From Alkaliphilus serpentinus (GTDB lineage Bacteria; Bacillota; Clostridia; Peptostreptococcales; Natronincolaceae): 64,000 nt of DNA. The first letter of the stretch is position 1; the number at the start of each line of letters is the position of its first letter. Both the position numbers and the translations under genes were made by a program. The notes beneath the pieces are model-generated. The model was not told the DNA's origin. It worked only from the letters and a program-made list of their open reading frames with translations, and made no database searches. Shown here one piece after another: positions 1-64,000 of this stretch. The stretch lies in assembly GCF_009017255.1 (NCBI RefSeq), contig NZ_WBZB01000013.1, forward strand, positions 204,404 to 268,403. Reading direction: 5' to 3'.

Positions 1-170
1 CGAATTTGGGATGAGGGCTTTTTTATTTTTTATTTAAAGGGATTTGTACTAGTCGAGGAAATATTCAGACTGTTACTTCTGTAGATTTATTATGAAAACC
101 TAACAGCGAATTATGATATAATCATGTTAGTTAAGATAATTCCATAATAACTTTAAATGGAGGTCCCAGA
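1..170. other. Left-edge intergenic region
   Basis: The window opens with a short T-run (around 17-40) that looks like the tail of a terminator for a gene lying outside. The rest is AT-rich and leads into a ribosome binding site (TGGAGGTCCCAGAGTG) for the first gene. I see no other feature. Confidence 0.4.
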
Positions 171-1736
171 GTGAAGAAAAAACTTTTAATTATAACCTTA
201 AGCTTGATATTTATTGCATTGGCTATTATAACCATTAATCCCTTTCAAACATCACTAGAGGATATAGATCATATTTACATCTTCAATAGTGATCATACAG
301 AAATATTTTTTACCGATAAATCCCTTGAAGATTTCAAGGATATTTTAGCTATGCTAAAGGGTCCCAAGAAGGCAGATTTCGATGATACCGATATGGATTA
401 CCATATTTTAGAGCTTAGAGGAGAGGATAAAACCATAAAATATAAGGTTTTTGCGGATCTTGCTAAAGAAGAACTGTACCTTGTAAATTCCAAGAGTAAT
501 AAAGAATATGCTGTAGATTGGCAGCTGGCTAAGGATTACTTAAGTATTGACGGTCTTGTTATTCTTTATCCCGATTATGAGCCCCATACGGAGGTCTCCT
601 TTAAGGATACCAAAGTAGGTATAGCTCCCAGCGGGGCTGATTGGAATCTACTTAAGGCCAATGGTGACTATTATAAAAACAGTTATACCTCAGTAGCATC
701 TCCTGAATATTTTGAGTTAGATGCAAATGATGAGATTAAACTGGACTTTGGCAGAACCCCTGATTTACTGTCCTTAGAAGTATTCAAAGGTGATCAGCTT
801 ATTAAAACTGAAACAATTGATAATCACAATATCATTCCAATTCCCCATGATGGAACCCTTACCTATAAGCTAGCTGTCAACTATAACGAGGGTGTAGACC
901 AAAGTTATGGAACAATAAATTATACCTTTGATGTCACTATGGATTTACCCCCAGAGGTTTTGATTCAAGATTCAACTGCAACACCAGGAGGCTTTTTTAT
1001 CCTTAAAATTAACAATACTGAAGAAGGGGATGAAATCACTCTTCAGCAGGAAATTGTAGAGAAGGTCACCCTACATAATCATGGGGATGACAAGGTGGCA
1101 ATCATCCCTCTAGATTATTGGGCTGAAACTGGTAGTTACCCCATAGGTATTTATGTTAATACACAATTGATTTATGAGGATACTCTAATTGTTGAAGATA
1201 GAAGCTTCAAAGTACAGCATCTTATAATCGATGAAACTATAGCTGCCAATACCAGAAATGAAGAAGCTTCAGCTGAATATGCCAAATATTTTACTCCAAG
1301 CCGGTATAACAGTCATCCTACTCAGCTATGGGAGGGTAGCTTCATTCTTCCAGTGGAAGGCAGATTAACAACGGAGTATGGGATGAAGAGAACTGTAAAT
1401 GATGAGTTAACCTCTTATCGTCATTCTGGCCTAGATATTGCTGCACCCACTGGTACACCAATTATGGCATCAAACACCGGGAAGGTTGTCCTTTCTAAGA
1501 ATCTTATTATGACCGGTGAAACAGTGGTTATAGACCATGGTCTTGGTTTCTTTACTGTATACTTTCATCTAGACAGAAAAGATGTCATGGAGGGAGATAT
1601 GGTAAATAAGGGTGATATCATTGGTACAGTTGGCTCCACAGGTTTTTCAACCGGGCCCCATCTCCATTGGACCACCTCCTATTATTCTTCTAATATAGAC
1701 CCTGACATTCTACTTGAGTGGAAGGGATTAGATTAA
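171..1736 (+). CDS. Membrane-anchored M23-family (LytM) metallopeptidase
   Basis: This 521-residue protein begins with a short basic segment and one hydrophobic helix (about residues 3-22), so it is exported or anchored with the bulk outside. The last ~130 residues are an M23 peptidase domain: the HSGLDIA motif supplies the first Zn ligands, a D-H pair follows in VVIDHGLGFFTVYFHL, and the terminal HLHW motif completes the site. M23 enzymes cut peptide cross-links of peptidoglycan. The ~370 residues in between are probably beta-rich and I recognise no domain there. The start is GTG or the nearby codon after a GGAGG site. A hairpin terminator follows directly. The exact substrate cannot be told. 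Confidence 0.88.
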   Translation: MKKKLLIITLSLIFIALAIITINPFQTSLEDIDHIYIFNSDHTEIFFTDKSLEDFKDILAMLKGPKKADFDDTDMDYHILELRGEDKTIKYKVFADLAKEELYLVNSKSNKEYAVDWQLAKDYLSIDGLVILYPDYEPHTEVSFKDTKVGIAPSGADWNLLKANGDYYKNSYTSVASPEYFELDANDEIKLDFGRTPDLLSLEVFKGDQLIKTETIDNHNIIPIPHDGTLTYKLAVNYNEGVDQSYGTINYTFDVTMDLPPEVLIQDSTATPGGFFILKINNTEEGDEITLQQEIVEKVTLHNHGDDKVAIIPLDYWAETGSYPIGIYVNTQLIYEDTLIVEDRSFKVQHLIIDETIAANTRNEEASAEYAKYFTPSRYNSHPTQLWEGSFILPVEGRLTTEYGMKRTVNDELTSYRHSGLDIAAPTGTPIMASNTGKVVLSKNLIMTGETVVIDHGLGFFTVYFHLDRKDVMEGDMVNKGDIIGTVGSTGFSTGPHLHWTTSYYSSNIDPDILLEWKGLD

Positions 1737-1741
1737 AATAG

Positions 1742-1783
1742 AACTCATCTATAATTGTAAATTACAATCATAGATGAGTTTTT
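1742..1783. terminator. Bidirectional terminator
   Basis: A 19-bp perfect inverted repeat (1742-1760 with 1762-1780) is followed by T's on the plus strand, and by an A-rich stretch before it. It separates two convergent genes and can serve both. Confidence 0.85.
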
Positions 1784-1789
1784 AATTTC

Positions 1790-2410
1790 TTATAACCAAT
1801 AGAGCATTCTTGATAATAAACCATCGGGAACAATTATGTCACTAACATCATATATAGGAATAACGAAATATGGGAAGCCTGCTGCATAGGGGGCTATTTC
1901 ATATAATTGGAAGAAAATCACTAGGGCTTTATCGGCAATATAGTAATCCTGGGTAGGTGAAATCCCTTTGAAGTCACCTAACAAAGGTATATCCCTTTCT
2001 TTAATTTGAATCGCAATCATATCCGACATTCTCTGTATGTAATCACTGTCGGGTAGAAATAACTGATATAGCTCATATTCATCTCCAGTTTTTACATCAA
2101 AGGTTAAGGCCTTTACTACACTCATGGGATGGGCTCCTCCAAAATCTCCCGTTGCGTTTAGGGTAATACTTAACACGTCCCTCTCATTGGTTTTAATTTC
2201 ATAAAAACCAGTAACATAGGTTATTGTATTGCTATAGGGATTAATTAACTCAGAGATAACCTCCAGCATCAGGCTATATATTCTGTAATTCATTCTTTGC
2301 TGAATCATTGGATCACTTAAACCGTAAACCATTGGATATTTAAAGCTAACATTTGAAGTATAGTAACATTGGGTTTGAATATTTACAGGGGATTTGAACT
2401 CATCATACAT
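1790..2410 (-). CDS. DUF3298 (RsiV C-terminal-like) protein
   Basis: The 206-residue product has the hallmarks of the DUF3298/RsiV family: a GGAHP motif near residue 95 followed by a TFD..TG...L..LF stretch, and near the C-terminus the segment FFQLYEIAPYAAGFP that is highly typical of the family. In RsiV this domain binds lysozyme and in PdaC it accompanies a peptidoglycan deacetylase. Here no signal peptide or membrane helix precedes the domain, which is unusual and suggests a cytosolic version or loss of the anchor. The start is fixed by AAAGGAGG seven bases upstream. Ligand unknown. Confidence 0.8.
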   Translation of the reverse strand: MYDEFKSPVNIQTQCYYTSNVSFKYPMVYGLSDPMIQQRMNYRIYSLMLEVISELINPYSNTITYVTGFYEIKTNERDVLSITLNATGDFGGAHPMSVVKALTFDVKTGDEYELYQLFLPDSDYIQRMSDMIAIQIKERDIPLLGDFKGISPTQDYYIADKALVIFFQLYEIAPYAAGFPYFVIPIYDVSDIIVPDGLLSRMLYWL

Positions 2411-2500
2411 ATAAATTCCTCCTTTATGCCTTCTTTTTATTAGTTTATTCTCCTAATAAAAAATAGGTGCTCCCCTGCTGTTTTCAGTTCTTAAAGAAAA

Positions 2501-2524
2501 AACGATAATTAGAAAATTATCGTT
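2501..2524 (-). terminator. Terminator of the exosortase-substrate operon
   Basis: AACGATAATT and AATTATCGTT form a 10-bp stem with a 4-nt loop; read on the minus strand it is followed by TTTTTTC. It lies directly after the stop codon of the MNEP-tailed protein. Confidence 0.85.
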
Positions 2525-5315
2525 ACTGTTTTATTTTTAATTGATAAAATCTTCTAGATATCAATATTATAGATAAAATCATCAAAAGAATCATTATGTT
2601 GGGTTCATTCATCTGAGTAAAGTTGTCAGAATCTAAATCCAATGGTTTAGTAGCTGAAAGTAGCTGCTTTTGCTTCTCTAGCATGGTTTTTTCCTGAGCC
2701 TCTGTCTCAAGGACAATAAAGGAGGTTAAGGGACTCATAACCCTACCCTTAATGCTTTCCTTAACAATATTCAATGAAGCCTCAAAGGCTTTCTCAGGCT
2801 GCAATAATGACCTTCTATATAAGGATTTTAGCATTAATCCCCTTTGCCATTTGCTTCCCTCAATAATTTCCTCTCCATTCATTACAAAGTCTGTAATCAC
2901 TATGCTATCCTCATGATTATCTGGCAGATAATAGCTTTTCCCCTCATTATCCTCCCATTCAAGTACAGTCATCCTGCTTACATCTTCTACTATTTGGGGT
3001 TCTTTTGTTTTGTCTATTAAAGAATACTCAACCATATTCCCATCACCATTTAGATGAAAATAGCTTAAGCCTTCTGGTGAAATGAACTCATATCTATCAA
3101 AATCATTTTGTAATATTATGTTATTTATTTCATCGGTTACAACAACAAATACTGGAAGGGTCTTTTTATGATTTACATAATGATCATATAAAACTCTTTT
3201 AATGGTATAATCTACATAAAAGCCCCCCTTATAATCTTGCTTTTCTAACTCCTCTTCCCAGTTAGCCTTATATGATAAGACTTCTTCTTGATAATTTGCA
3301 GCAATAATCTCTCCTAAACGGTCTTCGATACCTTTTTCTTCTATAAAGTTCTTTACTCTACTGATATAGTTTTTTGAATTGCCTTTGCTATTTTGAGAAT
3401 GGTCTAGAATAAAATAGTATTCAGCCTCTCTTACAACCCCATTAAGCTTTGATTTTTCTTCCTTGGTAATATAGGCTACACCCTCAATTTCTCCAGAATC
3501 CACTACTCTATTGTTCTTTAATACATCCTTTAGCTTTAGCTGTCTATTATCAATTTCAATTGTGATGGGGGCTTTGTGGGTGATCTCAATTCCTGTCCTT
3601 CGTTTCTCCTTTGGAGCAAAGGGAAATACCTTAAATTCGATGGTATTATCCCCTACATAGGTTAATATCCCTGGGTCCCTTCTTATGGCTCTAATTTGAT
3701 TATAGATCCAATTGGCTGCCCGTTTATCCGCCATCAAACCATATTTTTTCTCTTCAAAGACATATAAATAATAATCACTTATATAGCTACCCTCTGGCAG
3801 GTGAAAATAGGTAATGTATTCATTTTGAAAATCGGCAGTATTGGTGAGTTCAAGATGTATCCAGCTTTTATAGGTGCCTTCCTCTTCATCAAAATATGTT
3901 TCACTTGAAGGGGCTTCTAATAAAATAGTAGGATTCCCATTGACAAAGCTACTATCATTGAGATTTTCATAGTGATTTCCAAAGAATATAGCCTCCATAT
4001 AGCTTATTTTATCCATTGATAAAGTCAAACCATCTAAAACATAGCTATTATAAAAATTGGAGATGAAGGGAGTCTTTTTATTGGTACTGAAAAAATCCCT
4101 ATTATCCATACTTTGATCTTTTATGTTTTTTAAGACCCGCTTAATACCTTCAATATTGATATCCTTTCCAGTAGAATCCCCATAGCTCCTCTGGTAAACA
4201 TGACTTAGGGCGTTATCTATGTGGTATTTATCCTTACTTACACTGGCAACCACTGTAGTTGGTATGATTAAAAGACCAATGATGAAAATACCCATCAGTA
4301 AAGGCTTGTTATATTGATTTTTTAAGAAATTGTAATCATGAAGAAGAGCCTTCACATGTAAAGCCATTAGAAGAAGAGGAATTAGCATCAATAAACCAAA
4401 GCCCATAAATACAACTCCAATAATCGATAATGGCAGATAGGGAAGGAAAACCAAAAAGAAATACAAGGAATAAGCAAAGGTTAATCCCTTAGTAAAAAAT
4501 ATCAACAACTTATATTTGGGGTATTTTTCAGCAGGAATCCCAACTATCAGACCGGTTATAAAGGCCAATAAATAATATCCCCAATGGGAGAAGTCCCCAA
4601 AAATATTACCCAAGGCTTCATTAAGGGCAAGGCCAGATATACTTCCAATAATCACAATCCAAGAGAAATATTTTTGCCAGGCCTCTACTTTTTTACTCAG
4701 TAGGTGATAGATAATTCTCACTAATAGGAAGAAAAAAACAACTGCTGAAGCGATAAATAAAAAATAAACCAGCTTCTCAAATATTGGTGCAAAGGAAATA
4801 CTGGTATCAATAGCTGCAGCGAAATGAAATAGTATATACCAACCCACCGGTATTCCTATAAGGATACCAACTTCTTTAGATAGATTATCTACACAATATT
4901 TTTTTGATAACCAATGAACGGTTATGATCAATGAATAAAGTAATGCAGGCATAGTTAGTGTTAGTAAAGTTGCCACTGGCGAAATCCCAAACAGCATCCA
5001 ATTGGGAATAGCAGAAGGTATAAGCTCCCTTTGATTGAACATAAACAAAGCTATAAAAAGACTATAAATAAAAGCAATAGATACCGCTAGATAAGTATGT
5101 ACTTCTCTCTTTTTTATCACGCTATAAATACCGTAGATGCTGTAAACGCTTAAGGCTATAATCAGATAAGAGGCCAGCAGCTGCCAGGTTAAGATGGATT
5201 CCCTTGACAACTCAGTATTGATTATAGTATAAATTCTTGAAAGTATTGCTAATAAGACAACCTGTGGTAAAGTTACAACTAAAAAAATAAAGGCTGGTTT
5301 ATATAATCTCGTCAT
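2523..5315 (-). CDS. MSEP-CTERM-type exosortase substrate, polytopic with VIT-like region
   Basis: Using the ATG at 5315 (GGGGGA seven bases upstream) the product is 930 residues; the longer reading frame would overlap the upstream gene by 68 bp for no reason. About the first 390 residues are a run of roughly ten membrane helices. Then comes an extracytoplasmic half that contains a stretch resembling a VIT domain (residues RDPGILTYVGDNTIEFKVFP) and a degenerate vWA-like segment (YYFILDHSQNS). The C-terminus is a classic sorting tail: M-N-E-P at about residues 902-905, a hydrophobic helix (IMILLMILSIILIS), then RR. This matches what I know of the MSEP-CTERM family, where one such protein is paired with exosortase K. 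It overlaps the exosortase gene by 17 bp, so the two are translationally coupled. Confidence 0.85.
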   Translation of the reverse strand: MTRLYKPAFIFLVVTLPQVVLLAILSRIYTIINTELSRESILTWQLLASYLIIALSVYSIYGIYSVIKKREVHTYLAVSIAFIYSLFIALFMFNQRELIPSAIPNWMLFGISPVATLLTLTMPALLYSLIITVHWLSKKYCVDNLSKEVGILIGIPVGWYILFHFAAAIDTSISFAPIFEKLVYFLFIASAVVFFFLLVRIIYHLLSKKVEAWQKYFSWIVIIGSISGLALNEALGNIFGDFSHWGYYLLAFITGLIVGIPAEKYPKYKLLIFFTKGLTFAYSLYFFLVFLPYLPLSIIGVVFMGFGLLMLIPLLLMALHVKALLHDYNFLKNQYNKPLLMGIFIIGLLIIPTTVVASVSKDKYHIDNALSHVYQRSYGDSTGKDINIEGIKRVLKNIKDQSMDNRDFFSTNKKTPFISNFYNSYVLDGLTLSMDKISYMEAIFFGNHYENLNDSSFVNGNPTILLEAPSSETYFDEEEGTYKSWIHLELTNTADFQNEYITYFHLPEGSYISDYYLYVFEEKKYGLMADKRAANWIYNQIRAIRRDPGILTYVGDNTIEFKVFPFAPKEKRRTGIEITHKAPITIEIDNRQLKLKDVLKNNRVVDSGEIEGVAYITKEEKSKLNGVVREAEYYFILDHSQNSKGNSKNYISRVKNFIEEKGIEDRLGEIIAANYQEEVLSYKANWEEELEKQDYKGGFYVDYTIKRVLYDHYVNHKKTLPVFVVVTDEINNIILQNDFDRYEFISPEGLSYFHLNGDGNMVEYSLIDKTKEPQIVEDVSRMTVLEWEDNEGKSYYLPDNHEDSIVITDFVMNGEEIIEGSKWQRGLMLKSLYRRSLLQPEKAFEASLNIVKESIKGRVMSPLTSFIVLETEAQEKTMLEKQKQLLSATKPLDLDSDNFTQMNEPNIMILLMILSIILISRRFYQLKIKQ

Positions 5316-5820
5316 AATGATCCCCCATTTTGCAAATGATTTTTTTAAATAGAAACTGTATTGCAAATAGATAGCCTAAGAAAAAAATGATTCCAGTAGC
5401 TTGATGAACTAAAGCTTCATAGCCATTAGGAAATATTTTTAAATCTAATAAAAAAAGACTCGCGATGATCCTTGAAGCATTTACAATAATAGCTACAAGA
5501 TAGGAAAAAATCATTGAAGATAGTAAAAAAATTAGCTTACTTCCCCTCCCCTTAACCCTCTTTATATTAGAAAAGATCAACATTAATAAAACAATGGAAA
5601 AAAAATTGATTCCTGCACATTCTCTACCAATGTTAACCGCTAACTTTGGATTCAAAAAACCCATTTCCGAATAATAGGTAAAGCCTTCACCAGTAAATAG
5701 AGACACAAGATAGACTACAGGTTTTAGGATGAATAATAACCCCTCAAGCTTCCCATAGAGGTACAAATATTGTGTAACTGCTATAACAATAAAACTTATT
5801 ATATATATGAATATATTCAT
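5299..5820 (-). CDS. xrtK: Exosortase K-type transpeptidase
   Basis: A 173-residue protein made almost wholly of membrane helices. The exosortase triad is visible: Cys68 in GRECAG, Arg117 in NASRI and His139 in LVHQATG. Exosortases cleave C-terminal sorting tails of exported proteins, analogous to sortases. Its length and its neighbour, a ~930-residue protein with an MNEP tail, fit the exosortase K subtype. Start ATG follows GGGGAGG. No polysaccharide (EPS) genes surround it, unlike typical exosortase loci, which agrees with a dedicated one-substrate system. Family call strong; subtype call rests on the partner. Confidence 0.88.
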   Translation of the reverse strand: MNIFIYIISFIVIAVTQYLYLYGKLEGLLFILKPVVYLVSLFTGEGFTYYSEMGFLNPKLAVNIGRECAGINFFSIVLLMLIFSNIKRVKGRGSKLIFLLSSMIFSYLVAIIVNASRIIASLFLLDLKIFPNGYEALVHQATGIIFFLGYLFAIQFLFKKIICKMGDHYDEII

Positions 5821-5930
5821 ATTCCTCCCCTACCCCAACAGATATTTCTACAACTATAATATAACACAATGTTTTTAATTTATATATATAAATTGTCCAT
5901 CACATGTAAACAAAATTTCAGAATTGATTC

Positions 5931-5947
5931 TATTTTGTGGCAAAATA
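5931..5947. promoter_or_regulatory. Palindrome upstream of glnA
   Basis: TATTTTG-TGG-CAAAATA is a 17-bp near-perfect palindrome placed just before a TATACT hexamer (5951-5956), 68 bp upstream of the glutamine synthetase start. The position fits an operator. It does not match the GlnR consensus (TGTNA-N7-TNACA) well, so the regulator is unknown. Confidence 0.4.
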
Positions 5948-6014
5948 TGCTATACTTAACTTTGCAATGCTAAATTTTTTTAAGTGCTAAAACTAAAGAA
6001 TAAGGAGGCAAAAT

Positions 6015-7442
6015 ATGTTTACAACATTTGGACAAGTCAAGGAATATTGCAACGAGAAGCAAATTAAGATGATTGACTTTAAAATGATTGACCTCTTTGG
6101 ACGCTGGCGACATTTAACAATTCCAGTTGACAGATTCACAGAAGAAACCCTTATAATGGGTATTGGTTTTGATGGTTCAAATTATGGCTTTGCACCAGTA
6201 GAAAAAAGCGATATGGTCTTTATACCAGATTTATCTACAGGTATAATGGATCCTTTTGCTAAGATTCCAACTCTTTCTATATTGGGAGATGTTTATGTAA
6301 CTGGAGATACTCCTAAGCCCTTTGAACAAGACCCTAGAGCAGTGGCAAATCGTGCTGAGGAATATATGAAATCCACTGGTATAGCAGATCTTATGAAAAC
6401 TGGGCCAGAGTTTGAGTTTTATGTATTTGATCATATTAGCTATGAAACAAGGCCAAATAGTGTTGGCTTCAGAGTAGATTCTCAGCAAGCAGAATGGAAC
6501 TCCTCTAATTTAGACGACAATAAAGGATATAAAGTTCCCTTAAAGGGCGGTTATCATATAACACCACCAATGGATATCCTATACGATTTACGAAGTGAAA
6601 TGTGCCTATTGCTAGAGGAACGAGGAGTAGAAGTTAAATATCATCATCCTGAGGTTGGTGGACCAGGCCAAATGGAAATTGAAGTTGAGCCAGGAGCCAT
6701 GAGGGAAATGGCAGATAAAACCATGTTAATTAAGTATGTTGTTAAGAATGCTGCCTTTAATGCCGGAAAAAGTGCAACCTTTATGCCAAAGCCTCTATTT
6801 GGTGAAGCAGGTAATGGCCTTCATGTACATATGCACCTTTTCAAGGATGGAGAGCCAATATTCTATGATGCCGATGGTTACTCTGGCTTAAGCCAAACAG
6901 CCTTGTATTTTATTGGGGGATTATTAAAGAATGCCCCAGCCCTATGTGGATTAACCAACCCCAGCACCAATTCCTATAAGCGTCTAGTTCCTGGCTATGA
7001 AGCACCGGTAAGCATATGCTATGCAACCGCCAATAGGAGTGCTGTCATTAGAATTCCTGATTATGCAAAAACACCTGATCAAAAGCGTTTTGAAATTAGA
7101 AATCCCGATGCCACCTGTAACCCCTACTATGCCTTTGCTGCCATTCTAATGGCTGGTTTAGATGGGATTGAAAATAAATTAGATCCAGTAGAGCACGGCT
7201 ACGGACCTTATGATATAAACCTTTACAATTTACCTAAGGAGGAGCAGAGTAAAATTAAGCCCCTTCCAAAGTCATTAGAAGAAGCCCTTGATGCCCTTGA
7301 AGCAGATCATGAATTCCTTTTAAAGGGTAATGTTTTCTCTAAAAGATTAATAGAAATATGGATAGAAAATAAGCGTAAGGAATTAAAGGAGTTTAGTAAG
7401 ATACCCCATCCAGCAGAGTTTGGGTTGTATTATGATCTGTAA
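6015..7442 (+). CDS. glnA: Type I glutamine synthetase
   Basis: 475 residues, the normal length for a GSI subunit. ATP-dependent condensation of glutamate with ammonia, cytosolic dodecamer. Diagnostic stretches: FDGSNYGFAPVEKSDM near 55, the metal-binding GPEFEFYVFD near 130, GGPGQMEIEVEPG near 220, the GLHVHMHL motif near 272, and KRLVPGYEAP/ANRSAVIRIP. The C-terminal region reads NLYNLPKEE, with a Tyr at the place where GSI-beta enzymes are adenylylated; whether this organism adenylylates is not shown. AAGGAGG lies six bases before the ATG. Monocistronic with a hairpin terminator behind it. Confidence 0.96.
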   Translation: MFTTFGQVKEYCNEKQIKMIDFKMIDLFGRWRHLTIPVDRFTEETLIMGIGFDGSNYGFAPVEKSDMVFIPDLSTGIMDPFAKIPTLSILGDVYVTGDTPKPFEQDPRAVANRAEEYMKSTGIADLMKTGPEFEFYVFDHISYETRPNSVGFRVDSQQAEWNSSNLDDNKGYKVPLKGGYHITPPMDILYDLRSEMCLLLEERGVEVKYHHPEVGGPGQMEIEVEPGAMREMADKTMLIKYVVKNAAFNAGKSATFMPKPLFGEAGNGLHVHMHLFKDGEPIFYDADGYSGLSQTALYFIGGLLKNAPALCGLTNPSTNSYKRLVPGYEAPVSICYATANRSAVIRIPDYAKTPDQKRFEIRNPDATCNPYYAFAAILMAGLDGIENKLDPVEHGYGPYDINLYNLPKEEQSKIKPLPKSLEEALDALEADHEFLLKGNVFSKRLIEIWIENKRKELKEFSKIPHPAEFGLYYDL

Positions 7443-7470
7443 AATGATTTAACTTAATTGAATCACATAA

Positions 7471-7503
7471 GGATAGCTCATGGATTTCCATGAGCTATGG
7501 CTT
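7471..7503 (+). terminator. glnA terminator
   Basis: ATAGCTCATGGA and TCCATGAGCTAT form a 12-bp stem 30 bp after the glnA stop; the T-run behind it is weak (GGCTTTATT). Confidence 0.65.
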
Positions 7504-7550
7504 TATTAGCAATCTGGTGTCAGGCGATGGCTCTATTATCTGAACAGAGA

Positions 7551-7581
7551 CATAGGGACAAGGGGACAGGCACCTTGTCCC
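7551..7581. repeat. 31-bp REP-like palindromic repeat, copy 1
   Basis: A 31-bp unit beginning CATAGGGACAAGG and ending CCTTGTCCC, whose ends are complementary (GGGACAAGG/CCTTGTCCC). An identical copy in the same orientation lies at 7998-8028; the FMN-binding gene lies exactly between them. Confidence 0.85.
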
Positions 7582-7603
7582 GTTTAAGATTTTTGTGGTT
7601 TTG

Positions 7604-7993
7604 TTATTTTGAAAGAAGTGCATCTTCGATGCTCTTTAAATATGCCTTGCTGGTTACTGTAGCCCCTGAAATTACATCTACTGAAATACTTTGTTCTTTC
7701 AACACCTGATGAAATATCTTTTCAGCAATCCCCTCCATAGGAAATCTAATATCCTTTACGATTCTAATATCGGTGATTTTCTGACCTTTTATTTCCACCT
7801 CTAACTGATTCGTCCATCTTCCACCGTCGAAATTCCCAGTATAGGTTCCATCCTCCATACTATTAATGTCAATATCGCTAATTGCCATGGCTTTTATATC
7901 ATTTAAGCCCCTGGCCATTAACCCCATAGTGACTAGTAGGATAAATATAATAACTAATACAATTATCAAGGTTATTTTAAATACCTTTTTCAT
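7604..7993 (-). CDS. Single-domain FMN-binding membrane protein
   Basis: With the ATG at 7993 the product is 129 residues: a basic start and one membrane helix (about 5-28), then an FMN_bind domain (the C-terminal domain type of RnfG/NqrC). The C-terminal motif DVISGATVTSKA is the D-x-x-S/T-G-A-T/S signature at which ApbE covalently attaches FMN via phosphoester to Thr. The domain is expected outside the cytoplasmic membrane and may shuttle electrons. The longer frame would start inside a repeat and is rejected. The ribosome binding site is poor, and the gene sits between two identical palindromic repeats, so its leader and tail are repeat-derived. A paralogue is at 26929-27339. Confidence 0.82.
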   Translation of the reverse strand: MKKVFKITLIIVLVIIFILLVTMGLMARGLNDIKAMAISDIDINSMEDGTYTGNFDGGRWTNQLEVEIKGQKITDIRIVKDIRFPMEGIAEKIFHQVLKEQSISVDVISGATVTSKAYLKSIEDALLSK

Positions 7994-7997
7994 TAAA

Positions 7998-8028
7998 CAT
8001 AGGGACAAGGGGACAGGCACCTTGTCCC
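7998..8028. repeat. 31-bp REP-like palindromic repeat, copy 2
   Basis: Identical to the unit at 7551-7581 in sequence and orientation. It covers the region just upstream of the FMN-binding protein start (minus strand) and ends 9 bp from the 3' end of the next gene. Confidence 0.85.
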
Positions 8029-8036
8029 ACTGTTTA

Positions 8037-8852
8037 TTAGCTATCCATGGGCTTTAGAGGAATTACTTCTCTTTCCAATAGCTTAGCATTCATCCCTCTA
8101 GCCACAGAAATCATCCCTACCGCCTCTAGGGTTTTCTTAGAAAGGGGATTGTAATACCAGCAGCCTGCAATTGGCTTTAGTTCTTTATTATAACAGAACT
8201 CCTTTAAATTCCACAAAATATATTGCCCTACTCCTTTTTGTCTATGGTCCTTACAGGTGATCATCCCAATGCTACAGCAATCCTTAAAGTACCGTCCATA
8301 CTCAATGATTCCGCAGCCTAATAATTCCCCATCCTCCATTAACATAAAAATGGTTTCATTTGAGACTCTTTCTTCAAGCTTATCAAAGAATTTCCCTGTT
8401 TTTTCAAGGATTAAAGGTATATCTTGATTTTTGGCAAGTTTAAACTCTGGATTTTCAGCCTTGATATTTGGCTTATCAACCCTCTTACCATCTATAAAGA
8501 AGTAGGCACCCTTAAACTTTTCAAACTCCCAATCACATGTCAAGCTTACTAATAATGTGTCGGAGGTTTGAAAGTACACTCCTTTTATCTCCTTGGCTTT
8601 TATAAAGGCTTCAAAGGCCTCTTGGGCCACCTTAACATGGTCCCTTCTTATGTAAAAAAACCACAATGTTTCCTTATGGGTTGCTGCAAAGCCAATGGGC
8701 TCCTCATCTCTTAGAACTGTGTAAACTTTGGCTCCCTCTAAGTGATCCTCAATATAAGAATCCATAGGAAAGCTAAGCTGATTTAAATAGTCCTCCAAGA
8801 ATATTCCATTTTCCTTCCAGTTTGATTCAGTAAATTTAAAACTGTTACACAT
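8037..8852 (-). CDS. GNAT-family N-acetyltransferase
   Basis: 271 residues. The second half carries a GNAT fold: a beta strand CSIGMITCKDHRQKGVGQYILW supplies the acetyl-CoA binding R/Q-x-x-G-x-G/A motif at about 207-215, followed by WYYNPLSKKTLEAVGM, the typical C-terminal N/Y-aromatic region. The first half resembles a degenerate second GNAT lobe. Start follows AAAGGTGG. Substrate unknown. Its 3' end nearly touches a 31-bp repeat. Confidence 0.78.
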   Translation of the reverse strand: MCNSFKFTESNWKENGIFLEDYLNQLSFPMDSYIEDHLEGAKVYTVLRDEEPIGFAATHKETLWFFYIRRDHVKVAQEAFEAFIKAKEIKGVYFQTSDTLLVSLTCDWEFEKFKGAYFFIDGKRVDKPNIKAENPEFKLAKNQDIPLILEKTGKFFDKLEERVSNETIFMLMEDGELLGCGIIEYGRYFKDCCSIGMITCKDHRQKGVGQYILWNLKEFCYNKELKPIAGCWYYNPLSKKTLEAVGMISVARGMNAKLLEREVIPLKPMDS

Positions 8853-9290
8853 TTTTAATTTCCACCTTTCTTTTTTTGATATTTGGTGGCACAGGTATAG
8901 ATACCCTATCTCGATATAATATTAAAAAACTATTTATTGTAAAAAAGCATACAAAAACACGCCAACAAAGCGTGTTAAAATATTCTATACACCTTCAATA
9001 TTGTTGGAAGAGATTCAGGGTAACACAAATAAGAGCCTTAACGCCCCCTTTAATGTCCATCCCTGTGCCGGTATTGAGTTAGACTAAAACCACCTCAATA
9101 GATAATACCAGCATGAAAACACTCCTTCCAATAATAATATAATTTATGCTACATAGTTATTATAGGTTTTTTTACATATAATTGTCAATGGAGACATTAG
9201 CTATATTAGATATTTTATTATAAGAACTATATAATAGCCTAAAAATGTGGTAAAATAGTATTGAACTATAATGAATGGGAGGAAACTAAC
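8853..9290. other. Intergenic region with possible small MITE
   Basis: About 440 bp with no convincing gene. It contains several hairpins (for example AACACGC/GCGTGTT at about 8957-8978) and is bounded by GGCACAGG (8887-8894) and its complement CCTGTGCC (9061-9068); see the mobile-element entry. Confidence 0.5.
8887..9068. mobile_element. Possible MITE (182 bp)
   Basis: The ends GGCACAGGTATAGA and the complement of TCCATCCCTGTGCC match at 12 of 14 positions as terminal inverted repeats, and GGT stands outside both ends as a possible 3-bp target duplication. No coding capacity. Only one copy in the window, so this is tentative. Confidence 0.3.
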
Positions 9291-9572
9291 ATGAGTAAAA
9301 AGCAAAAGAAGGAAGTTATTATTCTTAGTGGTAAAGCTGCCTTTATAAACTCTGCCAACAAGCTAAATAAAAGTATGCCAGAAATATCAAGGGGCTGTGG
9401 AGCTATGGGGGACAAAAAATATAATCGTAATAAAAATAAAAAAGCTATCCGAAGAGAAATTGAAAACTCTAGGGATGGCTTTTTTAATTACTCCACTTCT
9501 GCCTACTTATTAACTTCTTTCCATAAAGACAACTTCTTCAGCAGATATTTTAAAACCACACTTTTTATATAG
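9291..9572 (+). CDS. Small basic hypothetical protein
   Basis: A 93-residue lysine/asparagine-rich product (KKYNRNKNKKAIRREIE in the middle) with no domain I recognise. The start at 9291 follows GGGAGG eight to ten bases upstream, and a candidate -10 (TAAAATAGT) lies just before it. Its last 21 codons overlap the 3' end of the convergent acetyltransferase gene, which makes the exact end doubtful. It may be a real small DNA- or RNA-binding protein or a chance frame. Confidence 0.4.
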   Translation: MSKKQKKEVIILSGKAAFINSANKLNKSMPEISRGCGAMGDKKYNRNKNKKAIRREIENSRDGFFNYSTSAYLLTSFHKDNFFSRYFKTTLFI

Positions 9573-9977
9573 TTCAACTGCAGGAAAATTGTCAGTATAT
9601 AACCTGATCCTTTTAGCTCCTGTCTCCTTTTGAACATCTTTGATCTTCTCCATAAGACTAAAGGCAATACCCCTTCTTCTATACTCAGGAGAGGTCCAAA
9701 CCTCATCAACATAAAGAACCCCAGTGCTCCATTTTCCCAGCTTTGGAGTAAACATCAATGTTATCCAGCCAACATACCGACCTTCTACGAGGGCAGCGTA
9801 GGCATAAAAGCCCTGATGTTGAAGCTGGGAGTAAGCATAACTAAAATCTATGGTTCTACTTTTTTCCTTTTCCTCTTTTCTTCTTTCAACTCCATTAATC
9901 CTCCAAAATACCATATCATCAAACATATGATAATTATCCTTTGTGACCCGTTCAATTTTAACATTAAAATTCTCCAT
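9510..9977 (-). CDS. GNAT-family N-acetyltransferase
   Basis: 155 residues, normal single-domain GNAT length. Motif A is YVDEVWTSPEYRRRGIAFSLM near 90-110 (R-x-x-G-I/x-A acetyl-CoA loop) and motif B is RLYTDNFPAVELYKKCGF, typical of the family. AGAGGAG precedes the ATG. Alone between intergenic gaps; the acceptor is unknown. Confidence 0.85.
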   Translation of the reverse strand: MENFNVKIERVTKDNYHMFDDMVFWRINGVERRKEEKEKSRTIDFSYAYSQLQHQGFYAYAALVEGRYVGWITLMFTPKLGKWSTGVLYVDEVWTSPEYRRRGIAFSLMEKIKDVQKETGAKRIRLYTDNFPAVELYKKCGFKISAEEVVFMERS

Positions 9978-10172
9978 AAAAACCGCTCCTCTACTGATAT
10001 GAATAGCTTAATTATTAAAATACTAATTTTTGTTGTATTAACTTTGGCGTAAAATTAATACTCCAACAGTTAACAGGTTTATTATACAAAAGCATGAAGA
10101 GACTCACAAGCTTTTCTATGGATGGATTAATTAACCATAAGTTAAATAATGCTGTATGTTTTAGCTTAGTAC

Positions 10173-10204
10173 AAAAAAAACCTTACACCATTTAAAGTGT
10201 AAGG
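10173..10204 (-). terminator. Terminator of the nucleobase permease
   Basis: CCTTACAC/GTGTAAGG stem followed on the minus strand by eight T's, 14 bp after the permease stop codon. Confidence 0.88.
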
Positions 10205-10217
10205 TCTTAGTTATAAA

Positions 10218-11741
10218 TTAATCTTGGAAATCAAGTACTACATCTTCTTCAAGCATTCCGTCTTTTTCTAGCTTATCCTTAAAGCCATATTCAAAGGCAA
10301 AGAACATGATTGCCATAATTAGATATCCTAGAGGATATTCATAGTTGCTTAAGAAGCTTAGCTTAGCTGCATGCATAAAGCCTGTTGCAGCCAGCAATGC
10401 ACCAGCAATCGATGCAAATGCAGCTTTTTTGTATTGATTATCTAGAATAAATACAAGGATTGCTCCCCATATTAATCCGGTAAACATTGCACCATTACCT
10501 AATGGAACGATACCACCTGATACTTTAGCAACTACTTCTCCAGCTGCTTTATTGAATCTTGTCATTACATAGTTTGCGAAATATGGGAACATTGCAAGTA
10601 CAACCGCTGGGAAATGCTTTGGTTTAACTGAAGCAAAGGCAGTAGATACCATGGATAGCCCTACGAATACTAAGATAGGAGCTATAACAGGTACAGGAAT
10701 AATCTTTGACATTGCTGCGATTATACCAACACTTGATGCTATTAAGAATACAAAACCATTAATTACTGAATATCCTCTACCAGCACCCATCCACTTAGAA
10801 CCAACAGATGCGATATAAACAGTTGTTGGGAAAACTCCACCAAATAAGCTTCCAATCATTGTTCCGATACCATCAAATAATTGTGCCTCTTGTACATTAT
10901 AGTCATCACCTGCAGCAGCCATAGCTTCTACATTGTTCATTGTTTCAATAAAGTTATAAATTGAAATAGGTAGTAATACTGCAAATAGACTTAACATTGG
11001 TCCTGTTAAATACTTAAAGCCTTCAATAAATCCTAGAGTAGGAAGTGGTGGATAAAAACCAACTGTATCCATACCTGCAGCTATTTGTGACATATCTGAT
11101 TGACGTAAAATATAGGCCAAAATGGTACCTATGATAATAGCGAATAATGATGCAGGTATTCTAAAGGGCATTGCTTTTTTAGCTATTAAACCAATTAAAA
11201 TAATTGCTAAAACGATCATTCCAATTACAGGCATTTCATAGGTTCTAAAGAATAATTCTCCACCTATAAAGGTAAAAGCAACTCCAGCAAGGGCTCCCAA
11301 CATAGAAGCTCTTGGTAGGTTTTTGCGAACCCACTTACCAATAAGGCTTCCTAGAGCTTCAACAAGTCCTCCTGCGAAACAGGCAGCCATACCGATTTTC
11401 CATGCTACTTCTGGGTCACCAGTTAGTGCTAAGGCTGGTCCTAATACTCCAAACAAGTAAATAAACATTGGGGGTGTACTAATTCCATAGGATAAAGCTG
11501 TAACATCTGTTCTGTTTTCTTTTTCTGCTAGTTTTTTAGCCATATGGGCATAATATAAATTACCAAATAATACCGAAATAGCTGCCCCTGGTATAACTCT
11601 TCCATAAACAATACTTCCTGGGTAGCCCATAGAAATCATCGTAACTGCAATTAACACGAAGTTTGCTAGATTGTTTTGGAATAAAGCGAAGAAACCATCA
11701 ATATCCTCCTTCTTAAACCATGGATAATTTACCTTTGACAT
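10218..11741 (-). CDS. NCS2-type xanthine/uracil permease family protein
   Basis: 507 residues with about 12-14 membrane helices spread over the whole length. The duplicated inverted-repeat architecture of NCS2 transporters is suggested by the two GG-rich re-entrant regions (VTALSYGISTPP near 80-90 and GTMIGSLFGGVFPTTVYIASVGSKWMGAGR near 290-315, the latter a typical substrate/cation site). Likely imports a purine or pyrimidine base by cation symport; the base cannot be told. Good GGAGGGG site before the ATG. I looked for a purine riboswitch in the leader and did not find one. Confidence 0.82.
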   Translation of the reverse strand: MSKVNYPWFKKEDIDGFFALFQNNLANFVLIAVTMISMGYPGSIVYGRVIPGAAISVLFGNLYYAHMAKKLAEKENRTDVTALSYGISTPPMFIYLFGVLGPALALTGDPEVAWKIGMAACFAGGLVEALGSLIGKWVRKNLPRASMLGALAGVAFTFIGGELFFRTYEMPVIGMIVLAIILIGLIAKKAMPFRIPASLFAIIIGTILAYILRQSDMSQIAAGMDTVGFYPPLPTLGFIEGFKYLTGPMLSLFAVLLPISIYNFIETMNNVEAMAAAGDDYNVQEAQLFDGIGTMIGSLFGGVFPTTVYIASVGSKWMGAGRGYSVINGFVFLIASSVGIIAAMSKIIPVPVIAPILVFVGLSMVSTAFASVKPKHFPAVVLAMFPYFANYVMTRFNKAAGEVVAKVSGGIVPLGNGAMFTGLIWGAILVFILDNQYKKAAFASIAGALLAATGFMHAAKLSFLSNYEYPLGYLIMAIMFFAFEYGFKDKLEKDGMLEEDVVLDFQD

Positions 11742-12074
11742 AAAACCCCTCCATCCTTTTTCTTAAGTTTTCAAATAATTTTGATTCTTATCTCATTATA
11801 AATATACATGATTTTTGTTCCCTTGGCTTTGTACCATTTTCACAAAATATATTAACAAAAATCACATAACAAATGTAATAATAATGATTATATAATAAAA
11901 ATATTGAATTTACAACCACTTTAGACTTGTGAAAACTACATAAGTTTGAAATCGATTTCCCTTTAAAAACTAGCTACATCTTTTGCAATTTCTTCATTTA
12001 TTAAGATTTATTTGTAATATTTAACAACTCAAATCAAGTATTCTATTTTATTTCTATATATATAGTAAATTATA
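11742..12074. other. AT-rich divergent intergenic region
   Basis: About 330 bp between the divergent permease and PadR genes. Apart from the PadR promoter at its right end I see no gene, known riboswitch or strong repeat. Confidence 0.5.
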
Positions 12075-12104
12075 TTGACATTACTGTGCATGGCACAGTA
12101 TAAT
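12075..12104 (+). promoter_or_regulatory. sigma-A promoter with PadR operator in the spacer
   Basis: TTGACA (12075-12080), an 18-bp spacer and TATAAT (12099-12104) form a near-ideal promoter. The spacer is occupied by the palindrome TACTGTGCATGGCACAGTA (12082-12100), so a bound dimer would block RNA polymerase. It drives the PadR gene, implying autorepression. Confidence 0.85.
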
Positions 12105-12125
12105 GTAATTAAAGGAGGTGGCTAC

Positions 12126-12467
12126 ATGTTAGATATGGAAGCCATTATACAAAACCTTCAGCAGGAAATGAACCGGGGTACCCTTGTCTTAGCTGTTTTA
12201 ACTCAAATGGATCAGCAGCAATATGGCTACTCTCTTATCCAGGCATTAAATGATGAAGGAATAATGGTAGAGCAAAACACCCTATATCCCCTACTAAGAA
12301 GAATAGAAAAACAAGGTCTGCTAGAATCCATATGGCAGGTTGAGGGTAACCGCCCGAGAAGATATTATAAGATTAGTGAATTGGGCATTAAAGTTAGAAA
12401 AGAGTTAATAAAGGAATGGAAGCTTCTTGAAAAATCTATGGCAAATTTAATTGGAGGTGAAGTATGA
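12126..12467 (+). CDS. PadR-family transcriptional regulator
   Basis: 113 residues from the ATG at 12126, which has AAAGGAGG eight bases upstream; the longer frame begins inside the promoter. A winged helix occupies about residues 15-85 (QYGYSLIQAL..., NTLYPLLRRIEKQGLL, RRYYKISELG), diagnostic of PadR. Its stop overlaps the start of the next gene (ATGA). It probably represses its own operon through the palindrome at 12082-12100; the inducer is unknown. Confidence 0.92.
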   Translation: MLDMEAIIQNLQQEMNRGTLVLAVLTQMDQQQYGYSLIQALNDEGIMVEQNTLYPLLRRIEKQGLLESIWQVEGNRPRRYYKISELGIKVRKELIKEWKLLEKSMANLIGGEV

Positions 12468-13411
12468 TTTCAAATTATTTGTATACAATCGGTAGGTATT
12501 TATCACCATCCCAAAGGGATGAGGTTTTGAAGGAAGTAGAAGCAAATCTCTATGATTTTCTTGAAGAAAGCTATGGGATAAAAGAATACTCTGAGGATGA
12601 AATCGAGAGGGCAATTAAATCTATGGGACATCCTAGAAAGGTGGCCGAGGCCTACATGAATAGCCCAAGAGCTGTAATTGGGCCTGCCTATATTGATACT
12701 TATTGGTTGGTTTTGAAAATAGCCCTTATTAGTGCTGCCATAGGCTTAATGATTTCTACTATATTATCACTACAAGAAGCCAAGGATGGTTTTCAATTAT
12801 ATTTAAAGCTTATAATAGATATATTTCAGTCTAGTTTTTCTACAGTTGGATTCGTCACAATTGTTTTCATTTTAGTACAATACTATATGCCGCAGGATTA
12901 TAGCTTTAAGGAAGAAGAGTGGTCTTTGGATATTCTTGAAGAAGTTCCTACCCCCAATGAAAAAGTAAAAGTATTGGAACTTATTATTGAAACCTTCTTT
13001 ATATTCTTATTCTTGATTATAATTAATAACTCATGGATAGCAGTTGGCCTAAGCTTTTCTAGTACAGTGGTCATTCCCACAATTAATATGGAGCACTTTT
13101 CACCCTATCTCATTTGGCTAAACCTACTGCTGGGCTCATCCCTTTTATTAAATATTTACCTTTTGATAAAAAGACAGTGGAAAGCGTATACAAGAATCCT
13201 ATCCATCCTATTGAATATTGTATGGATTGTTCTTATTACGCAATTGGCATTAACTCCTGAGATATGGGATTTTTCAAGCATTTCCAACACCCTAGATAGT
13301 AGTGCTATTCAAGGGGTACAAACTGGAGTTTACGTAGGTCTGGCAGTTTTTGTAATCATAGCAGCCTTTGATGTATTCAATCATCTAAAGGCCTTCATCA
13401 AAAAGAATTAG
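12464..13411 (+). CDS. HAAS-domain membrane protein
   Basis: 315 residues. The N-terminal ~75 residues are a HAAS (permease prefix/DUF1700-like) helical domain: YLSPSQRDEVLKEVEANLYDFLEE ... MGHPRKVAEAY. About six membrane helices follow. HAAS proteins are nearly always encoded directly after a PadR regulator, as here with a 4-bp overlap, and are thought to act with it in sensing envelope stress. No transporter gene follows. Function otherwise unknown. Confidence 0.85.
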   Translation: MISNYLYTIGRYLSPSQRDEVLKEVEANLYDFLEESYGIKEYSEDEIERAIKSMGHPRKVAEAYMNSPRAVIGPAYIDTYWLVLKIALISAAIGLMISTILSLQEAKDGFQLYLKLIIDIFQSSFSTVGFVTIVFILVQYYMPQDYSFKEEEWSLDILEEVPTPNEKVKVLELIIETFFIFLFLIIINNSWIAVGLSFSSTVVIPTINMEHFSPYLIWLNLLLGSSLLLNIYLLIKRQWKAYTRILSILLNIVWIVLITQLALTPEIWDFSSISNTLDSSAIQGVQTGVYVGLAVFVIIAAFDVFNHLKAFIKKN

Positions 13412-13438
13412 CTATCTCAATTAGAGGTAGCTATTTTA
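13409..13438 (+). terminator. PadR-HAAS operon terminator
   Basis: TAGCTA-T-CTC pairs with GAG-G-TAGCTA around AATTA, then TTTTACTT, starting at the stop codon of the HAAS gene. Confidence 0.75.
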
Positions 13439-13470
13439 CTTCCATCATCTTATTCCCTATTACAACCTTT

Positions 13471-14334
13471 TTACTCCTCTTTCCAACTAATCATGTATTG
13501 CAAGTCAGAATTTTTCTCCATGTAATTTTCACCTACTTCAAACCACCTTCCTGTTATATCCCTTTCCTTTAATGACAATTCAAAGTGGCACATGGCAATA
13601 CCCATATCAATCAGTTGAATATTAAAGCCTAAGGCTTTATATTTGGAATCTTCCTTTAGATAAAAATGCCATCCCCTATCATTCTTTATGATTCTCCAAG
13701 GTTGTTTATTGGAGGCAGATGGAGCCACTCTTACCATTTCAAGGGCTATCGAAAAGGGGTCATTATCTTGATACGGATAGATTTCTTCAAAGGTCCCTTT
13801 AAAAAAGAGTTCCTTCCAATCCTTTCTTTTATTAGATGAAGCCAAGCTCCTCATGGCAGTCTCTATAAGCCTTTTCTTATCAGTTGGATACCCTATTGGG
13901 GATATCGCCGGGATGAAATCCCCTTCCTTCAGCCCTACTAAGGTGGCTAACTTACCCCTATTAAAGGTGCCCCCTAACCAACAGGTGCCTAATCCCAAAG
14001 ATGTGGCATATAGTATGATTTCCTCAAAGGTATAACCCAAATCTAGTAGTTCTTTACCCTTTTCAGGGACTATAGCAACAACATAGGTATTAGACCCTTT
14101 AATGATGCCGTAGGTGCCTATCTTCCCGTTTTTACCCAGATTTTCAGTGTGTATTAAATCATAGCTAATCCTTGTACCCAGAGGTGTTGTTAAATTACTT
14201 ATAAAAACCTTAAGCTTCATTTCAACATCCTCTAAGAGCCTTTCTTCTTTATAGGTTCTTACAGATTTTCTATCTCTTATAATATCTGTTATAAGTCTAT
14301 CGAAAATAAAATTTTCTATATGCTTTTTCTCCAT
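13471..14334 (-). CDS. Nitroreductase family protein (TM1586-type)
   Basis: 287 residues, a double-length nitroreductase fold. R22-x-SVRTYKEE matches the FMN-phosphate binding N-terminal motif, YATSLGLGTCWLGGTF near 110-125 and APSASNKQPWRI near 208-219 complete the flavin site. Length and order fit the TM1586-like group where two half-domains are fused in one chain. Likely an FMN oxidoreductase using NAD(P)H; the substrate is unknown. GGAGGGAG precedes the ATG. Confidence 0.85.
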   Translation of the reverse strand: MEKKHIENFIFDRLITDIIRDRKSVRTYKEERLLEDVEMKLKVFISNLTTPLGTRISYDLIHTENLGKNGKIGTYGIIKGSNTYVVAIVPEKGKELLDLGYTFEEIILYATSLGLGTCWLGGTFNRGKLATLVGLKEGDFIPAISPIGYPTDKKRLIETAMRSLASSNKRKDWKELFFKGTFEEIYPYQDNDPFSIALEMVRVAPSASNKQPWRIIKNDRGWHFYLKEDSKYKALGFNIQLIDMGIAMCHFELSLKERDITGRWFEVGENYMEKNSDLQYMISWKEE

Positions 14335-14514
14335 TTTACTCCCTCCTCTTTATATTAAATTACAGACTTATCATATCAAATGATCAAAAATTTTCAAGTA
14401 TCATAGATTTACTAATATATAAATACATATATATAATCAGAACACAATTTTTTTTCAAATTGTCATGATCCCCTTAAAAATGGGTATTAAATTAAAAAAT
14501 GAGGAGTTGATTTC

Positions 14515-14856
14515 ATGAAAAAGAAAAAAACCTTGATCTCTATATTGATTTTAGTATTACTTATCATGAGCTTTACCGTTGCGTGTAGTTCAAATGAAAA
14601 AAATCAAGTAGATACCCAAGAACTGCCAGAGTTTACTTTGGAAGAACTGGCTGAGTACGATGGAAAAGAAGGAAAACCAGCCTATATTGCCGTTGATGGA
14701 ATAATTTATGATGTAACCGATGTGAGGGAATGGAAAGATGGTCAGCATAACGGTTTTGAAGCAGGTAAAGATTTAACAGAGGCTATTAAAAACCAATCCC
14801 CCCATGGAGTTTCAAAGCTAAAAAACATCAAAGCTGTCGGAAAGCTTGTTGATTAG
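14515..14856 (+). CDS. Cytochrome b5-like haem-binding lipoprotein
   Basis: 113 residues. The N-terminus is a lipoprotein signal: KKKK, a hydrophobic stretch, then FTVAC with Cys24 as lipidation site. From about residue 38 a cytochrome b5-like haem/steroid-binding domain follows (FTLEELAEYDGKEGKPAYIAVDGIIYDVT), with His78 and His97 as candidate haem ligands (GQHNGF, SPHGVSK). It would sit on the outer face of the membrane. Twelve bases later starts a four-helix membrane protein rich in histidines, so the two probably form one electron-transfer unit. Confidence 0.85.
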   Translation: MKKKKTLISILILVLLIMSFTVACSSNEKNQVDTQELPEFTLEELAEYDGKEGKPAYIAVDGIIYDVTDVREWKDGQHNGFEAGKDLTEAIKNQSPHGVSKLKNIKAVGKLVD

Positions 14857-14868
14857 AGGAGGGATTAT

Positions 14869-15246
14869 ATGACCGTTAGTACCTTAGGCTGGATGATCGT
14901 TTCTTTGATATTTCTAACTGGATTAATATATCCAATTAAACAGTACTATAGTAAATCAAAAAATAAGAAGTTATTAGCTATATATAAAAAGCTCCGAATT
15001 ATACACCCCCTTCTAGGGGTGACCATTATCCTGTTAGGTAGCATCCACGGATACTTAGCCTTAGGTACCTTTAGATTACACACGGGTACAATTGTCTTAG
15101 CTATATTAGTTATTATGGCCATAATTCCAATATCTGGTCAAAAGATTCAAAAGCTAAAAAGGCATTGGCGTCCCTACCATAGGTATCTTTCGATAATCCT
15201 TTGGATTTCAATTATTATACACATACTCTTTAGGAACATTATATAG
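14869..15246 (+). CDS. Four-helix membrane protein, putative b-type cytochrome
   Basis: 125 residues with four predicted membrane helices. Histidines lie at or inside helices: His46 (IIHPLLG), His60 (SIHGY), His71 (LHTGT), His104 (YHRYL) and His118 (IIIHIL), the layout of a di-haem cytochrome b561/ferric-reductase-like protein. Encoded 12 bp after the b5-like lipoprotein and followed by a terminator, so they form a bicistronic haem module. The electron donor and acceptor are not evident; the flavin-binding proteins at 7.6 and 26.9 kb are possible partners (inference). Confidence 0.72.
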   Translation: MTVSTLGWMIVSLIFLTGLIYPIKQYYSKSKNKKLLAIYKKLRIIHPLLGVTIILLGSIHGYLALGTFRLHTGTIVLAILVIMAIIPISGQKIQKLKRHWRPYHRYLSIILWISIIIHILFRNII

Positions 15247-15268
15247 TTTTGCTTGTAGCATTAATTCT

Positions 15269-15293
15269 CAAAAAAGGCCTTAGGCCTTTTTTC
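15269..15293. terminator. Terminator of the haem module
   Basis: AAAAAAGGCC/GGCCTTTTTT perfect palindrome, usable in both directions. Confidence 0.85.
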
Positions 15294-15401
15294 TTTAACC
15301 ATAAAGCTATAAGCTTGTATATTATGGCAAATAATGATATCTTTAATTAATATATATAGATTTTATTATATTTGAATCTTACACTTAGGAGGGGTATTAG
15401 C

Positions 15402-18323
15402 ATGAAATTTAAGATTAATGAGCTCTATCATGGATTTAGACTAATGGACCAATATTCAATTGATGAACTTAATTCTACTGCAAGGGTATTTTTTCATGAG
15501 AAAAGTGGAGCTAGGCTTCTACATTTAGAAAATGATGATGATAACAAGGTGTTTTCAATTTCCTTTAGAACGCCTCCAGCTGACGATACAGGTGTACCCC
15601 ATATCGTTGAGCATTGTGTCTTAGCTGGATCGAGAAAGTACAAAACTAAGGAACCCTTTATGGATATGATTAAGGGCTCCCTTCAAACCTTCATTAATGC
15701 CATGACCTACAGTGATAAAACTATGTATCCTATTGCCAGTAGAAATGAGAAGGATTTCTTTAATCTGATGGATGTATATTTGGATGGGGTTTTTTATCCC
15801 AGCATGTATGATGTACCAGAGATATTCTGGCAGGAGGGCTGGCATCATGGAATTAAAAACCTAGATGATAAGGTAAATTATAAGGGGATCGTTTATAATG
15901 AAATGCTGGGGGCATATTCCTCCCCCACAACAATTTTGGAGGCAGAGATTGTAAAGGCCTTGTTCCCAAATACCTGTTATCAATTCTCTTCTGGCGGAGA
16001 TCCTGATGCAATTCCGAGCTTAACCTTTGAAGACTTTTTAGACTTCCACAGAAAATATTATCATCCATCCAACAGCTATCTATATCTCTATGGAAATGGA
16101 GATATTGAAAAACAGCTACAATTCATTGATGAAGATTACCTATCGAATTTTGGTAGAATAGAAATAGACTCCTCTATTGACATTCAAAAGCCCTTTAGTG
16201 GAATGAAGGAGGTGGAGGTTAAATATCCAATTTCTAAGGAGGAAAAGGAGGAGAATCTTAATTACTTAGCCCTAAGCTATGTAATGGGGGATATCACAGA
16301 CCCAGAGAACTATTTAATGAAGGGTATTATAAAAAACATATTAATTGAATCCTCTGCAGCACCATTAAAGAAGGCCTTAATCGATGCTGGTATTGGTGAG
16401 GACATTATACATATTCCTGGAGACAGTCTACAATCTACCTTTACTGTAGTGGCCAAAAACACCACCATTGATCAGAAGGAGCAATTTGTTGAAGTTGTAA
16501 ATTCAACATTAAAGAAGCTTGTAGATGAAGGTATTGATAAGAAGCTAATTGAGGGTTGTATTAATATTGCAGAATATGACCTTAGAGAAGCCACTAGATT
16601 CCCAACAAAGGGTCTGATTTATAACATCATCGCCATGGAAAGCTGGTTATATGATCATCACCCTACTACCCACTTAAAATATGAGTCCACACTCAAGGGC
16701 TTAAGAGAGAAAATTCATACCAGCTATTTCGAGGATTTTATAAATGAAAGGATTTTAAATAATCCCCACAGTGCATTGGTGGTTATGAAGCCAGATAAAG
16801 AAATTGAAGATAGAAAAGCAGCATCAATTGAAATAAAGCTGGTTGACTATAAGGCTTCGCTAACTAAGGAGCAGCTGGAGGCCTTGGTGAAAAGAAATGA
16901 AAAACTGGAGGAAAGGCAAATATCACCTGATTCAGCTGAAACAAGGGCAACCATTCCAAAACTATCAGCTGATGATGTCAATCCAGAGGTAGAGAAAATT
17001 CCCCAGGAAATATTTGAGAAGGAAGGCTATACTCTACTTCATCATAATATTTTTACAAGTAAGATTGCCTATGTAGATTTCATATTTGATGTAGGAATGA
17101 TTGGAAAGGAATATATTCCTTATATCAATTTATTAACAGATATTATAGGCCAGGTAGATACAGTAACAATGAATTATTCTGATTTGTCTAATGAAATCTA
17201 TCTAAACACAGGGGGTATCGATTTAAAAGCAAAGGTTTATCTGGATAATAACAATAGCTCTCTATACTACCCGAAATTTATAATTAAGAGCAAATCTATA
17301 GGAGATAAAGTTCTAAGAATGTTGGAGCTAATATCTGAAATTACAGTTTCATCCAAAATTGAAGATAAGAAAAGAATCAAGGAGCTCATTCAACAGGTAA
17401 AATCTAGAATGGAGATGTCCATTTATGATATGGGCCATTATGTGGTTTCCAGAAGGGTATCCTCCTACTATTCAGAGGCAAGGAAGTATACAGAAATCCT
17501 TAGTGGGTTAGATTATTTTTGGTTTTTACAGGATTTAAACGATGGCTTTGATACTAACTTCGAGGAAATCATTCAAAAGCTAAAGGCTGTTTATAAGAAG
17601 ATCTTTAACAGAAACAATCTAATCATTAGTGTTACAGGTGATGAAGAGGACTTTAAGCTTATTGAGAATAACTTGGTGATTGTAACAGCAAAGCTTAATA
17701 ATGAAGGCTATGATTTCAAGGTTGAGAAAATAGCTTTAGAAAAGGCCAATGAAGGAATCCTATCCTCTGCCAATGTACAATATGTCGCAAAGGGCTTTGA
17801 CTTCCATAAGCTAGGCTACAGATATACTGGCACCATGAGGACCTTGGCTACCATATTATCTAATGATTATCTACATGATCGAATAAGGGCCCGCGGGGGA
17901 GCCTATGGTTGTGGTATCAGTTTCGATAGATCTGGTAACCTTACAGCCTACTCCTATAGAGATCCAAATATTACTGAAACCATAAAGGTTTATGATGAAA
18001 TTGCTACCTATGTTCAAGAGCTTCATCTTGATAAGGATGAATTGACAAAATATATCATTGGAACTATTTCAAGGCTTGATCCTGCCTTAACCCCTGCTAT
18101 GAAGGGTGATATCGCAACTGGCAATTATATCTCCCATTTAAGCTATGAGGATTTACAAATAGAAAAAAATGAGGTTTTAAATACAACTATTGAGGATATA
18201 AAAAATCTTTCTAAGCTAATTGATGAGTCTATGAAGGAGAATTATTGCTGTGTACTGGGGAATGAAGGTAAGATTAAAGAGAATAAAGACCTTTTTAACA
18301 AACTGGTACAATTGAAGAAATAA
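15402..18323 (+). CDS. PitrM/presequence-protease-type M16C metallopeptidase
   Basis: 973 residues from the ATG at 15402 (AGGAGG eight bases upstream), the usual length for M16C enzymes such as mitochondrial PreP and bacterial homologues. The inverted zinc motif is H67-I-V-E70-H71 and the third ligand is Glu167 in VYNEMLG. The enzyme forms a closed chamber from two halves and degrades short unfolded peptides in the cytosol. The C-terminal half shows the non-catalytic repeat including the R-x-R-GGAYG motif near 840 that contacts substrate. Monocistronic, with its own terminator. Confidence 0.94.
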   Translation: MKFKINELYHGFRLMDQYSIDELNSTARVFFHEKSGARLLHLENDDDNKVFSISFRTPPADDTGVPHIVEHCVLAGSRKYKTKEPFMDMIKGSLQTFINAMTYSDKTMYPIASRNEKDFFNLMDVYLDGVFYPSMYDVPEIFWQEGWHHGIKNLDDKVNYKGIVYNEMLGAYSSPTTILEAEIVKALFPNTCYQFSSGGDPDAIPSLTFEDFLDFHRKYYHPSNSYLYLYGNGDIEKQLQFIDEDYLSNFGRIEIDSSIDIQKPFSGMKEVEVKYPISKEEKEENLNYLALSYVMGDITDPENYLMKGIIKNILIESSAAPLKKALIDAGIGEDIIHIPGDSLQSTFTVVAKNTTIDQKEQFVEVVNSTLKKLVDEGIDKKLIEGCINIAEYDLREATRFPTKGLIYNIIAMESWLYDHHPTTHLKYESTLKGLREKIHTSYFEDFINERILNNPHSALVVMKPDKEIEDRKAASIEIKLVDYKASLTKEQLEALVKRNEKLEERQISPDSAETRATIPKLSADDVNPEVEKIPQEIFEKEGYTLLHHNIFTSKIAYVDFIFDVGMIGKEYIPYINLLTDIIGQVDTVTMNYSDLSNEIYLNTGGIDLKAKVYLDNNNSSLYYPKFIIKSKSIGDKVLRMLELISEITVSSKIEDKKRIKELIQQVKSRMEMSIYDMGHYVVSRRVSSYYSEARKYTEILSGLDYFWFLQDLNDGFDTNFEEIIQKLKAVYKKIFNRNNLIISVTGDEEDFKLIENNLVIVTAKLNNEGYDFKVEKIALEKANEGILSSANVQYVAKGFDFHKLGYRYTGTMRTLATILSNDYLHDRIRARGGAYGCGISFDRSGNLTAYSYRDPNITETIKVYDEIATYVQELHLDKDELTKYIIGTISRLDPALTPAMKGDIATGNYISHLSYEDLQIEKNEVLNTTIEDIKNLSKLIDESMKENYCCVLGNEGKIKENKDLFNKLVQLKK

Positions 18324-18329
18324 GGTATA

Positions 18330-18363
18330 AAAAAGGCAAGGTTCAAAATAACCTTGCCTTTTT
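18330..18363 (+). terminator. Terminator of the M16C peptidase gene
   Basis: AAAAAGGCAAGGTT and AACCTTGCCTTTTT form a 14-bp perfect stem right after the stop codon. Confidence 0.92.
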
Positions 18364-18486
18364 AACCAGACTATTTAAAAGACTGTAGATTCGAGGCACA
18401 AGAAAATCTAGAACCACAGCGTATTGCGATGAACCTACAAAATAAGGATTTTGAAATGAACTAATCACTCTTCTTATTCACTTGTT

Positions 18487-20091
18487 TTACCAAGCAGCAA
18501 TTGCACCATCAGCCCTAGCCTCTGTTCCACCAACTAAGGAGCCCTCCTTAGTTTTCCAAATAATTTGACCTCTACCAAAGCCACCACTATTCCATTGCAT
18601 CTTTACATCATGGCCCATTCTATGGAGGTTTTCAACATCTACTGTTGCCATATGCCCTTCAACTTCAACGGTTTTATCCGCCATCCACTGCCACCTAGGA
18701 GCATCTAAGGCCTCCTGTGGATTCATATGATAGTCAATTGTATTCATAATCACCTGTAAATGGCCCTGAGGTTGCATAAAGCCCCCCATAACTCCAAAGG
18801 GACCTATTGCTTCTCCTCCCTTGGTTAAAAAGCCAGGAATGATTGTGTGATAAGGCCGCTTACCAGGCATCAGCACATTCACGTGATCTTCTTCTAAGGT
18901 AAAGTTATGTCCCCTATTTTGAAGGCTTATTCCGGTATCTGGAACCACAACGCCAGATCCAAAGCCCATATAGTTACTCTGGATAAAGGATACCATATTT
19001 CCCTCACCATCGGCTGTTGCCAAATAAACAGTACCGCCCTTAGGTGGTTCACCAGCTGTAGGTTTAATGGCCTTTTCTCCTATGAGCTTACTTCTTTCCT
19101 TACCATAGGCCTCCGATAGCAAATCCCCCAGAGGCACCTTCAACCTACTACCATCGGTTATGTATTTATGTCCATCAGCAAAGGCCAGCTTCATGGCTTC
19201 AATTTGCTTATGATATACCTCATGGGATTTAGAAAAATCAATTTCCAAACCCTTTATAATATTTAATGCCATAAGGGCAATGATCCCTTGACCATTAGGT
19301 GGTATTTCCCACACCTCATAACCTTTATATTCTACATGGATTGGATCAACCCATTCTGATTGATGTTCTGCCAAATCCTCCTTTCGAAGGAAGCCGCCAT
19401 TCTTTTTAGAATGATAGTCAATTTTTTCTGCCAGCTCCCCTTTATAAAAGGCTTCTCCCTTAGTCTCAGCAATTAGTCTGAGGGTATTGGCATGGTCAGG
19501 AGATCTCCATATTTCTCCTACAGAAGGAGTTTTACCCTCTGGTGCAAATACCTTTGCCCAGTTGTTGAAAAGCTCCTCTGGAAGAAGCTTTTGATATACC
19601 ACATGGGCCCTTTCCCAATATTTAGCCACAATAGGAGCAACTGCATGGCCCTTTTCTGCATACTCAATGGCAGGAGCCAGCACCTCTGTTAAGGGTAGTT
19701 TTCCAAATTTCTCTGACAGTTCCGCCCATGCTGCCGGAGCCCCCGGAACCGTTACAGGAGTCCAACCGAATTTGGGAATTTCATCACCTAATTTTTTCAC
19801 TGCTTCGACAGATATCTGTTTTGGAGCTCTACCGCTGCCATTTAACCCATGGAGCTTCCCCTTGGTCCATACCAAGGCAAAGGCATCTCCTCCAATTCCA
19901 TTGGATGTGGGTTCTACAACGGTAAGGCAGGCTGCTGTTGCAATGGCTGCATCAATGGCATTACCGCCCTTCTTAATAATATCTAGGCCAGCTTGGGCAG
20001 CCAAGGGCTGAGAGGTTGCCACCATCCCTTTATGCCCATAAACAACATTTCTTCTAGATGGATAACTGTATCTTTGTGGATCAAAATTCAT
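18487..20091 (-). CDS. Gamma-glutamyltransferase family protein (YwrD-like)
   Basis: 534 residues with the full GGT fold: SQPLAAQAGLDIIKKGGNAIDAAIA near 27-50, EPTSNGIGGDAF near 60-71, and the catalytic Thr354 in KGGTVYLATAD followed by GNMVSFIQSNY. The C-terminus GGTEARADGAIAAW is typical. There is no signal peptide, unlike secreted GGTs, so a cytosolic enzyme of the YwrD type is expected. The usual TTH at the autocleavage point is GGT-V here, a change seen in some cytosolic members. Likely transfers or hydrolyses gamma-glutamyl groups; substrate unknown. Confidence 0.9.
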   Translation of the reverse strand: MNFDPQRYSYPSRRNVVYGHKGMVATSQPLAAQAGLDIIKKGGNAIDAAIATAACLTVVEPTSNGIGGDAFALVWTKGKLHGLNGSGRAPKQISVEAVKKLGDEIPKFGWTPVTVPGAPAAWAELSEKFGKLPLTEVLAPAIEYAEKGHAVAPIVAKYWERAHVVYQKLLPEELFNNWAKVFAPEGKTPSVGEIWRSPDHANTLRLIAETKGEAFYKGELAEKIDYHSKKNGGFLRKEDLAEHQSEWVDPIHVEYKGYEVWEIPPNGQGIIALMALNIIKGLEIDFSKSHEVYHKQIEAMKLAFADGHKYITDGSRLKVPLGDLLSEAYGKERSKLIGEKAIKPTAGEPPKGGTVYLATADGEGNMVSFIQSNYMGFGSGVVVPDTGISLQNRGHNFTLEEDHVNVLMPGKRPYHTIIPGFLTKGGEAIGPFGVMGGFMQPQGHLQVIMNTIDYHMNPQEALDAPRWQWMADKTVEVEGHMATVDVENLHRMGHDVKMQWNSGGFGRGQIIWKTKEGSLVGGTEARADGAIAAW

Positions 20092-20176
20092 TTTGTCCTC
20101 CCCCTTCTATTTAGCAATTCTATTATTTCGTATATCTTAATATTATCATTCGATAGCTAAAAAATAAAGAAAAAAG

Positions 20177-21160
20177 TTACTTCTTGGGAATTAGCTCTTC
20201 AATATCCCCACATACTTCCATACCACTATTTAAACCCGTGGAGCTAAAGATTACTCTCCCCCCCTTTTCCAATAGCCTGACATCAAGAATTGAAGAAATA
20301 CTTTCTTTTATCCTTCTATTCATCCCCTTAGGGGTTGGTGCCTGTAGGTTTCCCCCTTCAGTATATCCTCCATTAATATGTAACATATAGCTTTTATTTT
20401 CAATCTCAATATGAATTTTATCATCAATATAGGATATTTCTGAAACTCTACCACCATTGTAGGTTGCAAAGCTGTAAAGTTGATTATCAACATATATAAA
20501 GGATAAAAAACCTACAAAGCTATGGGCCATCCATGGTATTTTAGCAATTGAAACCATTAAAGATGCCTCTTCATTGTGAAAATTATTGGACTGCATCCAA
20601 ATCCAAGAGGAGGGAAAGGATTTTCCCCAGTCCTTTTCAATATAGCCCTTCCCACCATTAAAATCCTGTAAATGATTATTTATTGTAAGGGATCCCTTCA
20701 CTTGATGGTTTATACTCACGATTCCATGATAGCATTCCATAAAGGGTACAAAGGAGTACCAACCCATGATTCCTGGAGCTAAAAGCCTTTTGGGATAGTT
20801 GATGATATTGCTATATTTTAAGCTACCTCTACACTCAAAACTATCCTTTTTTATGTTTAAATCTATACCTTCCCTTGAAAATACGCTATCTCCAATCCTA
20901 ATTTCTAGTTTATCTGTAGAGGCTTTAAACTCATTTATAGGGTAGGTAATATACCAGCTATCTCCCGTTATTCCATCTATAGCTTGGATAAAACAGTGAT
21001 TATCTACATAATTCTTTGTTAGTGAAATTCCAGGAATAAAGCTCCAGCAGCAGCTTCCATCTTTTCCTGTATTTTTAAAATACCAGCCTTCAAAGTAAGG
21101 ACCTCTTTTATGTAATCCTTGATAAACTTCTGGTTTCCAAAGCTTATTTAATCTATACAT
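20177..21160 (-). CDS. Tocopherol-cyclase-family lipocalin-like protein
   Basis: 327 residues. The sequence carries family signatures: HKRGPYFEGWYFK near 17-29, and GGKGYIEKDWGKSFPSSWIWMQSN near 170-193, which define the tocopherol cyclase family (PF14249). Plant members close the chromanol ring of vitamin E; bacterial members outside photosynthetic groups are uncharacterised and cannot act on tocopherol precursors unless these are imported. No signal peptide. Divergent from the downstream histidine kinase. The true substrate is unknown. Confidence 0.82.
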   Translation of the reverse strand: MYRLNKLWKPEVYQGLHKRGPYFEGWYFKNTGKDGSCCWSFIPGISLTKNYVDNHCFIQAIDGITGDSWYITYPINEFKASTDKLEIRIGDSVFSREGIDLNIKKDSFECRGSLKYSNIINYPKRLLAPGIMGWYSFVPFMECYHGIVSINHQVKGSLTINNHLQDFNGGKGYIEKDWGKSFPSSWIWMQSNNFHNEEASLMVSIAKIPWMAHSFVGFLSFIYVDNQLYSFATYNGGRVSEISYIDDKIHIEIENKSYMLHINGGYTEGGNLQAPTPKGMNRRIKESISSILDVRLLEKGGRVIFSSTGLNSGMEVCGDIEELIPKK

Positions 21161-21407
21161 ATGCTTTACCTATGCTCCTTTGATTTTTTTCTTTATCCCA
21201 CCTTCCCTTAAATTTACCCATTAATCAGAAATTCTAAACTAAAATATCTTCTTGTAAAGGGTGGTTTTATTCCTATTGCAGCAACGCCACTTTTTTGAGA
21301 CTACATATGGAGTTCTAGTAATAGGTTTAATTCGTAAAAAAGGATTATTCTCCCTTATCTAGAATAAAACAATTAACTTACTATTCTGAAATTAAGGAGC
21401 AAAAAAA

Positions 21408-23057
21408 ATGGAAGAATCCTTATATCCTGCAGAAGAATTAAATCATAAGAATGATTCATTATTTCTAAAATCAGAATTAAACAAGGCAAAAAACTCCCTA
21501 AACCTTTCTAGAATCAAAACCATTACATTGATTTTGTTACTAGTTAATGTCATTATGCTTCATATTGATATCACAAAATTTATGAAGTTTTGGGGTGAAA
21601 TCGTAAATTATAAGTACCTGTTTTTCTCTCATATACTCATAGTTGTTTTCCTGATATCATATCTCTGGATTAATAAAAATAGGCATCTGTTGATGATTTA
21701 TCGTAAAAATCCTATTTTATTTGATAGAATCTTAATTTATATTTACATCAATATGGTTTTATTATGGTGTGTTTTTCTTGCTGTTAATGCACAGGGCACC
21801 CACAAACAGCTATCTGCCTATATAATTGGAATTTTTTGTTTGGCATCTGGATTAATTCAAAGCCCCTATGAAAGTGCACTTACCTACTTAACCAGCTTAA
21901 TCGTTTTTATTTTATTATTATTCAAAATTAAATTAACTCCATTGGAGGTAAGTGGACATGTTATAAATGTTGCTTTTTTAATTGCATTGGGGATAGGTAT
22001 TGCAAGAATAGGCTATTCATCCTTTGTTAATAGTATTAAACATAGAAGAATAATACAAAATCAGAATCTACAGCTCAAAAATTCTCAAAAACATCTAGAG
22101 GAAGCAGTCAAAGCAAAGACAGAAGAACTTACAATAGCAAATCAGAGTCTTCTCCATGAAATAGATTTAAGGCATGCAGCTGAAATCGCTGCCATAAAGG
22201 AAAAACTCTTATGTGAAGAAAAAAGCATGCTATTGGAGGAAGCTAGGGAGTATGAAGCCTTAAGAAACCATTTTTTAGCCAATATATCCCATGAACTAAG
22301 AACCCCATTAAATGTAATTTTATCAGCCCAACAAATAATACATTCCATAATTCATAACGATGGAGTTGAAGGAAATAAAATAAATAAAATACTACGCCAT
22401 AACAACACCATCAAACAGAATTGCTTTAGATTAATAAGGTTACTTAATAACATAATCGATATTACCAAAATTGATATAGGTTCCTTGTCTTTGGATGTTC
22501 ATAACCATAATATTGTTCAGGTGGTTGAAGATATTACTCTATCAGTTGTAACATTTGCTGAGGCAAAAAACATCAGTATCATCTTTGATACAGAAGTTGA
22601 AGAGTGTTTGGTTGCATGTGATCCAGAGAAAATTGAAAGGATCATGCTAAACCTTTTATCTAATGCCATAAAATTTACTCCATCAGAGGGGTATATATAT
22701 GTAAACATATATATTCAGGCTAACATGGTAGTTATCTCCGTTAAGGATACTGGCATGGGAATTCCATATGAAATGCATGATAAGGTTTTTCAAAGATTTG
22801 TACAGGTTGACAGTTCAATGAAAAGAAGGCAAGAAGGCAGTGGCATTGGTCTATCACTAGTTAAGCTTTTAGTTGAACTTCACAATGGCAGTATCAGGTT
22901 AGTAAGTGCTTTAGGTAAGGGCAGTGAATTTATTATAGAACTCCCTATTACAATTATAGATGATACTCAAATCACCAGCAACATAAAGGCTTCTGATGCT
23001 ACCAACAATGATAAAATCGAAAGGGTTACTATCGAGTTTTCTGACATCTATTTTTAA
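21408..23057 (+). CDS. Membrane sensor histidine kinase
   Basis: 549 residues. Residues ~38-205 hold about six membrane helices (a MASE-like sensory module), then a coiled coil (~215-285), a HisKA domain with phosphoacceptor His295 in ANISHELRTP, and a HATPase_c domain with N box (LNLLSNAIKFTP), G1 box (VKDTGMGIP) and G2 box (GSGIGLSLVKLL). No receiver domain and no response regulator is adjacent; the only receiver in the window is the lone CheY at 47.2 kb. Signal unknown. Its terminator has been invaded by a 224-bp element. Confidence 0.92.
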   Translation: MEESLYPAEELNHKNDSLFLKSELNKAKNSLNLSRIKTITLILLLVNVIMLHIDITKFMKFWGEIVNYKYLFFSHILIVVFLISYLWINKNRHLLMIYRKNPILFDRILIYIYINMVLLWCVFLAVNAQGTHKQLSAYIIGIFCLASGLIQSPYESALTYLTSLIVFILLLFKIKLTPLEVSGHVINVAFLIALGIGIARIGYSSFVNSIKHRRIIQNQNLQLKNSQKHLEEAVKAKTEELTIANQSLLHEIDLRHAAEIAAIKEKLLCEEKSMLLEEAREYEALRNHFLANISHELRTPLNVILSAQQIIHSIIHNDGVEGNKINKILRHNNTIKQNCFRLIRLLNNIIDITKIDIGSLSLDVHNHNIVQVVEDITLSVVTFAEAKNISIIFDTEVEECLVACDPEKIERIMLNLLSNAIKFTPSEGYIYVNIYIQANMVVISVKDTGMGIPYEMHDKVFQRFVQVDSSMKRRQEGSGIGLSLVKLLVELHNGSIRLVSALGKGSEFIIELPITIIDDTQITSNIKASDATNNDKIERVTIEFSDIYF

Positions 23058-23063
23058 AGAAAA

Positions 23064-23084
23064 AAGCTGTAAAAATTACAGCTT
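23064..23084. repeat. Left target-site duplicate (terminator hairpin), 21 bp
   Basis: AAGCTGTAA-AAA-TTACAGCTT: a perfect 9-bp hairpin. The same 21 bp recur at 23309-23329 on the other side of the inserted element. It comes seven bases after the histidine kinase stop. Confidence 0.93.
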
Positions 23085-23308
23085 GAGGTTATCGAAAAAC
23101 CCCTATATTTTAAAACTGAGAAATTGGCTCTCGGTCAAAAGGCAGGATGAACTCAAAAATCACAGGTATTTTCAAAACTCACCTTCGGCTCAGACATTGA
23201 AAATACTATTCTGTAATTTTCTCGTTCTTTTATTCTTATCTCCGCAGATTTCTCATTATTTAAGAATATAGGTGTTTAATTACAGTTTTATACTTTTTCG
23301 ATGGTCTG
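23085..23308 (+). mobile_element. 224-bp terminator-inserted MITE, copy A
   Basis: Non-coding element running from GAGGTTATCGAAAAA to TTTTTCGATGGTCTG. A closely similar element lies in reverse orientation at 47752-47974. It is an imperfect palindrome at three levels: ends (ATCGAAAAA/TTTTTCGAT), a subterminal arm (CCTATATTTT...GAGAAAT with its complement near 23240-23275), and a perfect inner arm GTATTTTCAA/TTGAAAATAC (23166-23175 with 23197-23206). It is flanked by 21-bp duplicates of a terminator hairpin. No transposase is encoded, so it must be mobilised in trans. Confidence 0.88.
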
Positions 23309-23336
23309 AAGCTGTAAAAATTACAGCTTTTTTTTC
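23309..23336. terminator. Terminator and right target-site duplicate
   Basis: The second copy of the 21-bp hairpin (23309-23329) is followed by a T-run (23328-23335). It terminates the methyltransferase gene that reads toward it only by its reverse A-run at the left copy; on the plus strand it ends histidine-kinase transcripts. Confidence 0.85.
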
Positions 23337-24166
23337 TACTTTGTTGTTACTATACAAATTGTTTTAGATTCCTCATCAAAGGGTTTACCAGCTACATCTG
23401 AAAAAAATTCTATTGAACCGAAGCCTGCATCTTTCATCTCTTTTTTAAGGTCTTCTTTTGAAAAGCAGTGTTCAAAAACTCTTATCACCTCAACATCACC
23501 GTTAATATCTACTAGAACATGCTGATCTAATCTAGTATTTTTATCATATATGAAGTGGGACTCTAAGCATAGGTAGGTATCTGGTCGCCAAAATCCTCCT
23601 CCTTCCTCCATATACCAAATATTCGATTCTTTCTTACTATCAAAGAATTTCGGACTAAAAACATCTAAAATAAACTTTCCACCTTTTTTCAGGGCCTTGT
23701 AAACCTTTTTTAGCAAAAGGGACCTTTGACTAGGGTTTAAAACTCCATAATCACAATAGATTAGTATAATTACATCAAACTCATTTTCATAATCTATATC
23801 TAGGTAATTCTGATAGATATATTTAATGGCATCCCCCCTTTCTACAGCCTTCTCTGTAGCATAGGCTACAGATCTTTTAGAATAATCGATTCCTGTGATG
23901 GAATATCCCTTTTTAACGAATCTTTCGGCATATAACCCTGGACCACATCCTAAGTCCAAGAACTGATTATATACATTAGCTGGAGCTATTTTTCCTATCC
24001 ACTCGACAGATAGATCCATAAATTCATAGGATCTACTGGCTCCAGTTTCAGGATCTAGGTGGGACTCCAGCATTCCCTTTGAGATATGCTCATCATCCCA
24101 GAATTTTGTAGTGCTAGGTGCATATAGGTCTGGTTTCTTTAAATACTCAAAAATCTTCTTTATCAT
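23336..24166 (-). CDS. SAM-dependent class I methyltransferase
   Basis: 276 residues. The SAM-binding core is clear: QFLDLGCGPGLYAERFVKKGYSITGIDYSKRSV near 66-98 (motif I and the acidic loop), DVIILIYCDYGVL near 128-140, and a post-core LLLKKVYKALKKGGKFILDVFS. N-terminal ~55 residues suit a lid (FWDDEHISKGML). Small-molecule or protein substrate unknown. AAAGGATG precedes the ATG. It lies 31 bp behind the nitroreductase gene and probably shares its attenuated leader. Confidence 0.88.
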   Translation of the reverse strand: MIKKIFEYLKKPDLYAPSTTKFWDDEHISKGMLESHLDPETGASRSYEFMDLSVEWIGKIAPANVYNQFLDLGCGPGLYAERFVKKGYSITGIDYSKRSVAYATEKAVERGDAIKYIYQNYLDIDYENEFDVIILIYCDYGVLNPSQRSLLLKKVYKALKKGGKFILDVFSPKFFDSKKESNIWYMEEGGGFWRPDTYLCLESHFIYDKNTRLDQHVLVDINGDVEVIRVFEHCFSKEDLKKEMKDAGFGSIEFFSDVAGKPFDEESKTICIVTTK

Positions 24167-24196
24167 GATAATACATCCTTTCTTTTTAAATCTATT

Positions 24197-24811
24197 TTAT
24201 TTGTTTTGCTTCCAGTCATCATAGAATAAGATTTCGCCAAGGGTTTTTCTATAAATTTCCCTTGGCTCCTCAGCAGGATAGCCCATAGGCATTAGGAAGA
24301 GACATGCTACATTCTCGGGCAAATTCAGAATTTTACTAGACCTTCTAACATCCAAATAACCCACCCAGCAGGTTCCAAGTCCTCTATTGGCTGCCGCCAG
24401 AGCAATATGCTCTCCCGGTATTAAAGGAACAGCGTTGCACCAGAAGGTGGCTGCCATTTTTCTATCAGAGTATTGATTCATATACTCAATAAAGTCTTCA
24501 CCAAATCTAGTATGGTTCACCACCACTCCAAAATCATCCTTGGGTAGCTTTGACATATCATTATCAAGCCTAGCACAGCAAGCGATAATAACAGGTGCTT
24601 CAGCAATCCAGCTTTGATTTCCAGCAGCCTGTGCTAGCTGTTTTTTCTTTTCTTCATCCTTTATTACACCGAAAAGCCAGCTCTGAGAATCTCCTCCAGA
24701 GGGGGCATATCTTGCTGAATCTAAGATTTCTTCTAAAATTTCCTCTTTTATTGGCTTGGTAAGATAGCTTCTAATTGATCTTCTTTGTTTGATAGCTTCC
24801 ATTAATTCCAT
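24197..24811 (-). CDS. Nitroreductase family FMN oxidoreductase
   Basis: 204 residues, single-domain nitroreductase. RRSIRSYLTKPI near 9-20 binds the FMN phosphate, YAPSGGDSQSWLFGVI near 34-49 contacts the flavin, and AAANRGLGTCWVGYLD near 140-155 is the family C-terminal signature. GAAGGAAGG precedes the ATG. It is the first gene after a leader with a terminator/antiterminator switch (24866-25113) and is followed by a methyltransferase in the same direction. Substrate unknown. Confidence 0.87.
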   Translation of the reverse strand: MELMEAIKQRRSIRSYLTKPIKEEILEEILDSARYAPSGGDSQSWLFGVIKDEEKKKQLAQAAGNQSWIAEAPVIIACCARLDNDMSKLPKDDFGVVVNHTRFGEDFIEYMNQYSDRKMAATFWCNAVPLIPGEHIALAAANRGLGTCWVGYLDVRRSSKILNLPENVACLFLMPMGYPAEEPREIYRKTLGEILFYDDWKQNK

Positions 24812-24865
24812 TAAACAAAACCTTCCTTCTAAAGTATTGTAGCAAAATGATTGAGTTGATAAAAA

Positions 24866-24899
24866 AAAGGAGCCGATAGATTTTACTCTACGGCTCCTT
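24866..24899 (-). terminator. Leader terminator upstream of the nitroreductase gene
   Basis: On the minus strand AAGGAGCCG and CGGCTCCTT form a 9-bp stem, extended by TAGA/TCTA, followed by eight T's. It ends 55 nt before the nitroreductase start, so it can only act as an attenuator. Confidence 0.88.
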
Positions 24900-25113
24900 A
24901 TAAAACAGGTTTACCATCTAGAGATCAAAGAGTAAAATCTAAATTGAAAATTAGCCACGACAAAAAAATGTTTATTAAAACAGACTTGTCAACCAATTAA
25001 ATTCAATTTATGATTTTATCCTTCATCTCCATGCTTCACTTATGTATTTGATTGATTACATCAAGTGTTGCCCGACAGCATTCCACCCTTCATTTCTCGA
25101 ATCATATTGCTAC
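24866..25113 (-). ncRNA. Attenuator leader RNA of unknown class
   Basis: Transcribed from the promoter at 25120-25148. The 5' part folds with a closing stem CAATATGATT (25109-25100) with AATCATAAATTG (25015-25004), an internal G-rich loop, ATGCT/AGCAT (25081-25077 with 25035-25031) and a long arm CACTT-g-ATGTA with TACAT-AAGTG (25067-25057 with 25046-25037). Downstream, TAGATTTTACTCT (24941-24929) is perfectly complementary to AGAGTAAAATCTA (24889-24877), which is the loop of the terminator at 24867-24899. Two tiny frames (MKGGMLSGNT and MEMKDKIIN) also exist, so a leader-peptide mechanism is an alternative. I cannot match it to a known riboswitch or T-box. Confidence 0.65.
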
Positions 25114-25119
25114 AATTAA

Positions 25120-25148
25120 ATCATACTAAATCACCCTATATTTGTCAA
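25120..25148 (-). promoter_or_regulatory. Promoter of the nitroreductase leader
   Basis: On the minus strand TTGACA (25148-25143), a 17-bp spacer and TATGAT (25125-25120). It predicts a transcript start near 25113 and a leader of about 300 nt. Confidence 0.85.
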
Positions 25149-25263
25149 CTCTATTGCAATATCATCACCTTCTAATCGTGATGGGTGTTCAGCATTTCAT
25201 TTTCGACATTTCATCTCATCATTTATAAAGGATTTACGTCTTAAGTAAGGTTGGGTTCAAATA

Positions 25264-25294
25264 GTAAAGCCTCCCATTATAAAGGAGGCTTTAC
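25264..25294 (-). terminator. Terminator of the glyoxalase gene
   Basis: GTAAAGCCTCC/GGAGGCTTTAC, an 11-bp stem just after the glyoxalase stop; the T-run is short. Confidence 0.75.
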
Positions 25295-25306
25295 TAAAGA
25301 AGATCG

Positions 25307-25687
25307 TTACGCCCTAATAATTTCCACATCATAGCCATCTGGATCAGCAACAAAATAATATCGTGGCGGGCTCCCTGGCAACCCCATTAGCTTCGTTACT
25401 TTGTAGCCCATTTTTTCATGTCTATCTCTAGAAGCTTCTAAATCCTCTACAGACACGGCAATATGACTAAAGCCATTTCCGATGACATAGGGCTTTTCAG
25501 GATTATAATTGTAAGTTAATTCAATCTCAAAATTTTTGTTCCCATCACTTAAAAAAACCAAAGTAAACTCATGCTCTGGAAAATCCTTTCTTCTTGTTTC
25601 GATTAGTCCTAGGGCCTCCTTATAAAACTTTAAAGATTTCTCTAAGTCCATAACTCGAATACATGTATGTAGCAATTTATACTTCAT
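25307..25687 (-). CDS. gloA: Glyoxalase I (lactoylglutathione lyase-like)
   Basis: 126 residues from the ATG at 25687 (GGGAGGG ten bases upstream; an ATG six bases earlier is too close to it). Two VOC beta-alpha-beta-beta-beta modules. The metal ligands of GloA are in place: His in LLHTCIRV, Glu in NFEIELTYN, His in GFSHIAVSV and Glu in DGYDVEIIR. Detoxifies methylglyoxal as its thiol adduct; since Clostridia often lack glutathione the thiol may differ. Monocistronic. Confidence 0.9.
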   Translation of the reverse strand: MKYKLLHTCIRVMDLEKSLKFYKEALGLIETRRKDFPEHEFTLVFLSDGNKNFEIELTYNYNPEKPYVIGNGFSHIAVSVEDLEASRDRHEKMGYKVTKLMGLPGSPPRYYFVADPDGYDVEIIRA

Positions 25688-25985
25688 TATCATATCCCTC
25701 CCTAAGATTTATCTTAATTATACCAAATTATGCAAGCTAATAAACTAAGATATGGAATTTTATAAGCATTAAATTGCCAGGGGATTAATTCCACATATTA
25801 CTATATAATTCGACATCTAATCAGAATTCTCTATAAACGAGTAAGAGCCTTATTTTCATAAGGCCCTTACACATTTAGTTTAAATGTTAAAATTTATTGG
25901 TTAATCCCAATTCCCCAAAATTATTATATAATATATATAAAATTATTAATTAACAAAAATTGCTCTCTTTTGCGAGGTATATATT
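25688..25985. other. Intergenic region with one strong hairpin
   Basis: Contains a 12-bp interrupted stem (GTAAG-A-GCCTTAT with ATAAGGC-C-CTTAC, 25841-25870) without a T-run. It may be a weak terminator or a regulatory structure for the following AraC gene. Nothing else recognised. Confidence 0.4.
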
Positions 25986-26882
25986 ATGACAACAACAAGC
26001 TTATATTCTAGTGTAGAAAATTTAATTAATTATATTGAGGATCATATTGAAGGTGATCTTACATTGGAATCGCTATCTAGTTCTTTTTGCATTTCTAAGT
26101 TTCATTTAATAAGGATATTTAAAAACCTTACCAACTTTACAATGATGGAGTATGTCAAATCTAGAAAGCTGGCTTGTAGCTTGTATGAGCTGTTATATAC
26201 TGACATGAAGGTAATTGATATTGCATTAAAGTACCACTTTAACTATGAACAGAGTTACATACGGGCCTTTAAAAAGGAGTTTGGTATTACACCAGCAAAA
26301 TTTCGCAATAATCAAATTCCAGTAAAAATAGTTGATAGGATAAATCTTGATTTTTGTACCTCTATTGATGATGGAATTCTATTTCAACCTCAATATATTG
26401 TACGTCCTGAAATGAAGCTTGTTGGTGTAAAAGATATTATTAAGCTTAAGGACAAGTATGTAAAAAATTTAGCCAACAGTAGAGGGGTAAATTTTTTCCA
26501 TAATCAGCGTATTCATATTAAAAATACTCTTAATCCCCACATTTATATAGGTCTTACTAGGCTGGTTGATCATTCAGCTGATTATACATACTATATGCCG
26601 TCGGTTGAAGTCAACTCCTTTGAAGATATACCAAAAGGTATGTTCTATGACACTCTCCCCAGCTGTAAATATGCTGTTTTTCATTATATCGGTAGACATC
26701 ACGCTGAGTATATTTCCCTACATACAATGAAGGCATTATACGACTATATCTATTCAACTTGGATACCAGCAAACAATTATGATTTTATACGAGAAGGCGG
26801 CTTCCGATTTGAAGAAATTGATAGCACTATAACCTCCAATGATTACTGCGAAGCAAAAATTTATTTACCCTTCAAATTATAA
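25986..26882 (+). CDS. AraC-family regulator with GyrI-like effector domain
   Basis: 298 residues. An N-terminal AraC double helix-turn-helix (about 8-105: LTLESLSSSFCISKFHLIRIFKN and VIDIALKYHFNYEQSYIRAFKKEFGITPAKF) precedes a C-terminal GyrI-like small-molecule binding domain (~125-298) as in Rob/BmrR-type proteins. Such proteins usually sense amphipathic or aromatic drugs. The downstream convergent TetR and flavin protein genes are possible targets, not proven. Weak ribosome binding site (GCGAGGT). Confidence 0.88.
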   Translation: MTTTSLYSSVENLINYIEDHIEGDLTLESLSSSFCISKFHLIRIFKNLTNFTMMEYVKSRKLACSLYELLYTDMKVIDIALKYHFNYEQSYIRAFKKEFGITPAKFRNNQIPVKIVDRINLDFCTSIDDGILFQPQYIVRPEMKLVGVKDIIKLKDKYVKNLANSRGVNFFHNQRIHIKNTLNPHIYIGLTRLVDHSADYTYYMPSVEVNSFEDIPKGMFYDTLPSCKYAVFHYIGRHHAEYISLHTMKALYDYIYSTWIPANNYDFIREGGFRFEEIDSTITSNDYCEAKIYLPFKL

Positions 26883-26894
26883 ACCATAATAGAA

Positions 26895-26930
26895 TTAGCG
26901 CCACCTTAATCAAAGTTGGCGCTAATTTTT
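26895..26930. terminator. Bidirectional terminator
   Basis: TTAGCGCCA pairs with TGGCGCTAA, then TTTTT. It lies between the convergent AraC and FMN-binding genes. Confidence 0.88.
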
Positions 26931-27339
26931 ATTGAACTAACGCCTTTTCAATAGCCTTTAGGATGATTTTACTGCTTCCCGTCGCCCCTGAAATGGCATC
27001 CACCTGAAGACTTTGTTTTTGGATGACGCTATTTACAATTGCCTCCGCCTTCTTACCAAAGCCACTACTTTTGTGATTTATGATTTTAATAGCAGTAATT
27101 ATACCTTTTTCTACAGTTACGTCTACTGCTGCACCAACCATCTCGTCGAAATCAAATTCTCCAGAATATGTACCATCTTCAACACCGGTTAAATCAATAC
27201 TGTTCATTTCAATTTTACTCACTTCATCACTAAATTCCTTTAGCTTACTACGTAAACCTATGTAAAACACTGCTGCAACTCCTACAATTACACATAAAGT
27301 TCCAATAACAACCCTTTTTAATGTTTTTCCATTATTCAT
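26929..27339 (-). CDS. Single-domain FMN-binding membrane protein
   Basis: 136 residues: one N-terminal membrane helix (about 10-28) and an FMN_bind domain with the flavinylation motif DAISGATGSSKI near residue 113. Same architecture as the protein at 7604-7993. It overlaps the upstream TetR gene by 8 bp (GAGGTGAAGAATT-ATG), so it is the target gene of a TetR-controlled two-gene operon. The domain should face outward and carry covalent FMN if an ApbE is present; none is in the window. Confidence 0.87.
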   Translation of the reverse strand: MNNGKTLKRVVIGTLCVIVGVAAVFYIGLRSKLKEFSDEVSKIEMNSIDLTGVEDGTYSGEFDFDEMVGAAVDVTVEKGIITAIKIINHKSSGFGKKAEAIVNSVIQKQSLQVDAISGATGSSKIILKAIEKALVQ

Positions 27340-27943
27340 AATTCTTCACCTCATTATTATTTAATAGAAACTCTATTTCCTTCTCTATAACCTGTAAAAC
27401 AAAGTCAAGGTCTTGATTCTCATTTGGTCTATTCAGATAGAATAATAGCTTTCCATGAATACTTGCTCCCATTAGCTCTAACAATAAATCTATGGAGTTT
27501 TTCTGAAGATATCCTTTTTTTGAGGATTCGTTGAGGTTATCTAAGATCAGACGGCTGATCGAGGGTCTTTTACTTAACTCCTCTGGAATTTTGCCTAAAT
27601 CTTCAAGGTAAACCAGTTTAAATATTTCAGGATTTTCTGCAAAATACTTAAAGAATTCTATATTATAAATAATTAGTTGTTCCTTACAATCCCACTTATC
27701 ATCTTTAAAGGTAATGACATGCTCATAGCAATCCTCTAAAAAATCAAATGCACAATAGGTTAACAGTGTATTCATATCCTTGAAGTAGTTATATATTGTA
27801 GCATAGGAGTATCCTGCAGTTTCTCCCACCCTTCTGGCAGTAATATTCTTTATTCCTTCGGTTTTTATGATTTCTTTAGCTGCATCTATAAAAAACCTCA
27901 TAATCCTTTGTTTTTGTAAATTTCTTTTATTCATTGTCATCAT
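27332..27943 (-). CDS. TetR-family transcriptional regulator
   Basis: 203 residues. The helix-turn-helix is ITARRVGETAGYSYATIYNYFKDMNTLL (about 39-66), the TetR signature. The C-terminal ligand domain has no recognisable subfamily. The start is uncertain among three closely spaced ATGs (27943, 27940, 27934). Tandem palindromes TTAAC-N3-GTTAA lie 14-44 bp upstream and are its likely operator, so it would repress itself and the FMN-binding protein. Confidence 0.9.
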   Translation of the reverse strand: MMTMNKRNLQKQRIMRFFIDAAKEIIKTEGIKNITARRVGETAGYSYATIYNYFKDMNTLLTYCAFDFLEDCYEHVITFKDDKWDCKEQLIIYNIEFFKYFAENPEIFKLVYLEDLGKIPEELSKRPSISRLILDNLNESSKKGYLQKNSIDLLLELMGASIHGKLLFYLNRPNENQDLDFVLQVIEKEIEFLLNNNEVKNYE

Positions 27944-27956
27944 TCCTATTCTTTAA

Positions 27957-27987
27957 TTAACATCGTTAATTTTATTAACATTGTTAA
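27957..27987. promoter_or_regulatory. Tandem TetR operator
   Basis: Two 13-bp palindromes, TTAACATCGTTAA (27957-27969) and TTAACATTGTTAA (27975-27987), centre to centre 18 bp apart, directly upstream of the TetR gene. They differ only in the unpaired centre. Confidence 0.8.
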
Positions 27988-28128
27988 GTATATTATCTAT
28001 TCTTTCATTAGTCAACTAAAATTTTATAGAGTGGATATTTGTCGACTATTGAAGGATTTTCTCTAGATTAGTAGAAAGTATTAATAGTTTTAAAATTTTA
28101 GTATTGTATGGAGGAGAGTCAGGATAAA

Positions 28129-30102
28129 GTGAATAGCTACGATTTCAAGAAAGAAATTGACGATTTATCAAAAGTGCTACAGTTGATTCCAGAATACAAT
28201 TTTAATTATAGATTCCCAATAGATGAAAAAGACCACCTTTTTACCCTAAAGGAAGTCTTAAACTATATCTTAGATTCAATGTTGATTTCTATCAAGAAAT
28301 CAAGTGCCTCCTTAGAGCAGCTTAGTATTTCCAATAAAGAACTTGAAAAGGCATATAAAATAATTGAAAAAAGCGATATTGTTGTCTTTGAATGGACCTT
28401 AACACTTGATATTCCGACAAAATTTGTTACAAATAATATATCAAGATTTGGCTACACTCCTGAGGATTTTTATACTGGAGAACTAAAGGATTATTGGAAT
28501 TTTCTTTATAAGGAAGATGTAGAGAAAACGAAAGAAAGAGTATATCACGCAAGAAAAATGGGTATGGATGAGTTCAAGCATTCCTATAGAGTTATCTGTA
28601 AAAACAAAGAAATTCGTTGGGTTGAAGAATGGTTAATACTAGAAAGAGATGAATCAGGTTTACCCGTATCTGAAAAGGGGATTTTAAGAGACATCACTCA
28701 ACAAAAGGTATTAGCCGATAAGCTTAAGGAAAGCGAAGAAAGGTATAGAAGTCTATATGAAAATGCCGCAGCTGTAATATACACCTATAGTCTGGATGGG
28801 TATATAACCTCTGCCAATAACGCTTGTTTAAAATTATTGGGTTATTCTAGAGAAGAGTTGATTGGTAAGCACATTGAGGAGTTAATAGTTCATACTTCAG
28901 ATGAAGTTCCCAGTTACATAAACTATGCTGTAGATAATCTTGAAAAACCCATAGAGATAGATGTTATGAATAAGCATCATGAAAAAATTGTACTTGAAAC
29001 TTATAATAGCTTAATTTACAAAGATGGCAGCCCTTATGAAATTCAAGGTGTAGCCCAAAACATTACCTCCAGAAAAAGAGCTGAGGAAAAAATTGTTCAT
29101 ATGAGCTATCACGACAAGCTTACAGGCCTTTTTAATAGAGCCTACTTTGATGAAATCATTAAAGCCCTTGATGAGGAAGAAGCGTATCCATTAACTATAA
29201 TCATCGGAGATATCAACGGCTTAAAGCTCGCCAACGATGCCTTTGGCCACAAGGCTGGAGATGAATTGCTAAAAAAAATAGCGGATATTCTTCTTATGGC
29301 CTGTAGAAAAAATGATATTATTACAAGATTAGGTGGAGACGAGTTCACAATCGTGTTGCCTAACACAGATGAATTGGTTGCAAAAAGAATCTGTGATAGA
29401 ATAAGAGATCTTTGCAAGAGGGATAAGTCCTCTGTAATTCAACCCAGTATAGCCCTTGGCTACGCCTCGAAGACTTCAAAGAATTGTACCTTAGATATGC
29501 TTATTAAAGAAGCAGATGATAGAATGTATAAGAATAAGCTAAATGAAAGTAAAAGTATACGGAGTTCAATAATCTCTTCATTACAGGCTACCCTCGAAGA
29601 AAAAACCTTCGAAACCAAGGAGCATGGAGAGCGGATTAAGGTATTGTCTTTAAAATTAGGGAAAGAGATTGGCCTTTCCGACAATCAACTGGATGAGTTA
29701 AGCTTAGCAGCCGTAATGCATGATATTGGGAAGATAGGAATTCCTGACAGTATATTATCTAAAGCTGGAGACCTTACAGAGGAAGAATGGAAAATCATGA
29801 AAAGACACACCGAGATAGGATACCAAATTTTGATGTCATCAACCAATATGGTTACAATAGGAGAATATGTTCTAGCCCATCATGAACGGTGGGATGGTAT
29901 GGGTTATCCTAGGGGATTAAAGGGCCCAGAAATTCCTGTTATATCTAGAATAATCACATTAATTGACGCCTACGATGTCATGCTTCACAACAGACCCTAT
30001 TCTCCATGTAAAACCAAAGAAGAAGCTATAGAAGAAATAAAAAGATGTACAGGGAGTCAGTTTGACCCTCAACTAGTGGAAACCTTCTTAAAAATCATAT
30101 AA
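28129..30102 (+). CDS. PAS-PAS-GGDEF-HD-GYP cyclic-di-GMP signalling protein
   Basis: About 657 residues. Start taken as GTG 28129 because GGAGGAG and AGGA precede it; the in-frame ATG 28108 has no binding site. Order: a helical N-terminus, a PAS fold (~95-205), a second PAS (~210-325), a GGDEF domain (~330-490) with intact RLGGDEF, and an HD-GYP domain (~510-657) with HDIGKIG and HHERWDGMGYPRGLKG. Both catalytic motifs look intact, so it could both make and break c-di-GMP. No membrane helix is seen: a cytosolic sensor. Monocistronic with a terminator behind. Confidence 0.92.
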   Translation: MNSYDFKKEIDDLSKVLQLIPEYNFNYRFPIDEKDHLFTLKEVLNYILDSMLISIKKSSASLEQLSISNKELEKAYKIIEKSDIVVFEWTLTLDIPTKFVTNNISRFGYTPEDFYTGELKDYWNFLYKEDVEKTKERVYHARKMGMDEFKHSYRVICKNKEIRWVEEWLILERDESGLPVSEKGILRDITQQKVLADKLKESEERYRSLYENAAAVIYTYSLDGYITSANNACLKLLGYSREELIGKHIEELIVHTSDEVPSYINYAVDNLEKPIEIDVMNKHHEKIVLETYNSLIYKDGSPYEIQGVAQNITSRKRAEEKIVHMSYHDKLTGLFNRAYFDEIIKALDEEEAYPLTIIIGDINGLKLANDAFGHKAGDELLKKIADILLMACRKNDIITRLGGDEFTIVLPNTDELVAKRICDRIRDLCKRDKSSVIQPSIALGYASKTSKNCTLDMLIKEADDRMYKNKLNESKSIRSSIISSLQATLEEKTFETKEHGERIKVLSLKLGKEIGLSDNQLDELSLAAVMHDIGKIGIPDSILSKAGDLTEEEWKIMKRHTEIGYQILMSSTNMVTIGEYVLAHHERWDGMGYPRGLKGPEIPVISRIITLIDAYDVMLHNRPYSPCKTKEEAIEEIKRCTGSQFDPQLVETFLKII

Positions 30103-30109
30103 TATTTAA

Positions 30110-30147
30110 AAGAGTCAGATTAAGGAATTCCTTCTCTGACTCTTTAT
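30110..30147. terminator. Bidirectional terminator
   Basis: AAGAGTCAGA pairs with TCTGACTCTT, then TATT. Between the GGDEF protein and the convergent DUF3842 gene. Confidence 0.82.
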
Positions 30148-30557
30148 TACTGGATTAACTCTTTAATTTTGTCTAAGGCACAATCTAAATGATATTGTAA
30201 AGATTCATCTGCAACCCCAGTTACAAAGATATTACACTTGTTAAAGGGAATGAGAATTTTCGTTGCTGAGCTTTGAGAAATTGCATTGGCCATCGACGGA
30301 GTAAGCTCACCTAGCATAGAGTTTGCCGATATGATCCCTATTGGTCCCATAATTACATCTACTCTATCGGCATTAAAAATTATAGGATTTTCTCCGGTTG
30401 CACCTTCATCGGCACCAGCCTTAAGCATGTTGGATGTAGCCATGGTATTGGTTCCAAAGGCTTGAATATGTAGGGTTTTGTTACCCAGGCTTTTGACTCT
30501 TTCAATAAGGGCTCTTCCTATACCTCCACCTTGTCCATCTATTACGGCAATTTTCAT
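30147..30557 (-). CDS. DUF3842 protein
   Basis: 136 residues from the ATG at 30557 (GGGGAGG seven bases upstream). It begins MKIAVIDGQGGGIGR, a Rossmann-like glycine loop, and has the DUF3842 pattern of alternating GADEGATGENP and GPIGIISANSMLGE. The family is common in Clostridia and uncharacterised; a nucleotide-binding role is suggested by the loop only. Confidence 0.82.
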   Translation of the reverse strand: MKIAVIDGQGGGIGRALIERVKSLGNKTLHIQAFGTNTMATSNMLKAGADEGATGENPIIFNADRVDVIMGPIGIISANSMLGELTPSMANAISQSSATKILIPFNKCNIFVTGVADESLQYHLDCALDKIKELIQ

Positions 30558-30670
30558 ATAAAAACCTCCCCTAAATACGATCAATACAATTATATCAGAA
30601 AATCTTAATAAATATAACCATCTATAAGGTTTCATCAAAATGATACCCAATGTGAATAGCCATATAAACG

Positions 30671-30699
30671 TTGACTTTTTAATGCTTTACTGCTATAAT
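30671..30699 (+). promoter_or_regulatory. Promoter of the metal ABC importer
   Basis: TTGACT (30671-30676), 17-bp spacer, TATAAT (30694-30699). It predicts a transcript start near 30706 and a ~190-nt leader. Confidence 0.82.
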
Positions 30700-30796
30700 T
30701 ACTGATATTAGAGATGAACTCTATATAGCATATATGAATATATGTACATAGTAAAGCAAATAAGCTTTGTATAAATGAATAGCGAATGTATTGAAT

Positions 30797-30849
30797 CATG
30801 AAGATTCGTAGCTTGTAGAGAATTGGCTACTTTTACTTCATGTTTTTTT
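30797..30849 (+). terminator. Leader terminator (attenuator) before the metal importer
   Basis: CATGAAG (30797-30803) pairs with CTTCATG (30836-30842), with inner GTAGC/GCTAC, followed by seven T's, 49 bp before the ATPase start. An alternative hairpin GAATC-ATGAA-GATTC (30793-30807) would consume the 5' arm, which is the layout of an attenuator. Confidence 0.65.
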
Positions 30850-30897
30850 ATGTTTTATTTCAAAGCTTCTAAATATCTAAAGAAAGGGTTTGGTTTC

Positions 30898-31590
30898 ATG
30901 GAAAATGCCATTGAATTGCGGGATTTAACAATGGGCTATGGCAATCATACAATACTTCGAAACCTTTATTTAAATATAAAGGTAGGAGAGTTTGTATCCA
31001 TTTTTGGAGAGAACGGCGCAGGCAAAACCACCCTCTTTAAGGGCATCCTACAACTATTGCCCATTATGAAGGGAAATATTAAAATCTTTAATGTAGATGT
31101 TACAAAGAGCAATGAAAAAACCTGGCTTCGCTCACAAATTGGATATGTACCCCAAAGACATAATCAAGGTAATTTTCCCATAACGGTTTTTGAAGCAACC
31201 CTTTTAGGAAGATGGGGATCATCCTTTTCATACTTTAAAAAGCCCTCTGCAGAGGACAAGGAAGTTGCAAAAGACATCCTTCAGCTTGTTGATTTAAGTC
31301 ATCTGAGTCACCAGGACTGCAGAAGGCTATCGGGAGGACAAATTCAAAGGTTAAACATCGCTAGAGCATTGGCCAGACACCCCCGAATCCTATTATTAGA
31401 TGAGCCAAATACCCATTTAGATATAGAATCTCAGCAGAAGCTGGATAATATCCTTCATAGTATTCGAAAGGAATACCACCTATCGATTTTAATGATTAGC
31501 CATGATCAGCTTCATACTCGAAGGGTAAGTGATAGAGTGGTTCATTTAAGGAATGGGACATTTCAAAAGGATTTGGAGCTGGTTATATGA
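30898..31590 (+). CDS. znuC: Metal ABC importer ATPase (ZnuC-like)
   Basis: 230 residues from the ATG at 30898; the longer frame runs through the leader terminator. Walker A GENGAGKTT near 38-46, Q loop VPQ, signature LSGGQIQR near 139-146, Walker B ILLLDEP. It ends in a 4-bp overlap with the permease gene. The C-B-A order with a cluster-9-type binding protein marks a Zn or Mn importer; the metal is not decided by sequence. Confidence 0.87.
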   Translation: MENAIELRDLTMGYGNHTILRNLYLNIKVGEFVSIFGENGAGKTTLFKGILQLLPIMKGNIKIFNVDVTKSNEKTWLRSQIGYVPQRHNQGNFPITVFEATLLGRWGSSFSYFKKPSAEDKEVAKDILQLVDLSHLSHQDCRRLSGGQIQRLNIARALARHPRILLLDEPNTHLDIESQQKLDNILHSIRKEYHLSILMISHDQLHTRRVSDRVVHLRNGTFQKDLELVI

Positions 31591-32390
31591 CTCTATTGGA
31601 ATTCTTCAAAGTACCCATCTTTCAAAGGGCTCTAATAGGAGCAATCATAGCTGGGGGTACAATATCCCTATTGGGAATCGTTATTGTAGTGTTTAACATG
31701 ACCACCCTACGATTTGCCCTAATGCATTTTGGCCTCCTTGGAGGAGCTATTGGATTATCCCTAGGGGCCAATCCATTAACAGCGGCAATTACTGCTATTG
31801 CCATTGGATCTCTACTGTTTGGCCCCCTTTCGGACAAGTTCAAACTGGATACAGGCATCATTGGCGGTTTTTTCATGACGGGAAGTATTGCAGTTGCTTT
31901 TTTGCTCTTTTACAAGGCTGGTGTTCCCGCTTTAGATGTCTTTTCATTATTCACCGGTAGTATATTAACCTTAACCAATAGTGATATAGTCTTTGTTGCA
32001 GTTTTAGGCTTAATAATCTTAACTACCTATTTTACCTTTTTTAGAGAAATTCAATTAATTTTTTACGATGCAGAACAGGCAGAATGGTTGGGGGTTCCTG
32101 CTCAGAAAATCCGTAATGGACTCTTATTTTTAACAGGGCTTGCCATTGGCGTGGCAATGAAGATTGTTGGAGCCCTACTGATTGATGCCTTAATCCTTTT
32201 ATCAGCCATGGCAGCCATGAGGATTGCAAAAAACTTTAAGCAGTTATTGGTTATAACATCTTTACTTGGAATGCTAACTACCACCGGAGGTTTATTATTA
32301 TCGATGGTAATGGATTTACCAACGGGAGCAACCATTACATTAACAGGAGTTACATTTTTATTAATAAGTATCATGATTCCAACAAAATAA
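31587..32390 (+). CDS. znuB: Metal ABC importer permease (ZnuB-like)
   Basis: 267 residues with about eight membrane helices, ABC-3 family (MntB/ZnuB). Typical stretch: AEWLGVPAQKIRNGLLFLTGLAIGVAMKIVGALLIDALILL, near the coupling helix. Translationally coupled to the ATPase by ATGA overlap and followed 24 bp later by the binding protein. Confidence 0.88.
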   Translation: MTLLEFFKVPIFQRALIGAIIAGGTISLLGIVIVVFNMTTLRFALMHFGLLGGAIGLSLGANPLTAAITAIAIGSLLFGPLSDKFKLDTGIIGGFFMTGSIAVAFLLFYKAGVPALDVFSLFTGSILTLTNSDIVFVAVLGLIILTTYFTFFREIQLIFYDAEQAEWLGVPAQKIRNGLLFLTGLAIGVAMKIVGALLIDALILLSAMAAMRIAKNFKQLLVITSLLGMLTTTGGLLLSMVMDLPTGATITLTGVTFLLISIMIPTK

Positions 32391-32414
32391 AAAAAAACAT
32401 CTAGGAGGATGAGA

Positions 32415-33230
32415 ATGAAATCTAAAAAAATCGTTTTATTAATGGTAAGTATCCTGATTATTTCTTTATTGACAATAGGCTGTAAAGCTACTGAGGAAGC
32501 TGTAACCCCTGAAGACAATCAGGAAGCTGTAGAGTACATCGAGGATGAAGTAGCTGAGGAATTAAAAATTGTAGCATCCACCAGTTGGACTGCTTTAATG
32601 GCGGAAGCTGCTGGTGCCAAGAATGTTGTTGTATTAGCTCCTGTTGAGTTGAAGCATCCACCTGAGTATGATTTTAAGCCTAGTGATGTTGTAGCCCTAC
32701 AGGAGGCAGATTTTATAATCATGGCTGGTTATGAAGGCTTTATGAACAAAATGATTGAAGCCAATAATATTGATCAGAAGAAAATCATTAAGGTAACCAC
32801 CACCAATACCTATGTCAATCTCCATGAACAAACCCATGTAATTGCCGATGCTATTGGAACCCAAGAAGGTCAAGCCCAATGGGAAGCAGAATTTAAGAAG
32901 GTTATATCAAAAATTATGAAAAAAGCCCAGGATCATAATGTAGCTGAAACAAAAGTACTGGTACATGTTCATATGCAAGCCTTTGTTAAATCTTTAGGCT
33001 ATGATGTCGTGGCAGTCTTCGGAGCAGAAGAGCTAAGCCCTGCAAAAATGGGTGAATTGGCTAATATGGGTCCTGACTTAATTATTGATAATTACCATAA
33101 TCCTCAAGGGATGACCATAGCTGAGCTGGCCAATGTAGAGAGGGTTGAGCTTAGAAACTTCCCTGGTCCTGACCATAGCAGCTTAATTGATTTGTTTAAG
33201 GACAATGTAAAATTATTAGGATTAGAATAA
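32415..33230 (+). CDS. znuA: Metal-binding lipoprotein of the ABC importer (ZnuA-like)
   Basis: 271 residues from the ATG at 32415 (AGGAGG six bases upstream). Lipoprotein signal with lipobox LTIGC (Cys near 23), an acidic linker, then a cluster-9 fold. Candidate metal ligands: His in LKHPPEYDF, His in VHVHMQAF, and Asp/His in DNYHNPQG and PGPDHSS. There is no His-rich loop. It lies outside the membrane and delivers metal to the permease. The ligand set is atypical for classical ZnuA, so the metal is uncertain. Ends at a strong terminator. Confidence 0.85.
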   Translation: MKSKKIVLLMVSILIISLLTIGCKATEEAVTPEDNQEAVEYIEDEVAEELKIVASTSWTALMAEAAGAKNVVVLAPVELKHPPEYDFKPSDVVALQEADFIIMAGYEGFMNKMIEANNIDQKKIIKVTTTNTYVNLHEQTHVIADAIGTQEGQAQWEAEFKKVISKIMKKAQDHNVAETKVLVHVHMQAFVKSLGYDVVAVFGAEELSPAKMGELANMGPDLIIDNYHNPQGMTIAELANVERVELRNFPGPDHSSLIDLFKDNVKLLGLE

Positions 33231-33272
33231 AAAAATCCCGATCTAGCATCTTGTTTCTAGATCGGGATTTTT
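33231..33272. terminator. Bidirectional terminator
   Basis: A 16-bp perfect stem (33231-33246 with 33257-33272; core ATCCCGATCTAG) with A-run and T-run, between the convergent importer and acetyltransferase operons. Confidence 0.95.
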
Positions 33273-33818
33273 TTATCTTAACGAATATTCCAATTGAATA
33301 TCCCTAGGGTCACTTTCATACAATTCTTGGTTAATCTCTTCAGCTTCTACACAGCCAATAGACTTATAAAAGGCAATGGTAGCTTCTGAAGAAGCTGCAC
33401 ATAGATAAAGCTTATCCGCCCCCCAGTCTAAGGCTTGATTTCTACAAAGTTGCACAAGCTTTTTTCCTATTCCCCTACCCCTATAATCTTTTGATACGAA
33501 CATGGAATCTAGTAAAAGATATTTAGCGGTGCACCCAAAGAAATCATGATTTAGGGAAGCAAAGGCCACCAAAGTATCATTATGAAAAGCACCAAAGGCA
33601 GCTCCCCCATCTTCTATAGTCTTAATCAGCTCATCTCTATAGCCTTCATAGCCATCCGGCCATCCCTCTTCCTTATAATTTATGGTAATTAATTTGTATT
33701 GGCCTTCTTTTTTACGCCATACCCTTTCAATAAACTGACTAGGGTCAATCTCTGCAATTCTATCACATTCTTCTATTGTTATTTCTCTGTACTCAATACC
33801 TTTTTCTACTGTTTTCAT
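33273..33818 (-). CDS. GNAT-family N-acetyltransferase (second gene of the S4 operon)
   Basis: 181 residues with the GNAT core in the C-terminal half: LLLDSMFVSKDYRGRGIGKKLVQLC near 103-127 (R-G-x-G-x-G/A loop) and KLYLCAASSEATIAFYKSIGC. Its ATG follows the S4-protein stop with no gap, and its binding site AGGAGA lies inside the upstream gene, so translation is coupled. Being in an operon with an apparent antibiotic-type leader, a resistance role is conceivable but unproven. Confidence 0.85.
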   Translation of the reverse strand: MKTVEKGIEYREITIEECDRIAEIDPSQFIERVWRKKEGQYKLITINYKEEGWPDGYEGYRDELIKTIEDGGAAFGAFHNDTLVAFASLNHDFFGCTAKYLLLDSMFVSKDYRGRGIGKKLVQLCRNQALDWGADKLYLCAASSEATIAFYKSIGCVEAEEINQELYESDPRDIQLEYSLR

Positions 33819-34325
33819 TTATATTTCTCCTATCTTAATTAGAATAAGATCTTTTTCATTGATACTCTGCTTTCTTTTTACAGCCTCACCATTTACTCTA
33901 ATTGAACCATTCTCCAGAAGCTTTGATATTTCATTTCTACTGACATCCTCTATCTTTTCTGCTAGAAACTTATCTATTCTAACCTTTTCCTGGAGGACCT
34001 CTAGAAAAATTTCAACCTCCTGAAGATTCTTTTCTTTTAGCTTATGGATTCTTAAGTCACTATACCTGCTGGCTTTTTCTAGAAACTCACCATCTAGGTT
34101 TTCTAGACCCGATACTGCTTTAAAGGAGTCAATTTCTTTATTCCAGGTGTGGCCCTTAGGACACTTATATATTGCGAAATGGAATATAATCTTCCCATTG
34201 GCATTTTGTCTTCTTTTTAAGGAATCTTCAAATATCACCTTCTTACCACAGTTATGGCAATATCGTTCTACTCTATCTATGGTTCCATTGTATATTTTCC
34301 ACTTTAATTTTAAGCTTTTCTCCAT
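33819..34325 (-). CDS. Zinc-ribbon plus S4-domain RNA-binding protein
   Basis: 168 residues. N-terminal part has C23-x-x-C26 and C55-P-K-G-H59, a probable zinc ribbon. Residues ~116-160 are an S4 domain (VRIDKFLAEKIEDVSRNEI, then GSIRVNGE), the fold that Hsp15 and RqcP use to bind stalled 50S subunits. I do not recognise the full-length family by name. It follows a ~560-nt leader with two small uORFs and its own binding site AGGAGG is in a hairpin (34327-34364), so expression is likely conditional on ribosome function. Inference: a ribosome-associated stress or resistance factor. Confidence 0.75.
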   Translation of the reverse strand: MEKSLKLKWKIYNGTIDRVERYCHNCGKKVIFEDSLKRRQNANGKIIFHFAIYKCPKGHTWNKEIDSFKAVSGLENLDGEFLEKASRYSDLRIHKLKEKNLQEVEIFLEVLQEKVRIDKFLAEKIEDVSRNEISKLLENGSIRVNGEAVKRKQSINEKDLILIKIGEI

Positions 34326-34326
34326 T

Positions 34327-34364
34327 TTCCTTACCTCCTGAATTTGAGTTTGTACGGTAAGGAA
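34327..34364 (-). promoter_or_regulatory. Hairpin sequestering the S4-gene ribosome binding site
   Basis: On the minus strand TTCCTTACC (34364-34356) pairs with GGTAAGGAA (34335-34327); the AGGAGG of the S4 gene forms part of this stem and the ATG follows immediately. A 45-codon frame starting at 34410 reads through the hairpin and could open it. Confidence 0.6.
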
Positions 34365-34431
34365 TATGGTGTTTTTTCATTCTATTCATTTTGGGTAATG
34401 TAGTAATCATAAACTTTTATACTCCTTCCGT

Positions 34432-34470
34432 TTATTGATTTAAAAACATTACCTTAATGGCAGGCGTCAT
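34432..34470 (-). CDS. uORF2, putative leader peptide MTPAIKVMFLNQ
   Basis: A 12-codon frame with a very strong site (AAAGGAGG, seven bases spacing). It shares the MTPA core with uORF1 400 nt upstream. Part of its coding sequence pairs with the RNA just downstream, so a stalled ribosome would change folding near the S4 gene start. Confidence 0.6.
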   Translation of the reverse strand: MTPAIKVMFLNQ

Positions 34471-34590
34471 ATAATAACCTCCTTTCCTATGGATGCTGTA
34501 CCCTTCTAAATTAGCACTATAGTTACCTTAAAAGCACGTATTTTAAGAACCTAAAAATTCATTAGGGCTTAGTTTTAAAGAAATATAAAA

Positions 34591-34619
34591 GACTATAGAA
34601 GTCGTTACCTCTATAGTCT
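34591..34619 (-). terminator. Leader terminator between uORF1 and uORF2
   Basis: GACTATAGA and TCTATAGTC form a 9-bp stem; on the minus strand it is followed by TTTTATATTTCTTT. Inside the leader of the S4 operon, about 270 nt after the predicted start. Confidence 0.72.
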
Positions 34620-34832
34620 ATAAAAAACGTCTATACTTAAATGAAAATATTCATTAACCCCCTTCTACTGTAAAGGAGGATATGTAAATATCTAAATAAG
34701 CATTTATAATTTTAGCTATGTAAGTTCACTTCTAATTGCTAATTATTGAAGGGTACACAAACAAGCCTAATAAAACTAGGCTAAAATAACTCCCTAAAAT
34801 AAATCATTAATTTAATTTTGATTAAATTAATA

Positions 34833-34859
34833 TTAGCAATTAGCTGGCGTCATAAGCAT
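34833..34859 (-). CDS. uORF1, putative leader peptide MLMTPANC
   Basis: An 8-codon frame preceded by AAGGAGG with six bases spacing, about 30 nt after the predicted transcript start. Its codons GCT-AAT-TGC-TAA lie in the 5' arm of a 12-bp inverted repeat. The second in-frame ATG gives MTPANC, matching the start of uORF2. Confidence 0.6.
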   Translation of the reverse strand: MLMTPANC

Positions 34860-34895
34860 ACAAGCCTCCTTCTCCTATAAATTTAGACCATATTT

Positions 34896-34924
34896 ATTAT
34901 ACTAATAAACCATCAAGGTGTAAA
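34896..34924 (-). promoter_or_regulatory. Promoter of the S4/GNAT operon leader
   Basis: On the minus strand TTTACA (34924-34919), 17-bp spacer, TATAAT (34901-34896). Confidence 0.82.
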
Positions 34925-34955
34925 TAGGTTTTTCAAAGGATTCTTTCTTTTCTAC

Positions 34956-35168
34956 TTATTTATTAAAATGATTCTTGATAAAATCTATGGATTGAAGGAT
35001 AATCGCTCTAGAAGTATCATCATTGTTTTTTATATCAAAACCATGGTGTCCAGTAGGGTGCTCTACTTCAATACCCAATCCCTTGCCCTTTAGCACAAAA
35101 TCGTCGTTGGCCCCCTTTAAAGTATCGCCCTCATAGAAAGCCATAAAGCTATTAAGTTTTCCAAACAT
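34956..35168 (-). pseudogene. C-terminal fragment of an alpha/beta hydrolase (dienelactone hydrolase-like)
   Basis: A 70-codon frame ending GHHGFD...SRAIILQSIDFIKNHF, which resembles the last quarter of an alpha/beta hydrolase including the catalytic His region. No nucleophile motif or N-terminal part exists upstream and there is no binding site, so this is a remnant. Confidence 0.6.
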
Positions 35169-35319
35169 TTAGCTTGTTAGAATCTACTAGTTTTATATCT
35201 CAGTCTGAAGACGGAGATAAAAACCGACCAGAGCAGGTTTTATTTCTATAATTTTTCTTATATTCTTTTATTATGAAAGTATTGAATTATCGTTTATAAT
35301 TATCATCAGGGGGTGTTGT

Positions 35320-36966
35320 ATGAGGGAATTATTATTAAAAAGAAAAAGCAGATTTATATTATATGTTTTTGCATGTTTATTTCCAGTAATAGACCAAGTA
35401 TTGAAGAACTACTCCTTTGCCCTTTTAATCGGAAGCATTGAAGTGGCCACCATTGATTACTTTATTAAGGTTCTTATGATTAACATTGCAATAACATTGT
35501 TGGGAATTTTACTATTTATGGCTTCAAGATTTATGCGTATTAGCTATATGAGGGATACCATTTTAGATGTTCGGCTAAATGCCTTCGATAAGATTTTAAA
35601 AAAATCCTACGAGGGCTTCAGTAAGAAATCAAAGGATGTTTATATTTCCAATCTTGTAAATGATGTTAATATTTTTGAGCGGGAATTTTTCTTTAAGCTG
35701 ATAAACGTCATATTTAGGGGTGGGGCCTATATCGCCTCCATAGGCCTATTGATGTTTATGGACTTTAGGTTTGCAATGGTTATGTTGATTATTTCCTTAT
35801 CTGTATTCTTCTTAAGTAAAAGGTTTGAAAAAAGAACCGTTAAGCTTCAGGAGGAGGTTTCAGATAATAATGAAAGCTTTACAGTAGGTATTTCTAACAC
35901 CTTGAACGGTTTAGAAATACTAAAGCTTAATAGACTGGAGGATGAATTTCTATATAAGTCCCTTAAGAAGGTAGATGATGTAGAAAGGAAGAAATTCCAC
36001 TTTACTGTGTTCACTGAGGGCCAAAGAAGCCTAACAAGATTTTTAGGCTACGTTATTTTTGTGGGTATTCTTATGTATCTATTAAACTTGGCTTTTGCTG
36101 GTGAATCCATCACCAGAATAACCTTTATGCTTCAGCTGGCCAATAGCTGTGTATGGACGATTGGTATGGTCCTTCCTCTATTTAATGACTTAAAGGCTGC
36201 AGCCAAAATTTATAATAAAATAACCAAAAGTGATGGTGAAGCCACAACCAGTATCAATAAAAAGCAAAGCTTTAGCTTTAATAAATTCATTGAAGTAAAG
36301 GATTTAAGATTCTCCTATGAAGGTAAGGAAATTCTTAAGGGGGCCTCCTTCACCATTGAAAAGGGGAAAAAATACTTATTAAAGGGACCCAGTGGGGCAG
36401 GAAAATCTACTTTGATAAAGCTTTTATCAATGATTTATGACAATTATGAGGGTTCAATAAAGGTGGATGGAGTAGATTTTCGGGAAATAAAAGAAGATAC
36501 CATTAATGATCACGTTTCTTATATTTATCAGGATGTATTTTTATTTGAGGATACCGTAAAAAATAACATAACCCTCTTTAAGGATATGCCTGAGAAGCGG
36601 ATTTTAAAGGCTACAAAACATGCTGGTCTGGATGAGTTTTTGGCAACGAAGGAATTGGGCCTCAATGAACCATTAATGGAAAATGGTAAAAATCTTTCGG
36701 GAGGTCAAAGACAGAGGATCTCCATTGCTAGGGCTATAATTAAAGATGCCAGTTTACTTTTTGTTGACGAAGGTACCTCAAGCCTTAACCAAGAATTAGG
36801 AAGTGCAATTGAAGATACAATTCTATCCTTAGATAGTACTGTTATTGCTATTTCCCATAGGTATTATGAAGGCATCACCGAAAAGTATGATTATGTGTTA
36901 GAGTTGAATAACGGTCAAATCCTTCAGCATCAAAGTCAAGATTATCTTAGGGAGGTGGCAGTATGA
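35320..36966 (+). CDS. ABC exporter half-transporter, subunit 1
   Basis: 548 residues: six membrane helices (~10-290) then an ATPase domain. Walker A KGPSGAGKST near 359, Q-loop YIYQDVFLFED, signature LSGGQRQR near 460, Walker B LLFVDEGTS. The site before ATG is GGGGG. It overlaps the next half-transporter gene by four bases, so the two are expected to form a heterodimer. Substrate unknown: lipid, peptide or drug. Confidence 0.88.
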   Translation: MRELLLKRKSRFILYVFACLFPVIDQVLKNYSFALLIGSIEVATIDYFIKVLMINIAITLLGILLFMASRFMRISYMRDTILDVRLNAFDKILKKSYEGFSKKSKDVYISNLVNDVNIFEREFFFKLINVIFRGGAYIASIGLLMFMDFRFAMVMLIISLSVFFLSKRFEKRTVKLQEEVSDNNESFTVGISNTLNGLEILKLNRLEDEFLYKSLKKVDDVERKKFHFTVFTEGQRSLTRFLGYVIFVGILMYLLNLAFAGESITRITFMLQLANSCVWTIGMVLPLFNDLKAAAKIYNKITKSDGEATTSINKKQSFSFNKFIEVKDLRFSYEGKEILKGASFTIEKGKKYLLKGPSGAGKSTLIKLLSMIYDNYEGSIKVDGVDFREIKEDTINDHVSYIYQDVFLFEDTVKNNITLFKDMPEKRILKATKHAGLDEFLATKELGLNEPLMENGKNLSGGQRQRISIARAIIKDASLLFVDEGTSSLNQELGSAIEDTILSLDSTVIAISHRYYEGITEKYDYVLELNNGQILQHQSQDYLREVAV

Positions 36967-38582
36967 AGAAGCTATTAAGAAAGGTTCTACCCCATATGCT
37001 TTTAATTTTGGTGGTTGCCACCCTTGCATCTGTATTGGATGGATTAATATCAATCTTTATGATGAATTCTATAGATGCTGTAATGGAGGGAAATAGAGTT
37101 GCCTTTAAAGAAGATGTGGTAAAGCTCATCATAATAGCCCTTACCCTCCTGCCCTTCAGCTTGTTTCTTTCCTACAGCAAGGGAATTTTTAAAAGAAGGG
37201 CCGTCACCAATACCAAGGTTGATTACATCAGCAGAGTCTTTAAAAAGAATATCAATGAATTTCAAAGGGACAATAATTCAAAATATGTTTCTGCCCTAAC
37301 CAATGATATTATTACTATAGAAGCAAATTTTATCGAAGGGGTTTATGAGGTAATCGTAAGTATTGTAAATTTTATTGTTGCCTTCTTAGTAATTGGTTAC
37401 ATTAGTCCCGTTGCATTGGGGGCTGGTATTGGAATTGGTATTCTCAGCACCATTATTTCCACCTTGCTTAGTAAACCTTTGCAAAAGCATCATAGTAAGA
37501 GAAGTGAACTATATGAAAGCTATACATCCTATATTAAAGAGGTTCTAAGTGCCTTCCATATTATTAAATCCAATAACCTAACGGAAAAGGTACAGGATGA
37601 TTTTTATAAAAAAAGCCACGCTATTCAAGAAAAGGGTTATGTTATTGATAAGATTTCAACCTATATTACTTCCCTTCAAAATCTTAACATGTCCCTTACC
37701 TTTATGGGGATCGTGGGAATATCCACCTATATGGCCATAACAGGAAGTCTTACCTTAGGTGGAGTTATTCTGATAGTCAATAACGTAGAAAAGCTGATGA
37801 TGCCACTAATTCAGTTGGGTGAATGGATGCCAAAGATCTTTTCTACAAAATCCTTGTTCATTAAGATTGATGAAAGCTTAAAAAATCAGGATAATTATGA
37901 AGAAACCCTAGAGATTGATGGATTTAAAGATGCTATAGAGTTCAATAATGTATCCTTTAGCTATGAAGACACAGAGGTTTTAAAGGAGATCAGTCTGACC
38001 CTAAAAAAGGGAGAAAAGTATCTGATTGTTGGCCCAAGTGGGGGAGGTAAATCAACCTTATTAAAGCTCCTAAGAAAATATTTTGCTCCTCAGGGTGGAA
38101 CCATTCAGTTGGATGGTATAAATCTTAAGGATGTAAAGAAGGAAAGCTATTTTACCTTTATTGCCAATGTAGAGCAGCAGGTATTCCTATTTGAGGATAC
38201 AGTTAGGAATAATATAACTCTGTATAAGGATTATACGGAAACTGAAATCAACCTAGCCATCGACAGAGCAGGTCTTAGGGATTACGTTGATGGTCTAGCC
38301 AATGGCTTGGATAGTATCATTTATGATAATGGAAAAAATGTTTCTGGTGGTGAAAAGAGTAGAATAGCCATTGCAAGGGGACTCTTAGCAAAATCCGATA
38401 TTATTTTCTTGGACGAAGCCTTTGCAAGCTTAGATTCAGCCATTGCTAAGGAAATTGAAAAAACCATCTTAAACTTTGAAGGTGTAATGGTGGTAAATGT
38501 AAGTCATGTTGTATTTGAGGAAACAAAAAAACACTACCATGATGTGATGGTGGTAAAGAATAAAGGGGTTTATTCATTATAA
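36963..38582 (+). CDS. ABC exporter half-transporter, subunit 2
   Basis: 539 residues, same architecture as the upstream protein: six helices then ATPase. Walker A VGPSGGGKST, signature VSGGEKSR, Walker B IIFLDEAFASLD. The signature has EKSR in place of the more usual QRQR. Coupled to subunit 1 by ATGA. A terminator follows. Confidence 0.88.
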   Translation: MKKLLRKVLPHMLLILVVATLASVLDGLISIFMMNSIDAVMEGNRVAFKEDVVKLIIIALTLLPFSLFLSYSKGIFKRRAVTNTKVDYISRVFKKNINEFQRDNNSKYVSALTNDIITIEANFIEGVYEVIVSIVNFIVAFLVIGYISPVALGAGIGIGILSTIISTLLSKPLQKHHSKRSELYESYTSYIKEVLSAFHIIKSNNLTEKVQDDFYKKSHAIQEKGYVIDKISTYITSLQNLNMSLTFMGIVGISTYMAITGSLTLGGVILIVNNVEKLMMPLIQLGEWMPKIFSTKSLFIKIDESLKNQDNYEETLEIDGFKDAIEFNNVSFSYEDTEVLKEISLTLKKGEKYLIVGPSGGGKSTLLKLLRKYFAPQGGTIQLDGINLKDVKKESYFTFIANVEQQVFLFEDTVRNNITLYKDYTETEINLAIDRAGLRDYVDGLANGLDSIIYDNGKNVSGGEKSRIAIARGLLAKSDIIFLDEAFASLDSAIAKEIEKTILNFEGVMVVNVSHVVFEETKKHYHDVMVVKNKGVYSL

Positions 38583-38589
38583 ATGCTAA

Positions 38590-38618
38590 AGGACTACTGA
38601 TACCAGTAGTCCTCATTA
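38590..38618 (+). terminator. Terminator of the ABC exporter operon
   Basis: AGGACTACTG/CAGTAGTCCT 10-bp stem, then CATTATTTATT. Confidence 0.78.
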
Positions 38619-38622
38619 TTTA

Positions 38623-38742
38623 TTATTTGTTTACTACATTGATGGGTTTACCCATTAAGTAGGCCTTTAAATTATCTACCACTGCATCCATAAGCCTTAT
38701 TCGCGCTTCCTTGGTTGCCCAGGATATATGGGGAGTAATCAT
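38623..38742 (-). pseudogene. C-terminal remnant of a D-2-hydroxyacid dehydrogenase (glycerate dehydrogenase)
   Basis: A 39-codon frame reading MITPHISWATKEARIRLM and ending GKPINVVNK, the unmistakable C-terminal tail of hydroxypyruvate/glycerate dehydrogenases, including the catalytic His of the TPHISW motif. Everything before it is missing: 26 bp upstream is the stop codon of glycerate kinase. By chance or not, AGGAGG sits seven bases before its ATG. It marks a deletion within a former kinase-dehydrogenase pair. Confidence 0.8.
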
Positions 38743-38768
38743 TAAATTACCTCCTGTGATCTAGACCT

Positions 38769-39905
38769 TTATCCCTTCAGTTTTTTTACCAGTCTTGCAA
38801 TAGAATATGACCTCTCTACCAGCATCTTACCTGCATTATCCATTGCCTCCTTTAGGGTCATACAGTCACAGACATTGCTGAAGGTGGCATCAATTCCATG
38901 CTTATAAACCTCTTCATAGCCAGCAGCCAATCCACCAGATAAGCACACCACTGGAACATTGTGCTTCGAGGCTATAGTTGCTAATCCTACCGGGACCTTC
39001 CCATAGGCAGTTTGCTTATCGGTTTTTCCTTCCCCCGTAATCAGAAGGTCCGCATCGATGATCTCCTCTTCAAATCTACAAAACTTCGTTACAATATCAA
39101 TGCCGGGAGATAGGTTTGCATTGGTAAAGGCAATCAGTCCTCCTCCTAAGCCACCGGCAGCTCCACTACCTGGTATTTCAGCTATTTCAACCTTTAATAG
39201 TTCCTTTATTTTATCCGCATAAGTTCTAAGTCCCTTATCCAAAGCCTCTACCATATGAGGGGTTGCACCTTTTTGAGGGCCATAAATATGGGCAGCCCCC
39301 TCTGGTCCATATAGAGGATTATTGACATCACAAGCAACAATTATTTCAACTTCCTTTAACCTTTCATCAAGCTTTGAGACATTAATTGTATGTATTTTAG
39401 AAAGCTGCTTTCCACCATATTTCAATAGGCTACCACTATCGTCATAGAATTCAGCCCCTAAGGCTTGAGCCATTCCCATACCTCCGTCATTGGTGGAACT
39501 ACCGCCTATTCCAATGATCATTCTTTTACAGCCCCAGTCTAGAGCTGCCCTTATCAATTCTCCTACCCCATAGGTGGTGGTCTCCATAGGGTTTCTCAAA
39601 TTTTCCTTTACGAGGCTCAGTCCAGCTGCTGCTGCCATTTCAATTACAGCTGTCTTATCATCTCCAAGAATACCAAAATACGAGTCAATCTCCTCCATCA
39701 AAGGTCCCGAAACCTTATTAGAAATCATTCTTCCCTCCGTTGCGATTACCAATGCCTCTACTGTACCCTCCCCACCATCTGCAACGGGGATTTTTTTAAC
39801 CAATATATCATTTCCTGCCCTTTTGATTCCTTCCTCTATTCTTGCGGCCACCTCTACGGCTGACAAACTACCTTTAAAGGAGTCAGGAGCTACAACTATT
39901 TTCAT
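38769..39905 (-). CDS. Glycerate kinase (GlxK/GarK family)
   Basis: 378 residues from the ATG at 39905 (GGAGG with seven bases spacing). Begins MKIVVAPDSFKGSLSA, the family signature, with ADGGEGT near 46, IGIGGSSTNDGGMGMAQALG near 125-145 and GSGAAGGLGGG near 255, and GEGKTD near 298. Phosphorylates glycerate to 2- or 3-phosphoglycerate. Directly downstream is a remnant of glycerate dehydrogenase, its usual pathway partner. Confidence 0.93.
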   Translation of the reverse strand: MKIVVAPDSFKGSLSAVEVAARIEEGIKRAGNDILVKKIPVADGGEGTVEALVIATEGRMISNKVSGPLMEEIDSYFGILGDDKTAVIEMAAAAGLSLVKENLRNPMETTTYGVGELIRAALDWGCKRMIIGIGGSSTNDGGMGMAQALGAEFYDDSGSLLKYGGKQLSKIHTINVSKLDERLKEVEIIVACDVNNPLYGPEGAAHIYGPQKGATPHMVEALDKGLRTYADKIKELLKVEIAEIPGSGAAGGLGGGLIAFTNANLSPGIDIVTKFCRFEEEIIDADLLITGEGKTDKQTAYGKVPVGLATIASKHNVPVVCLSGGLAAGYEEVYKHGIDATFSNVCDCMTLKEAMDNAGKMLVERSYSIARLVKKLKG

Positions 39906-39927
39906 ACCAGCACCTCCATTCATTTAC

Positions 39928-40482
39928 TTACTCATGAATTCTACTATCCTTCGTTAGTATAGCAATCCTTTTAATATAAGATATAAAGGGAATTATACAG
40001 ATTATTGCCACAGTAAAGCTTATGGGTGATATATAGGCATTAAAGTAATAATTATATTGAGGTCCACTAATAAAAAAGCCGTAAAGAAAATTAAATAAGC
40101 CTACAACTAAATTTGCGAGGCCTGCTAAACCAACAAACCATGCCACCCTCTTATAATGCTTTATTTTAGATGAGTTATCTGAATAGATATCAAAGGGCCC
40201 ATCGGAGGATTTCTTTCTAAACCAGACCCATCTAAAATAGGTTGAAACCAACTCAGCTCCTGCTTCCTCCATAAATTTAATATAGGCCCTACTTTCAGGA
40301 TGATTGGGGCTATTATTTAATAGCTCCAGTCTATAGGTATATTCTCCAGGGTTGCCTTCTTCGAATAAGTAGCGACATGGCAAACTATAGTCTATAAAGT
40401 TCATTCCTTTATTAGCCATCTCATTTAACCATTTTTCTTCCTTTTCAAAGTCTACAATATATTTATATGCTTTATATTTCAT
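39928..40482 (-). CDS. DUF2812 membrane protein
   Basis: 184 residues from the ATG at 40482 (GGGGGG six bases upstream). N-terminal DUF2812 motif: MKYKAYKYIVDFEKEEKWLNEMANKGM, then two membrane helices (~118-140 and ~150-172). This family is nearly always encoded behind a PadR regulator; here it overlaps the PadR gene by 11 bp. Function unknown, probably an envelope-stress partner of PadR. Confidence 0.85.
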   Translation of the reverse strand: MKYKAYKYIVDFEKEEKWLNEMANKGMNFIDYSLPCRYLFEEGNPGEYTYRLELLNNSPNHPESRAYIKFMEEAGAELVSTYFRWVWFRKKSSDGPFDIYSDNSSKIKHYKRVAWFVGLAGLANLVVGLFNFLYGFFISGPQYNYYFNAYISPISFTVAIICIIPFISYIKRIAILTKDSRIHE

Positions 40483-40807
40483 TGCCATCCCCCCTAACAA
40501 TTGTCCTTCCCTGTTCAATCAATTCCTGTAGTCTTTCTATTTCATCTAAAACAACATTTTTCCCTAAAGGGGTAATCTCGTATTCCTTCTTCCTACTATC
40601 ATTATCGCTGGGTAGAGCCTTAATATATCCCTTTTCCAACAGAGTATTAATGGCTCCGTAAAGGGTTCCTGCCCCTAAATTTACCCGTTCCTGACTAAGT
40701 TCCTTAACAAATTGCATGATACCATAGCCGTGCATTGGTGTATGTAGTGCCAGTAATATGTAATATACCGCCTCAGTTAATGGACTTCGATCTTGAGACT
40801 CCGGCAT
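40472..40807 (-). CDS. PadR-family transcriptional regulator
   Basis: 111 residues with the winged helix PMHGYGIMQFVKEL, LGAGTLYGAINTLLEKGYI, RKKEYEITPLGK. The C-terminal helix is short (PadR subfamily 2-like). Its operator is evident as TATCG-N5-CGATA repeats over its promoter. Operon: PadR then DUF2812. Confidence 0.92.
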   Translation of the reverse strand: MPESQDRSPLTEAVYYILLALHTPMHGYGIMQFVKELSQERVNLGAGTLYGAINTLLEKGYIKALPSDNDSRKKEYEITPLGKNVVLDEIERLQELIEQGRTIVRGDGNEI

Positions 40808-40835
40808 TTTTTATCACTCCTTAAGTTGATTATCG

Positions 40836-40900
40836 TATCGCGATATATCGTCTGACGATACCTTTATAAAAAGTATATCGTTTGCCGATATAAATGTCAA
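40836..40900 (-). promoter_or_regulatory. PadR promoter with repeated operator
   Basis: On the minus strand TTGACA (40900-40895), 17-bp spacer, TATACT (40877-40872). TATCGTTTGCCGATA (40876-40890) fills the spacer, TATCGTCTGACGATA (40846-40860) lies downstream of the start, and TATCGCGATA (40836-40845) abuts it. The repeated TATCG/CGATA half-sites make a clear autoregulatory operator. Confidence 0.88.
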
Positions 40901-40930
40901 TAAGGAAAAATGTTACTATAAATTAAAGAA

Positions 40931-40955
40931 CCTCCTAAATAGGAGGCTGTTTAAT
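40931..40955 (-). terminator. Terminator of the Nat-type ABC operon
   Basis: CCTCCTA/TAGGAGG stem, 22 bp after the permease stop; on the minus strand followed by TTCTTTAATTT. Confidence 0.65.
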
Positions 40956-40967
40956 TTACATATAGAA

Positions 40968-42158
40968 TTAATGTCTAAGCCATTTCATGATTTCCTGAGG
41001 GGTTGCATTTTTTCCATACATCAGGATTGCGGTTTTAAATAGCTTCCCTGCCAGCTTCATAACAAAATAGGTGGTAACACATAGTATTAATAAGCTTAAG
41101 ATGATTTCGATTGCTGGCACTTGATTGGCTAAGGTTATCCTAACCAGCATCACTCCAGGGGTTGAAAAGGGGAAATAGGTTCCGATCTTTGCTACAATTC
41201 CATGGGGATTTGCTAATATAGGCCCGAAGAACATAAAGGGTAGCATTGGTAATATAAATATCATCCCTTGAAAATTTCCAGCTGATGCTGGGTCTTCTAT
41301 GGTTGAGCCAAGGCTTACGAACATAGAAAAATATAATAAGTAGCCCAATAGAGCAAATAGAAGCATTATCGGTAATTCCTTTATCGCTAACAGTTGAAAA
41401 ACTGGAATATCAAATAGATAATAGGCAATGGGAATTCCAACCGCCAGCCATACCAAAACTTGAATCATCCCTAATACAAAGCATCCAATAATCTTTCCCT
41501 GCATTAGATCCCTTGGGGTTACTGAGGACATTAAAACCTCCACCATTTTATCCTTTTTTTCCTGGGTTGCACTCTGAAAGGTCATTGATCCAGAAATAAA
41601 AATGGAAAAATAGATTATGGCTGCGAAGATGGCTGGAATGATTTTTCTCATAAAATCTTCCTTCTCCCCTTCTGCATTTATGATATTTAAACTATAGCCC
41701 TCTCTAAGCTCTTGAATTTGTTGATTACTTAACCCTAGGTCTGACATCTTTCTATTTTCGATAATTTGGTTTACAGCAGCTTCTATGCTACTGGTGTTGG
41801 GCTTTGCATCATCTAGAGTATATAAATTAATTCTATTAGATGCCATGGCCTCCTCATTAAGCTCTAAATAACTTGTTCTAGCTTTTTTCCCCTCCTTACG
41901 GAGATCCTCAATAGTTCCATCATATTGAAGAACTTTTATTTCTTCTTCATTAAAGCTTGCCTCTAGCTCCTGATAAATGCCTATTTCATCCCTTACATAA
42001 AGGGTGTGAACTTGATTAAATTCCAGCATGCTTAAAAGGGAAGGAAGACCACCAAATATAATCATCATTAAAGGAGTAAGAATAATTGAAATTAAAAAGG
42101 ATTTATTGGTTAAGTTTTTCTTTATTTCCCATGAAGCCACCTTTAATGTATTAGTCAT
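40968..42158 (-). CDS. ABC-2 type exporter permease (NatB-like)
   Basis: 396 residues: one helix at ~20-42, a ~135-residue extracytoplasmic loop, then five or six helices (~170-385). FQSATQEKKDKMVEVLMSSVTPRDLMQGKIIG near 200-230 is the conserved ABC-2 permease region before the third helix. Overlaps the ATPase gene by 8 bp. NatAB homologues export sodium or drugs; the substrate here is unknown. Confidence 0.87.
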   Translation of the reverse strand: MTNTLKVASWEIKKNLTNKSFLISIILTPLMMIIFGGLPSLLSMLEFNQVHTLYVRDEIGIYQELEASFNEEEIKVLQYDGTIEDLRKEGKKARTSYLELNEEAMASNRINLYTLDDAKPNTSSIEAAVNQIIENRKMSDLGLSNQQIQELREGYSLNIINAEGEKEDFMRKIIPAIFAAIIYFSIFISGSMTFQSATQEKKDKMVEVLMSSVTPRDLMQGKIIGCFVLGMIQVLVWLAVGIPIAYYLFDIPVFQLLAIKELPIMLLFALLGYLLYFSMFVSLGSTIEDPASAGNFQGMIFILPMLPFMFFGPILANPHGIVAKIGTYFPFSTPGVMLVRITLANQVPAIEIILSLLILCVTTYFVMKLAGKLFKTAILMYGKNATPQEIMKWLRH

Positions 42159-43065
42159 TATTCATACCTCCCTTTGCAATCTTTACAAAGATATCATGTA
42201 AGGATATTCGATCGATATGTAATTCCTTTATATCGATATCCTTTGATAGCTTCTGCAAAAACTCATTGACAGAAGCACCTTTTTTAAAATATATAACCTT
42301 GTTGTCGTCTACAGACTCTACACGTTCAACTGAAGGAAATAAAGTAAAATCAACGTTATAACCATTGTTGCCATTAATTGTACATTTGAAATTAGCAAAG
42401 GATTCTTTAATTTCCTCTAACCTTCCATATACAACCTTCTTGCCCTCATTGATTAGGAATATCCTATTACATAGGGCTTCTACCAAGTTCATTTGATGGG
42501 CTGAAAGCAAAACAGAGGTCCCACCCTTGGCAATTTCTCTGATTTCTTCTTTAAACACATCTTGGCTTACAGGATCTAATCCAGAGAAGGGCTCATCTAA
42601 AATCAATAGCTCTGGCTCATGTAGAATTGAAGCTATAAATTGTACCTTCTGGGCCATTCCCTTTGATAATTCCTCAATCTTAACTTTTTCCTTACCCTTT
42701 AGGTTAAACTTCTCTAGATACTCTAATATTCGTTTTTTTGCTTTATCCTTTGGATAGCACTTTAAGTCTGCTAAATACAATAATACATCCATTACCTTAA
42801 CATTCTTGTATAGACCTCTTTCCTCGGGAAGGTAGCCTATTTTATTTATAGGAATCCCTTTGCTATTATGGTTATGGAAAAGTATTCTTCCAGAGTCAGG
42901 ATAGATAATCCCCATAATACTCCTAATGGTGGTGGATTTTCCAGCTCCATTTGGTCCAAGAATCCCCATTATTTCACCCTTATAAACCTCAAAGGAAATG
43001 TGATTTACTACCGTCTTACCACCAAACTCCTTTGATATGTTATCAATACTTAATATTTTTTCCAA
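42151..43065 (-). CDS. ABC exporter ATPase (NatA-like)
   Basis: 304 residues, probably starting at TTG (43065) with GGGGG nine bases upstream; the nearby ATG is out of frame. Walker A GPNGAGKSTT near 37, signature LSKGMAQK (SGG replaced by SKG, common in this subfamily), Walker B LLILDEPFSGLD, H-loop SAH. The C-terminal ~90 residues are the small regulatory region found in NatA/YhaQ proteins. Pairs with the overlapping permease gene. Confidence 0.9.
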   Translation of the reverse strand: MEKILSIDNISKEFGGKTVVNHISFEVYKGEIMGILGPNGAGKSTTIRSIMGIIYPDSGRILFHNHNSKGIPINKIGYLPEERGLYKNVKVMDVLLYLADLKCYPKDKAKKRILEYLEKFNLKGKEKVKIEELSKGMAQKVQFIASILHEPELLILDEPFSGLDPVSQDVFKEEIREIAKGGTSVLLSAHQMNLVEALCNRIFLINEGKKVVYGRLEEIKESFANFKCTINGNNGYNVDFTLFPSVERVESVDDNKVIYFKKGASVNEFLQKLSKDIDIKELHIDRISLHDIFVKIAKGGMNND

Positions 43066-43264
43066 ATAATCATGCCCCCTTATCGTTTGTTTATTCCCAA
43101 TAAATATAATATATCAAAGAATAGTTGGTAGTTCAAGTGACCTTACTGAAGGGATGGTAACTACCATAAAGAGCATTGGTATTATTTTATTTGTTAATTC
43201 ACAGGGGTTTATGGGCATATATTTATTATATTAGAAATAAAACTAAAGAGGGGAGTGATGAAGG

Positions 43265-43822
43265 ATGGAAGAAAAGGTTATAAGCTTAAAGGCCTGCTTT
43301 AAAGGCATTTTAAGTGATTTACTGATATTAGTTTTGAAATTATCTTTAGCTTTTGGTTTTTTTCTTGTTATAAATGGTTATAAAAACACCCTATATAATA
43401 GGTACGATATAGGATTTCGAAGCTCCCTGGTTAATCCATTAAAAACGGATATCTCATTAACAGATTTTGTGTTGCTTTATTTAACCTATATTATACTAGT
43501 AATATTATTAAGCTTTCTTCTTTATGTAATCTATAAGATTATATCTTTATTAGTGAAAGTACCTGGAAAAACCACCATTGATTTTGCTAAAGAGAAGATT
43601 ATTATAAAGAAAAATATATCTCCCTTTACAAAGATTGATGAAGAGATTTTATTTTATAAGATTATTGAAGCAGGTGTTAGACAAAACCTTTTACAACGAA
43701 TACTAGAAACAGGTGATTTGTACATGGAATATTTAGTTCTAAGTGAAACCGATTCCCATATTCGAGGTTTAGAAATCAAGTATATATCCTCGCCCTACCA
43801 GGTAAAGAAGAAGTTGCTATAA
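43265..43822 (+). CDS. Two-helix membrane protein with PH-like domain
   Basis: 185 residues. Two hydrophobic helices (about 20-38 and 68-95) then a cytosolic domain: FAKEKIIIKKNISPFTKIDEEI, a run NLLQRILETGDLYMEY and a final GLEIKYISSPYQVKKKL. This pattern resembles bacterial PH (bPH2/YdbS-like) domains, where the QR-x-L-G/T-x-G motif is typical. Function unknown. Binding site GGGGAG. Convergent with the mini-UvrC gene. Confidence 0.6.
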   Translation: MEEKVISLKACFKGILSDLLILVLKLSLAFGFFLVINGYKNTLYNRYDIGFRSSLVNPLKTDISLTDFVLLYLTYIILVILLSFLLYVIYKIISLLVKVPGKTTIDFAKEKIIIKKNISPFTKIDEEILFYKIIEAGVRQNLLQRILETGDLYMEYLVLSETDSHIRGLEIKYISSPYQVKKKLL

Positions 43823-43842
43823 CAAGGGGAGGAGCTAAACAA

Positions 43843-43880
43843 AAGAGTCTACCTTAAGCTCTTTAGCTAGGTAGACTCTT
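43843..43880. terminator. Bidirectional terminator overlapping a coding end
   Basis: AAGAGTCTACCT (43843-43854) pairs with AGGTAGACTCTT (43869-43880). The minus-strand arm encodes the last codons of the mini-UvrC protein and its TAA lies in the loop. Confidence 0.82.
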
Positions 43881-44867
43881 TATATAATTTAAGAATCCTT
43901 CAATATCTTTATCCTTCGATATATATAATATTGCCTTATTGGTGTCATCAGTCATTTCGGACCTTATGATATACTTAAAATCCAGGCCCCTTTTTTCATT
44001 AGAAGATTTTAACTGTTTAGCCCTTTTCCCTGCAGTTTCTATAAATTTCATAATCAGCTCTTTATCTATAGTTTCATAGCTTTGTTTAAAGGCTATTTTA
44101 TTATTTGTTATATAAAAAAGTTTGTAGCCTGATTCAATTTTCTCACCCATCAGGATGCAATTATTTGATTCATTTACCCTTTGGCAGTTATGTATATAAC
44201 TAAAATTGTGAAACATATCTCTATAGATGGTTGCTAACTCATATTGCTGCACTGATGCAGCTAGCTTCATTTTTTCCTCCAAAGCATTAATAAAGGTCTT
44301 CATCCCCTCTGACGTCGAAAATATCTCCATTAATGACTTATTATTGGATATCATAGAATCCTCATTTAGTTTTTGAGGCAAAGAACTAAAAGAGAATTGA
44401 TAGGTTTCTTTGTCCTTGAAAATTGGATAGATATTATCTAGCTGCTTAATGATTTCATGAAGAATGTTTTTGCTTCTAAAGGGCCCAAAACAGCATTCTT
44501 CGTCTCTTTCCAAAACCATAGCAATTGGTTTTTTTCTGGGACCCTTCTGCAATTTTAGGTATTTATAATTTTTATCCCTAGTATACTCAGCATTATACAT
44601 AGGCAAATGCTTTTTAATCAAAGCACATTCTAGTATTTTAGCCTCTAAATGGGTGTCTGTTAGAATATGTCTTACATCATATATATTCAATACCAAACGT
44701 TTGATTTTTTTCCACTCATGATGGGTATTGAAATAAGACAAAACCCTAGATTTTAACTGTTTACTCTTACCAATATAAAGGATATTCCCTTCTAAATCTA
44801 AAAACTGATATACCCCAGTTTTATTAGGGAGGTTATAGACTTTTTCCTTTAAATTCTCTGATACCAT
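43863..44867 (-). CDS. GIY-YIG nuclease, mini-UvrC (Cho-like)
   Basis: 334 residues from the ATG at 44867. N-terminal GIY-YIG nuclease: TGVYQF (Tyr20), LYIGKSKQLKSRVLSYF (Tyr31, Arg41) and the catalytic Glu in THLEAKILECALIK. A UVR motif (FINALEEKMKLAASVQQYELATIYRDMFHNF) lies near 190-220. The C-terminal RNase H-like nuclease and HhH domains of UvrC are absent, so it can make only the 3'-type incision, as Cho does in enterobacteria. It is co-directional with an 87-residue unknown protein. Confidence 0.82.
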   Translation of the reverse strand: MVSENLKEKVYNLPNKTGVYQFLDLEGNILYIGKSKQLKSRVLSYFNTHHEWKKIKRLVLNIYDVRHILTDTHLEAKILECALIKKHLPMYNAEYTRDKNYKYLKLQKGPRKKPIAMVLERDEECCFGPFRSKNILHEIIKQLDNIYPIFKDKETYQFSFSSLPQKLNEDSMISNNKSLMEIFSTSEGMKTFINALEEKMKLAASVQQYELATIYRDMFHNFSYIHNCQRVNESNNCILMGEKIESGYKLFYITNNKIAFKQSYETIDKELIMKFIETAGKRAKQLKSSNEKRGLDFKYIIRSEMTDDTNKAILYISKDKDIEGFLNYIKSLPS

Positions 44868-44900
44868 AATCATCATCCTTAAGTACCTTTGGGGAGTCTA

Positions 44901-45164
44901 TCATCCCTTCAGGCTCTTGATTCTCTTCTCAATATATTTCAAATCATAATTTTCAAAGTCCTTCTTACCATTTATAATAATAGCCTCATCATCCAGTTGA
45001 TGTTTAATTTTTAAAAACTGCATCTTTCCCGCTTCGTTTTCTTCTTCTGTATCACTACTAAAGCTTTCATATTTCCATTGTCTTCCCTGTTGATATATAA
45101 TAATGTTTAACTTCCCATCCTCTAAAGGTTTCTGAAGTACTTCAGCCAATTCTTGCAGTCTCAT
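44901..45164 (-). CDS. Small hypothetical protein upstream of the mini-UvrC
   Basis: 87 residues, acidic, soluble, rich in E/K. It contains NIIIYQQGRQWKYESF near 19-34, suggesting a beta hairpin. I recognise no domain. AAGGAGG with six bases spacing supports translation, and it is 34 bp upstream of the mini-UvrC gene, so co-transcription is likely. Confidence 0.6.
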   Translation of the reverse strand: MRLQELAEVLQKPLEDGKLNIIIYQQGRQWKYESFSSDTEEENEAGKMQFLKIKHQLDDEAIIINGKKDFENYDLKYIEKRIKSLKG

Positions 45165-45293
45165 ATGAATCCTCCTTAAAGAATTTTACTCTTTTTCTTT
45201 ATGTTTTCTAATTCTCTTCCTATTCATGAATACATTTTATCATAGCTATTATTAGCTGTACATTATTAATTGAATGATGGATTTCATAAACAA

Positions 45294-45443
45294 CTATAAT
45301 ATTGGTTGCCTTTTGTTTTTGGCGATTTTCCATAAACCAATGGTTAAAAGGGGTAATACATAAAATACTAAAAATCCCCACGTTACCGTCCCATAGCCCT
45401 TTGATATTAATTTCTTAAAGGTGGGTGAATTGATAATCTTCAT
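45294..45443 (-). CDS. 49-residue membrane microprotein
   Basis: Encodes MKIINSPTFKKLISKGYG, then one membrane helix WGFLVFYVLPLLTIGLW, then a basic tail ending RQPIL. AAGGAGG lies seven bases before the ATG (45443). Inside-positive flanks on both sides fit a single-pass protein. Family unknown. The rest of the 45165-45635 gap shows nothing else. Confidence 0.55.
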   Translation of the reverse strand: MKIINSPTFKKLISKGYGTVTWGFLVFYVLPLLTIGLWKIAKNKRQPIL

Positions 45444-45589
45444 CTTTAACCTCCTTATGAACTCTTAATGATATAGCCTACATAGTATCACCTGAGGTGA
45501 TAATTAGGAGCTCAGACTATTCTACCAGTCCATTAAAAATCCATTTTACAACCGATTTTAAGAATAATCACAGACTTTTTATTTCAGCA

Positions 45590-45620
45590 AAAAAAACGTC
45601 CTTTTCATGGACGTTTTTTT
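45590..45620. terminator. Terminator of the CsxC-family gene
   Basis: ACGTCC/GGACGT stem with A-run before and T-run after, bidirectional. Confidence 0.9.
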
Positions 45621-45635
45621 AGTGGTTGGAGATTT

Positions 45636-46421
45636 CTATTTAGCACATGGTCCTACTATTGGAGCAATTGCAACCTGCTGATTTTGTAATAGCTTAATGG
45701 TTAAGAAGATTACCATTTTTTCTTCAATCTCTCTAAATAGCTTTTCGCCAACAGGTAAGCGATAATTTGCTGTAGTTCTATCTAGGTGCTCATCAAATTC
45801 AACGATTCTACTGCTGATTAAATCACAATAGGGTAGTTCATTGTAATATTCGGTGCTGATTAAATTAATCTCTGATAAATCTGAGGAAAGTAGTCGATCC
45901 TTTTCTGCATATTCTGGTCTATTGATCTCCTGAGATCTCAAATATACAAACTCATCATTGCTTGTTCCTATAATTGGCAGTGGGTCATTTCCGTTAAAGG
46001 TAATTGGTGTTGTACAGTCAAAGGGTACATCTACTGTGCAATGTCTTATTTCACCACAAAGCCCATAGGGGTTGGAGCACCAGCCAGGTGTTGAGTATTC
46101 AATGTTTTTTCTTACGAAGCCTTTAATAAAGAGAACATTTGTATCTTGTAATAGCAAACATTGGGTGATTTTTAAGGTCTTTCTTATACGCTTTATATCC
46201 AAAGCCAGTTCAGGAAGCTTTATAGTAGAGCTTACGTTAAACTGAACATTTAATTCGGCTAATACAACAGGTAGCTTAGCAACGGCTCCAGCTGTGTTGG
46301 CGTTAATTGGCACTGGTGTATTCTCGCAACTGTTTACAGTACCACCCTTCACCTCGACAAATGGCCTTTTCATTGTTGTAGGTTGCGGTTTTTTAAATCT
46401 ATTATTATAATATTGGGACAT
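45636..46421 (-). CDS. CsxC-family spore coat/exosporium protein
   Basis: 261 residues from the ATG at 46421 (AAAGGAG, eight bases spacing). It matches the CsxC family: PVVLAELNVQFNVSSTIKLPELALDIKRIRKTLKITQCLLL near 53-95 and GFVRKNIEYSTPGWCSNPYGLCGEIRHCTVDVPFDC near 104-140, with a cluster of cysteines that may be cross-linked. CsxC was described as an exosporium protein in Clostridium sporogenes. Together with the gene repertoire it indicates a spore former. Expected in the mother cell late in sporulation; no sigma-K site was identified. Confidence 0.82.
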   Translation of the reverse strand: MSQYYNNRFKKPQPTTMKRPFVEVKGGTVNSCENTPVPINANTAGAVAKLPVVLAELNVQFNVSSTIKLPELALDIKRIRKTLKITQCLLLQDTNVLFIKGFVRKNIEYSTPGWCSNPYGLCGEIRHCTVDVPFDCTTPITFNGNDPLPIIGTSNDEFVYLRSQEINRPEYAEKDRLLSSDLSEINLISTEYYNELPYCDLISSRIVEFDEHLDRTTANYRLPVGEKLFREIEEKMVIFLTIKLLQNQQVAIAPIVGPCAK

Positions 46422-46535
46422 TTCTTTTTCTCCTTTCAATAAATATATTACTTCTTTCATAATGGTTGTTTATCTTTTGCCTAATACATGATATTCCCCT
46501 CATTTAATTAGGTTACATCAAGGAGTAAAAATAAT

Positions 46536-46570
46536 AAGAAACCTTCTAGCAGCAGAAGGTTTCTTGTTAT
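46536..46570 (-). terminator. Terminator of the OsmC-family gene
   Basis: AAGAAACCTTCT/AGAAGGTTTCTT 12-bp stem, followed on the minus strand by ATTATTTTTA. Confidence 0.82.
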
Positions 46571-46592
46571 TTTATAATATTTTTCTATTTAT

Positions 46593-46988
46593 TTATCGGT
46601 GGGTTTTTATGTTAAATTCAGGTGGTGTAAACATATGCTTCTTAACTGCACACATATCCATAGATCGAATAATGGCAGCTTCATACTTTTGTGGGAAATT
46701 ATCTGGTAAGGTTAAGTTTAAATGAACTTCCTCGATTAATCCCTCTTCAGAATTGACAACAGTATCTAATGTCAGTTTTAACCCTTCAGTATCAATTCCC
46801 TTGCTTTGACAAAAGCCTAGTGCATATATACCAGCACAGGTTGCAATGGAAGATAAAAACAAATCAAAGGGGGACGGGGCTGATCCTTCTCCCCCACCTC
46901 TTACTGGTTGATCAGTAGCAACAGTAAAGCCTTTAATGTTTGCATCTACCCGTTTACCACCAGGAAAGCTAACCTCTATTAATGGCAT
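46593..46988 (-). CDS. OsmC-like peroxidase/redox protein
   Basis: 131 residues from the ATG at 46988 (AAGGAG, nine bases spacing). OsmC/YhfA family: SPFDLFLSSIATCAGIYALGFCQSKG near 39-64 and MDMCAVKKHM near 112-121 carry the two cysteines of the peroxidatic pair. Members reduce organic hydroperoxides or bind acyl groups in the YhfA branch. Monocistronic. Confidence 0.85.
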   Translation of the reverse strand: MPLIEVSFPGGKRVDANIKGFTVATDQPVRGGGEGSAPSPFDLFLSSIATCAGIYALGFCQSKGIDTEGLKLTLDTVVNSEEGLIEEVHLNLTLPDNFPQKYEAAIIRSMDMCAVKKHMFTPPEFNIKTHR

Positions 46989-47175
46989 AATAATCACTCC
47001 TTAGTATTTATCTACTATCATTATACCACCCCCTCCCAAGGGGGTCAAGGATATTTCAATGTTCTCTATACCAAGATTGTAACACTACTGGCCAAGCTAA
47101 ATAGATTGAATTCTATATAATTATCGAAGGAACAAAAGCTTTAGGATAAACTTTTGAGATTCCTACAACTGACAA

Positions 47176-47201
47176 GAACCCTAAAGGCTTTGTTAGGGTT
47201 C
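47176..47201 (-). terminator. Terminator of the cheY gene
   Basis: GAACCCTAA/TTAGGGTTC 9-bp stem, 37 bp after the stop; weak T-run. Confidence 0.6.
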
Positions 47202-47237
47202 ATTAATAGACTATGTTCTTGATATAATATGTTGAAT

Positions 47238-47600
47238 CTAAACTCCAAGATGTTTTTTTATTTTTTCAACCACCAAATCCTCTTGGAAGGGTTTTACAAT
47301 AAAATCCTTTGCTCCTGCTTTTATGGCTTCAACCACCATTGCATTCTGTCCCATGGCAGAACACATAATGATCTTAGCATCAGGAAAATCCTTTATTATA
47401 TCCTTTACTGCCGCAATTCCATCTAGTTCTGGCATTGTTATATCCATAGTCATTAAGTCTGGTTTTAACTCTTTATACTTCATCACTGCTTGTTTCCCGT
47501 TTTCAGCTTCACCTACTACTTCAAAACCATTTTTCACAAGAATCCCTTCTAAAACTTTTCTCATAAAGGCAGCATCATCTGCAATTAAAACCTTTTGCAT
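47238..47600 (-). CDS. cheY: Stand-alone CheY-type response regulator
   Basis: 120 residues, receiver domain only. Phosphoacceptor Asp in LMTMDITMP near 54, acidic pair in IADDAA at 7-9, Thr/Ser in IMCSAMG near 83, and conserved Lys in IVKPF near 103. Sequence is close to chemotaxis CheY (VLIADDAAFMR...ENGKQAVMKYKE...). No chemotaxis genes are adjacent; it may serve flagellar switching from elsewhere or the orphan kinase at 21.4 kb. Confidence 0.9.
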   Translation of the reverse strand: MQKVLIADDAAFMRKVLEGILVKNGFEVVGEAENGKQAVMKYKELKPDLMTMDITMPELDGIAAVKDIIKDFPDAKIIMCSAMGQNAMVVEAIKAGAKDFIVKPFQEDLVVEKIKKHLGV

Positions 47601-47733
47601 ATCAACTTCTCCTATCTTATTATAGTCATTTTATTTACGGAACTATATTCAAATTGACTGGTACCTCTTATTTTACTCCTTATCTTATTCTACAAAAATT
47701 ATCATATTCCTTCACTTTTATCACATAAAAAAC

Positions 47734-47751
47734 AAGACGATAATCAGTCTT
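47734..47751. repeat. Target-site duplicate (terminator hairpin), 18 bp
   Basis: AAGACGATAATCAGTCTT, a hairpin (AAGAC/GTCTT), perfectly repeated at 47975-47992 on the other side of the inserted element. Confidence 0.92.
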
Positions 47752-47974
47752 CAGACTGTTGAAAAAGTAAAATTTCAAATCGGAAACAACTATGTTTTAA
47801 ATAAAGAGAAATATGTGGAGTTAATAATAAAAGAACGATAAGATGGAAGAACAGTATTTTCAATGTTTGAGCCGAAGGTGAGTTTTGAAAATACCTGACA
47901 TCTTTGAGTTCATCCTGCCTTTTGTCCGGGAACCAATTTCTCTGTTTTAAAATATAGGGGTTTTCAACAACCTC
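47752..47974 (-). mobile_element. 223-bp terminator-inserted MITE, copy B
   Basis: Reverse-orientation relative of the element at 23085-23308; read on the minus strand it runs from GAGGTTGTTGAAAA to TTTTTCAACAGTCTG. The two copies agree over most of their length (for example the shared core GGCAGGATGAACTCAAA and TTTTCAAAACTCACCTTCGG). Its end arms are TGTTGAAAA/TTTTTCAACA, while copy A has ATCGAAAAA/TTTTTCGAT: both arms changed together. Flanked by an 18-bp duplicated hairpin that was the ptsI terminator. Confidence 0.88.
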
Positions 47975-48005
47975 AAGACGATAATCAGTCTTGTTTATTT
48001 TTAAT
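47975..48005 (-). terminator. ptsI terminator hairpin (right duplicate)
   Basis: The 18-bp hairpin at 47975-47992 right after the ptsI stop; the T-run (minus strand TTTTTT) now stands only behind the left duplicate at 47734, because the element separated the two. Confidence 0.75.
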
Positions 48006-49715
48006 TTATTTTTTTAGGTTTTCTGCAATAAAGTTTCTAATTTCTTTAGAAGTTGAAAGGATTAATGTCTCTTCTGCCAACTTCTTCATTTCTAAATAAG
48101 ATAGCTCTGCAATTAATTTTCTAGCTGGTAGAATAGCGGATGCATTCATTGAAAATTCATCTAATCCCAGACCTAAAAGGATCGGAATAATATTCAGATC
48201 ACCAGCCATCTCTCCACACATTCCTACCCACTTCCCATCTGCATGGGCATAATCAATAATCAATTTTATCAATCTAAGAACAGCAGGATGGAAGGGCTCA
48301 TATAAATAGCTGACACCCTCATTTAATCGATCTACTGCTGTAGAATACTGAATTAAATCATTGGTTCCTATACTAAAAAAATCTACTTCCTTTATAAGTA
48401 AGTCACCAATTACTGCAGCTGCCGGTATTTCTATCATAATTCCTATTTCTATTTGGTTGCTATATTCAATAGACTTCTCCTTTAGTTCTCTTTTTACATC
48501 CTCTAATATTTCATTGGCAGCTCTAACCTCTTCAACCGACGATATCATTGGGTACATGATTTTTAAGTTGCCATAAAGACTTGACCTTAACAACGCCCTT
48601 AACTGAACCTTAAAGATTTCCGGTTGGTTAAGGGATATTCGAATTGCCCGATATCCAAGAAAAGGGTTAGCCTCCTTAGGAAGATTCAGATAAGGCAGCT
48701 CCTTGTCTCCACCGATATCTAATGTACGGATAATTACTGGCTTTCCTTCCATCTCTTCAAGTACCTCTTTATAGGCCTGAAATTGTTCCTCCTCTGTTGG
48801 CATATTGCTCCTGTTCATAAAAAGAAATTCTGTTCGATAGAGGCCTATTCCCTCTGCCCCATTTTTCAATGCCATCTTTACATCCCTAGGTGTTCCGATA
48901 TTACAACCTAATTCAACTTTTCTTTTGTCCTTGGAATAGGTGGCTTGGTCCTTTAATCTGAAAAGCTCCCGTCTCTTCAGCTCAAAGTACTTCTTTTTAA
49001 CGCTGTATTCTTCCATAATATGCATGTCAGGATTTCTATATCCTATTCCTTCTTGTCCATCGAAGACTATTGTATCTCCATCCTTCACCATCATAGTAAT
49101 ATTATTTACCCCTACAATTGCAGGAACCTCTAAATTTCTAGCCATAATTGCTGTGTGGCTTGTTGAACCACCTATTTCTGTTATAAAGCCTAAAACCTTT
49201 TCTAAGTTCATTGTTGCAGTATCTGATGGAGTCAGATCATGGGCAACTAATACTACTTCTTCAGATAGTTTTGATAAATCAATGGTTTCCCTTCCTAATA
49301 GGTTATTTAAAAGTCGCTTTCCAACATCCTTTATATCAGAGGCCCTTTCCCTCAAGTAGTCGTCTTCCATTGCCTCAAAAATACTAATAAAGCTTTTTAT
49401 CACTTCATTTGCAGCATAAGGGCTGCATACTTTTTCTTTTATAATTTTGTTTTTTATATCATTAATAAATTCTGGATCCATTAAAATCATTATATGGGCT
49501 TCAAATATAGCCGCCTTATCTAAACCCATTTTTCTTTCTGCCTCTGCCTTAACTTTTTCCAATTGAAGTATGGTAGCATCAATAGAGTGCTTCAATTGAT
49601 CTATCTCTCCATCCACATCATCAATATTTGCTTTTTCGATATTGAATTTCTGGCTCTTATAAATTAAAGCTTTTCCTATAGCTATTCCAGCAGAAGCACT
49701 TATTCCTTTAAACAT
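48006..49715 (-). CDS. ptsI: PTS enzyme I
   Basis: 569 residues, full-length EI. Phosphorylated His187 in GGSTSHTAIMARNLEVPAIVG; PEP-binding barrel with GAEGIGLYRTEFLF near 285-298, DIGGDKELPYL near 340, and ISIGTNDLIQYSTAVDR plus GMCGEMAG in the C-terminal half. It transfers phosphate from PEP to HPr. Last gene of the MurNAc operon, 12 bp after ptsH. Whether this is the cell's only EI cannot be told from the window. Confidence 0.96.
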   Translation of the reverse strand: MFKGISASAGIAIGKALIYKSQKFNIEKANIDDVDGEIDQLKHSIDATILQLEKVKAEAERKMGLDKAAIFEAHIMILMDPEFINDIKNKIIKEKVCSPYAANEVIKSFISIFEAMEDDYLRERASDIKDVGKRLLNNLLGRETIDLSKLSEEVVLVAHDLTPSDTATMNLEKVLGFITEIGGSTSHTAIMARNLEVPAIVGVNNITMMVKDGDTIVFDGQEGIGYRNPDMHIMEEYSVKKKYFELKRRELFRLKDQATYSKDKRKVELGCNIGTPRDVKMALKNGAEGIGLYRTEFLFMNRSNMPTEEEQFQAYKEVLEEMEGKPVIIRTLDIGGDKELPYLNLPKEANPFLGYRAIRISLNQPEIFKVQLRALLRSSLYGNLKIMYPMISSVEEVRAANEILEDVKRELKEKSIEYSNQIEIGIMIEIPAAAVIGDLLIKEVDFFSIGTNDLIQYSTAVDRLNEGVSYLYEPFHPAVLRLIKLIIDYAHADGKWVGMCGEMAGDLNIIPILLGLGLDEFSMNASAILPARKLIAELSYLEMKKLAEETLILSTSKEIRNFIAENLKK

Positions 49716-49727
49716 ATCTTAGTCCTC

Positions 49728-49991
49728 CTATGCCTCAAGATTCCCCTCCAGCAGTTTTGCTAAGGCCTCAAAAGCAGCTTCTTCATCTTCACCTGAAACC
49801 CTCAATAGAACTTCCTCATCCTTTCTAGCTCCGGAGCTGAGAAGATTCATAATGCTCTTACAACTGTATTCATTATCATTTTTAACCAACGCAATTTTTG
49901 ACCTGTATTTTTGTGCCTCTTTAACAATTAAAGCAGCAGGTCTGGCATGTAATCCTGTTTCACTTTTTATAACGATTAATTTCTCTAACAT
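49728..49991 (-). CDS. ptsH: PTS phosphocarrier HPr
   Basis: 87 residues. Catalytic His15 in GLHARPA and regulatory Ser46 in CKSIMNLLSSGARK are both present, so it is a true HPr able to be phosphorylated by HPr kinase, not a Crh (which lacks the His). Between crr and ptsI in the MurNAc operon. Confidence 0.96.
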   Translation of the reverse strand: MLEKLIVIKSETGLHARPAALIVKEAQKYRSKIALVKNDNEYSCKSIMNLLSSGARKDEEVLLRVSGEDEEAAFEALAKLLEGNLEA

Positions 49992-49998
49992 CTTCTCT

Positions 49999-50481
49999 CT
50001 ACCTTTCTATTTTGGCCTTCATAATCCATTGATCCTTCTCGTCCATGGACTTTACTAGATCAGTTATCTCCTCCATATTGGTAATTACAATGGGAGTGAC
50101 AAGGGATTTTGCCCCCTCTCTAACCTTCTCTAGTTCAAAGGTCATCAAAAGATCTCCTACCTTTACTTGATCTCCAGGGGAAGTATAAACTTCAAAACCC
50201 TCACCCTTCATTTTAACTGTATCTATGCCTATATGAATTAACATTTCAATTCCATTTGACGCTTTTAAGACAATGGCATGCTTAGTATCCATTATTTGAA
50301 TAACTTCCCCTTCAACTGGTGAAGTAACCCTTCCTTCAGAAGGATCAATGGCTACCCCATCTCCAACCATCTTCTGTGAAAAAACTTCATCAGGTACCTC
50401 CGTTATATCCATTTTCTTTCCCATAATGGGTGAATAAATGAAAATCCATTGATCCTTCTCTCTTTTAAATAGGTTTATCAT
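49999..50481 (-). CDS. crr: PTS glucose-type EIIA component
   Basis: 160 residues with the IIA-Glc fold: SPVEGEVIQ near 54-62, His68 in TKHAI and the phosphorylated His83 in MLIHIGIDTV. It supplies the IIA function missing from the IIBC protein MurP encoded upstream. AGGAGG five bases before ATG; overlaps the nagA end by 17 bp. Confidence 0.94.
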   Translation of the reverse strand: MINLFKREKDQWIFIYSPIMGKKMDITEVPDEVFSQKMVGDGVAIDPSEGRVTSPVEGEVIQIMDTKHAIVLKASNGIEMLIHIGIDTVKMKGEGFEVYTSPGDQVKVGDLLMTFELEKVREGAKSLVTPIVITNMEEITDLVKSMDEKDQWIMKAKIER

Positions 50482-51634
50482 ATGAACCTCCTAATCGTAT
50501 ACTGCCTTCAATAAACACCATCCTGACATTTAATCCTTCATCAAATACAATTACATCAGCATCCTTGCCAACCTCAATGCTGCCTTTTCTATCGTCAATG
50601 CCAATAACCTTAGCAGGATTAAGAGAAGCCAGTTTTATAACTTTATATAGTGGTTCATTGGTTACCTCTACAAAGTTCTGAATAGCTTTATTTAAGGTCA
50701 ACACACTACCTGCAAGCCTACCGTCAGGCAGCTGAGCCCTCCCCTCCCTTACTTCTACCATCTGTCCGCCTAGCTCATAGGATCCATCCTTCATGCAGCT
50801 TCCTCTAATAGCATCTGTCACCAGTACCAACTGAGCTTCTCCCTTTATTTTTAGTAAAAGCTTAAAAAGCTCAGGATGAACATGGATTTTATCAGCAATT
50901 AGCTCACAGCTGATAAAACTATTAAAAGCTGCACCAACAACCCCTGGATTTCTATGATGTAGTGGGGTCATGGCATTAAAAATATGGGTACAATGGGATA
51001 TCCCTGCTTGAATTGCCTCCATTGCTTCTTCATAGGAGGCCGCACTATGGCCTATGGCTAATGTAGCATTAGATTCCTGCTTAAAAGCTTGAATAAAGGC
51101 TTTACTACCTTCTATTTCTGGAGCCATCGTAATAATTTTGATTATATCCATATAATCTTTGAGAAGGTTATAGTCAGGTGGAATGATAGTATCTTCCTTT
51201 TGAGCCCCCTTGTAGGCCTTATTAATAAAGGGACCTTCAAGATGAACCCCAAGGATATTTGCACCACCTAAATCAATAGTCATTGCTTCCTTTACTGTAT
51301 CTAAAGCAGTATAAATTGTTTGCATATCCATTGACATTGTAGTGGGTAAAAATCCCGTAGTCCCATAGGTTAGAATCCTATTGCTTATGGTTTTCAGTGC
51401 ATCTACTGATCCATCCATGGTGTCACAACCCCCAGAGCCATGAATATGAATATCTATAAAACCGGGAGATATATAATGACCTTTTACATCAATAATTTCA
51501 TCTACTTCCTTCTGAAGAAAAGAAGGAACATCGACTATGGCCTTTATTTTCTGATCCATTAGCAAGACTCTATCTTCATGTATTCCATCATTATGAATGA
51601 TTTTACCATTTATTAATGCCTTCATATCAACCAT
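50465..51634 (-). CDS. nagA: N-acetylglucosamine-6-phosphate deacetylase
   Basis: 389 residues. Amidohydrolase signature DIHIHGSGGCDTMDG near 60-74, Glu in HLEGPFINKAYKGA near 130, ATLAIGHSAASYEEA, CTHIFNAMTPLHHRNPG, and the catalytic Asp in LVTDAIRG. Removes acetate from GlcNAc-6-P in the cytosol. Start either 51634 or 51625; the first has AAGGA at suitable spacing. Follows nagB in the MurNAc operon. Confidence 0.95.
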   Translation of the reverse strand: MVDMKALINGKIIHNDGIHEDRVLLMDQKIKAIVDVPSFLQKEVDEIIDVKGHYISPGFIDIHIHGSGGCDTMDGSVDALKTISNRILTYGTTGFLPTTMSMDMQTIYTALDTVKEAMTIDLGGANILGVHLEGPFINKAYKGAQKEDTIIPPDYNLLKDYMDIIKIITMAPEIEGSKAFIQAFKQESNATLAIGHSAASYEEAMEAIQAGISHCTHIFNAMTPLHHRNPGVVGAAFNSFISCELIADKIHVHPELFKLLLKIKGEAQLVLVTDAIRGSCMKDGSYELGGQMVEVREGRAQLPDGRLAGSVLTLNKAIQNFVEVTNEPLYKVIKLASLNPAKVIGIDDRKGSIEVGKDADVIVFDEGLNVRMVFIEGSIRLGGSYDKPI

Positions 51635-51711
51635 TCCAATCCTTAATTTTGCTATTTCAGAATTATCGTAAGTCTTAAGATTATCCTGAATCCTTCACCT
51701 TTAGATATCTA

Positions 51712-52452
51712 CTAGTTGCTGCTGGCTACAATACAGGCTCCTGCTTCTTTATCTGTTATTAATGTGATATCTGGGTGGGTTTGAAGAATTGAAGCAGGAA
51801 CTTTAGTATTTACATAACCGCTTGTCATTTCCTTCATAGCCTCTGCCTTATTTTCTCCACATGCCAGCAAAACAATTTTTTTCGCCTTCATGATGGTGGC
51901 TATACCAACCGACAGAGCCTCTTTAGGAACCTCATTGTAATCATCAAAAAATCTGCTATTATCAAGTATCGTCTTATCTGATAGACCAACGAGATGGGTA
52001 GTCACATTTAGCTTATCACCAGGCTCATTAAAGCCTATATGACCATTGGCTCCTATACCTAATATTTGTAGATCGATCCCCCCTGCCAGTCTAATTTTTT
52101 CTTCATATTTCAAACATTCCTGTAGGATATTTTCAGCTATTCCATTGGGAATATGAATGTTTTCCTCAGGAACATTAACATGTTGAAAAAAGTTCTCCAT
52201 CATATACATGTAGTAGCTACTTTTATGATGTTGAGGAAGCCCATAGTATTCGTCTAGATTAAAGGTTGTGACCTCCGAAAAATCTATTTCTCCAAGTTTA
52301 TGCATCTCTACTAGTTCTTTGTACATGCCTATTGGAGTGCTGCCGGTTGCTAAACCCAATACACTTTTAGGTTTTAGTATAATTTGACTGGCTACAATCA
52401 AAGCTGCCTTTTTAGCGACAGCTTTATAATGCTCTTCAATATATATTCTCAT
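51712..52452 (-). CDS. nagB: Glucosamine-6-phosphate deaminase
   Basis: 246 residues from the ATG at 52452. LGLATGSTPIGMY near 32-44, TFNLDEYYGL near 65-74 with catalytic Asp, and GIGANGHIGFNEPG near 127-140 with the catalytic His. Converts GlcN-6-P into fructose-6-P and ammonia. A TTG start 24 bp earlier is possible but would begin within the end of murR. Part of the MurNAc operon. Confidence 0.95.
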   Translation of the reverse strand: MRIYIEEHYKAVAKKAALIVASQIILKPKSVLGLATGSTPIGMYKELVEMHKLGEIDFSEVTTFNLDEYYGLPQHHKSSYYMYMMENFFQHVNVPEENIHIPNGIAENILQECLKYEEKIRLAGGIDLQILGIGANGHIGFNEPGDKLNVTTHLVGLSDKTILDNSRFFDDYNEVPKEALSVGIATIMKAKKIVLLACGENKAEAMKEMTSGYVNTKVPASILQTHPDITLITDKEAGACIVASSN

Positions 52453-52472
52453 TGGTAAATAACATCCCTTCT

Positions 52473-53321
52473 TCAAAGCTTAAAGTCTTCAACAATCTCT
52501 CTAGTGGTTTGTATATACTTAGATATTTCATTGAAGTTTTTACGGGCAATTCCAATAAACAATATATCAATTATCGTTAGTTGGGCGATTCTAGAGGCAA
52601 TGGCCCCTGTTCTAAGATTCTTTTCTACTGAAGCTGTAAACAGATTGATATCTGCTAAATCCATCAATGGATTTTTACCATACTTGGTAATAGATATAGT
52701 TGTTGCTCCCCGATTTTTAGCTGTTTCCATAGCTTTGAATATTTCTAGAGTTCTACCACTATGGGATATTCCAACAGCTACATCCCCTTTACCTAAATGA
52801 ATTGCAGAGGACAGCTGAGTATGACTATCCATATACATACTGGCCCTTTTGTTAATACGCATGAGCTTATATTGCAGGTCTAAGCCTACTAATCCAGAAG
52901 CACCTACCCCGAAAATATTAATATTATTAGCCTTGGTCATGACTTCTATTGCTTTGGCAACCTCAACTTCGTCAAGGACACTAACGGTTTCGTCTATGGC
53001 ATTGGAATTCTCTTTGCTTATTTTATAGATAATTTCTTTGGTAGAGTCATGAATTGTAACGGCTTCATATACCTTATCCTGTTGCTTATCCTGCAAAGCT
53101 GCATCCTTAGCCAATGCCAGCTTCATTTCTTGAAAACCTCCATAGCCTAGCTTTCTTGCGAACCTTACGATACTGGGAGGGCTTGTTTTAACCTGTTCTG
53201 CCAATTCCGCCGCAGATAATGAGGTTACTTCAACTTCTTCTTCCATTATATAATCAGCTATTTTCTGTTCAGTTGGTGTTAACTCTGAATAAATTTCTCT
53301 AATTTTTAGTATACAGCTCAA
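52473..53321 (-). CDS. murR: RpiR-family regulator (MurR-like)
   Basis: 282 residues, starting at TTG (53321) behind AGGAGG. N-terminal RpiR helix-turn-helix (SAAELAEQVKTSPPSIVRFARKLGYGGFQEMK), C-terminal SIS domain (GVGASGLVGLDLQYKLMRI, AVGISHSGRTLEIFKAMETAK) that binds sugar phosphates. By context it senses MurNAc-6-P and controls this operon; the 16-bp direct repeats at 56891-56938 are candidate operators. Confidence 0.9.
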   Translation of the reverse strand: MSCILKIREIYSELTPTEQKIADYIMEEEVEVTSLSAAELAEQVKTSPPSIVRFARKLGYGGFQEMKLALAKDAALQDKQQDKVYEAVTIHDSTKEIIYKISKENSNAIDETVSVLDEVEVAKAIEVMTKANNINIFGVGASGLVGLDLQYKLMRINKRASMYMDSHTQLSSAIHLGKGDVAVGISHSGRTLEIFKAMETAKNRGATTISITKYGKNPLMDLADINLFTASVEKNLRTGAIASRIAQLTIIDILFIGIARKNFNEISKYIQTTREIVEDFKL

Positions 53322-53340
53322 AATCTCTCCTCCTATTGTT

Positions 53341-54378
53341 TTAAGAATCGAAAATCAGTGCAAAAGCATCTCCGGGCTTGATAAGATCAATTAAAATGGC
53401 GGCTTCTGATGCATCCCCAACTACATTAACCCTCTTATCAGCCTCAAAATTCTTCTTCATGATTTGTAATTCACCCTCGTATCTAAAATATCCTTCATTA
53501 TCTATAGTTATGGAGTACTTTTTTCTTTCGATGGTATTCTTTTTTATTATAGGAAGATTTTTTTTACTTCTGGCCTCTTGAGAACGGATTAGAAATTCCC
53601 CTGGATCCATTCGATTTGTGTGAATCCCCGATAGAATTCTTTTCTCACCTTCACTCAAATTAAAGGCCTTAAAGGGTAAGCTATAAACATTCTTACGAAT
53701 TTTACTTAACCTATTTATTTCTTCTTCAGATATATAAGCATCTCCAGTAACTACTATATCAACACCAGAGTGTAATAAATGCTGGGCGGTAATCATTGGA
53801 TCCATATCCCGATGACACTCCAATGTAGGTAAACCGTCATAAATAGGCCCTCTTTTTCCACATCTAGACGGGATAAAAGCCATAATTCTAAGGCCATAGT
53901 CTTTGAAGACCTTATTTCTATCAAGAAATAGCTCATAGGATAACCCTGTATCTCTTCTGGGATAGTAATTGTGTCCAACCTCTATATTATTGAAGTTTGC
54001 CTTCAATCCTTCAAGCTGTTGTAAATAATCCCTTGTTATGGTACTACCATTAATCTGAATCTTAAAGGGATAATTTTTTGTATAGCTGGCGACTTCATGG
54101 ATTGTAAATCCAAAATCCAAACGCAAAGCATAGATATCAAATTCTTTAAGATTATATTTATTTATAAACCCCTTTGAAACATCAGCAATAACCTGCATAT
54201 CCAATTCTTTTGCACGTTTTAATATGTCCTTTAATTCTAAATAAACCCTCTCATTTGCCTCAGGTATATGAAGGGAGGTAAATACTGTTTTGATTCCATA
54301 ATCATTGGCCGTTTCAAGTAGGTTTAGATTTTTTTCTAAGCTAACCTCCAAGCCTGCATAAACTGAAATACCTAACAT
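53341..54378 (-). CDS. mupG: 6-phospho-N-acetylmuramidase family protein (MupG/DUF871)
   Basis: 345 residues from the ATG at 54378 (AAGGGAG, eight bases spacing). N-terminal TIM barrel (MLGISVYAGLEVSLEKNLNLLETANDYGIKTVFTSLHIPE; RLDFGF; EVGHNYYPRRDTGLSYE) and C-terminal small barrel/swivel domain, the DUF871 layout. MupG of Staphylococcus aureus hydrolyses MurNAc-6-P-GlcNAc, so this operon can use the disaccharide MurNAc-GlcNAc taken up by MurP. Confidence 0.92.
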   Translation of the reverse strand: MLGISVYAGLEVSLEKNLNLLETANDYGIKTVFTSLHIPEANERVYLELKDILKRAKELDMQVIADVSKGFINKYNLKEFDIYALRLDFGFTIHEVASYTKNYPFKIQINGSTITRDYLQQLEGLKANFNNIEVGHNYYPRRDTGLSYELFLDRNKVFKDYGLRIMAFIPSRCGKRGPIYDGLPTLECHRDMDPMITAQHLLHSGVDIVVTGDAYISEEEINRLSKIRKNVYSLPFKAFNLSEGEKRILSGIHTNRMDPGEFLIRSQEARSKKNLPIIKKNTIERKKYSITIDNEGYFRYEGELQIMKKNFEADKRVNVVGDASEAAILIDLIKPGDAFALIFDS

Positions 54379-54423
54379 GTAAATAACTCCCTTCATTTTT
54401 ACTAGATTTTAAGTGATTTGGTA

Positions 54424-55848
54424 CTATACATTTGCAACATCAGAATCCTTTATAAATATCCGAGTAATGATAAATCCGCCTAAATAAGATATTAAAATTC
54501 CCAATACATAATTCATCATGGATCCTGGTTGCATCAAAGGAACCGCTACTAATCCAGAGGGTCCCCAAGCTGTGGCCATTACATTAGTAGCCATTACGAA
54601 GGCTCCACCGAAGCCAGCCCCTAAGCCAGCAGTTATAAAGGGTTTACCCAATGGTAAGGTTACTCCATAAATTAACGGTTCTCCAATTCCTAAAACTCCC
54701 GCTGGTAATGCACCCGTAATAACCTTCTGCATTCTTTCATTCTTAACCTTCTTACTAATCATATAAATTGCTATAGCAGCACCCACTTGCCCTGCACCAG
54801 CCATGGCTAGAACTGGGAATAGAGATACACCACCCAATGCCTCCAGCTGTATTGCATATATGGGTATTAAACCATGATGTAATCCTAAGAGAACCATTGG
54901 TAAGAAAAGAGCAGATAACACATATCCAGATAAAATACTAACTATGGTATATTCCGAACCAATAATTACACTTAAGGCTCTAACCAACCAATCTGAGAAC
55001 ACCCCAGATAAAGGCATAATTACAAATACAAAGGCAATTGCCACAGTCAATAGGGTAACAAAGGGAGTAACAATGAGGTCTAATACATCTGGTATTCTTT
55101 TTCTTACGGCTTTTTCTACCTTTGATAATAAATATACCCCTAAGATTACTCCAATAATACCGCCTTTACCTGTTGTTAATATGGAATTCAAAGGTACATC
55201 TGCATCATACCATCCATATAGCTGAGATATGCTTACGATTTGAGCTGCTATGGACATGGCACCTACCATACCTCCCAATGCTTCCGTAGCTCCGAATCGC
55301 TTTGCTGCATTTATCCCTGTGTATATAGCAAAGTAACCTAAAAAGCTAGTACCAATTAGGGAGAAAATTAGTCGGATGGTATCCCATGCTTGACTGGCTG
55401 GTAATGCTCCTTGACCCTGCATTGTCCCAATTAAGCTACTGAAGCCATTAAATATCCCTGCTGCTATGATTGCTGGTAATAAAGGAATAAATATTCCTGC
55501 AATGGTTTCAAGGGCTTTCTTAAGCTTACTTTGCTTTTGAGCCTTTTTAATAGATTCCTTGTTGCCCTTCCAATCCTCCGTAACAGCTGCTGCTTGCTTA
55601 ATACCGTGTTCACTTACCAGAAGGTCAGCTACTTTCTTAGCCTTTCCTGGGCCCACCACCACCTGTAGTGTTTCAGCCTCAACCACTCCTAGTACGCCAT
55701 CAACAGCCTTTAATTCTCCAATTTTAACCTTTGAAGCATCCTTCAGTTCCATCCTAATTCTAGTCATACAATTGGTTGCACTGATTATATTGTCCTTACC
55801 ACCAACGAGTTCAACAATCCTTCTTGATAATTCTTGATTTCCAACCAT
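54424..55848 (-). CDS. murP: PTS EIIBC for N-acetylmuramic acid
   Basis: 474 residues. An N-terminal IIB domain has phosphorylated Cys27 in ATNCMTRIRM; a linker of ~30 residues leads to a IIC domain with about ten helices and GEPLIYGVTLPLGKPFITAGLG near 400. No IIA domain is fused; the separate IIA in the operon probably serves it. MurNAc specificity is inferred from its place between murQ and mupG. Confidence 0.93.
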   Translation of the reverse strand: MVGNQELSRRIVELVGGKDNIISATNCMTRIRMELKDASKVKIGELKAVDGVLGVVEAETLQVVVGPGKAKKVADLLVSEHGIKQAAAVTEDWKGNKESIKKAQKQSKLKKALETIAGIFIPLLPAIIAAGIFNGFSSLIGTMQGQGALPASQAWDTIRLIFSLIGTSFLGYFAIYTGINAAKRFGATEALGGMVGAMSIAAQIVSISQLYGWYDADVPLNSILTTGKGGIIGVILGVYLLSKVEKAVRKRIPDVLDLIVTPFVTLLTVAIAFVFVIMPLSGVFSDWLVRALSVIIGSEYTIVSILSGYVLSALFLPMVLLGLHHGLIPIYAIQLEALGGVSLFPVLAMAGAGQVGAAIAIYMISKKVKNERMQKVITGALPAGVLGIGEPLIYGVTLPLGKPFITAGLGAGFGGAFVMATNVMATAWGPSGLVAVPLMQPGSMMNYVLGILISYLGGFIITRIFIKDSDVANV

Positions 55849-55889
55849 CAGTAAATCCCCCTTTAAATTTTTAAACCTTATTGTCTATC

Positions 55890-56807
55890 TTAATCGGAAT
55901 TCCTTACAGCTTCTAATGCAAGTCTAATATTACCTTTGTGATCTTTTAATATTACTTTTCCCCTATCAAAGTCCGTCAGTTTGGATAATTCTAAGAAAAT
56001 TGCTAGTTTTACGTCGTAATTGGTTTTTTGAAGTAGATCTTCAGTCATCTCACGAGAAAGGCCAGTTGCTTCCATCACGATTCTTTTACTTCTCTCTATT
56101 AGCTTTAAATTAGTAGCATCTACATCAACCATTAGGTTTTCATATACCTTTCCCAGCTTAATCATTGCACCGGTGGAAAGCATATTTAATACCATCTTTT
56201 GTGCTGTTCCAGCCTTCATTCTTGTAGATCCAGTTATCACCTCTGGGCCTACAACTGGAGCAATGTTAATTTTTCCAAGCTGATTCATGATACTACCTTT
56301 GTTGCAGGTTACTGTAATCGTTTCACCCCCTATACTATTGGCATACCTTATTGCACCTATCACATAAGGTGTTCTACCACTGGCAGCTATCCCAACCAAA
56401 ACATCATTACAATTAAAAATTAGCTTTTTTAAATCTCCTTCTCCCTCCTCTTCTTTATCCTCAGCTCCTTCAATTGCCTTAAGCATTGCTTCAGTTCCAC
56501 CTGCTATGATTCCTTGTACCATAGATGGATCTGTACCGTATGTAGGGGGGCATTCAGAAGCATCTAATAACCCAATTCTGCCGCTGGTTCCTGCACCAAT
56601 ATAGATTAGCCTTCCTCCTTTATGGAATTGTTCTGCAATGACATCAACTGCCTTTGCGATACTTGGCAGTTCCTTCTCTACTGCTAAAGCTACTAATTTG
56701 TCCTCTTTATTGATGGTTTCCATCATTTCTAGGGTCGACATCGTGTCAATATCTTTACTATTTTCGTTGCGTTCTTCTGTTGTTAATCCTTTAAAATCAA
56801 TATACAT
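55890..56807 (-). CDS. murQ: N-acetylmuramic acid 6-phosphate etherase
   Basis: 305 residues. Double SIS fold: [24 protein letters not shown] near 68-91 with catalytic Glu in [24 protein letters not shown] near 138, and [25 protein letters not shown] near 185-209. Splits the lactyl ether of MurNAc-6-P to GlcNAc-6-P. First gene of the operon. Confidence 0.97.
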
Positions 56808-56879
56808 GCCCTTCCCTCAATTCTCTAAATTAATGATTTTTATGATCCTTATAAAAATGTAGAACTATTCTGTAATCTT

Positions 56880-56938
56880 ATTATATTATGTTTGTAATTT
56901 TATTTCAATATTAATTTATTATTTTGTAATTTTATTTC
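56880..56938 (-). promoter_or_regulatory. mur operon promoter with direct-repeat operators
   Basis: On the minus strand TTGAAA (56908-56903), 17-bp spacer, TATAAT (56885-56880). A 16-bp sequence, GAAATAAAATTACAAA on that strand, occurs twice in perfect form (56891-56906 and 56923-56938), 32 bp apart or about three helical turns; one copy fills the promoter spacer. Candidate MurR sites. Confidence 0.8.
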
Positions 56939-56967
56939 TGTTATTGTTTCTTTTAGTTTTATTTTGT

Positions 56968-56993
56968 AAAAAAAAAGACGCATAAAGTGCGTC
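56968..56993 (-). terminator. Terminator of the dppA gene
   Basis: GACGCA/TGCGTC stem followed by nine T's on the minus strand; it separates dppA from the mur operon promoter. Confidence 0.9.
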
Positions 56994-57061
56994 ATTCTCC
57001 TTCTTATTAATTCATATGAAATTTAGCAAAAACTTAATGTCCATCTCTAGCTTTACTTTTA

Positions 57062-57883
57062 TTATAACGTGTAGGCCGCCAATGTAGTTAAGGCCGTTCT
57101 CATTTTATAGGCTTCAACAATATTTTTTGCAATATATCGAACCTTATTAGCCTCAATCAATTCTACTCCTGGAATTAGCAATGTATATTCTGCCATTCCA
57201 CTGTTTAAAAAGGTTATTTCTAATTCAATGGGGCCATCTATACTATGGAAGGTTAGATTATTAGATTCTTCTTTAAGACTTTTATATACTCCCTCCTCTA
57301 TCAATCTATGGACCTTTTTAGGCTGTAGGGATTCTGCTGTATATCTGCTAATTGCCTTCTTTACTATTAGATTTTCGATTTTCTCATCAAAGGCTTTTAC
57401 CTGCTGTGCCAAAACATCATCTCCTGATACAAAAACCACTGGCACCCTATAATAGCCAGCAACTAAGGTATTAAACTCAAACTCCCCTACAATTTTATGG
57501 TTAATCTTTATTTCCGAAATGACCCTTCCATGATAGCTATGAGCTAGAACTCCTGCTGCATTATGTCTGCTGTGATACCCAATTAAAAGGACAGCATCAT
57601 AGCTACTATCGATACCCTCCATCATTCCTAAGGGCTTTTTATCACCAGAAATTAATACCACCTCTTCGTCTAAATCCTCAATCAATATATTAGTCATAGG
57701 GCCATGAGAATCATTCACTAGAATTTCTGAAGCCCCAGCTTCCTTTGCTCCTTTAACTGCTGCATTAACTTCATCCGTCATTAGTTTTCTTGCTCTTTGA
57801 TATTCGTGGCCTTGGGGCATGGTAAAGGAGTTATTTACTACACCACTGATCCCCTCAATATCTGCTGATATATATATTTTCAT
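57062..57883 (-). CDS. dppA: D-aminopeptidase DppA-like (M55)
   Basis: 273 residues. M55 signatures: ISADIEGISG (Asp8 and Glu10 as zinc ligands), a His in VNDSHGPM near 60, GYHSRHNAAGVLAHSYHG near 102-119, and ALTTLAAYT at the C-terminus. DppA of Bacillus is a ring-shaped decameric zinc peptidase that cuts D-Ala-D-Ala and similar D-peptides. Upstream of the mur operon in the same direction but with its own terminator. It probably salvages D-amino acids from peptidoglycan peptides. Confidence 0.93.
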   Translation of the reverse strand: MKIYISADIEGISGVVNNSFTMPQGHEYQRARKLMTDEVNAAVKGAKEAGASEILVNDSHGPMTNILIEDLDEEVVLISGDKKPLGMMEGIDSSYDAVLLIGYHSRHNAAGVLAHSYHGRVISEIKINHKIVGEFEFNTLVAGYYRVPVVFVSGDDVLAQQVKAFDEKIENLIVKKAISRYTAESLQPKKVHRLIEEGVYKSLKEESNNLTFHSIDGPIELEITFLNSGMAEYTLLIPGVELIEANKVRYIAKNIVEAYKMRTALTTLAAYTL

Positions 57884-57912
57884 TTGAGTTCCTCCAAATC
57901 TCTATATAACGA

Positions 57913-58902
57913 TTATTTAAAGAATAATTCCTTTTTAGGAAACAGTCCAAATAACCCCCCTGTATGAATAAACAAAATATTTTTATGATTATTAAAGGTG
58001 CCCTTTTTTATTTCACTAAGCAATCCCTTCATAGCTTTGCCAGTATATACAGGGTCTAGTATTAGCCCTTCTTTTCTAGCCAACCAATAAATAAACTCAA
58101 GCTCCTCTGGTGAGGTTTGGGCGTAGCCATTGCCAACATAACCATCAATTATATTGATTTCATCCTCTGTATAATTCAATTCCTCATCCATATAGTAACA
58201 GCTGTCCTTCAATATTTTTGATATTTGATTTTTGAAATATTCAGCATCGTCGCATACGTTAATACCATAGATCTTCTTTTTATTGTTCTTTAGTATATTA
58301 GCCAAGAACATCCCACTATAGGTGCCACCTGACCCCACCGCCAGGACAATGGCATCAAAAATAATACCCATTTCATCCTCCTGCCTTAGTATTTCCTCCA
58401 TAGCTGAATAATAGCCAAAGGTTCCAATACCACAGGAGCCACCCTCTGGGATGATGTAGGCTTTATGTCCTTTTCCTTTAAGCTCTTCCTTAATCTCCTT
58501 CATAATCTCCATTCGTCTTTCTTTATAATCCTCAGGGGTTATAAAGCGAATATCCGCACCCAATAGCTTATCAAGAAAATAATTTCCTTCAAGAGGTTCC
58601 TCTCCACTGCTTCTTAAAACCAAGTAAGCTCCCATGCCTAGTTTGGCTGCAATTGCAGCCGTAGCCCTTCCATGGTTAGATTGTATACCTCCGCAGGTAA
58701 TTAGATAATCACAGTTTTTATCTAAGGCATCCTTCACTAAATATTCTAGCTTACGAACCTTGTTTCCAGAAAACTCTGATCCTGTTTGATCATCTCGTTT
58801 AATATAGATTTGAGGTCCCCCCAGCTCATGGCTGATTCTTGTAAGCTTTTCAATTTTAGTAGGTAAGTTGGCAAGGTTAAGCTTTGGTGGTAGCTTTATC
58901 AT
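57913..58902 (-). CDS. D-cysteine desulfhydrase/ACC deaminase-family PLP enzyme
   Basis: 329 residues from the ATG at 58902 (AAGGAG, eight bases spacing). Fold type II PLP enzyme: catalytic Lys in SGNKVRKLEYL near 51, Asn/Gln contacts in TCGGIQSNHGRATA near 75-88, phosphate loop VGSGGTYSG near 190. The family breaks down D-cysteine, 3-chloro-D-alanine, D-serine or 1-aminocyclopropane-1-carboxylate to pyruvate or 2-oxobutyrate and ammonia. 29 bp upstream of dppA, so it likely processes D-amino acids that DppA releases. Confidence 0.88.
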   Translation of the reverse strand: MIKLPPKLNLANLPTKIEKLTRISHELGGPQIYIKRDDQTGSEFSGNKVRKLEYLVKDALDKNCDYLITCGGIQSNHGRATAAIAAKLGMGAYLVLRSSGEEPLEGNYFLDKLLGADIRFITPEDYKERRMEIMKEIKEELKGKGHKAYIIPEGGSCGIGTFGYYSAMEEILRQEDEMGIIFDAIVLAVGSGGTYSGMFLANILKNNKKKIYGINVCDDAEYFKNQISKILKDSCYYMDEELNYTEDEINIIDGYVGNGYAQTSPEELEFIYWLARKEGLILDPVYTGKAMKGLLSEIKKGTFNNHKNILFIHTGGLFGLFPKKELFFK

Positions 58903-58951
58903 CCAATATTCTCCTTCCAATATTCATCATAATGACCTATAGATTTTTTAA

Positions 58952-58975
58952 AAAAGCCTATAGATATAGGCTTTG
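58952..58975 (-). terminator. Terminator of the interrupted methyltransferase gene
   Basis: AAGCCTATA/TATAGGCTT stem followed on the minus strand by TTTTTT, 18 bp after the distal stop codon at 58993. Confidence 0.82.
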
Positions 58976-58992
58976 CTTGTAATATACTCAAA

Positions 58993-59562
58993 CTATTTTT
59001 TTAGCTGGATACAGTAGATTTCACCCATTTCCTTGGCTGAGATAAGCTGAAATCCTACTCCTTGAGCTAAGGTGATATAGTACTGCATACCCTGTTGAGC
59101 CTTTTCCCATGGTATCCCATAGGTTGTTCTAACAGTCTTATCCTTTAATTTAATTTCTAGGGGTACTAGAAAAATATCATTTACTCCCCCATCCTACATC
59201 GGAATTTTAGCATCCCAAATAATGAATTGTCCTTCTTCTTTTAAAACCCTATACATTTCTTCCAATACTTTTTGGTGATCTTCTTTTTTGATGTACATCA
59301 ATGTGAAAAAAGAGGTTCCTCCATCAAAGGTATTATTCAAGAATTTCAGATCTCTAGCATCCATAACAATTTTCAATGGCCCTTCAGCTGCCTCTAAAAG
59401 TTCATCGGCCCTTGGATCGATGGCAACAACCTGATCACCCAATAATTGTCCAATTATCCCTTCTCCTCCACCACCAATATCTAAAACTTTCCCCCTCTGT
59501 ATAAACCCAGTTAAATCAATACTCTGAAGATCTATTGAAAACATTCTTTCATCTTGACTCAT
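58993..59562 (-). pseudogene. SAM methyltransferase interrupted by an in-frame TAG
   Basis: The frame from 59562 encodes a class I methyltransferase (GKVLDIGGGGEGIIGQLLG, AIDPRADELLEAA, FNSTFDGG-type motif IV, IIWDAKIPM) and stops at TAG (59194-59196). The same frame stays open for another 66 codons (DGGVNDIFLVPLEIKLKDK... to QLKK, stop at 58993) and is clearly protein-like. A single nonsense change, or recoding of TAG, explains this. A strong terminator lies after the distal stop, not after the TAG. Confidence 0.8.
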
Positions 59563-59583
59563 AATATCCCCCTATTCACCTTC

Positions 59584-59862
59584 TCATTTGTTAGTAATTT
59601 TTCCGTATCTTTCTTCGTTTCTTCCCCAGTCGTAAGAAAACTTAATGGCTGTAGCTAATAACAAACCGATAAAAACGAAAATATAAGTAGGTAAATAAGC
59701 CATAAAGGAGTAGGAGCTGGGAGAATCATATAAAAAGATACTACCAATCACAACTCCAATTAAACCAAAGACTGCCACTAAACCTGCTTTAGTTAATATA
59801 TACATTAGTCTACCTTTTTGTCTTTGCACTTCCCAATAATTTACAAACTTCTTATTTTCCAT
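59584..59862 (-). CDS. Two-helix membrane protein, hypothetical
   Basis: 92 residues; helices at about 24-46 and 55-74, short charged ends (MENKKFVNYWEVQRQKGRLM and YDWGRNEERYGKITNK). GGGGGA precedes the ATG. It is 21 bp upstream of the interrupted methyltransferase gene. No domain recognised. Confidence 0.65.
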   Translation of the reverse strand: MENKKFVNYWEVQRQKGRLMYILTKAGLVAVFGLIGVVIGSIFLYDSPSSYSFMAYLPTYIFVFIGLLLATAIKFSYDWGRNEERYGKITNK

Positions 59863-59922
59863 AAAAATCCCCCTTTTTATATTTTTATGTCAACTTTATG
59901 TCTACCTACAAATATAGTTGCT

Positions 59923-60558
59923 TTATAATTTCCTAAGAATAGCCCTCACAGGACTTGCATCCACTCCCATAAGCTTTAATGGAAGGGCAATTAATTCGTA
60001 TTTCCCCTCCGGCACATCCCTTAATAATAGCCCTTCTAATATTGCCATATCCTTAGCCAATATTGCTTTATGAACTGGTAAATCTTTTGAATTCATCAGA
60101 TCCACACTGGGTGTATCTATGCCAACAAGAATAACTCCCTTTGAACTCAGCTCCTCCACTAATTCAGGACTAAGGGCTACAAAATTATCATTCCAATTAT
60201 TTTCGTTAAAGGTGTTTGTTGCAAACAATATCCTTTCAGCAAGGATTTCTACACCTTTTATATCTTCGGGTGTAATAAATTTTCCTCTTTGGATTTCTAC
60301 ATGTATCACTTGGCAATCTCCAATATAATAGCTTATATCCCTTTCTCCAATAGTCTCTCCTATGTTTTGATAATGCATTGGGGCATCAGCATGGGCACCT
60401 AGGTGAACCGTTGTATGGATAGTTGTTAGGGTTACACTTCCTCCTTGATTTAAATGGCACAGGGTTTCCGATGAAAAGGAGGTATCTCCTGACCATACAC
60501 ATAATCTTGATGTAATTGGTGGCGTGATATCATATACATTCTTTACTTTATCTGCCAT
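59923..60558 (-). CDS. Cyclase/kynurenine-formamidase-like hydrolase
   Basis: 211 residues from the ATG at 60558 (GGGAGG, six bases spacing). Carries the family motif as HLGAHADAPMH (usual form HxGTHxDxPxH; the Thr is Ala here) near 53-63, and GVDASPVRAILRKL at the end. Metal-dependent hydrolases of this family cut N-formylkynurenine, isatin or cyclic amides; substrate here unknown. The first 15 codons of the longer frame overlap the upstream fragment and are not needed. Confidence 0.86.
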   Translation of the reverse strand: MADKVKNVYDITPPITSRLCVWSGDTSFSSETLCHLNQGGSVTLTTIHTTVHLGAHADAPMHYQNIGETIGERDISYYIGDCQVIHVEIQRGKFITPEDIKGVEILAERILFATNTFNENNWNDNFVALSPELVEELSSKGVILVGIDTPSVDLMNSKDLPVHKAILAKDMAILEGLLLRDVPEGKYELIALPLKLMGVDASPVRAILRKL

Positions 60559-60584
60559 TAAAATCCTCCCTATGATTATTAATT

Positions 60585-60830
60585 TTACTTGAGACCATCC
60601 CACTCTTGAAAAAATTCCTCTAAATAGTACTCCATAAATTTTTCTGGATTTCTTGCCACATAATGAAATGTGAAGGGTGTAAACAGTACCGCCAGTTGAG
60701 GATCTATTTCCGAATCTACAAATAGCTCTCCATCATACTTACCTTCTAAAGAAGAATATATGATAGGAATACTGTGTCTATAGTCACTAAAAAGTGAAAG
60801 ATATCTTTCTTTATTTTCTACTTTTTTCAA
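60585..60830 (-). pseudogene. N-terminal fragment of a GNAT-type acetyltransferase
   Basis: An 81-codon frame (TTG start) with GELFVDSEIDPQLAVLFTPFTFHYVARNPEKF, resembling the N-terminal part of the GNAT_acetyltran/PF12746 group. The catalytic C-terminal half is missing; the frame ends near the next gene. Most likely a truncated gene. Confidence 0.5.
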
Positions 60831-60922
60831 AATCTAACCCCAAACTACTATATAGTTAGTGCTCTTCATTTATATTAATAATCTCTCAAGTCATTAGTTA
60901 AGTTATTTGAGCAGTGTCATTC

Positions 60923-61576
60923 TCAACTATTCAGTCTCTTTTTTTTCCTTCCCCAAATATCTATATCTAATATTTCAATTACTTCTCCTTCGATTAATGC
61001 TATTATTACAGAAACTAATATTCCAGCAAACATAATAAGGGATGTAAAACCTACTATCTTTGCATGACTTGTTTCTTTTTTATTGAATAATAGTAGCGAA
61101 ATATTAAGACATAAAAATATGATGGAAACAAATACAAATCCACTTCCGTAGGTACTATTATGCATTATCCATACGTAGATAGAAGCAATTATACATAAAA
61201 CTATTAAAGCAATTTCTGTTTTAAGAAAAGTTTCTTTATTTTTGATTTTCTTCATAAAACTGTAATGAATGATCATAACTACACCTAAAACCCCTAAAGA
61301 GACGACTGGGTTTAAGGGCTCTATATTTTTTAATACATAATATGAACTCATTGAAACTCCTGCTATAATAGCATTTATAATGGAATAAAATCTCAGACCC
61401 TTTTCATTGTTTTTTATTAAGTAGTAGCATATTAGAGAAATTACTATCCATAGAATTGCTAAGATCAAAGATATTTTACCATTAATTAAAGTTGTGCTTA
61501 AGCTATTTGAAAGAAACATTATCCCTGCTAAAATGTAATAAAAAATATAACTTCTTCTCAACTCATTTTTATTCAT
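60923..61576 (-). CDS. Polytopic membrane protein, hypothetical
   Basis: 217 residues with about seven membrane helices and a short charged C-terminus (IWGRKKKRLNS). No family recognised. AGGGG precedes the ATG. Neighbours are fragments, so context gives no clue. Confidence 0.65.
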   Translation of the reverse strand: MNKNELRRSYIFYYILAGIMFLSNSLSTTLINGKISLILAILWIVISLICYYLIKNNEKGLRFYSIINAIIAGVSMSSYYVLKNIEPLNPVVSLGVLGVVMIIHYSFMKKIKNKETFLKTEIALIVLCIIASIYVWIMHNSTYGSGFVFVSIIFLCLNISLLLFNKKETSHAKIVGFTSLIMFAGILVSVIIALIEGEVIEILDIDIWGRKKKRLNS

Positions 61577-61641
61577 TTACAAACCCCTATCCCTTTACAA
61601 AATGTTATAGAGAAACTCATCAATCCCTAAAATACTTAACA

Positions 61642-61917
61642 CTACACAATTATTAATCCATATATTCTCTGCCTTTTTGATCTTTTCAGCTTCCCCTTCT
61701 CCAAGATGAAAACAGAATTGCTAGTATTACTGGCTACCTGATCTTCATGGGATTCTGATATTGCTAATATTTGGCCAAAAGCATCTAATTCTGCATGCAG
61801 ATAGCTTCCATCTTGGTTTTTACTCTCATGGATAAGTTTAGCGTCAAAGGCCCTTTGATAAAGTTCAACCGCTTCAACATTTCCTTTGATACACATTTGC
61901 ATCATTGATCTTAACAT
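61642..61917 (-). pseudogene. PhnB-like VOC protein, frameshifted and truncated
   Basis: The frame encodes the N-terminal half of a PhnB-type VOC protein (AVELYQRAFDAKLIHESKNQDGSYLHAEL). After VFI the homologous continuation HLGEGEAEKIKKA is found in another frame, so a small indel occurred near 61710-61735. The remainder of the gene is missing downstream. Confidence 0.75.
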
Positions 61918-62080
61918 ATCCTCTTATATAACCTCCTATATTTAAGCCATCTTAACTTCATTATAAAACTATTTCTTACCAAATAAAACCTCCAAAAGGC
62001 TTCCTAAAAAGTTCTTTTATCATTTCATCTATAGATTCTGAATCTTGATAATTATATCCTTCTTTAGGATTTCAACCAAT

Positions 62081-62392
62081 TTAAGCTTTCCTGTTCCACT
62101 TTTCTAGCCATCTTTTTTCTCCTAATTCTTTCAATTCCTGTTGGTTTAAGACCAAGTCTTGCCCTAATTTCATCCAACTTTCAGAAAACTTTTTTAACCG
62201 ATTACATGGAAAAACACTACACTGAAAACAGTAATTATGACCCCTTTTTTCTTTACAACAACCATAAATGCCTTTACATTTTCTTACCTTACAATGCTGT
62301 TCAGCACCTAAACAAGGATTATTTGTTCTTAAAAAGTTAGGACACTGGCCACAGTAAATTCCACAGGGAGGTATGAAACCATTATATTCTTT
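62081..62392 (-). CDS. DUF3795 cysteine-rich protein
   Basis: 103 residues from the ATG at 62392. Motif CGIYCGQCPNF near the N-terminus, then CKVRKCKGIYGCC, CFQCSVFPC: ten or more cysteines typical of DUF3795, a putative metal-binding protein of anaerobes. Then RLKKFSESWMKLGQDLV. Function unknown. The longer frame overlaps the cytidine-deaminase gene. Confidence 0.82.
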   Translation of the reverse strand, partial: KEYNGFIPPCGIYCGQCPNFLRTNNPCLGAEQHCKVRKCKGIYGCCKEKRGHNYCFQCSVFPCNRLKKFSESWMKLGQDLVLNQQELKELGEKRWLEKWNRKA

Positions 62393-62453
62393 CATAAAAT
62401 TGATTTTCCACCTCTCAATTAAACTTAATAACCTTTGTGTATGTTCAAAATAT

Positions 62454-62831
62454 TTACTTCCATTGAAAGGGTAATAAATCATCTATTGTAGCTACTGTAT
62501 CTTTTCTAACCATTACCTCACATTTCTGATTATCCTCATGTATTTGCTTAATGAATTCTCGGCATCTTCCACATGGTGGTATTATTGTACCATCTTTATA
62601 CACTGCAATCATTTTTACTATTCTATTTTCTCCTGCAGTAATCATAGCGGCTATAGCAGCATGTTCTGCACAAAAACCCATTGATGAAGGTGTATCGATA
62701 CATACTCCAGCATAAACATTTCCCTTTTCAGACAGAATTGCTGCAGCAACAGAACCTGCATATGATTCTTTTGAGAGTTTTCTCGGATTTAACTTATTTT
62801 TTGCAATATCATATAATTCCTCAAATGTCAT
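62454..62831 (-). CDS. Cytidine deaminase family protein
   Basis: 125 residues from the ATG at 62831 (AAGGG, eight bases spacing). Zinc site: C-A-E-H in GFCAEHAAIAAM near 55 and PCGRC near 86. SYAGSVAAAILSEKGNVYAGVCI near 22-44 is the typical first part. The spacing resembles small deaminases related to blasticidin-S deaminase. Either pyrimidine salvage or drug deamination. Confidence 0.85.
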   Translation of the reverse strand: MTFEELYDIAKNKLNPRKLSKESYAGSVAAAILSEKGNVYAGVCIDTPSSMGFCAEHAAIAAMITAGENRIVKMIAVYKDGTIIPPCGRCREFIKQIHEDNQKCEVMVRKDTVATIDDLLPFQWK

Positions 62832-62934
62832 TAAGCTCATCCCTTCAGATTATTAATTTATCTTAATTTTTTGTTAACGAAAAGCCGGGGCAGTTACTCC
62901 AGCAAGAATTATCCCCCGATCATTACAACTCTTA

Positions 62935-63125
62935 TTATATAATTGGTCTACCAATTTGCTTTTCAATTCTCCATTGGGGAGCTTTTCCATCATCTCCCCA
63001 GTATTCATTGAGAACTTTAATTTTCTCATTTTTAAATTCGAAAAATGATGTTGCGTGGAAGGATATTCCCTCATTTTTTAGTTGCACCTTGAGAACAGAA
63101 ATGACTAAACATTGAGTATCATCAA
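62935..63125 (-). pseudogene. C-terminal fragment of a SnoaL/NTF2-like protein
   Basis: In the frame ending at TAA 62935-62937 the translation has FHATSFFEFKNEKIKVLNEYWGDDGKAPQWR, characteristic of the last third of SnoaL-like NTF2-fold proteins. No start and no N-terminal part exist; the frame is cut off within a few bases of the next gene's stop (63132). The overlapping 66-codon frame at 62874-63074 is its shadow. Confidence 0.7.
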
Positions 63126-63131
63126 TATTGG

Positions 63132-63971
63132 TTATCGATTAATACCAAGATTTTTTAAAATTTCGTGATAGTGTCTTGTTGCCAATACGCTTGGTTTGCC
63201 TTTTTTACAGAAAGAAAACTTGGCCAACTTTGGAACTATGCGCTCAACAACAATTTGGCCATCCACCATTTTGGACTCCAGTGCTTTTAAGGCTTCCTGA
63301 AACCGGTTGTCCTCTTTTGCGCGGTTATAAAAGGATAACACATAAGTATAAACAAAAAGATTATAGTTGCGAAAGGGATATTCAACTTGCATGAACAATG
63401 TGCCCATTCCGTAGTGGCATGGGCCAATGGGCTTTCGGATTGTCCAGTGTTCAAGCAAGAAATTCACAGCCCAATCAAGGGCTGGTTCTTTGTTGAGATA
63501 GTCACTAAAGCGGAATGCGTTCAAGACAGTAAGTGTTGGGAATGGGTTTGAATACTGAGTTTCTGGACCTCGCCCAAAGCTAAACTTATTGCAGCGCCAA
63601 CCGCCATCGGTGTATTGAGTATCTAAAAGGTGTTGGAAAGTTTTCTGCAATCTAGCATCGGAGCCATACCCCAAGTGGCAAAGCACATTGGCAGCGTGTG
63701 CGGTATGGCATGGGAAAATAGAACCTTTCGGATATAATTTAAACCTTCCATCTTCTTTCCATGTACTAAATATTAATTCTGCGCTTTTTTTAAGTAAAGG
63801 CTCGGTGGGTTCCATACCCAATTCTAACAGATAAAGCACGCAGTCTAGAGTGGAAAAAGGTGATCCTTTTATTAGTCGTTTGTCGGGAGTAGTCCAGTAG
63901 TCTGCACCATTATCATACCTATGGGACAATATCGCTTCAAAATCTGATAGATACTGTTTGTCTATAGACAT
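63132..63971 (-). CDS. Prenyltransferase/squalene-oxidase-repeat (alpha-toroid) protein
   Basis: 279 residues. Repeats of the terpene cyclase/prenyltransferase alpha-alpha toroid are seen: KEDGRFKLYP, YTDGGWRCNKFSFGRGPETQYSNPFPTLTVLNAF near 117-150 and LDWAVNFLLEHW. The length is half that of squalene-hopene cyclase and the DxDD motif is missing, so it is not a classical cyclase. The function is unknown. Its codon use looks less AT-rich than the neighbours, which hints at transfer. AGGAGG nine bases before ATG. Confidence 0.72.
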   Translation of the reverse strand: MSIDKQYLSDFEAILSHRYDNGADYWTTPDKRLIKGSPFSTLDCVLYLLELGMEPTEPLLKKSAELIFSTWKEDGRFKLYPKGSIFPCHTAHAANVLCHLGYGSDARLQKTFQHLLDTQYTDGGWRCNKFSFGRGPETQYSNPFPTLTVLNAFRFSDYLNKEPALDWAVNFLLEHWTIRKPIGPCHYGMGTLFMQVEYPFRNYNLFVYTYVLSFYNRAKEDNRFQEALKALESKMVDGQIVVERIVPKLAKFSFCKKGKPSVLATRHYHEILKNLGINR

Positions 63972-64000
63972 TTTTTTCTCCTCCTATCTCTTTCTTTGAA

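Follow-up and report, generated by a model that had tools for sequence, protein, structure and literature searches.

An early-proline leader conserved upstream of zinc-ribbon/S4 protein genes in Clostridia and Bacilli is a predicted ribosome-stalling attenuator

The leader of Bacillus subtilis vmlR, as it is described in PMC9226507, carries a short upstream open reading frame (uORF) in a 5' hairpin, followed by a terminator, a hairpin that sequesters the Shine-Dalgarno sequence (SD) of the gene, and an alternative pairing that frees this SD upon stalling. In the ermC-type attenuator, as outlined in PMC13410324 and PMC10219788, the tail of the leader frame pairs with segment 2 and segment 3 with the SD in the off state, and segments 2 and 3 pair with each other in the on state. 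The Salmonella mgtCBR leader, according to the account in PMC3641672, has two successive short ORFs, in one of which Pro codons are the sensing element. The ABC-F uORFs treated in PMC10201436 (MIN, MR[I/M], MK[L/Q] and MAGN) are thought there to stall ribosomes post-initiation with little context dependence. The leader that we describe here precedes the gene of a zinc-ribbon/S4 protein in a 64-kb window, by which we mean the whole stretch of Alkaliphilus serpentinus DNA that was analysed. It has the parts of the vmlR leader, it has two successive short ORFs like mgtCBR, and its Bacilli form follows the segment pairing of ermC. We find it to be a real, conserved element of the ribosome-stalling attenuator kind, with the stalling itself predicted from sequence. 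Among the papers listed by a literature search for this S4-gene leader, none describes it.

The leader extends from 34924 to 34326 on the minus strand of the window, with the promoter, uORF1, a terminator, uORF2 and uORF3 following one another in that order. An earlier, sequence-only reading had proposed the promoter, two SD-led uORFs and the terminator, and both a scan and the sequence itself confirm them. The promoter TTTACA-N17-TATAAT (34896-34924) has 11 of 12 consensus bases and ranks best among the 17 promoter-like sites between 33000 and 37000, a number of sites not above chance (shuffle mean 15.1). Just 5' of it lies a 70-codon frame (34956-35168, minus strand) that has no Pfam match and that, by eye, could be what remains of the C-terminal part of a hydrolase. 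uORF1 (34833-34859) encodes MLMTPANC from the ATG at 34859, or MTPANC from an inner ATG at 34853, and is led by the SD AGAAGGAGG (34873-34865). As had been noted, its codons lie in one arm of an inverted repeat: folding pairs its last codons, TAATTGCTAAT (34842-34832), with the 3' arm ATTAGCAATTA (34733-34743), and the uORF1 block folds better than all 100 of its dinucleotide shuffles (z -4.0). The intrinsic terminator between the two uORFs (34590-34619) is a 30-base element with 13 pairs and a T-run.

uORF2 (34432-34470), with the peptide MTPAIKVMFLNQ, is preceded by the SD AAAGGAGG (34485-34478). The proposal that its codons pair with RNA 5' of the S4 gene is borne out by folding, in which its GGTAATG pairs with CATTACC at 34394-34400; none of 200 shuffles folds as well as the uORF2 block (z -3.9). 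Directly 3' of the uORF2 stop lies an SD-like segment (34418-34431) that could serve as a decoy for an anti-SD segment, CCATATTCCTTACCG (34355-34369), which can pair either with it or with the SD of the S4 gene (34329-34338). The SD-like segment doubles as the SD of uORF3 (34410-34273), a frame that the earlier reading, in speaking of two tiny frames, had overlooked; its checked translation is 45 codons long and passes, out of frame, over the S4 start codon. The second switch that had been suggested would act through the SD-like segment after the uORF2 stop and through this out-of-frame uORF3, a different route from the one first proposed.

No Rfam family reaches its gathering threshold in the 64-kb window, and four sub-threshold matches in the leader region were rejected as chance-like. 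The same scan of the whole loci of 17 relatives gave two matches, both outside the leaders: a c-di-GMP-I riboswitch in L068 (894-978) and an ncr1575 RNA in L069 (1429-1657). In the genome of the window, the pattern GGAGG-N3-11-ATGACNCCN has four matches, two of which are the S4 leader, and a reversed control pattern has one.

A scan of a species-level collection found 59 S4-protein loci in Clostridia and Bacilli, among which L087, L088, L089 and L090 are partial-length matches. The 73 loci studied comprise 21 distinct loci of clostridial type, 43 with a Bacilli-type leader, two in which the S4 start could not be placed (L072, L089) and seven repeats; L091, L093, L098, L099, L101 and L102 were treated as repeats of L057, L087, L035, L037, L052 and L045 on account of identical uORFs and positions. 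These loci are not independent, in that many of the 43 Bacilli-type loci are close kin (Fictibacillus, Brevibacillus, Lysinibacillus).

The uORFs are retained across both classes. Because they were picked with their motif in mind, the fairer measure is a comparison of genes with controls, in which we counted SD-led ATG frames of 4-20 codons that start M(x)P and lie at most 600 bases 5' of a gene. Such frames precede 41 of 61 S4 genes, compared with 18 of 235 control genes taken from these loci; at least two of them precede 10 of 61 S4 genes and none of the 235 controls. This comparison left out L033, which has the same uORFs as L005, together with L072 and L089, whose S4 starts could not be placed. 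It missed 20 of the 61 loci, 17 of them of Bacilli type; in many Bacilli uORFs the SD is weak or distant. An SD-led upstream ORF conserved in relatives, as expected of an attenuator of the erm or VmlR kind, is thus found here, and the outcome that would have told against the earlier reading, uORFs lost from relatives, did not occur.

Within the clostridial set, uORF2 is present in 19 of 21 loci with Pro at codon 2, 3 or 4 in every case, and a uORF1 with Pro at codons 2-4 is present in 14 of 21. Elsewhere on the same loci, Pro occupies these codons in 64 of 603 control SD-led short ORFs. Outside the clostridial set, a pattern search found one uORF, mostly MPxx(x)L, in 43 of 45 loci; that pattern contained ATGCC, which builds in the Pro and makes the coverage alone informative. 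A match to it in L039 was dropped as chance. The exceptions are L045 and L103, which lack an M(x)P uORF, and L006, L040 and L045, which carry a possible uORF1 without Pro. Clostridial uORF1 peptides, read from the inner ATG in L001, L039 and L092, include MTPANC, MKPANC, MTPAICQY, MTPSNC, MTPVNC, MTPSIN, MTPSMN, MTPANF, MPSIA, MEPSNC and MLPAICFVE; those of uORF2 include, besides that of the window, MTPFTKVMDLNQ, MEPIFKVMYLNQ, MGTPSWMIIISQL, MREPISLIITDTL and MPSQKTMHSKK, and those of the Bacilli uORF MPTTTL, MPTFNL, MPNFTL and MPAYL. The element common to the uORFs is not the MTPA that the first reading saw shared between the two frames: it is M(x)P, or Pro at codon 2, 3 or 4. Its codons vary, with CCA 9, CCT 4 and CCG 1 in clostridial uORF1, CCT 12, CCA 5, CCC 1 and CCG 1 in uORF2, and CCA 41, CCC 1 and CCG 1 in the Bacilli uORF, and all four Pro codons are used across clostridial uORF1 and uORF2. 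This conservation points to context-dependent arrest as the predicted event.

In the clostridial form, the two competing partners of the anti-SD are both conserved. When segments were compared with partners swapped in from other loci, the true pairing won in 16 of 16 loci, both for SD-like segment with anti-SD and for S4 SD with anti-SD (16 of the 19 uORF2 loci, leaving out L003, L092 and L100). In L052, L057, L038-L040, L044 and L087 the duplexes differ in sequence and, judged by eye, keep their pairs. The uORF2 tail pairing beat its swaps in 10 of 16. A uORF3-type frame, starting at an ATG 10-24 bases past the uORF2 stop and running beyond the S4 start in the same register, is present in 14 of 19 loci; from about -75, its register stays open across the S4 start in 12 of 19 loci, against two and one of 19 for the other two registers. 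Eight of the 14 uORF3 peptides begin MIxTLP(K/R).

The Bacilli leader is built from four segments and a closing helix, in the RNA order E (5' of the uORF), A (the uORF tail), B, terminator, F, C and D (the S4 SD). Each pair energy was compared with the energies that its segment gives with divergent partners taken from other loci. The true pairing won in 42 of 43 loci for A:B (1:2), in 36 of 43 for B:C (2:3), in 36 of 43 for C:D (3:4) and in 42 of 43 for the E:F helix; the helix around the terminator reached 37 of 43, and the control pairings A:C and E:C 17 and 19 of 43. The E:F helix (for example in L041, L053 and L068) would form a pseudoknot with the duplex of segment 2 and the anti-SD. When a covariance model was built from the Bacilli leader (R1, a single 10-pair helix), it matched the leader in just one of the 14 clostridial-type loci given to it (L006, E 0.004) and also matched four Bacilli-type loci given. 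The match in L006 (1336-1447) sets the uORF2 region of this locus against the Bacilli uORF1 model, which hints at a possible relation between the two leader forms.

How could these pairings be switched by a ribosome? Folding of the full-length RNA at equilibrium, with a ribosome-sized stretch masked, hardly shifts the pairing of the S4 SD. It is 0.59 in every ribosome state in the window; the clostridial means are 0.36 free, 0.39 stalled and 0.35 terminating, with stalled above free in 15 of 19 loci, mostly by less than 0.05; and in Bacilli each state gives 0.18, the free value being exceeded in 32 of 43 loci and the mean change staying below 0.01. These values do not support a simple equilibrium switch, and because equilibrium shows almost no shift, any switch must be kinetic.

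We therefore turn to a growing-transcript model in which the RNA ends just 5' of the S4 SD. Across 18 clostridial loci (L092 was left out), the mean index for pairing of the SD-like segment with the anti-SD is 0.70 without a ribosome and 0.07 when one stands at the uORF2 stop; P sites at codons 1, 2 and 3 give 0.68, 1.02 and 1.08. The codon-2 index exceeds the terminating one in 17 of 18 loci and the free one in 13 of 18. Because of these pairings a finished uORF would mean off and an early stall on, if folding follows transcription. In Bacilli, a P site at codon 2 lowers A:B from 11.2 to 2.4 expected pairs and raises B:C from 1.2 to 6.0, the rise occurring in 38 of 43 loci; B:C also rises with a terminating ribosome, from 1.2 to 3.7, which counts against the model. 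Mutually exclusive pairings that hide or free an SD, the second mark of erm/VmlR-kind attenuators, are accordingly seen in the swaps and the growing transcript, with almost no shift at equilibrium. The earlier suggestion of a leader with mutually exclusive hairpins and translated-looking uORFs thus finds support in conservation and in the pairings.

The DNA itself shows the frames and that they are conserved, and likewise the alternative pairings and the terminator. On this basis we propose, with somewhat more confidence than doubt, that the leader is an on-switch: stalling at the early Pro would free the S4 start, and a ribosome that finishes would keep it shut. In the clostridial off state, the ribosome ending uORF2 would cover the SD-like segment and probably move on to uORF3; the anti-SD would then close the S4 SD, and uORF3 ribosomes would traverse the S4 start out of frame. 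In the on state, a ribosome halted at codons 2-3 would block the uORF2 hairpin, and the SD-like segment, still accessible, would take up the anti-SD ahead of S4 SD transcription. In Bacilli, the stalled ribosome would release segment 2, which could then pair with the anti-SD. The signal may be an inhibitor, or some other stress, under which ribosomes arrest at a proline near the start of the frame, and the S4 protein might then bind the large subunit of arrested ribosomes and protect or rescue them; both the link to antibiotics and the function of the protein are offered as hypotheses. Thr depletion argues against one candidate inducer for the MTP peptides. Orthosomycins are a candidate inducer: Mangano and colleagues reportedly described, in 2022, context-specific arrest by these drugs and a regulatory ORF belonging to a resistance gene.

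The Pro could instead be incidental, with the uORFs sensing drugs that stop ribosomes at or just past the start codon (pleuromutilins, lincosamides, streptogramin A), as the VmlR and CplR leaders do. The uORFs are indeed very short, the wiring is like that reported for VmlR (uORF MIN, alternative hairpins, SD-sequestering hairpin) and CplR (uORF MR[I/M]), and masking codon 1 lifts Bacilli 2:3 pairing from 1.2 to 7.0 expected pairs. We nevertheless consider this explanation unlikely. Pro is kept, through all four of its codons, in uORFs of differing RNA context, whereas the start-stalling uORFs given in PMC10201436 are without it, and in Clostridia a codon-1 ribosome brings no rise over the free transcript in the pairing of the SD-like segment, the rise appearing at codon 2.

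A physiological proline sensor, in which poorly charged tRNA-Pro or low EF-P stalls ribosomes that the S4 protein then handles, has a precedent in the mgtCBR leader, where proline limitation is described as being sensed through the Pro codons of mgtP (PMC3641672). However, mgtP as described there has three consecutive Pro codons and each uORF here one early Pro, and the target is by Pfam neither a metabolic nor a transport gene; we regard this possibility as very doubtful. Autogenous control, with the conserved helices as the binding site of the S4 protein, would suit an RNA-binding fold and a highly structured leader but leaves the SD-led frames, the conserved Pro and the SD mimic at the stop codon unexplained, and is highly improbable.

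Returning to the on-switch that we favor, the terminator offers a further possible point of control. A terminator-like hairpin is present in 12 of the 13 clostridial loci examined (of 14 with uORF1, leaving out L039) and, under a loose rule, in 43 of 43 Bacilli-type loci. With a stall, the upstream pairing of the clostridial terminator arm increases from a mean of 0.41 to 0.53, and in 10 of 12 loci; a terminating ribosome brings nearly the same rise, to 0.49. In the window this pairing drops with a stall from 0.70 to 0.12, contrary to antitermination, and pairing of Bacilli segment B with the terminator arm beat its swaps in 19 of 43 loci, as controls do, and is not supported. uORF1 may control the terminator in some Clostridia, a role that folding does not support in the window.

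The protein that this leader precedes (33819-34325, minus strand; 168 residues) has an N-terminal zinc ribbon, whose likely ligands are C23, C26, C55 and H59 (alignments of 46 and of 36 sequences show invariant Cys and His), and an S4 domain at the C terminus (115-155). Pfam scores the S4 domain at 28.2 bits, above the cut-off, and DUF1062 (PF06353) at 26.2 bits (cut-off 23; residues 97-145). The S4 domain matches RluD, Hsp15, YlmH on the 50S and RqcP on the 50S, and residues 115-168 of the protein model fall on 1-54 of 7as8_1 (54 aligned). R116 and R130, invariant in 46 sequences, correspond to the two H69-contacting arginines of RqcP, and arginines of this type are also present in other S4 domains (RluD and RsuA-type alignments); V128-S129-R130 stands where RqcP has K14-R15-R16, so that this motif is missing.

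The protein is patchily distributed. Among 97 other genomes around that of the window, four carry it, three with about 60% identity and the fourth with 42%; another four match through the zinc half alone, and the remaining matches are S4 domains of other proteins. Matches beyond the S4 domain occur in four of 391 genomes of the class (including the window's own, and one by the zinc half only) and in 7 of 206 genomes of the family of G452. Searches at E<=1e-5 found it in none of 50,697 phage records and gave one match, at 26% identity and annotated DUF1062, among 72,556 plasmid records; a mobile or phage origin was rejected on these searches. PADLOC gave no defence-system match for the S4 protein or for its GNAT neighbor at E<=0.01. 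We predict that the protein acts on stalled ribosomes, and as a protein kept with its leader in two classes it is a candidate ribosome-protection or rescue factor. A bolder version, quite improbable when taken as a whole, would make it an undescribed intrinsic ribosome-protection family, in which a zinc-ribbon/S4 protein works on the large-subunit E-site side of arrested ribosomes, two proline-codon sensors act in series, the second toggling an anti-SD between two overlapping out-of-frame genes, and the whole guards against proline-arresting inhibitors such as manikomycin-kind E-site binders and orthosomycins.

The sequence-only reading had joined the S4 gene with an acetyltransferase as the controlled pair. 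The GNAT gene (33273-33818, minus strand; PF00583) does abut the S4 gene in the same direction, but a conserved partnership was rejected on a survey of what lies downstream: blastp against 46 downstream ORFs at 72 loci returned the protein itself and three weak matches (L036, L055, L064; E 5e-5 to 6e-4). Proteins that look GNAT-like by eye recur in L055, L064 and L065 and in eight Fictibacillus loci, as separate clusters. By sequence, the conserved controlled unit is the zinc-ribbon/S4 protein, and the GNAT is accessory. Two other neighbors may be recorded here. Convergent with the zinc-ribbon/S4 operon lies a set of genes (30823-33230, plus strand) for an ATPase, a membrane protein and a lipoprotein, by eye like a zinc/manganese ABC uptake operon. 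Farther away, a protein that by eye resembles a methyltransferase (23336-24166, minus strand) has relatives of 39% and 37% identity directly 3' of the S4 gene in L040 and L086, two distant genomes.

If our reading is correct, the genes with stalling leaders gain a target that is not an rRNA methylase, an ABC-F protein or an efflux pump. Since an arrest context is predicted by the conserved early Pro, an inducer can be searched for. The clostridial form, for its part, suggests a means of control that rests on competition between two overlapping frames for a single anti-SD. Compared with the systems with which we began, the target is not VmlR, an ABC-F ATPase with the uORF MIN in PMC9226507, but a zinc-ribbon/S4 protein behind early-Pro uORFs; the clostridial form adds a second sensor and the out-of-frame uORF3, and antitermination, reported there for vmlR, is not clearly supported here. 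Relative to the ermC type as given in PMC13410324 and PMC10219788, the leader is longer, contains an internal terminator, has in Bacilli a uORF of 5-6 codons whose second codon is Pro, and serves no rRNA methylase. In mgtCBR the frames mgtM and mgtP are described as sensing different signals (PMC3641672), whereas both uORFs here carry the same early Pro, and the target genes are unrelated. Unlike RqcP, Hsp15 and YlmH as presented in PMC11317155, the S4 protein adds an N-terminal zinc ribbon and has V-S-R for the K14-R15-R16 of RqcP. What is new in this leader is its target family, its tandem early-Pro sensors, and an anti-SD common to two overlapping frames.
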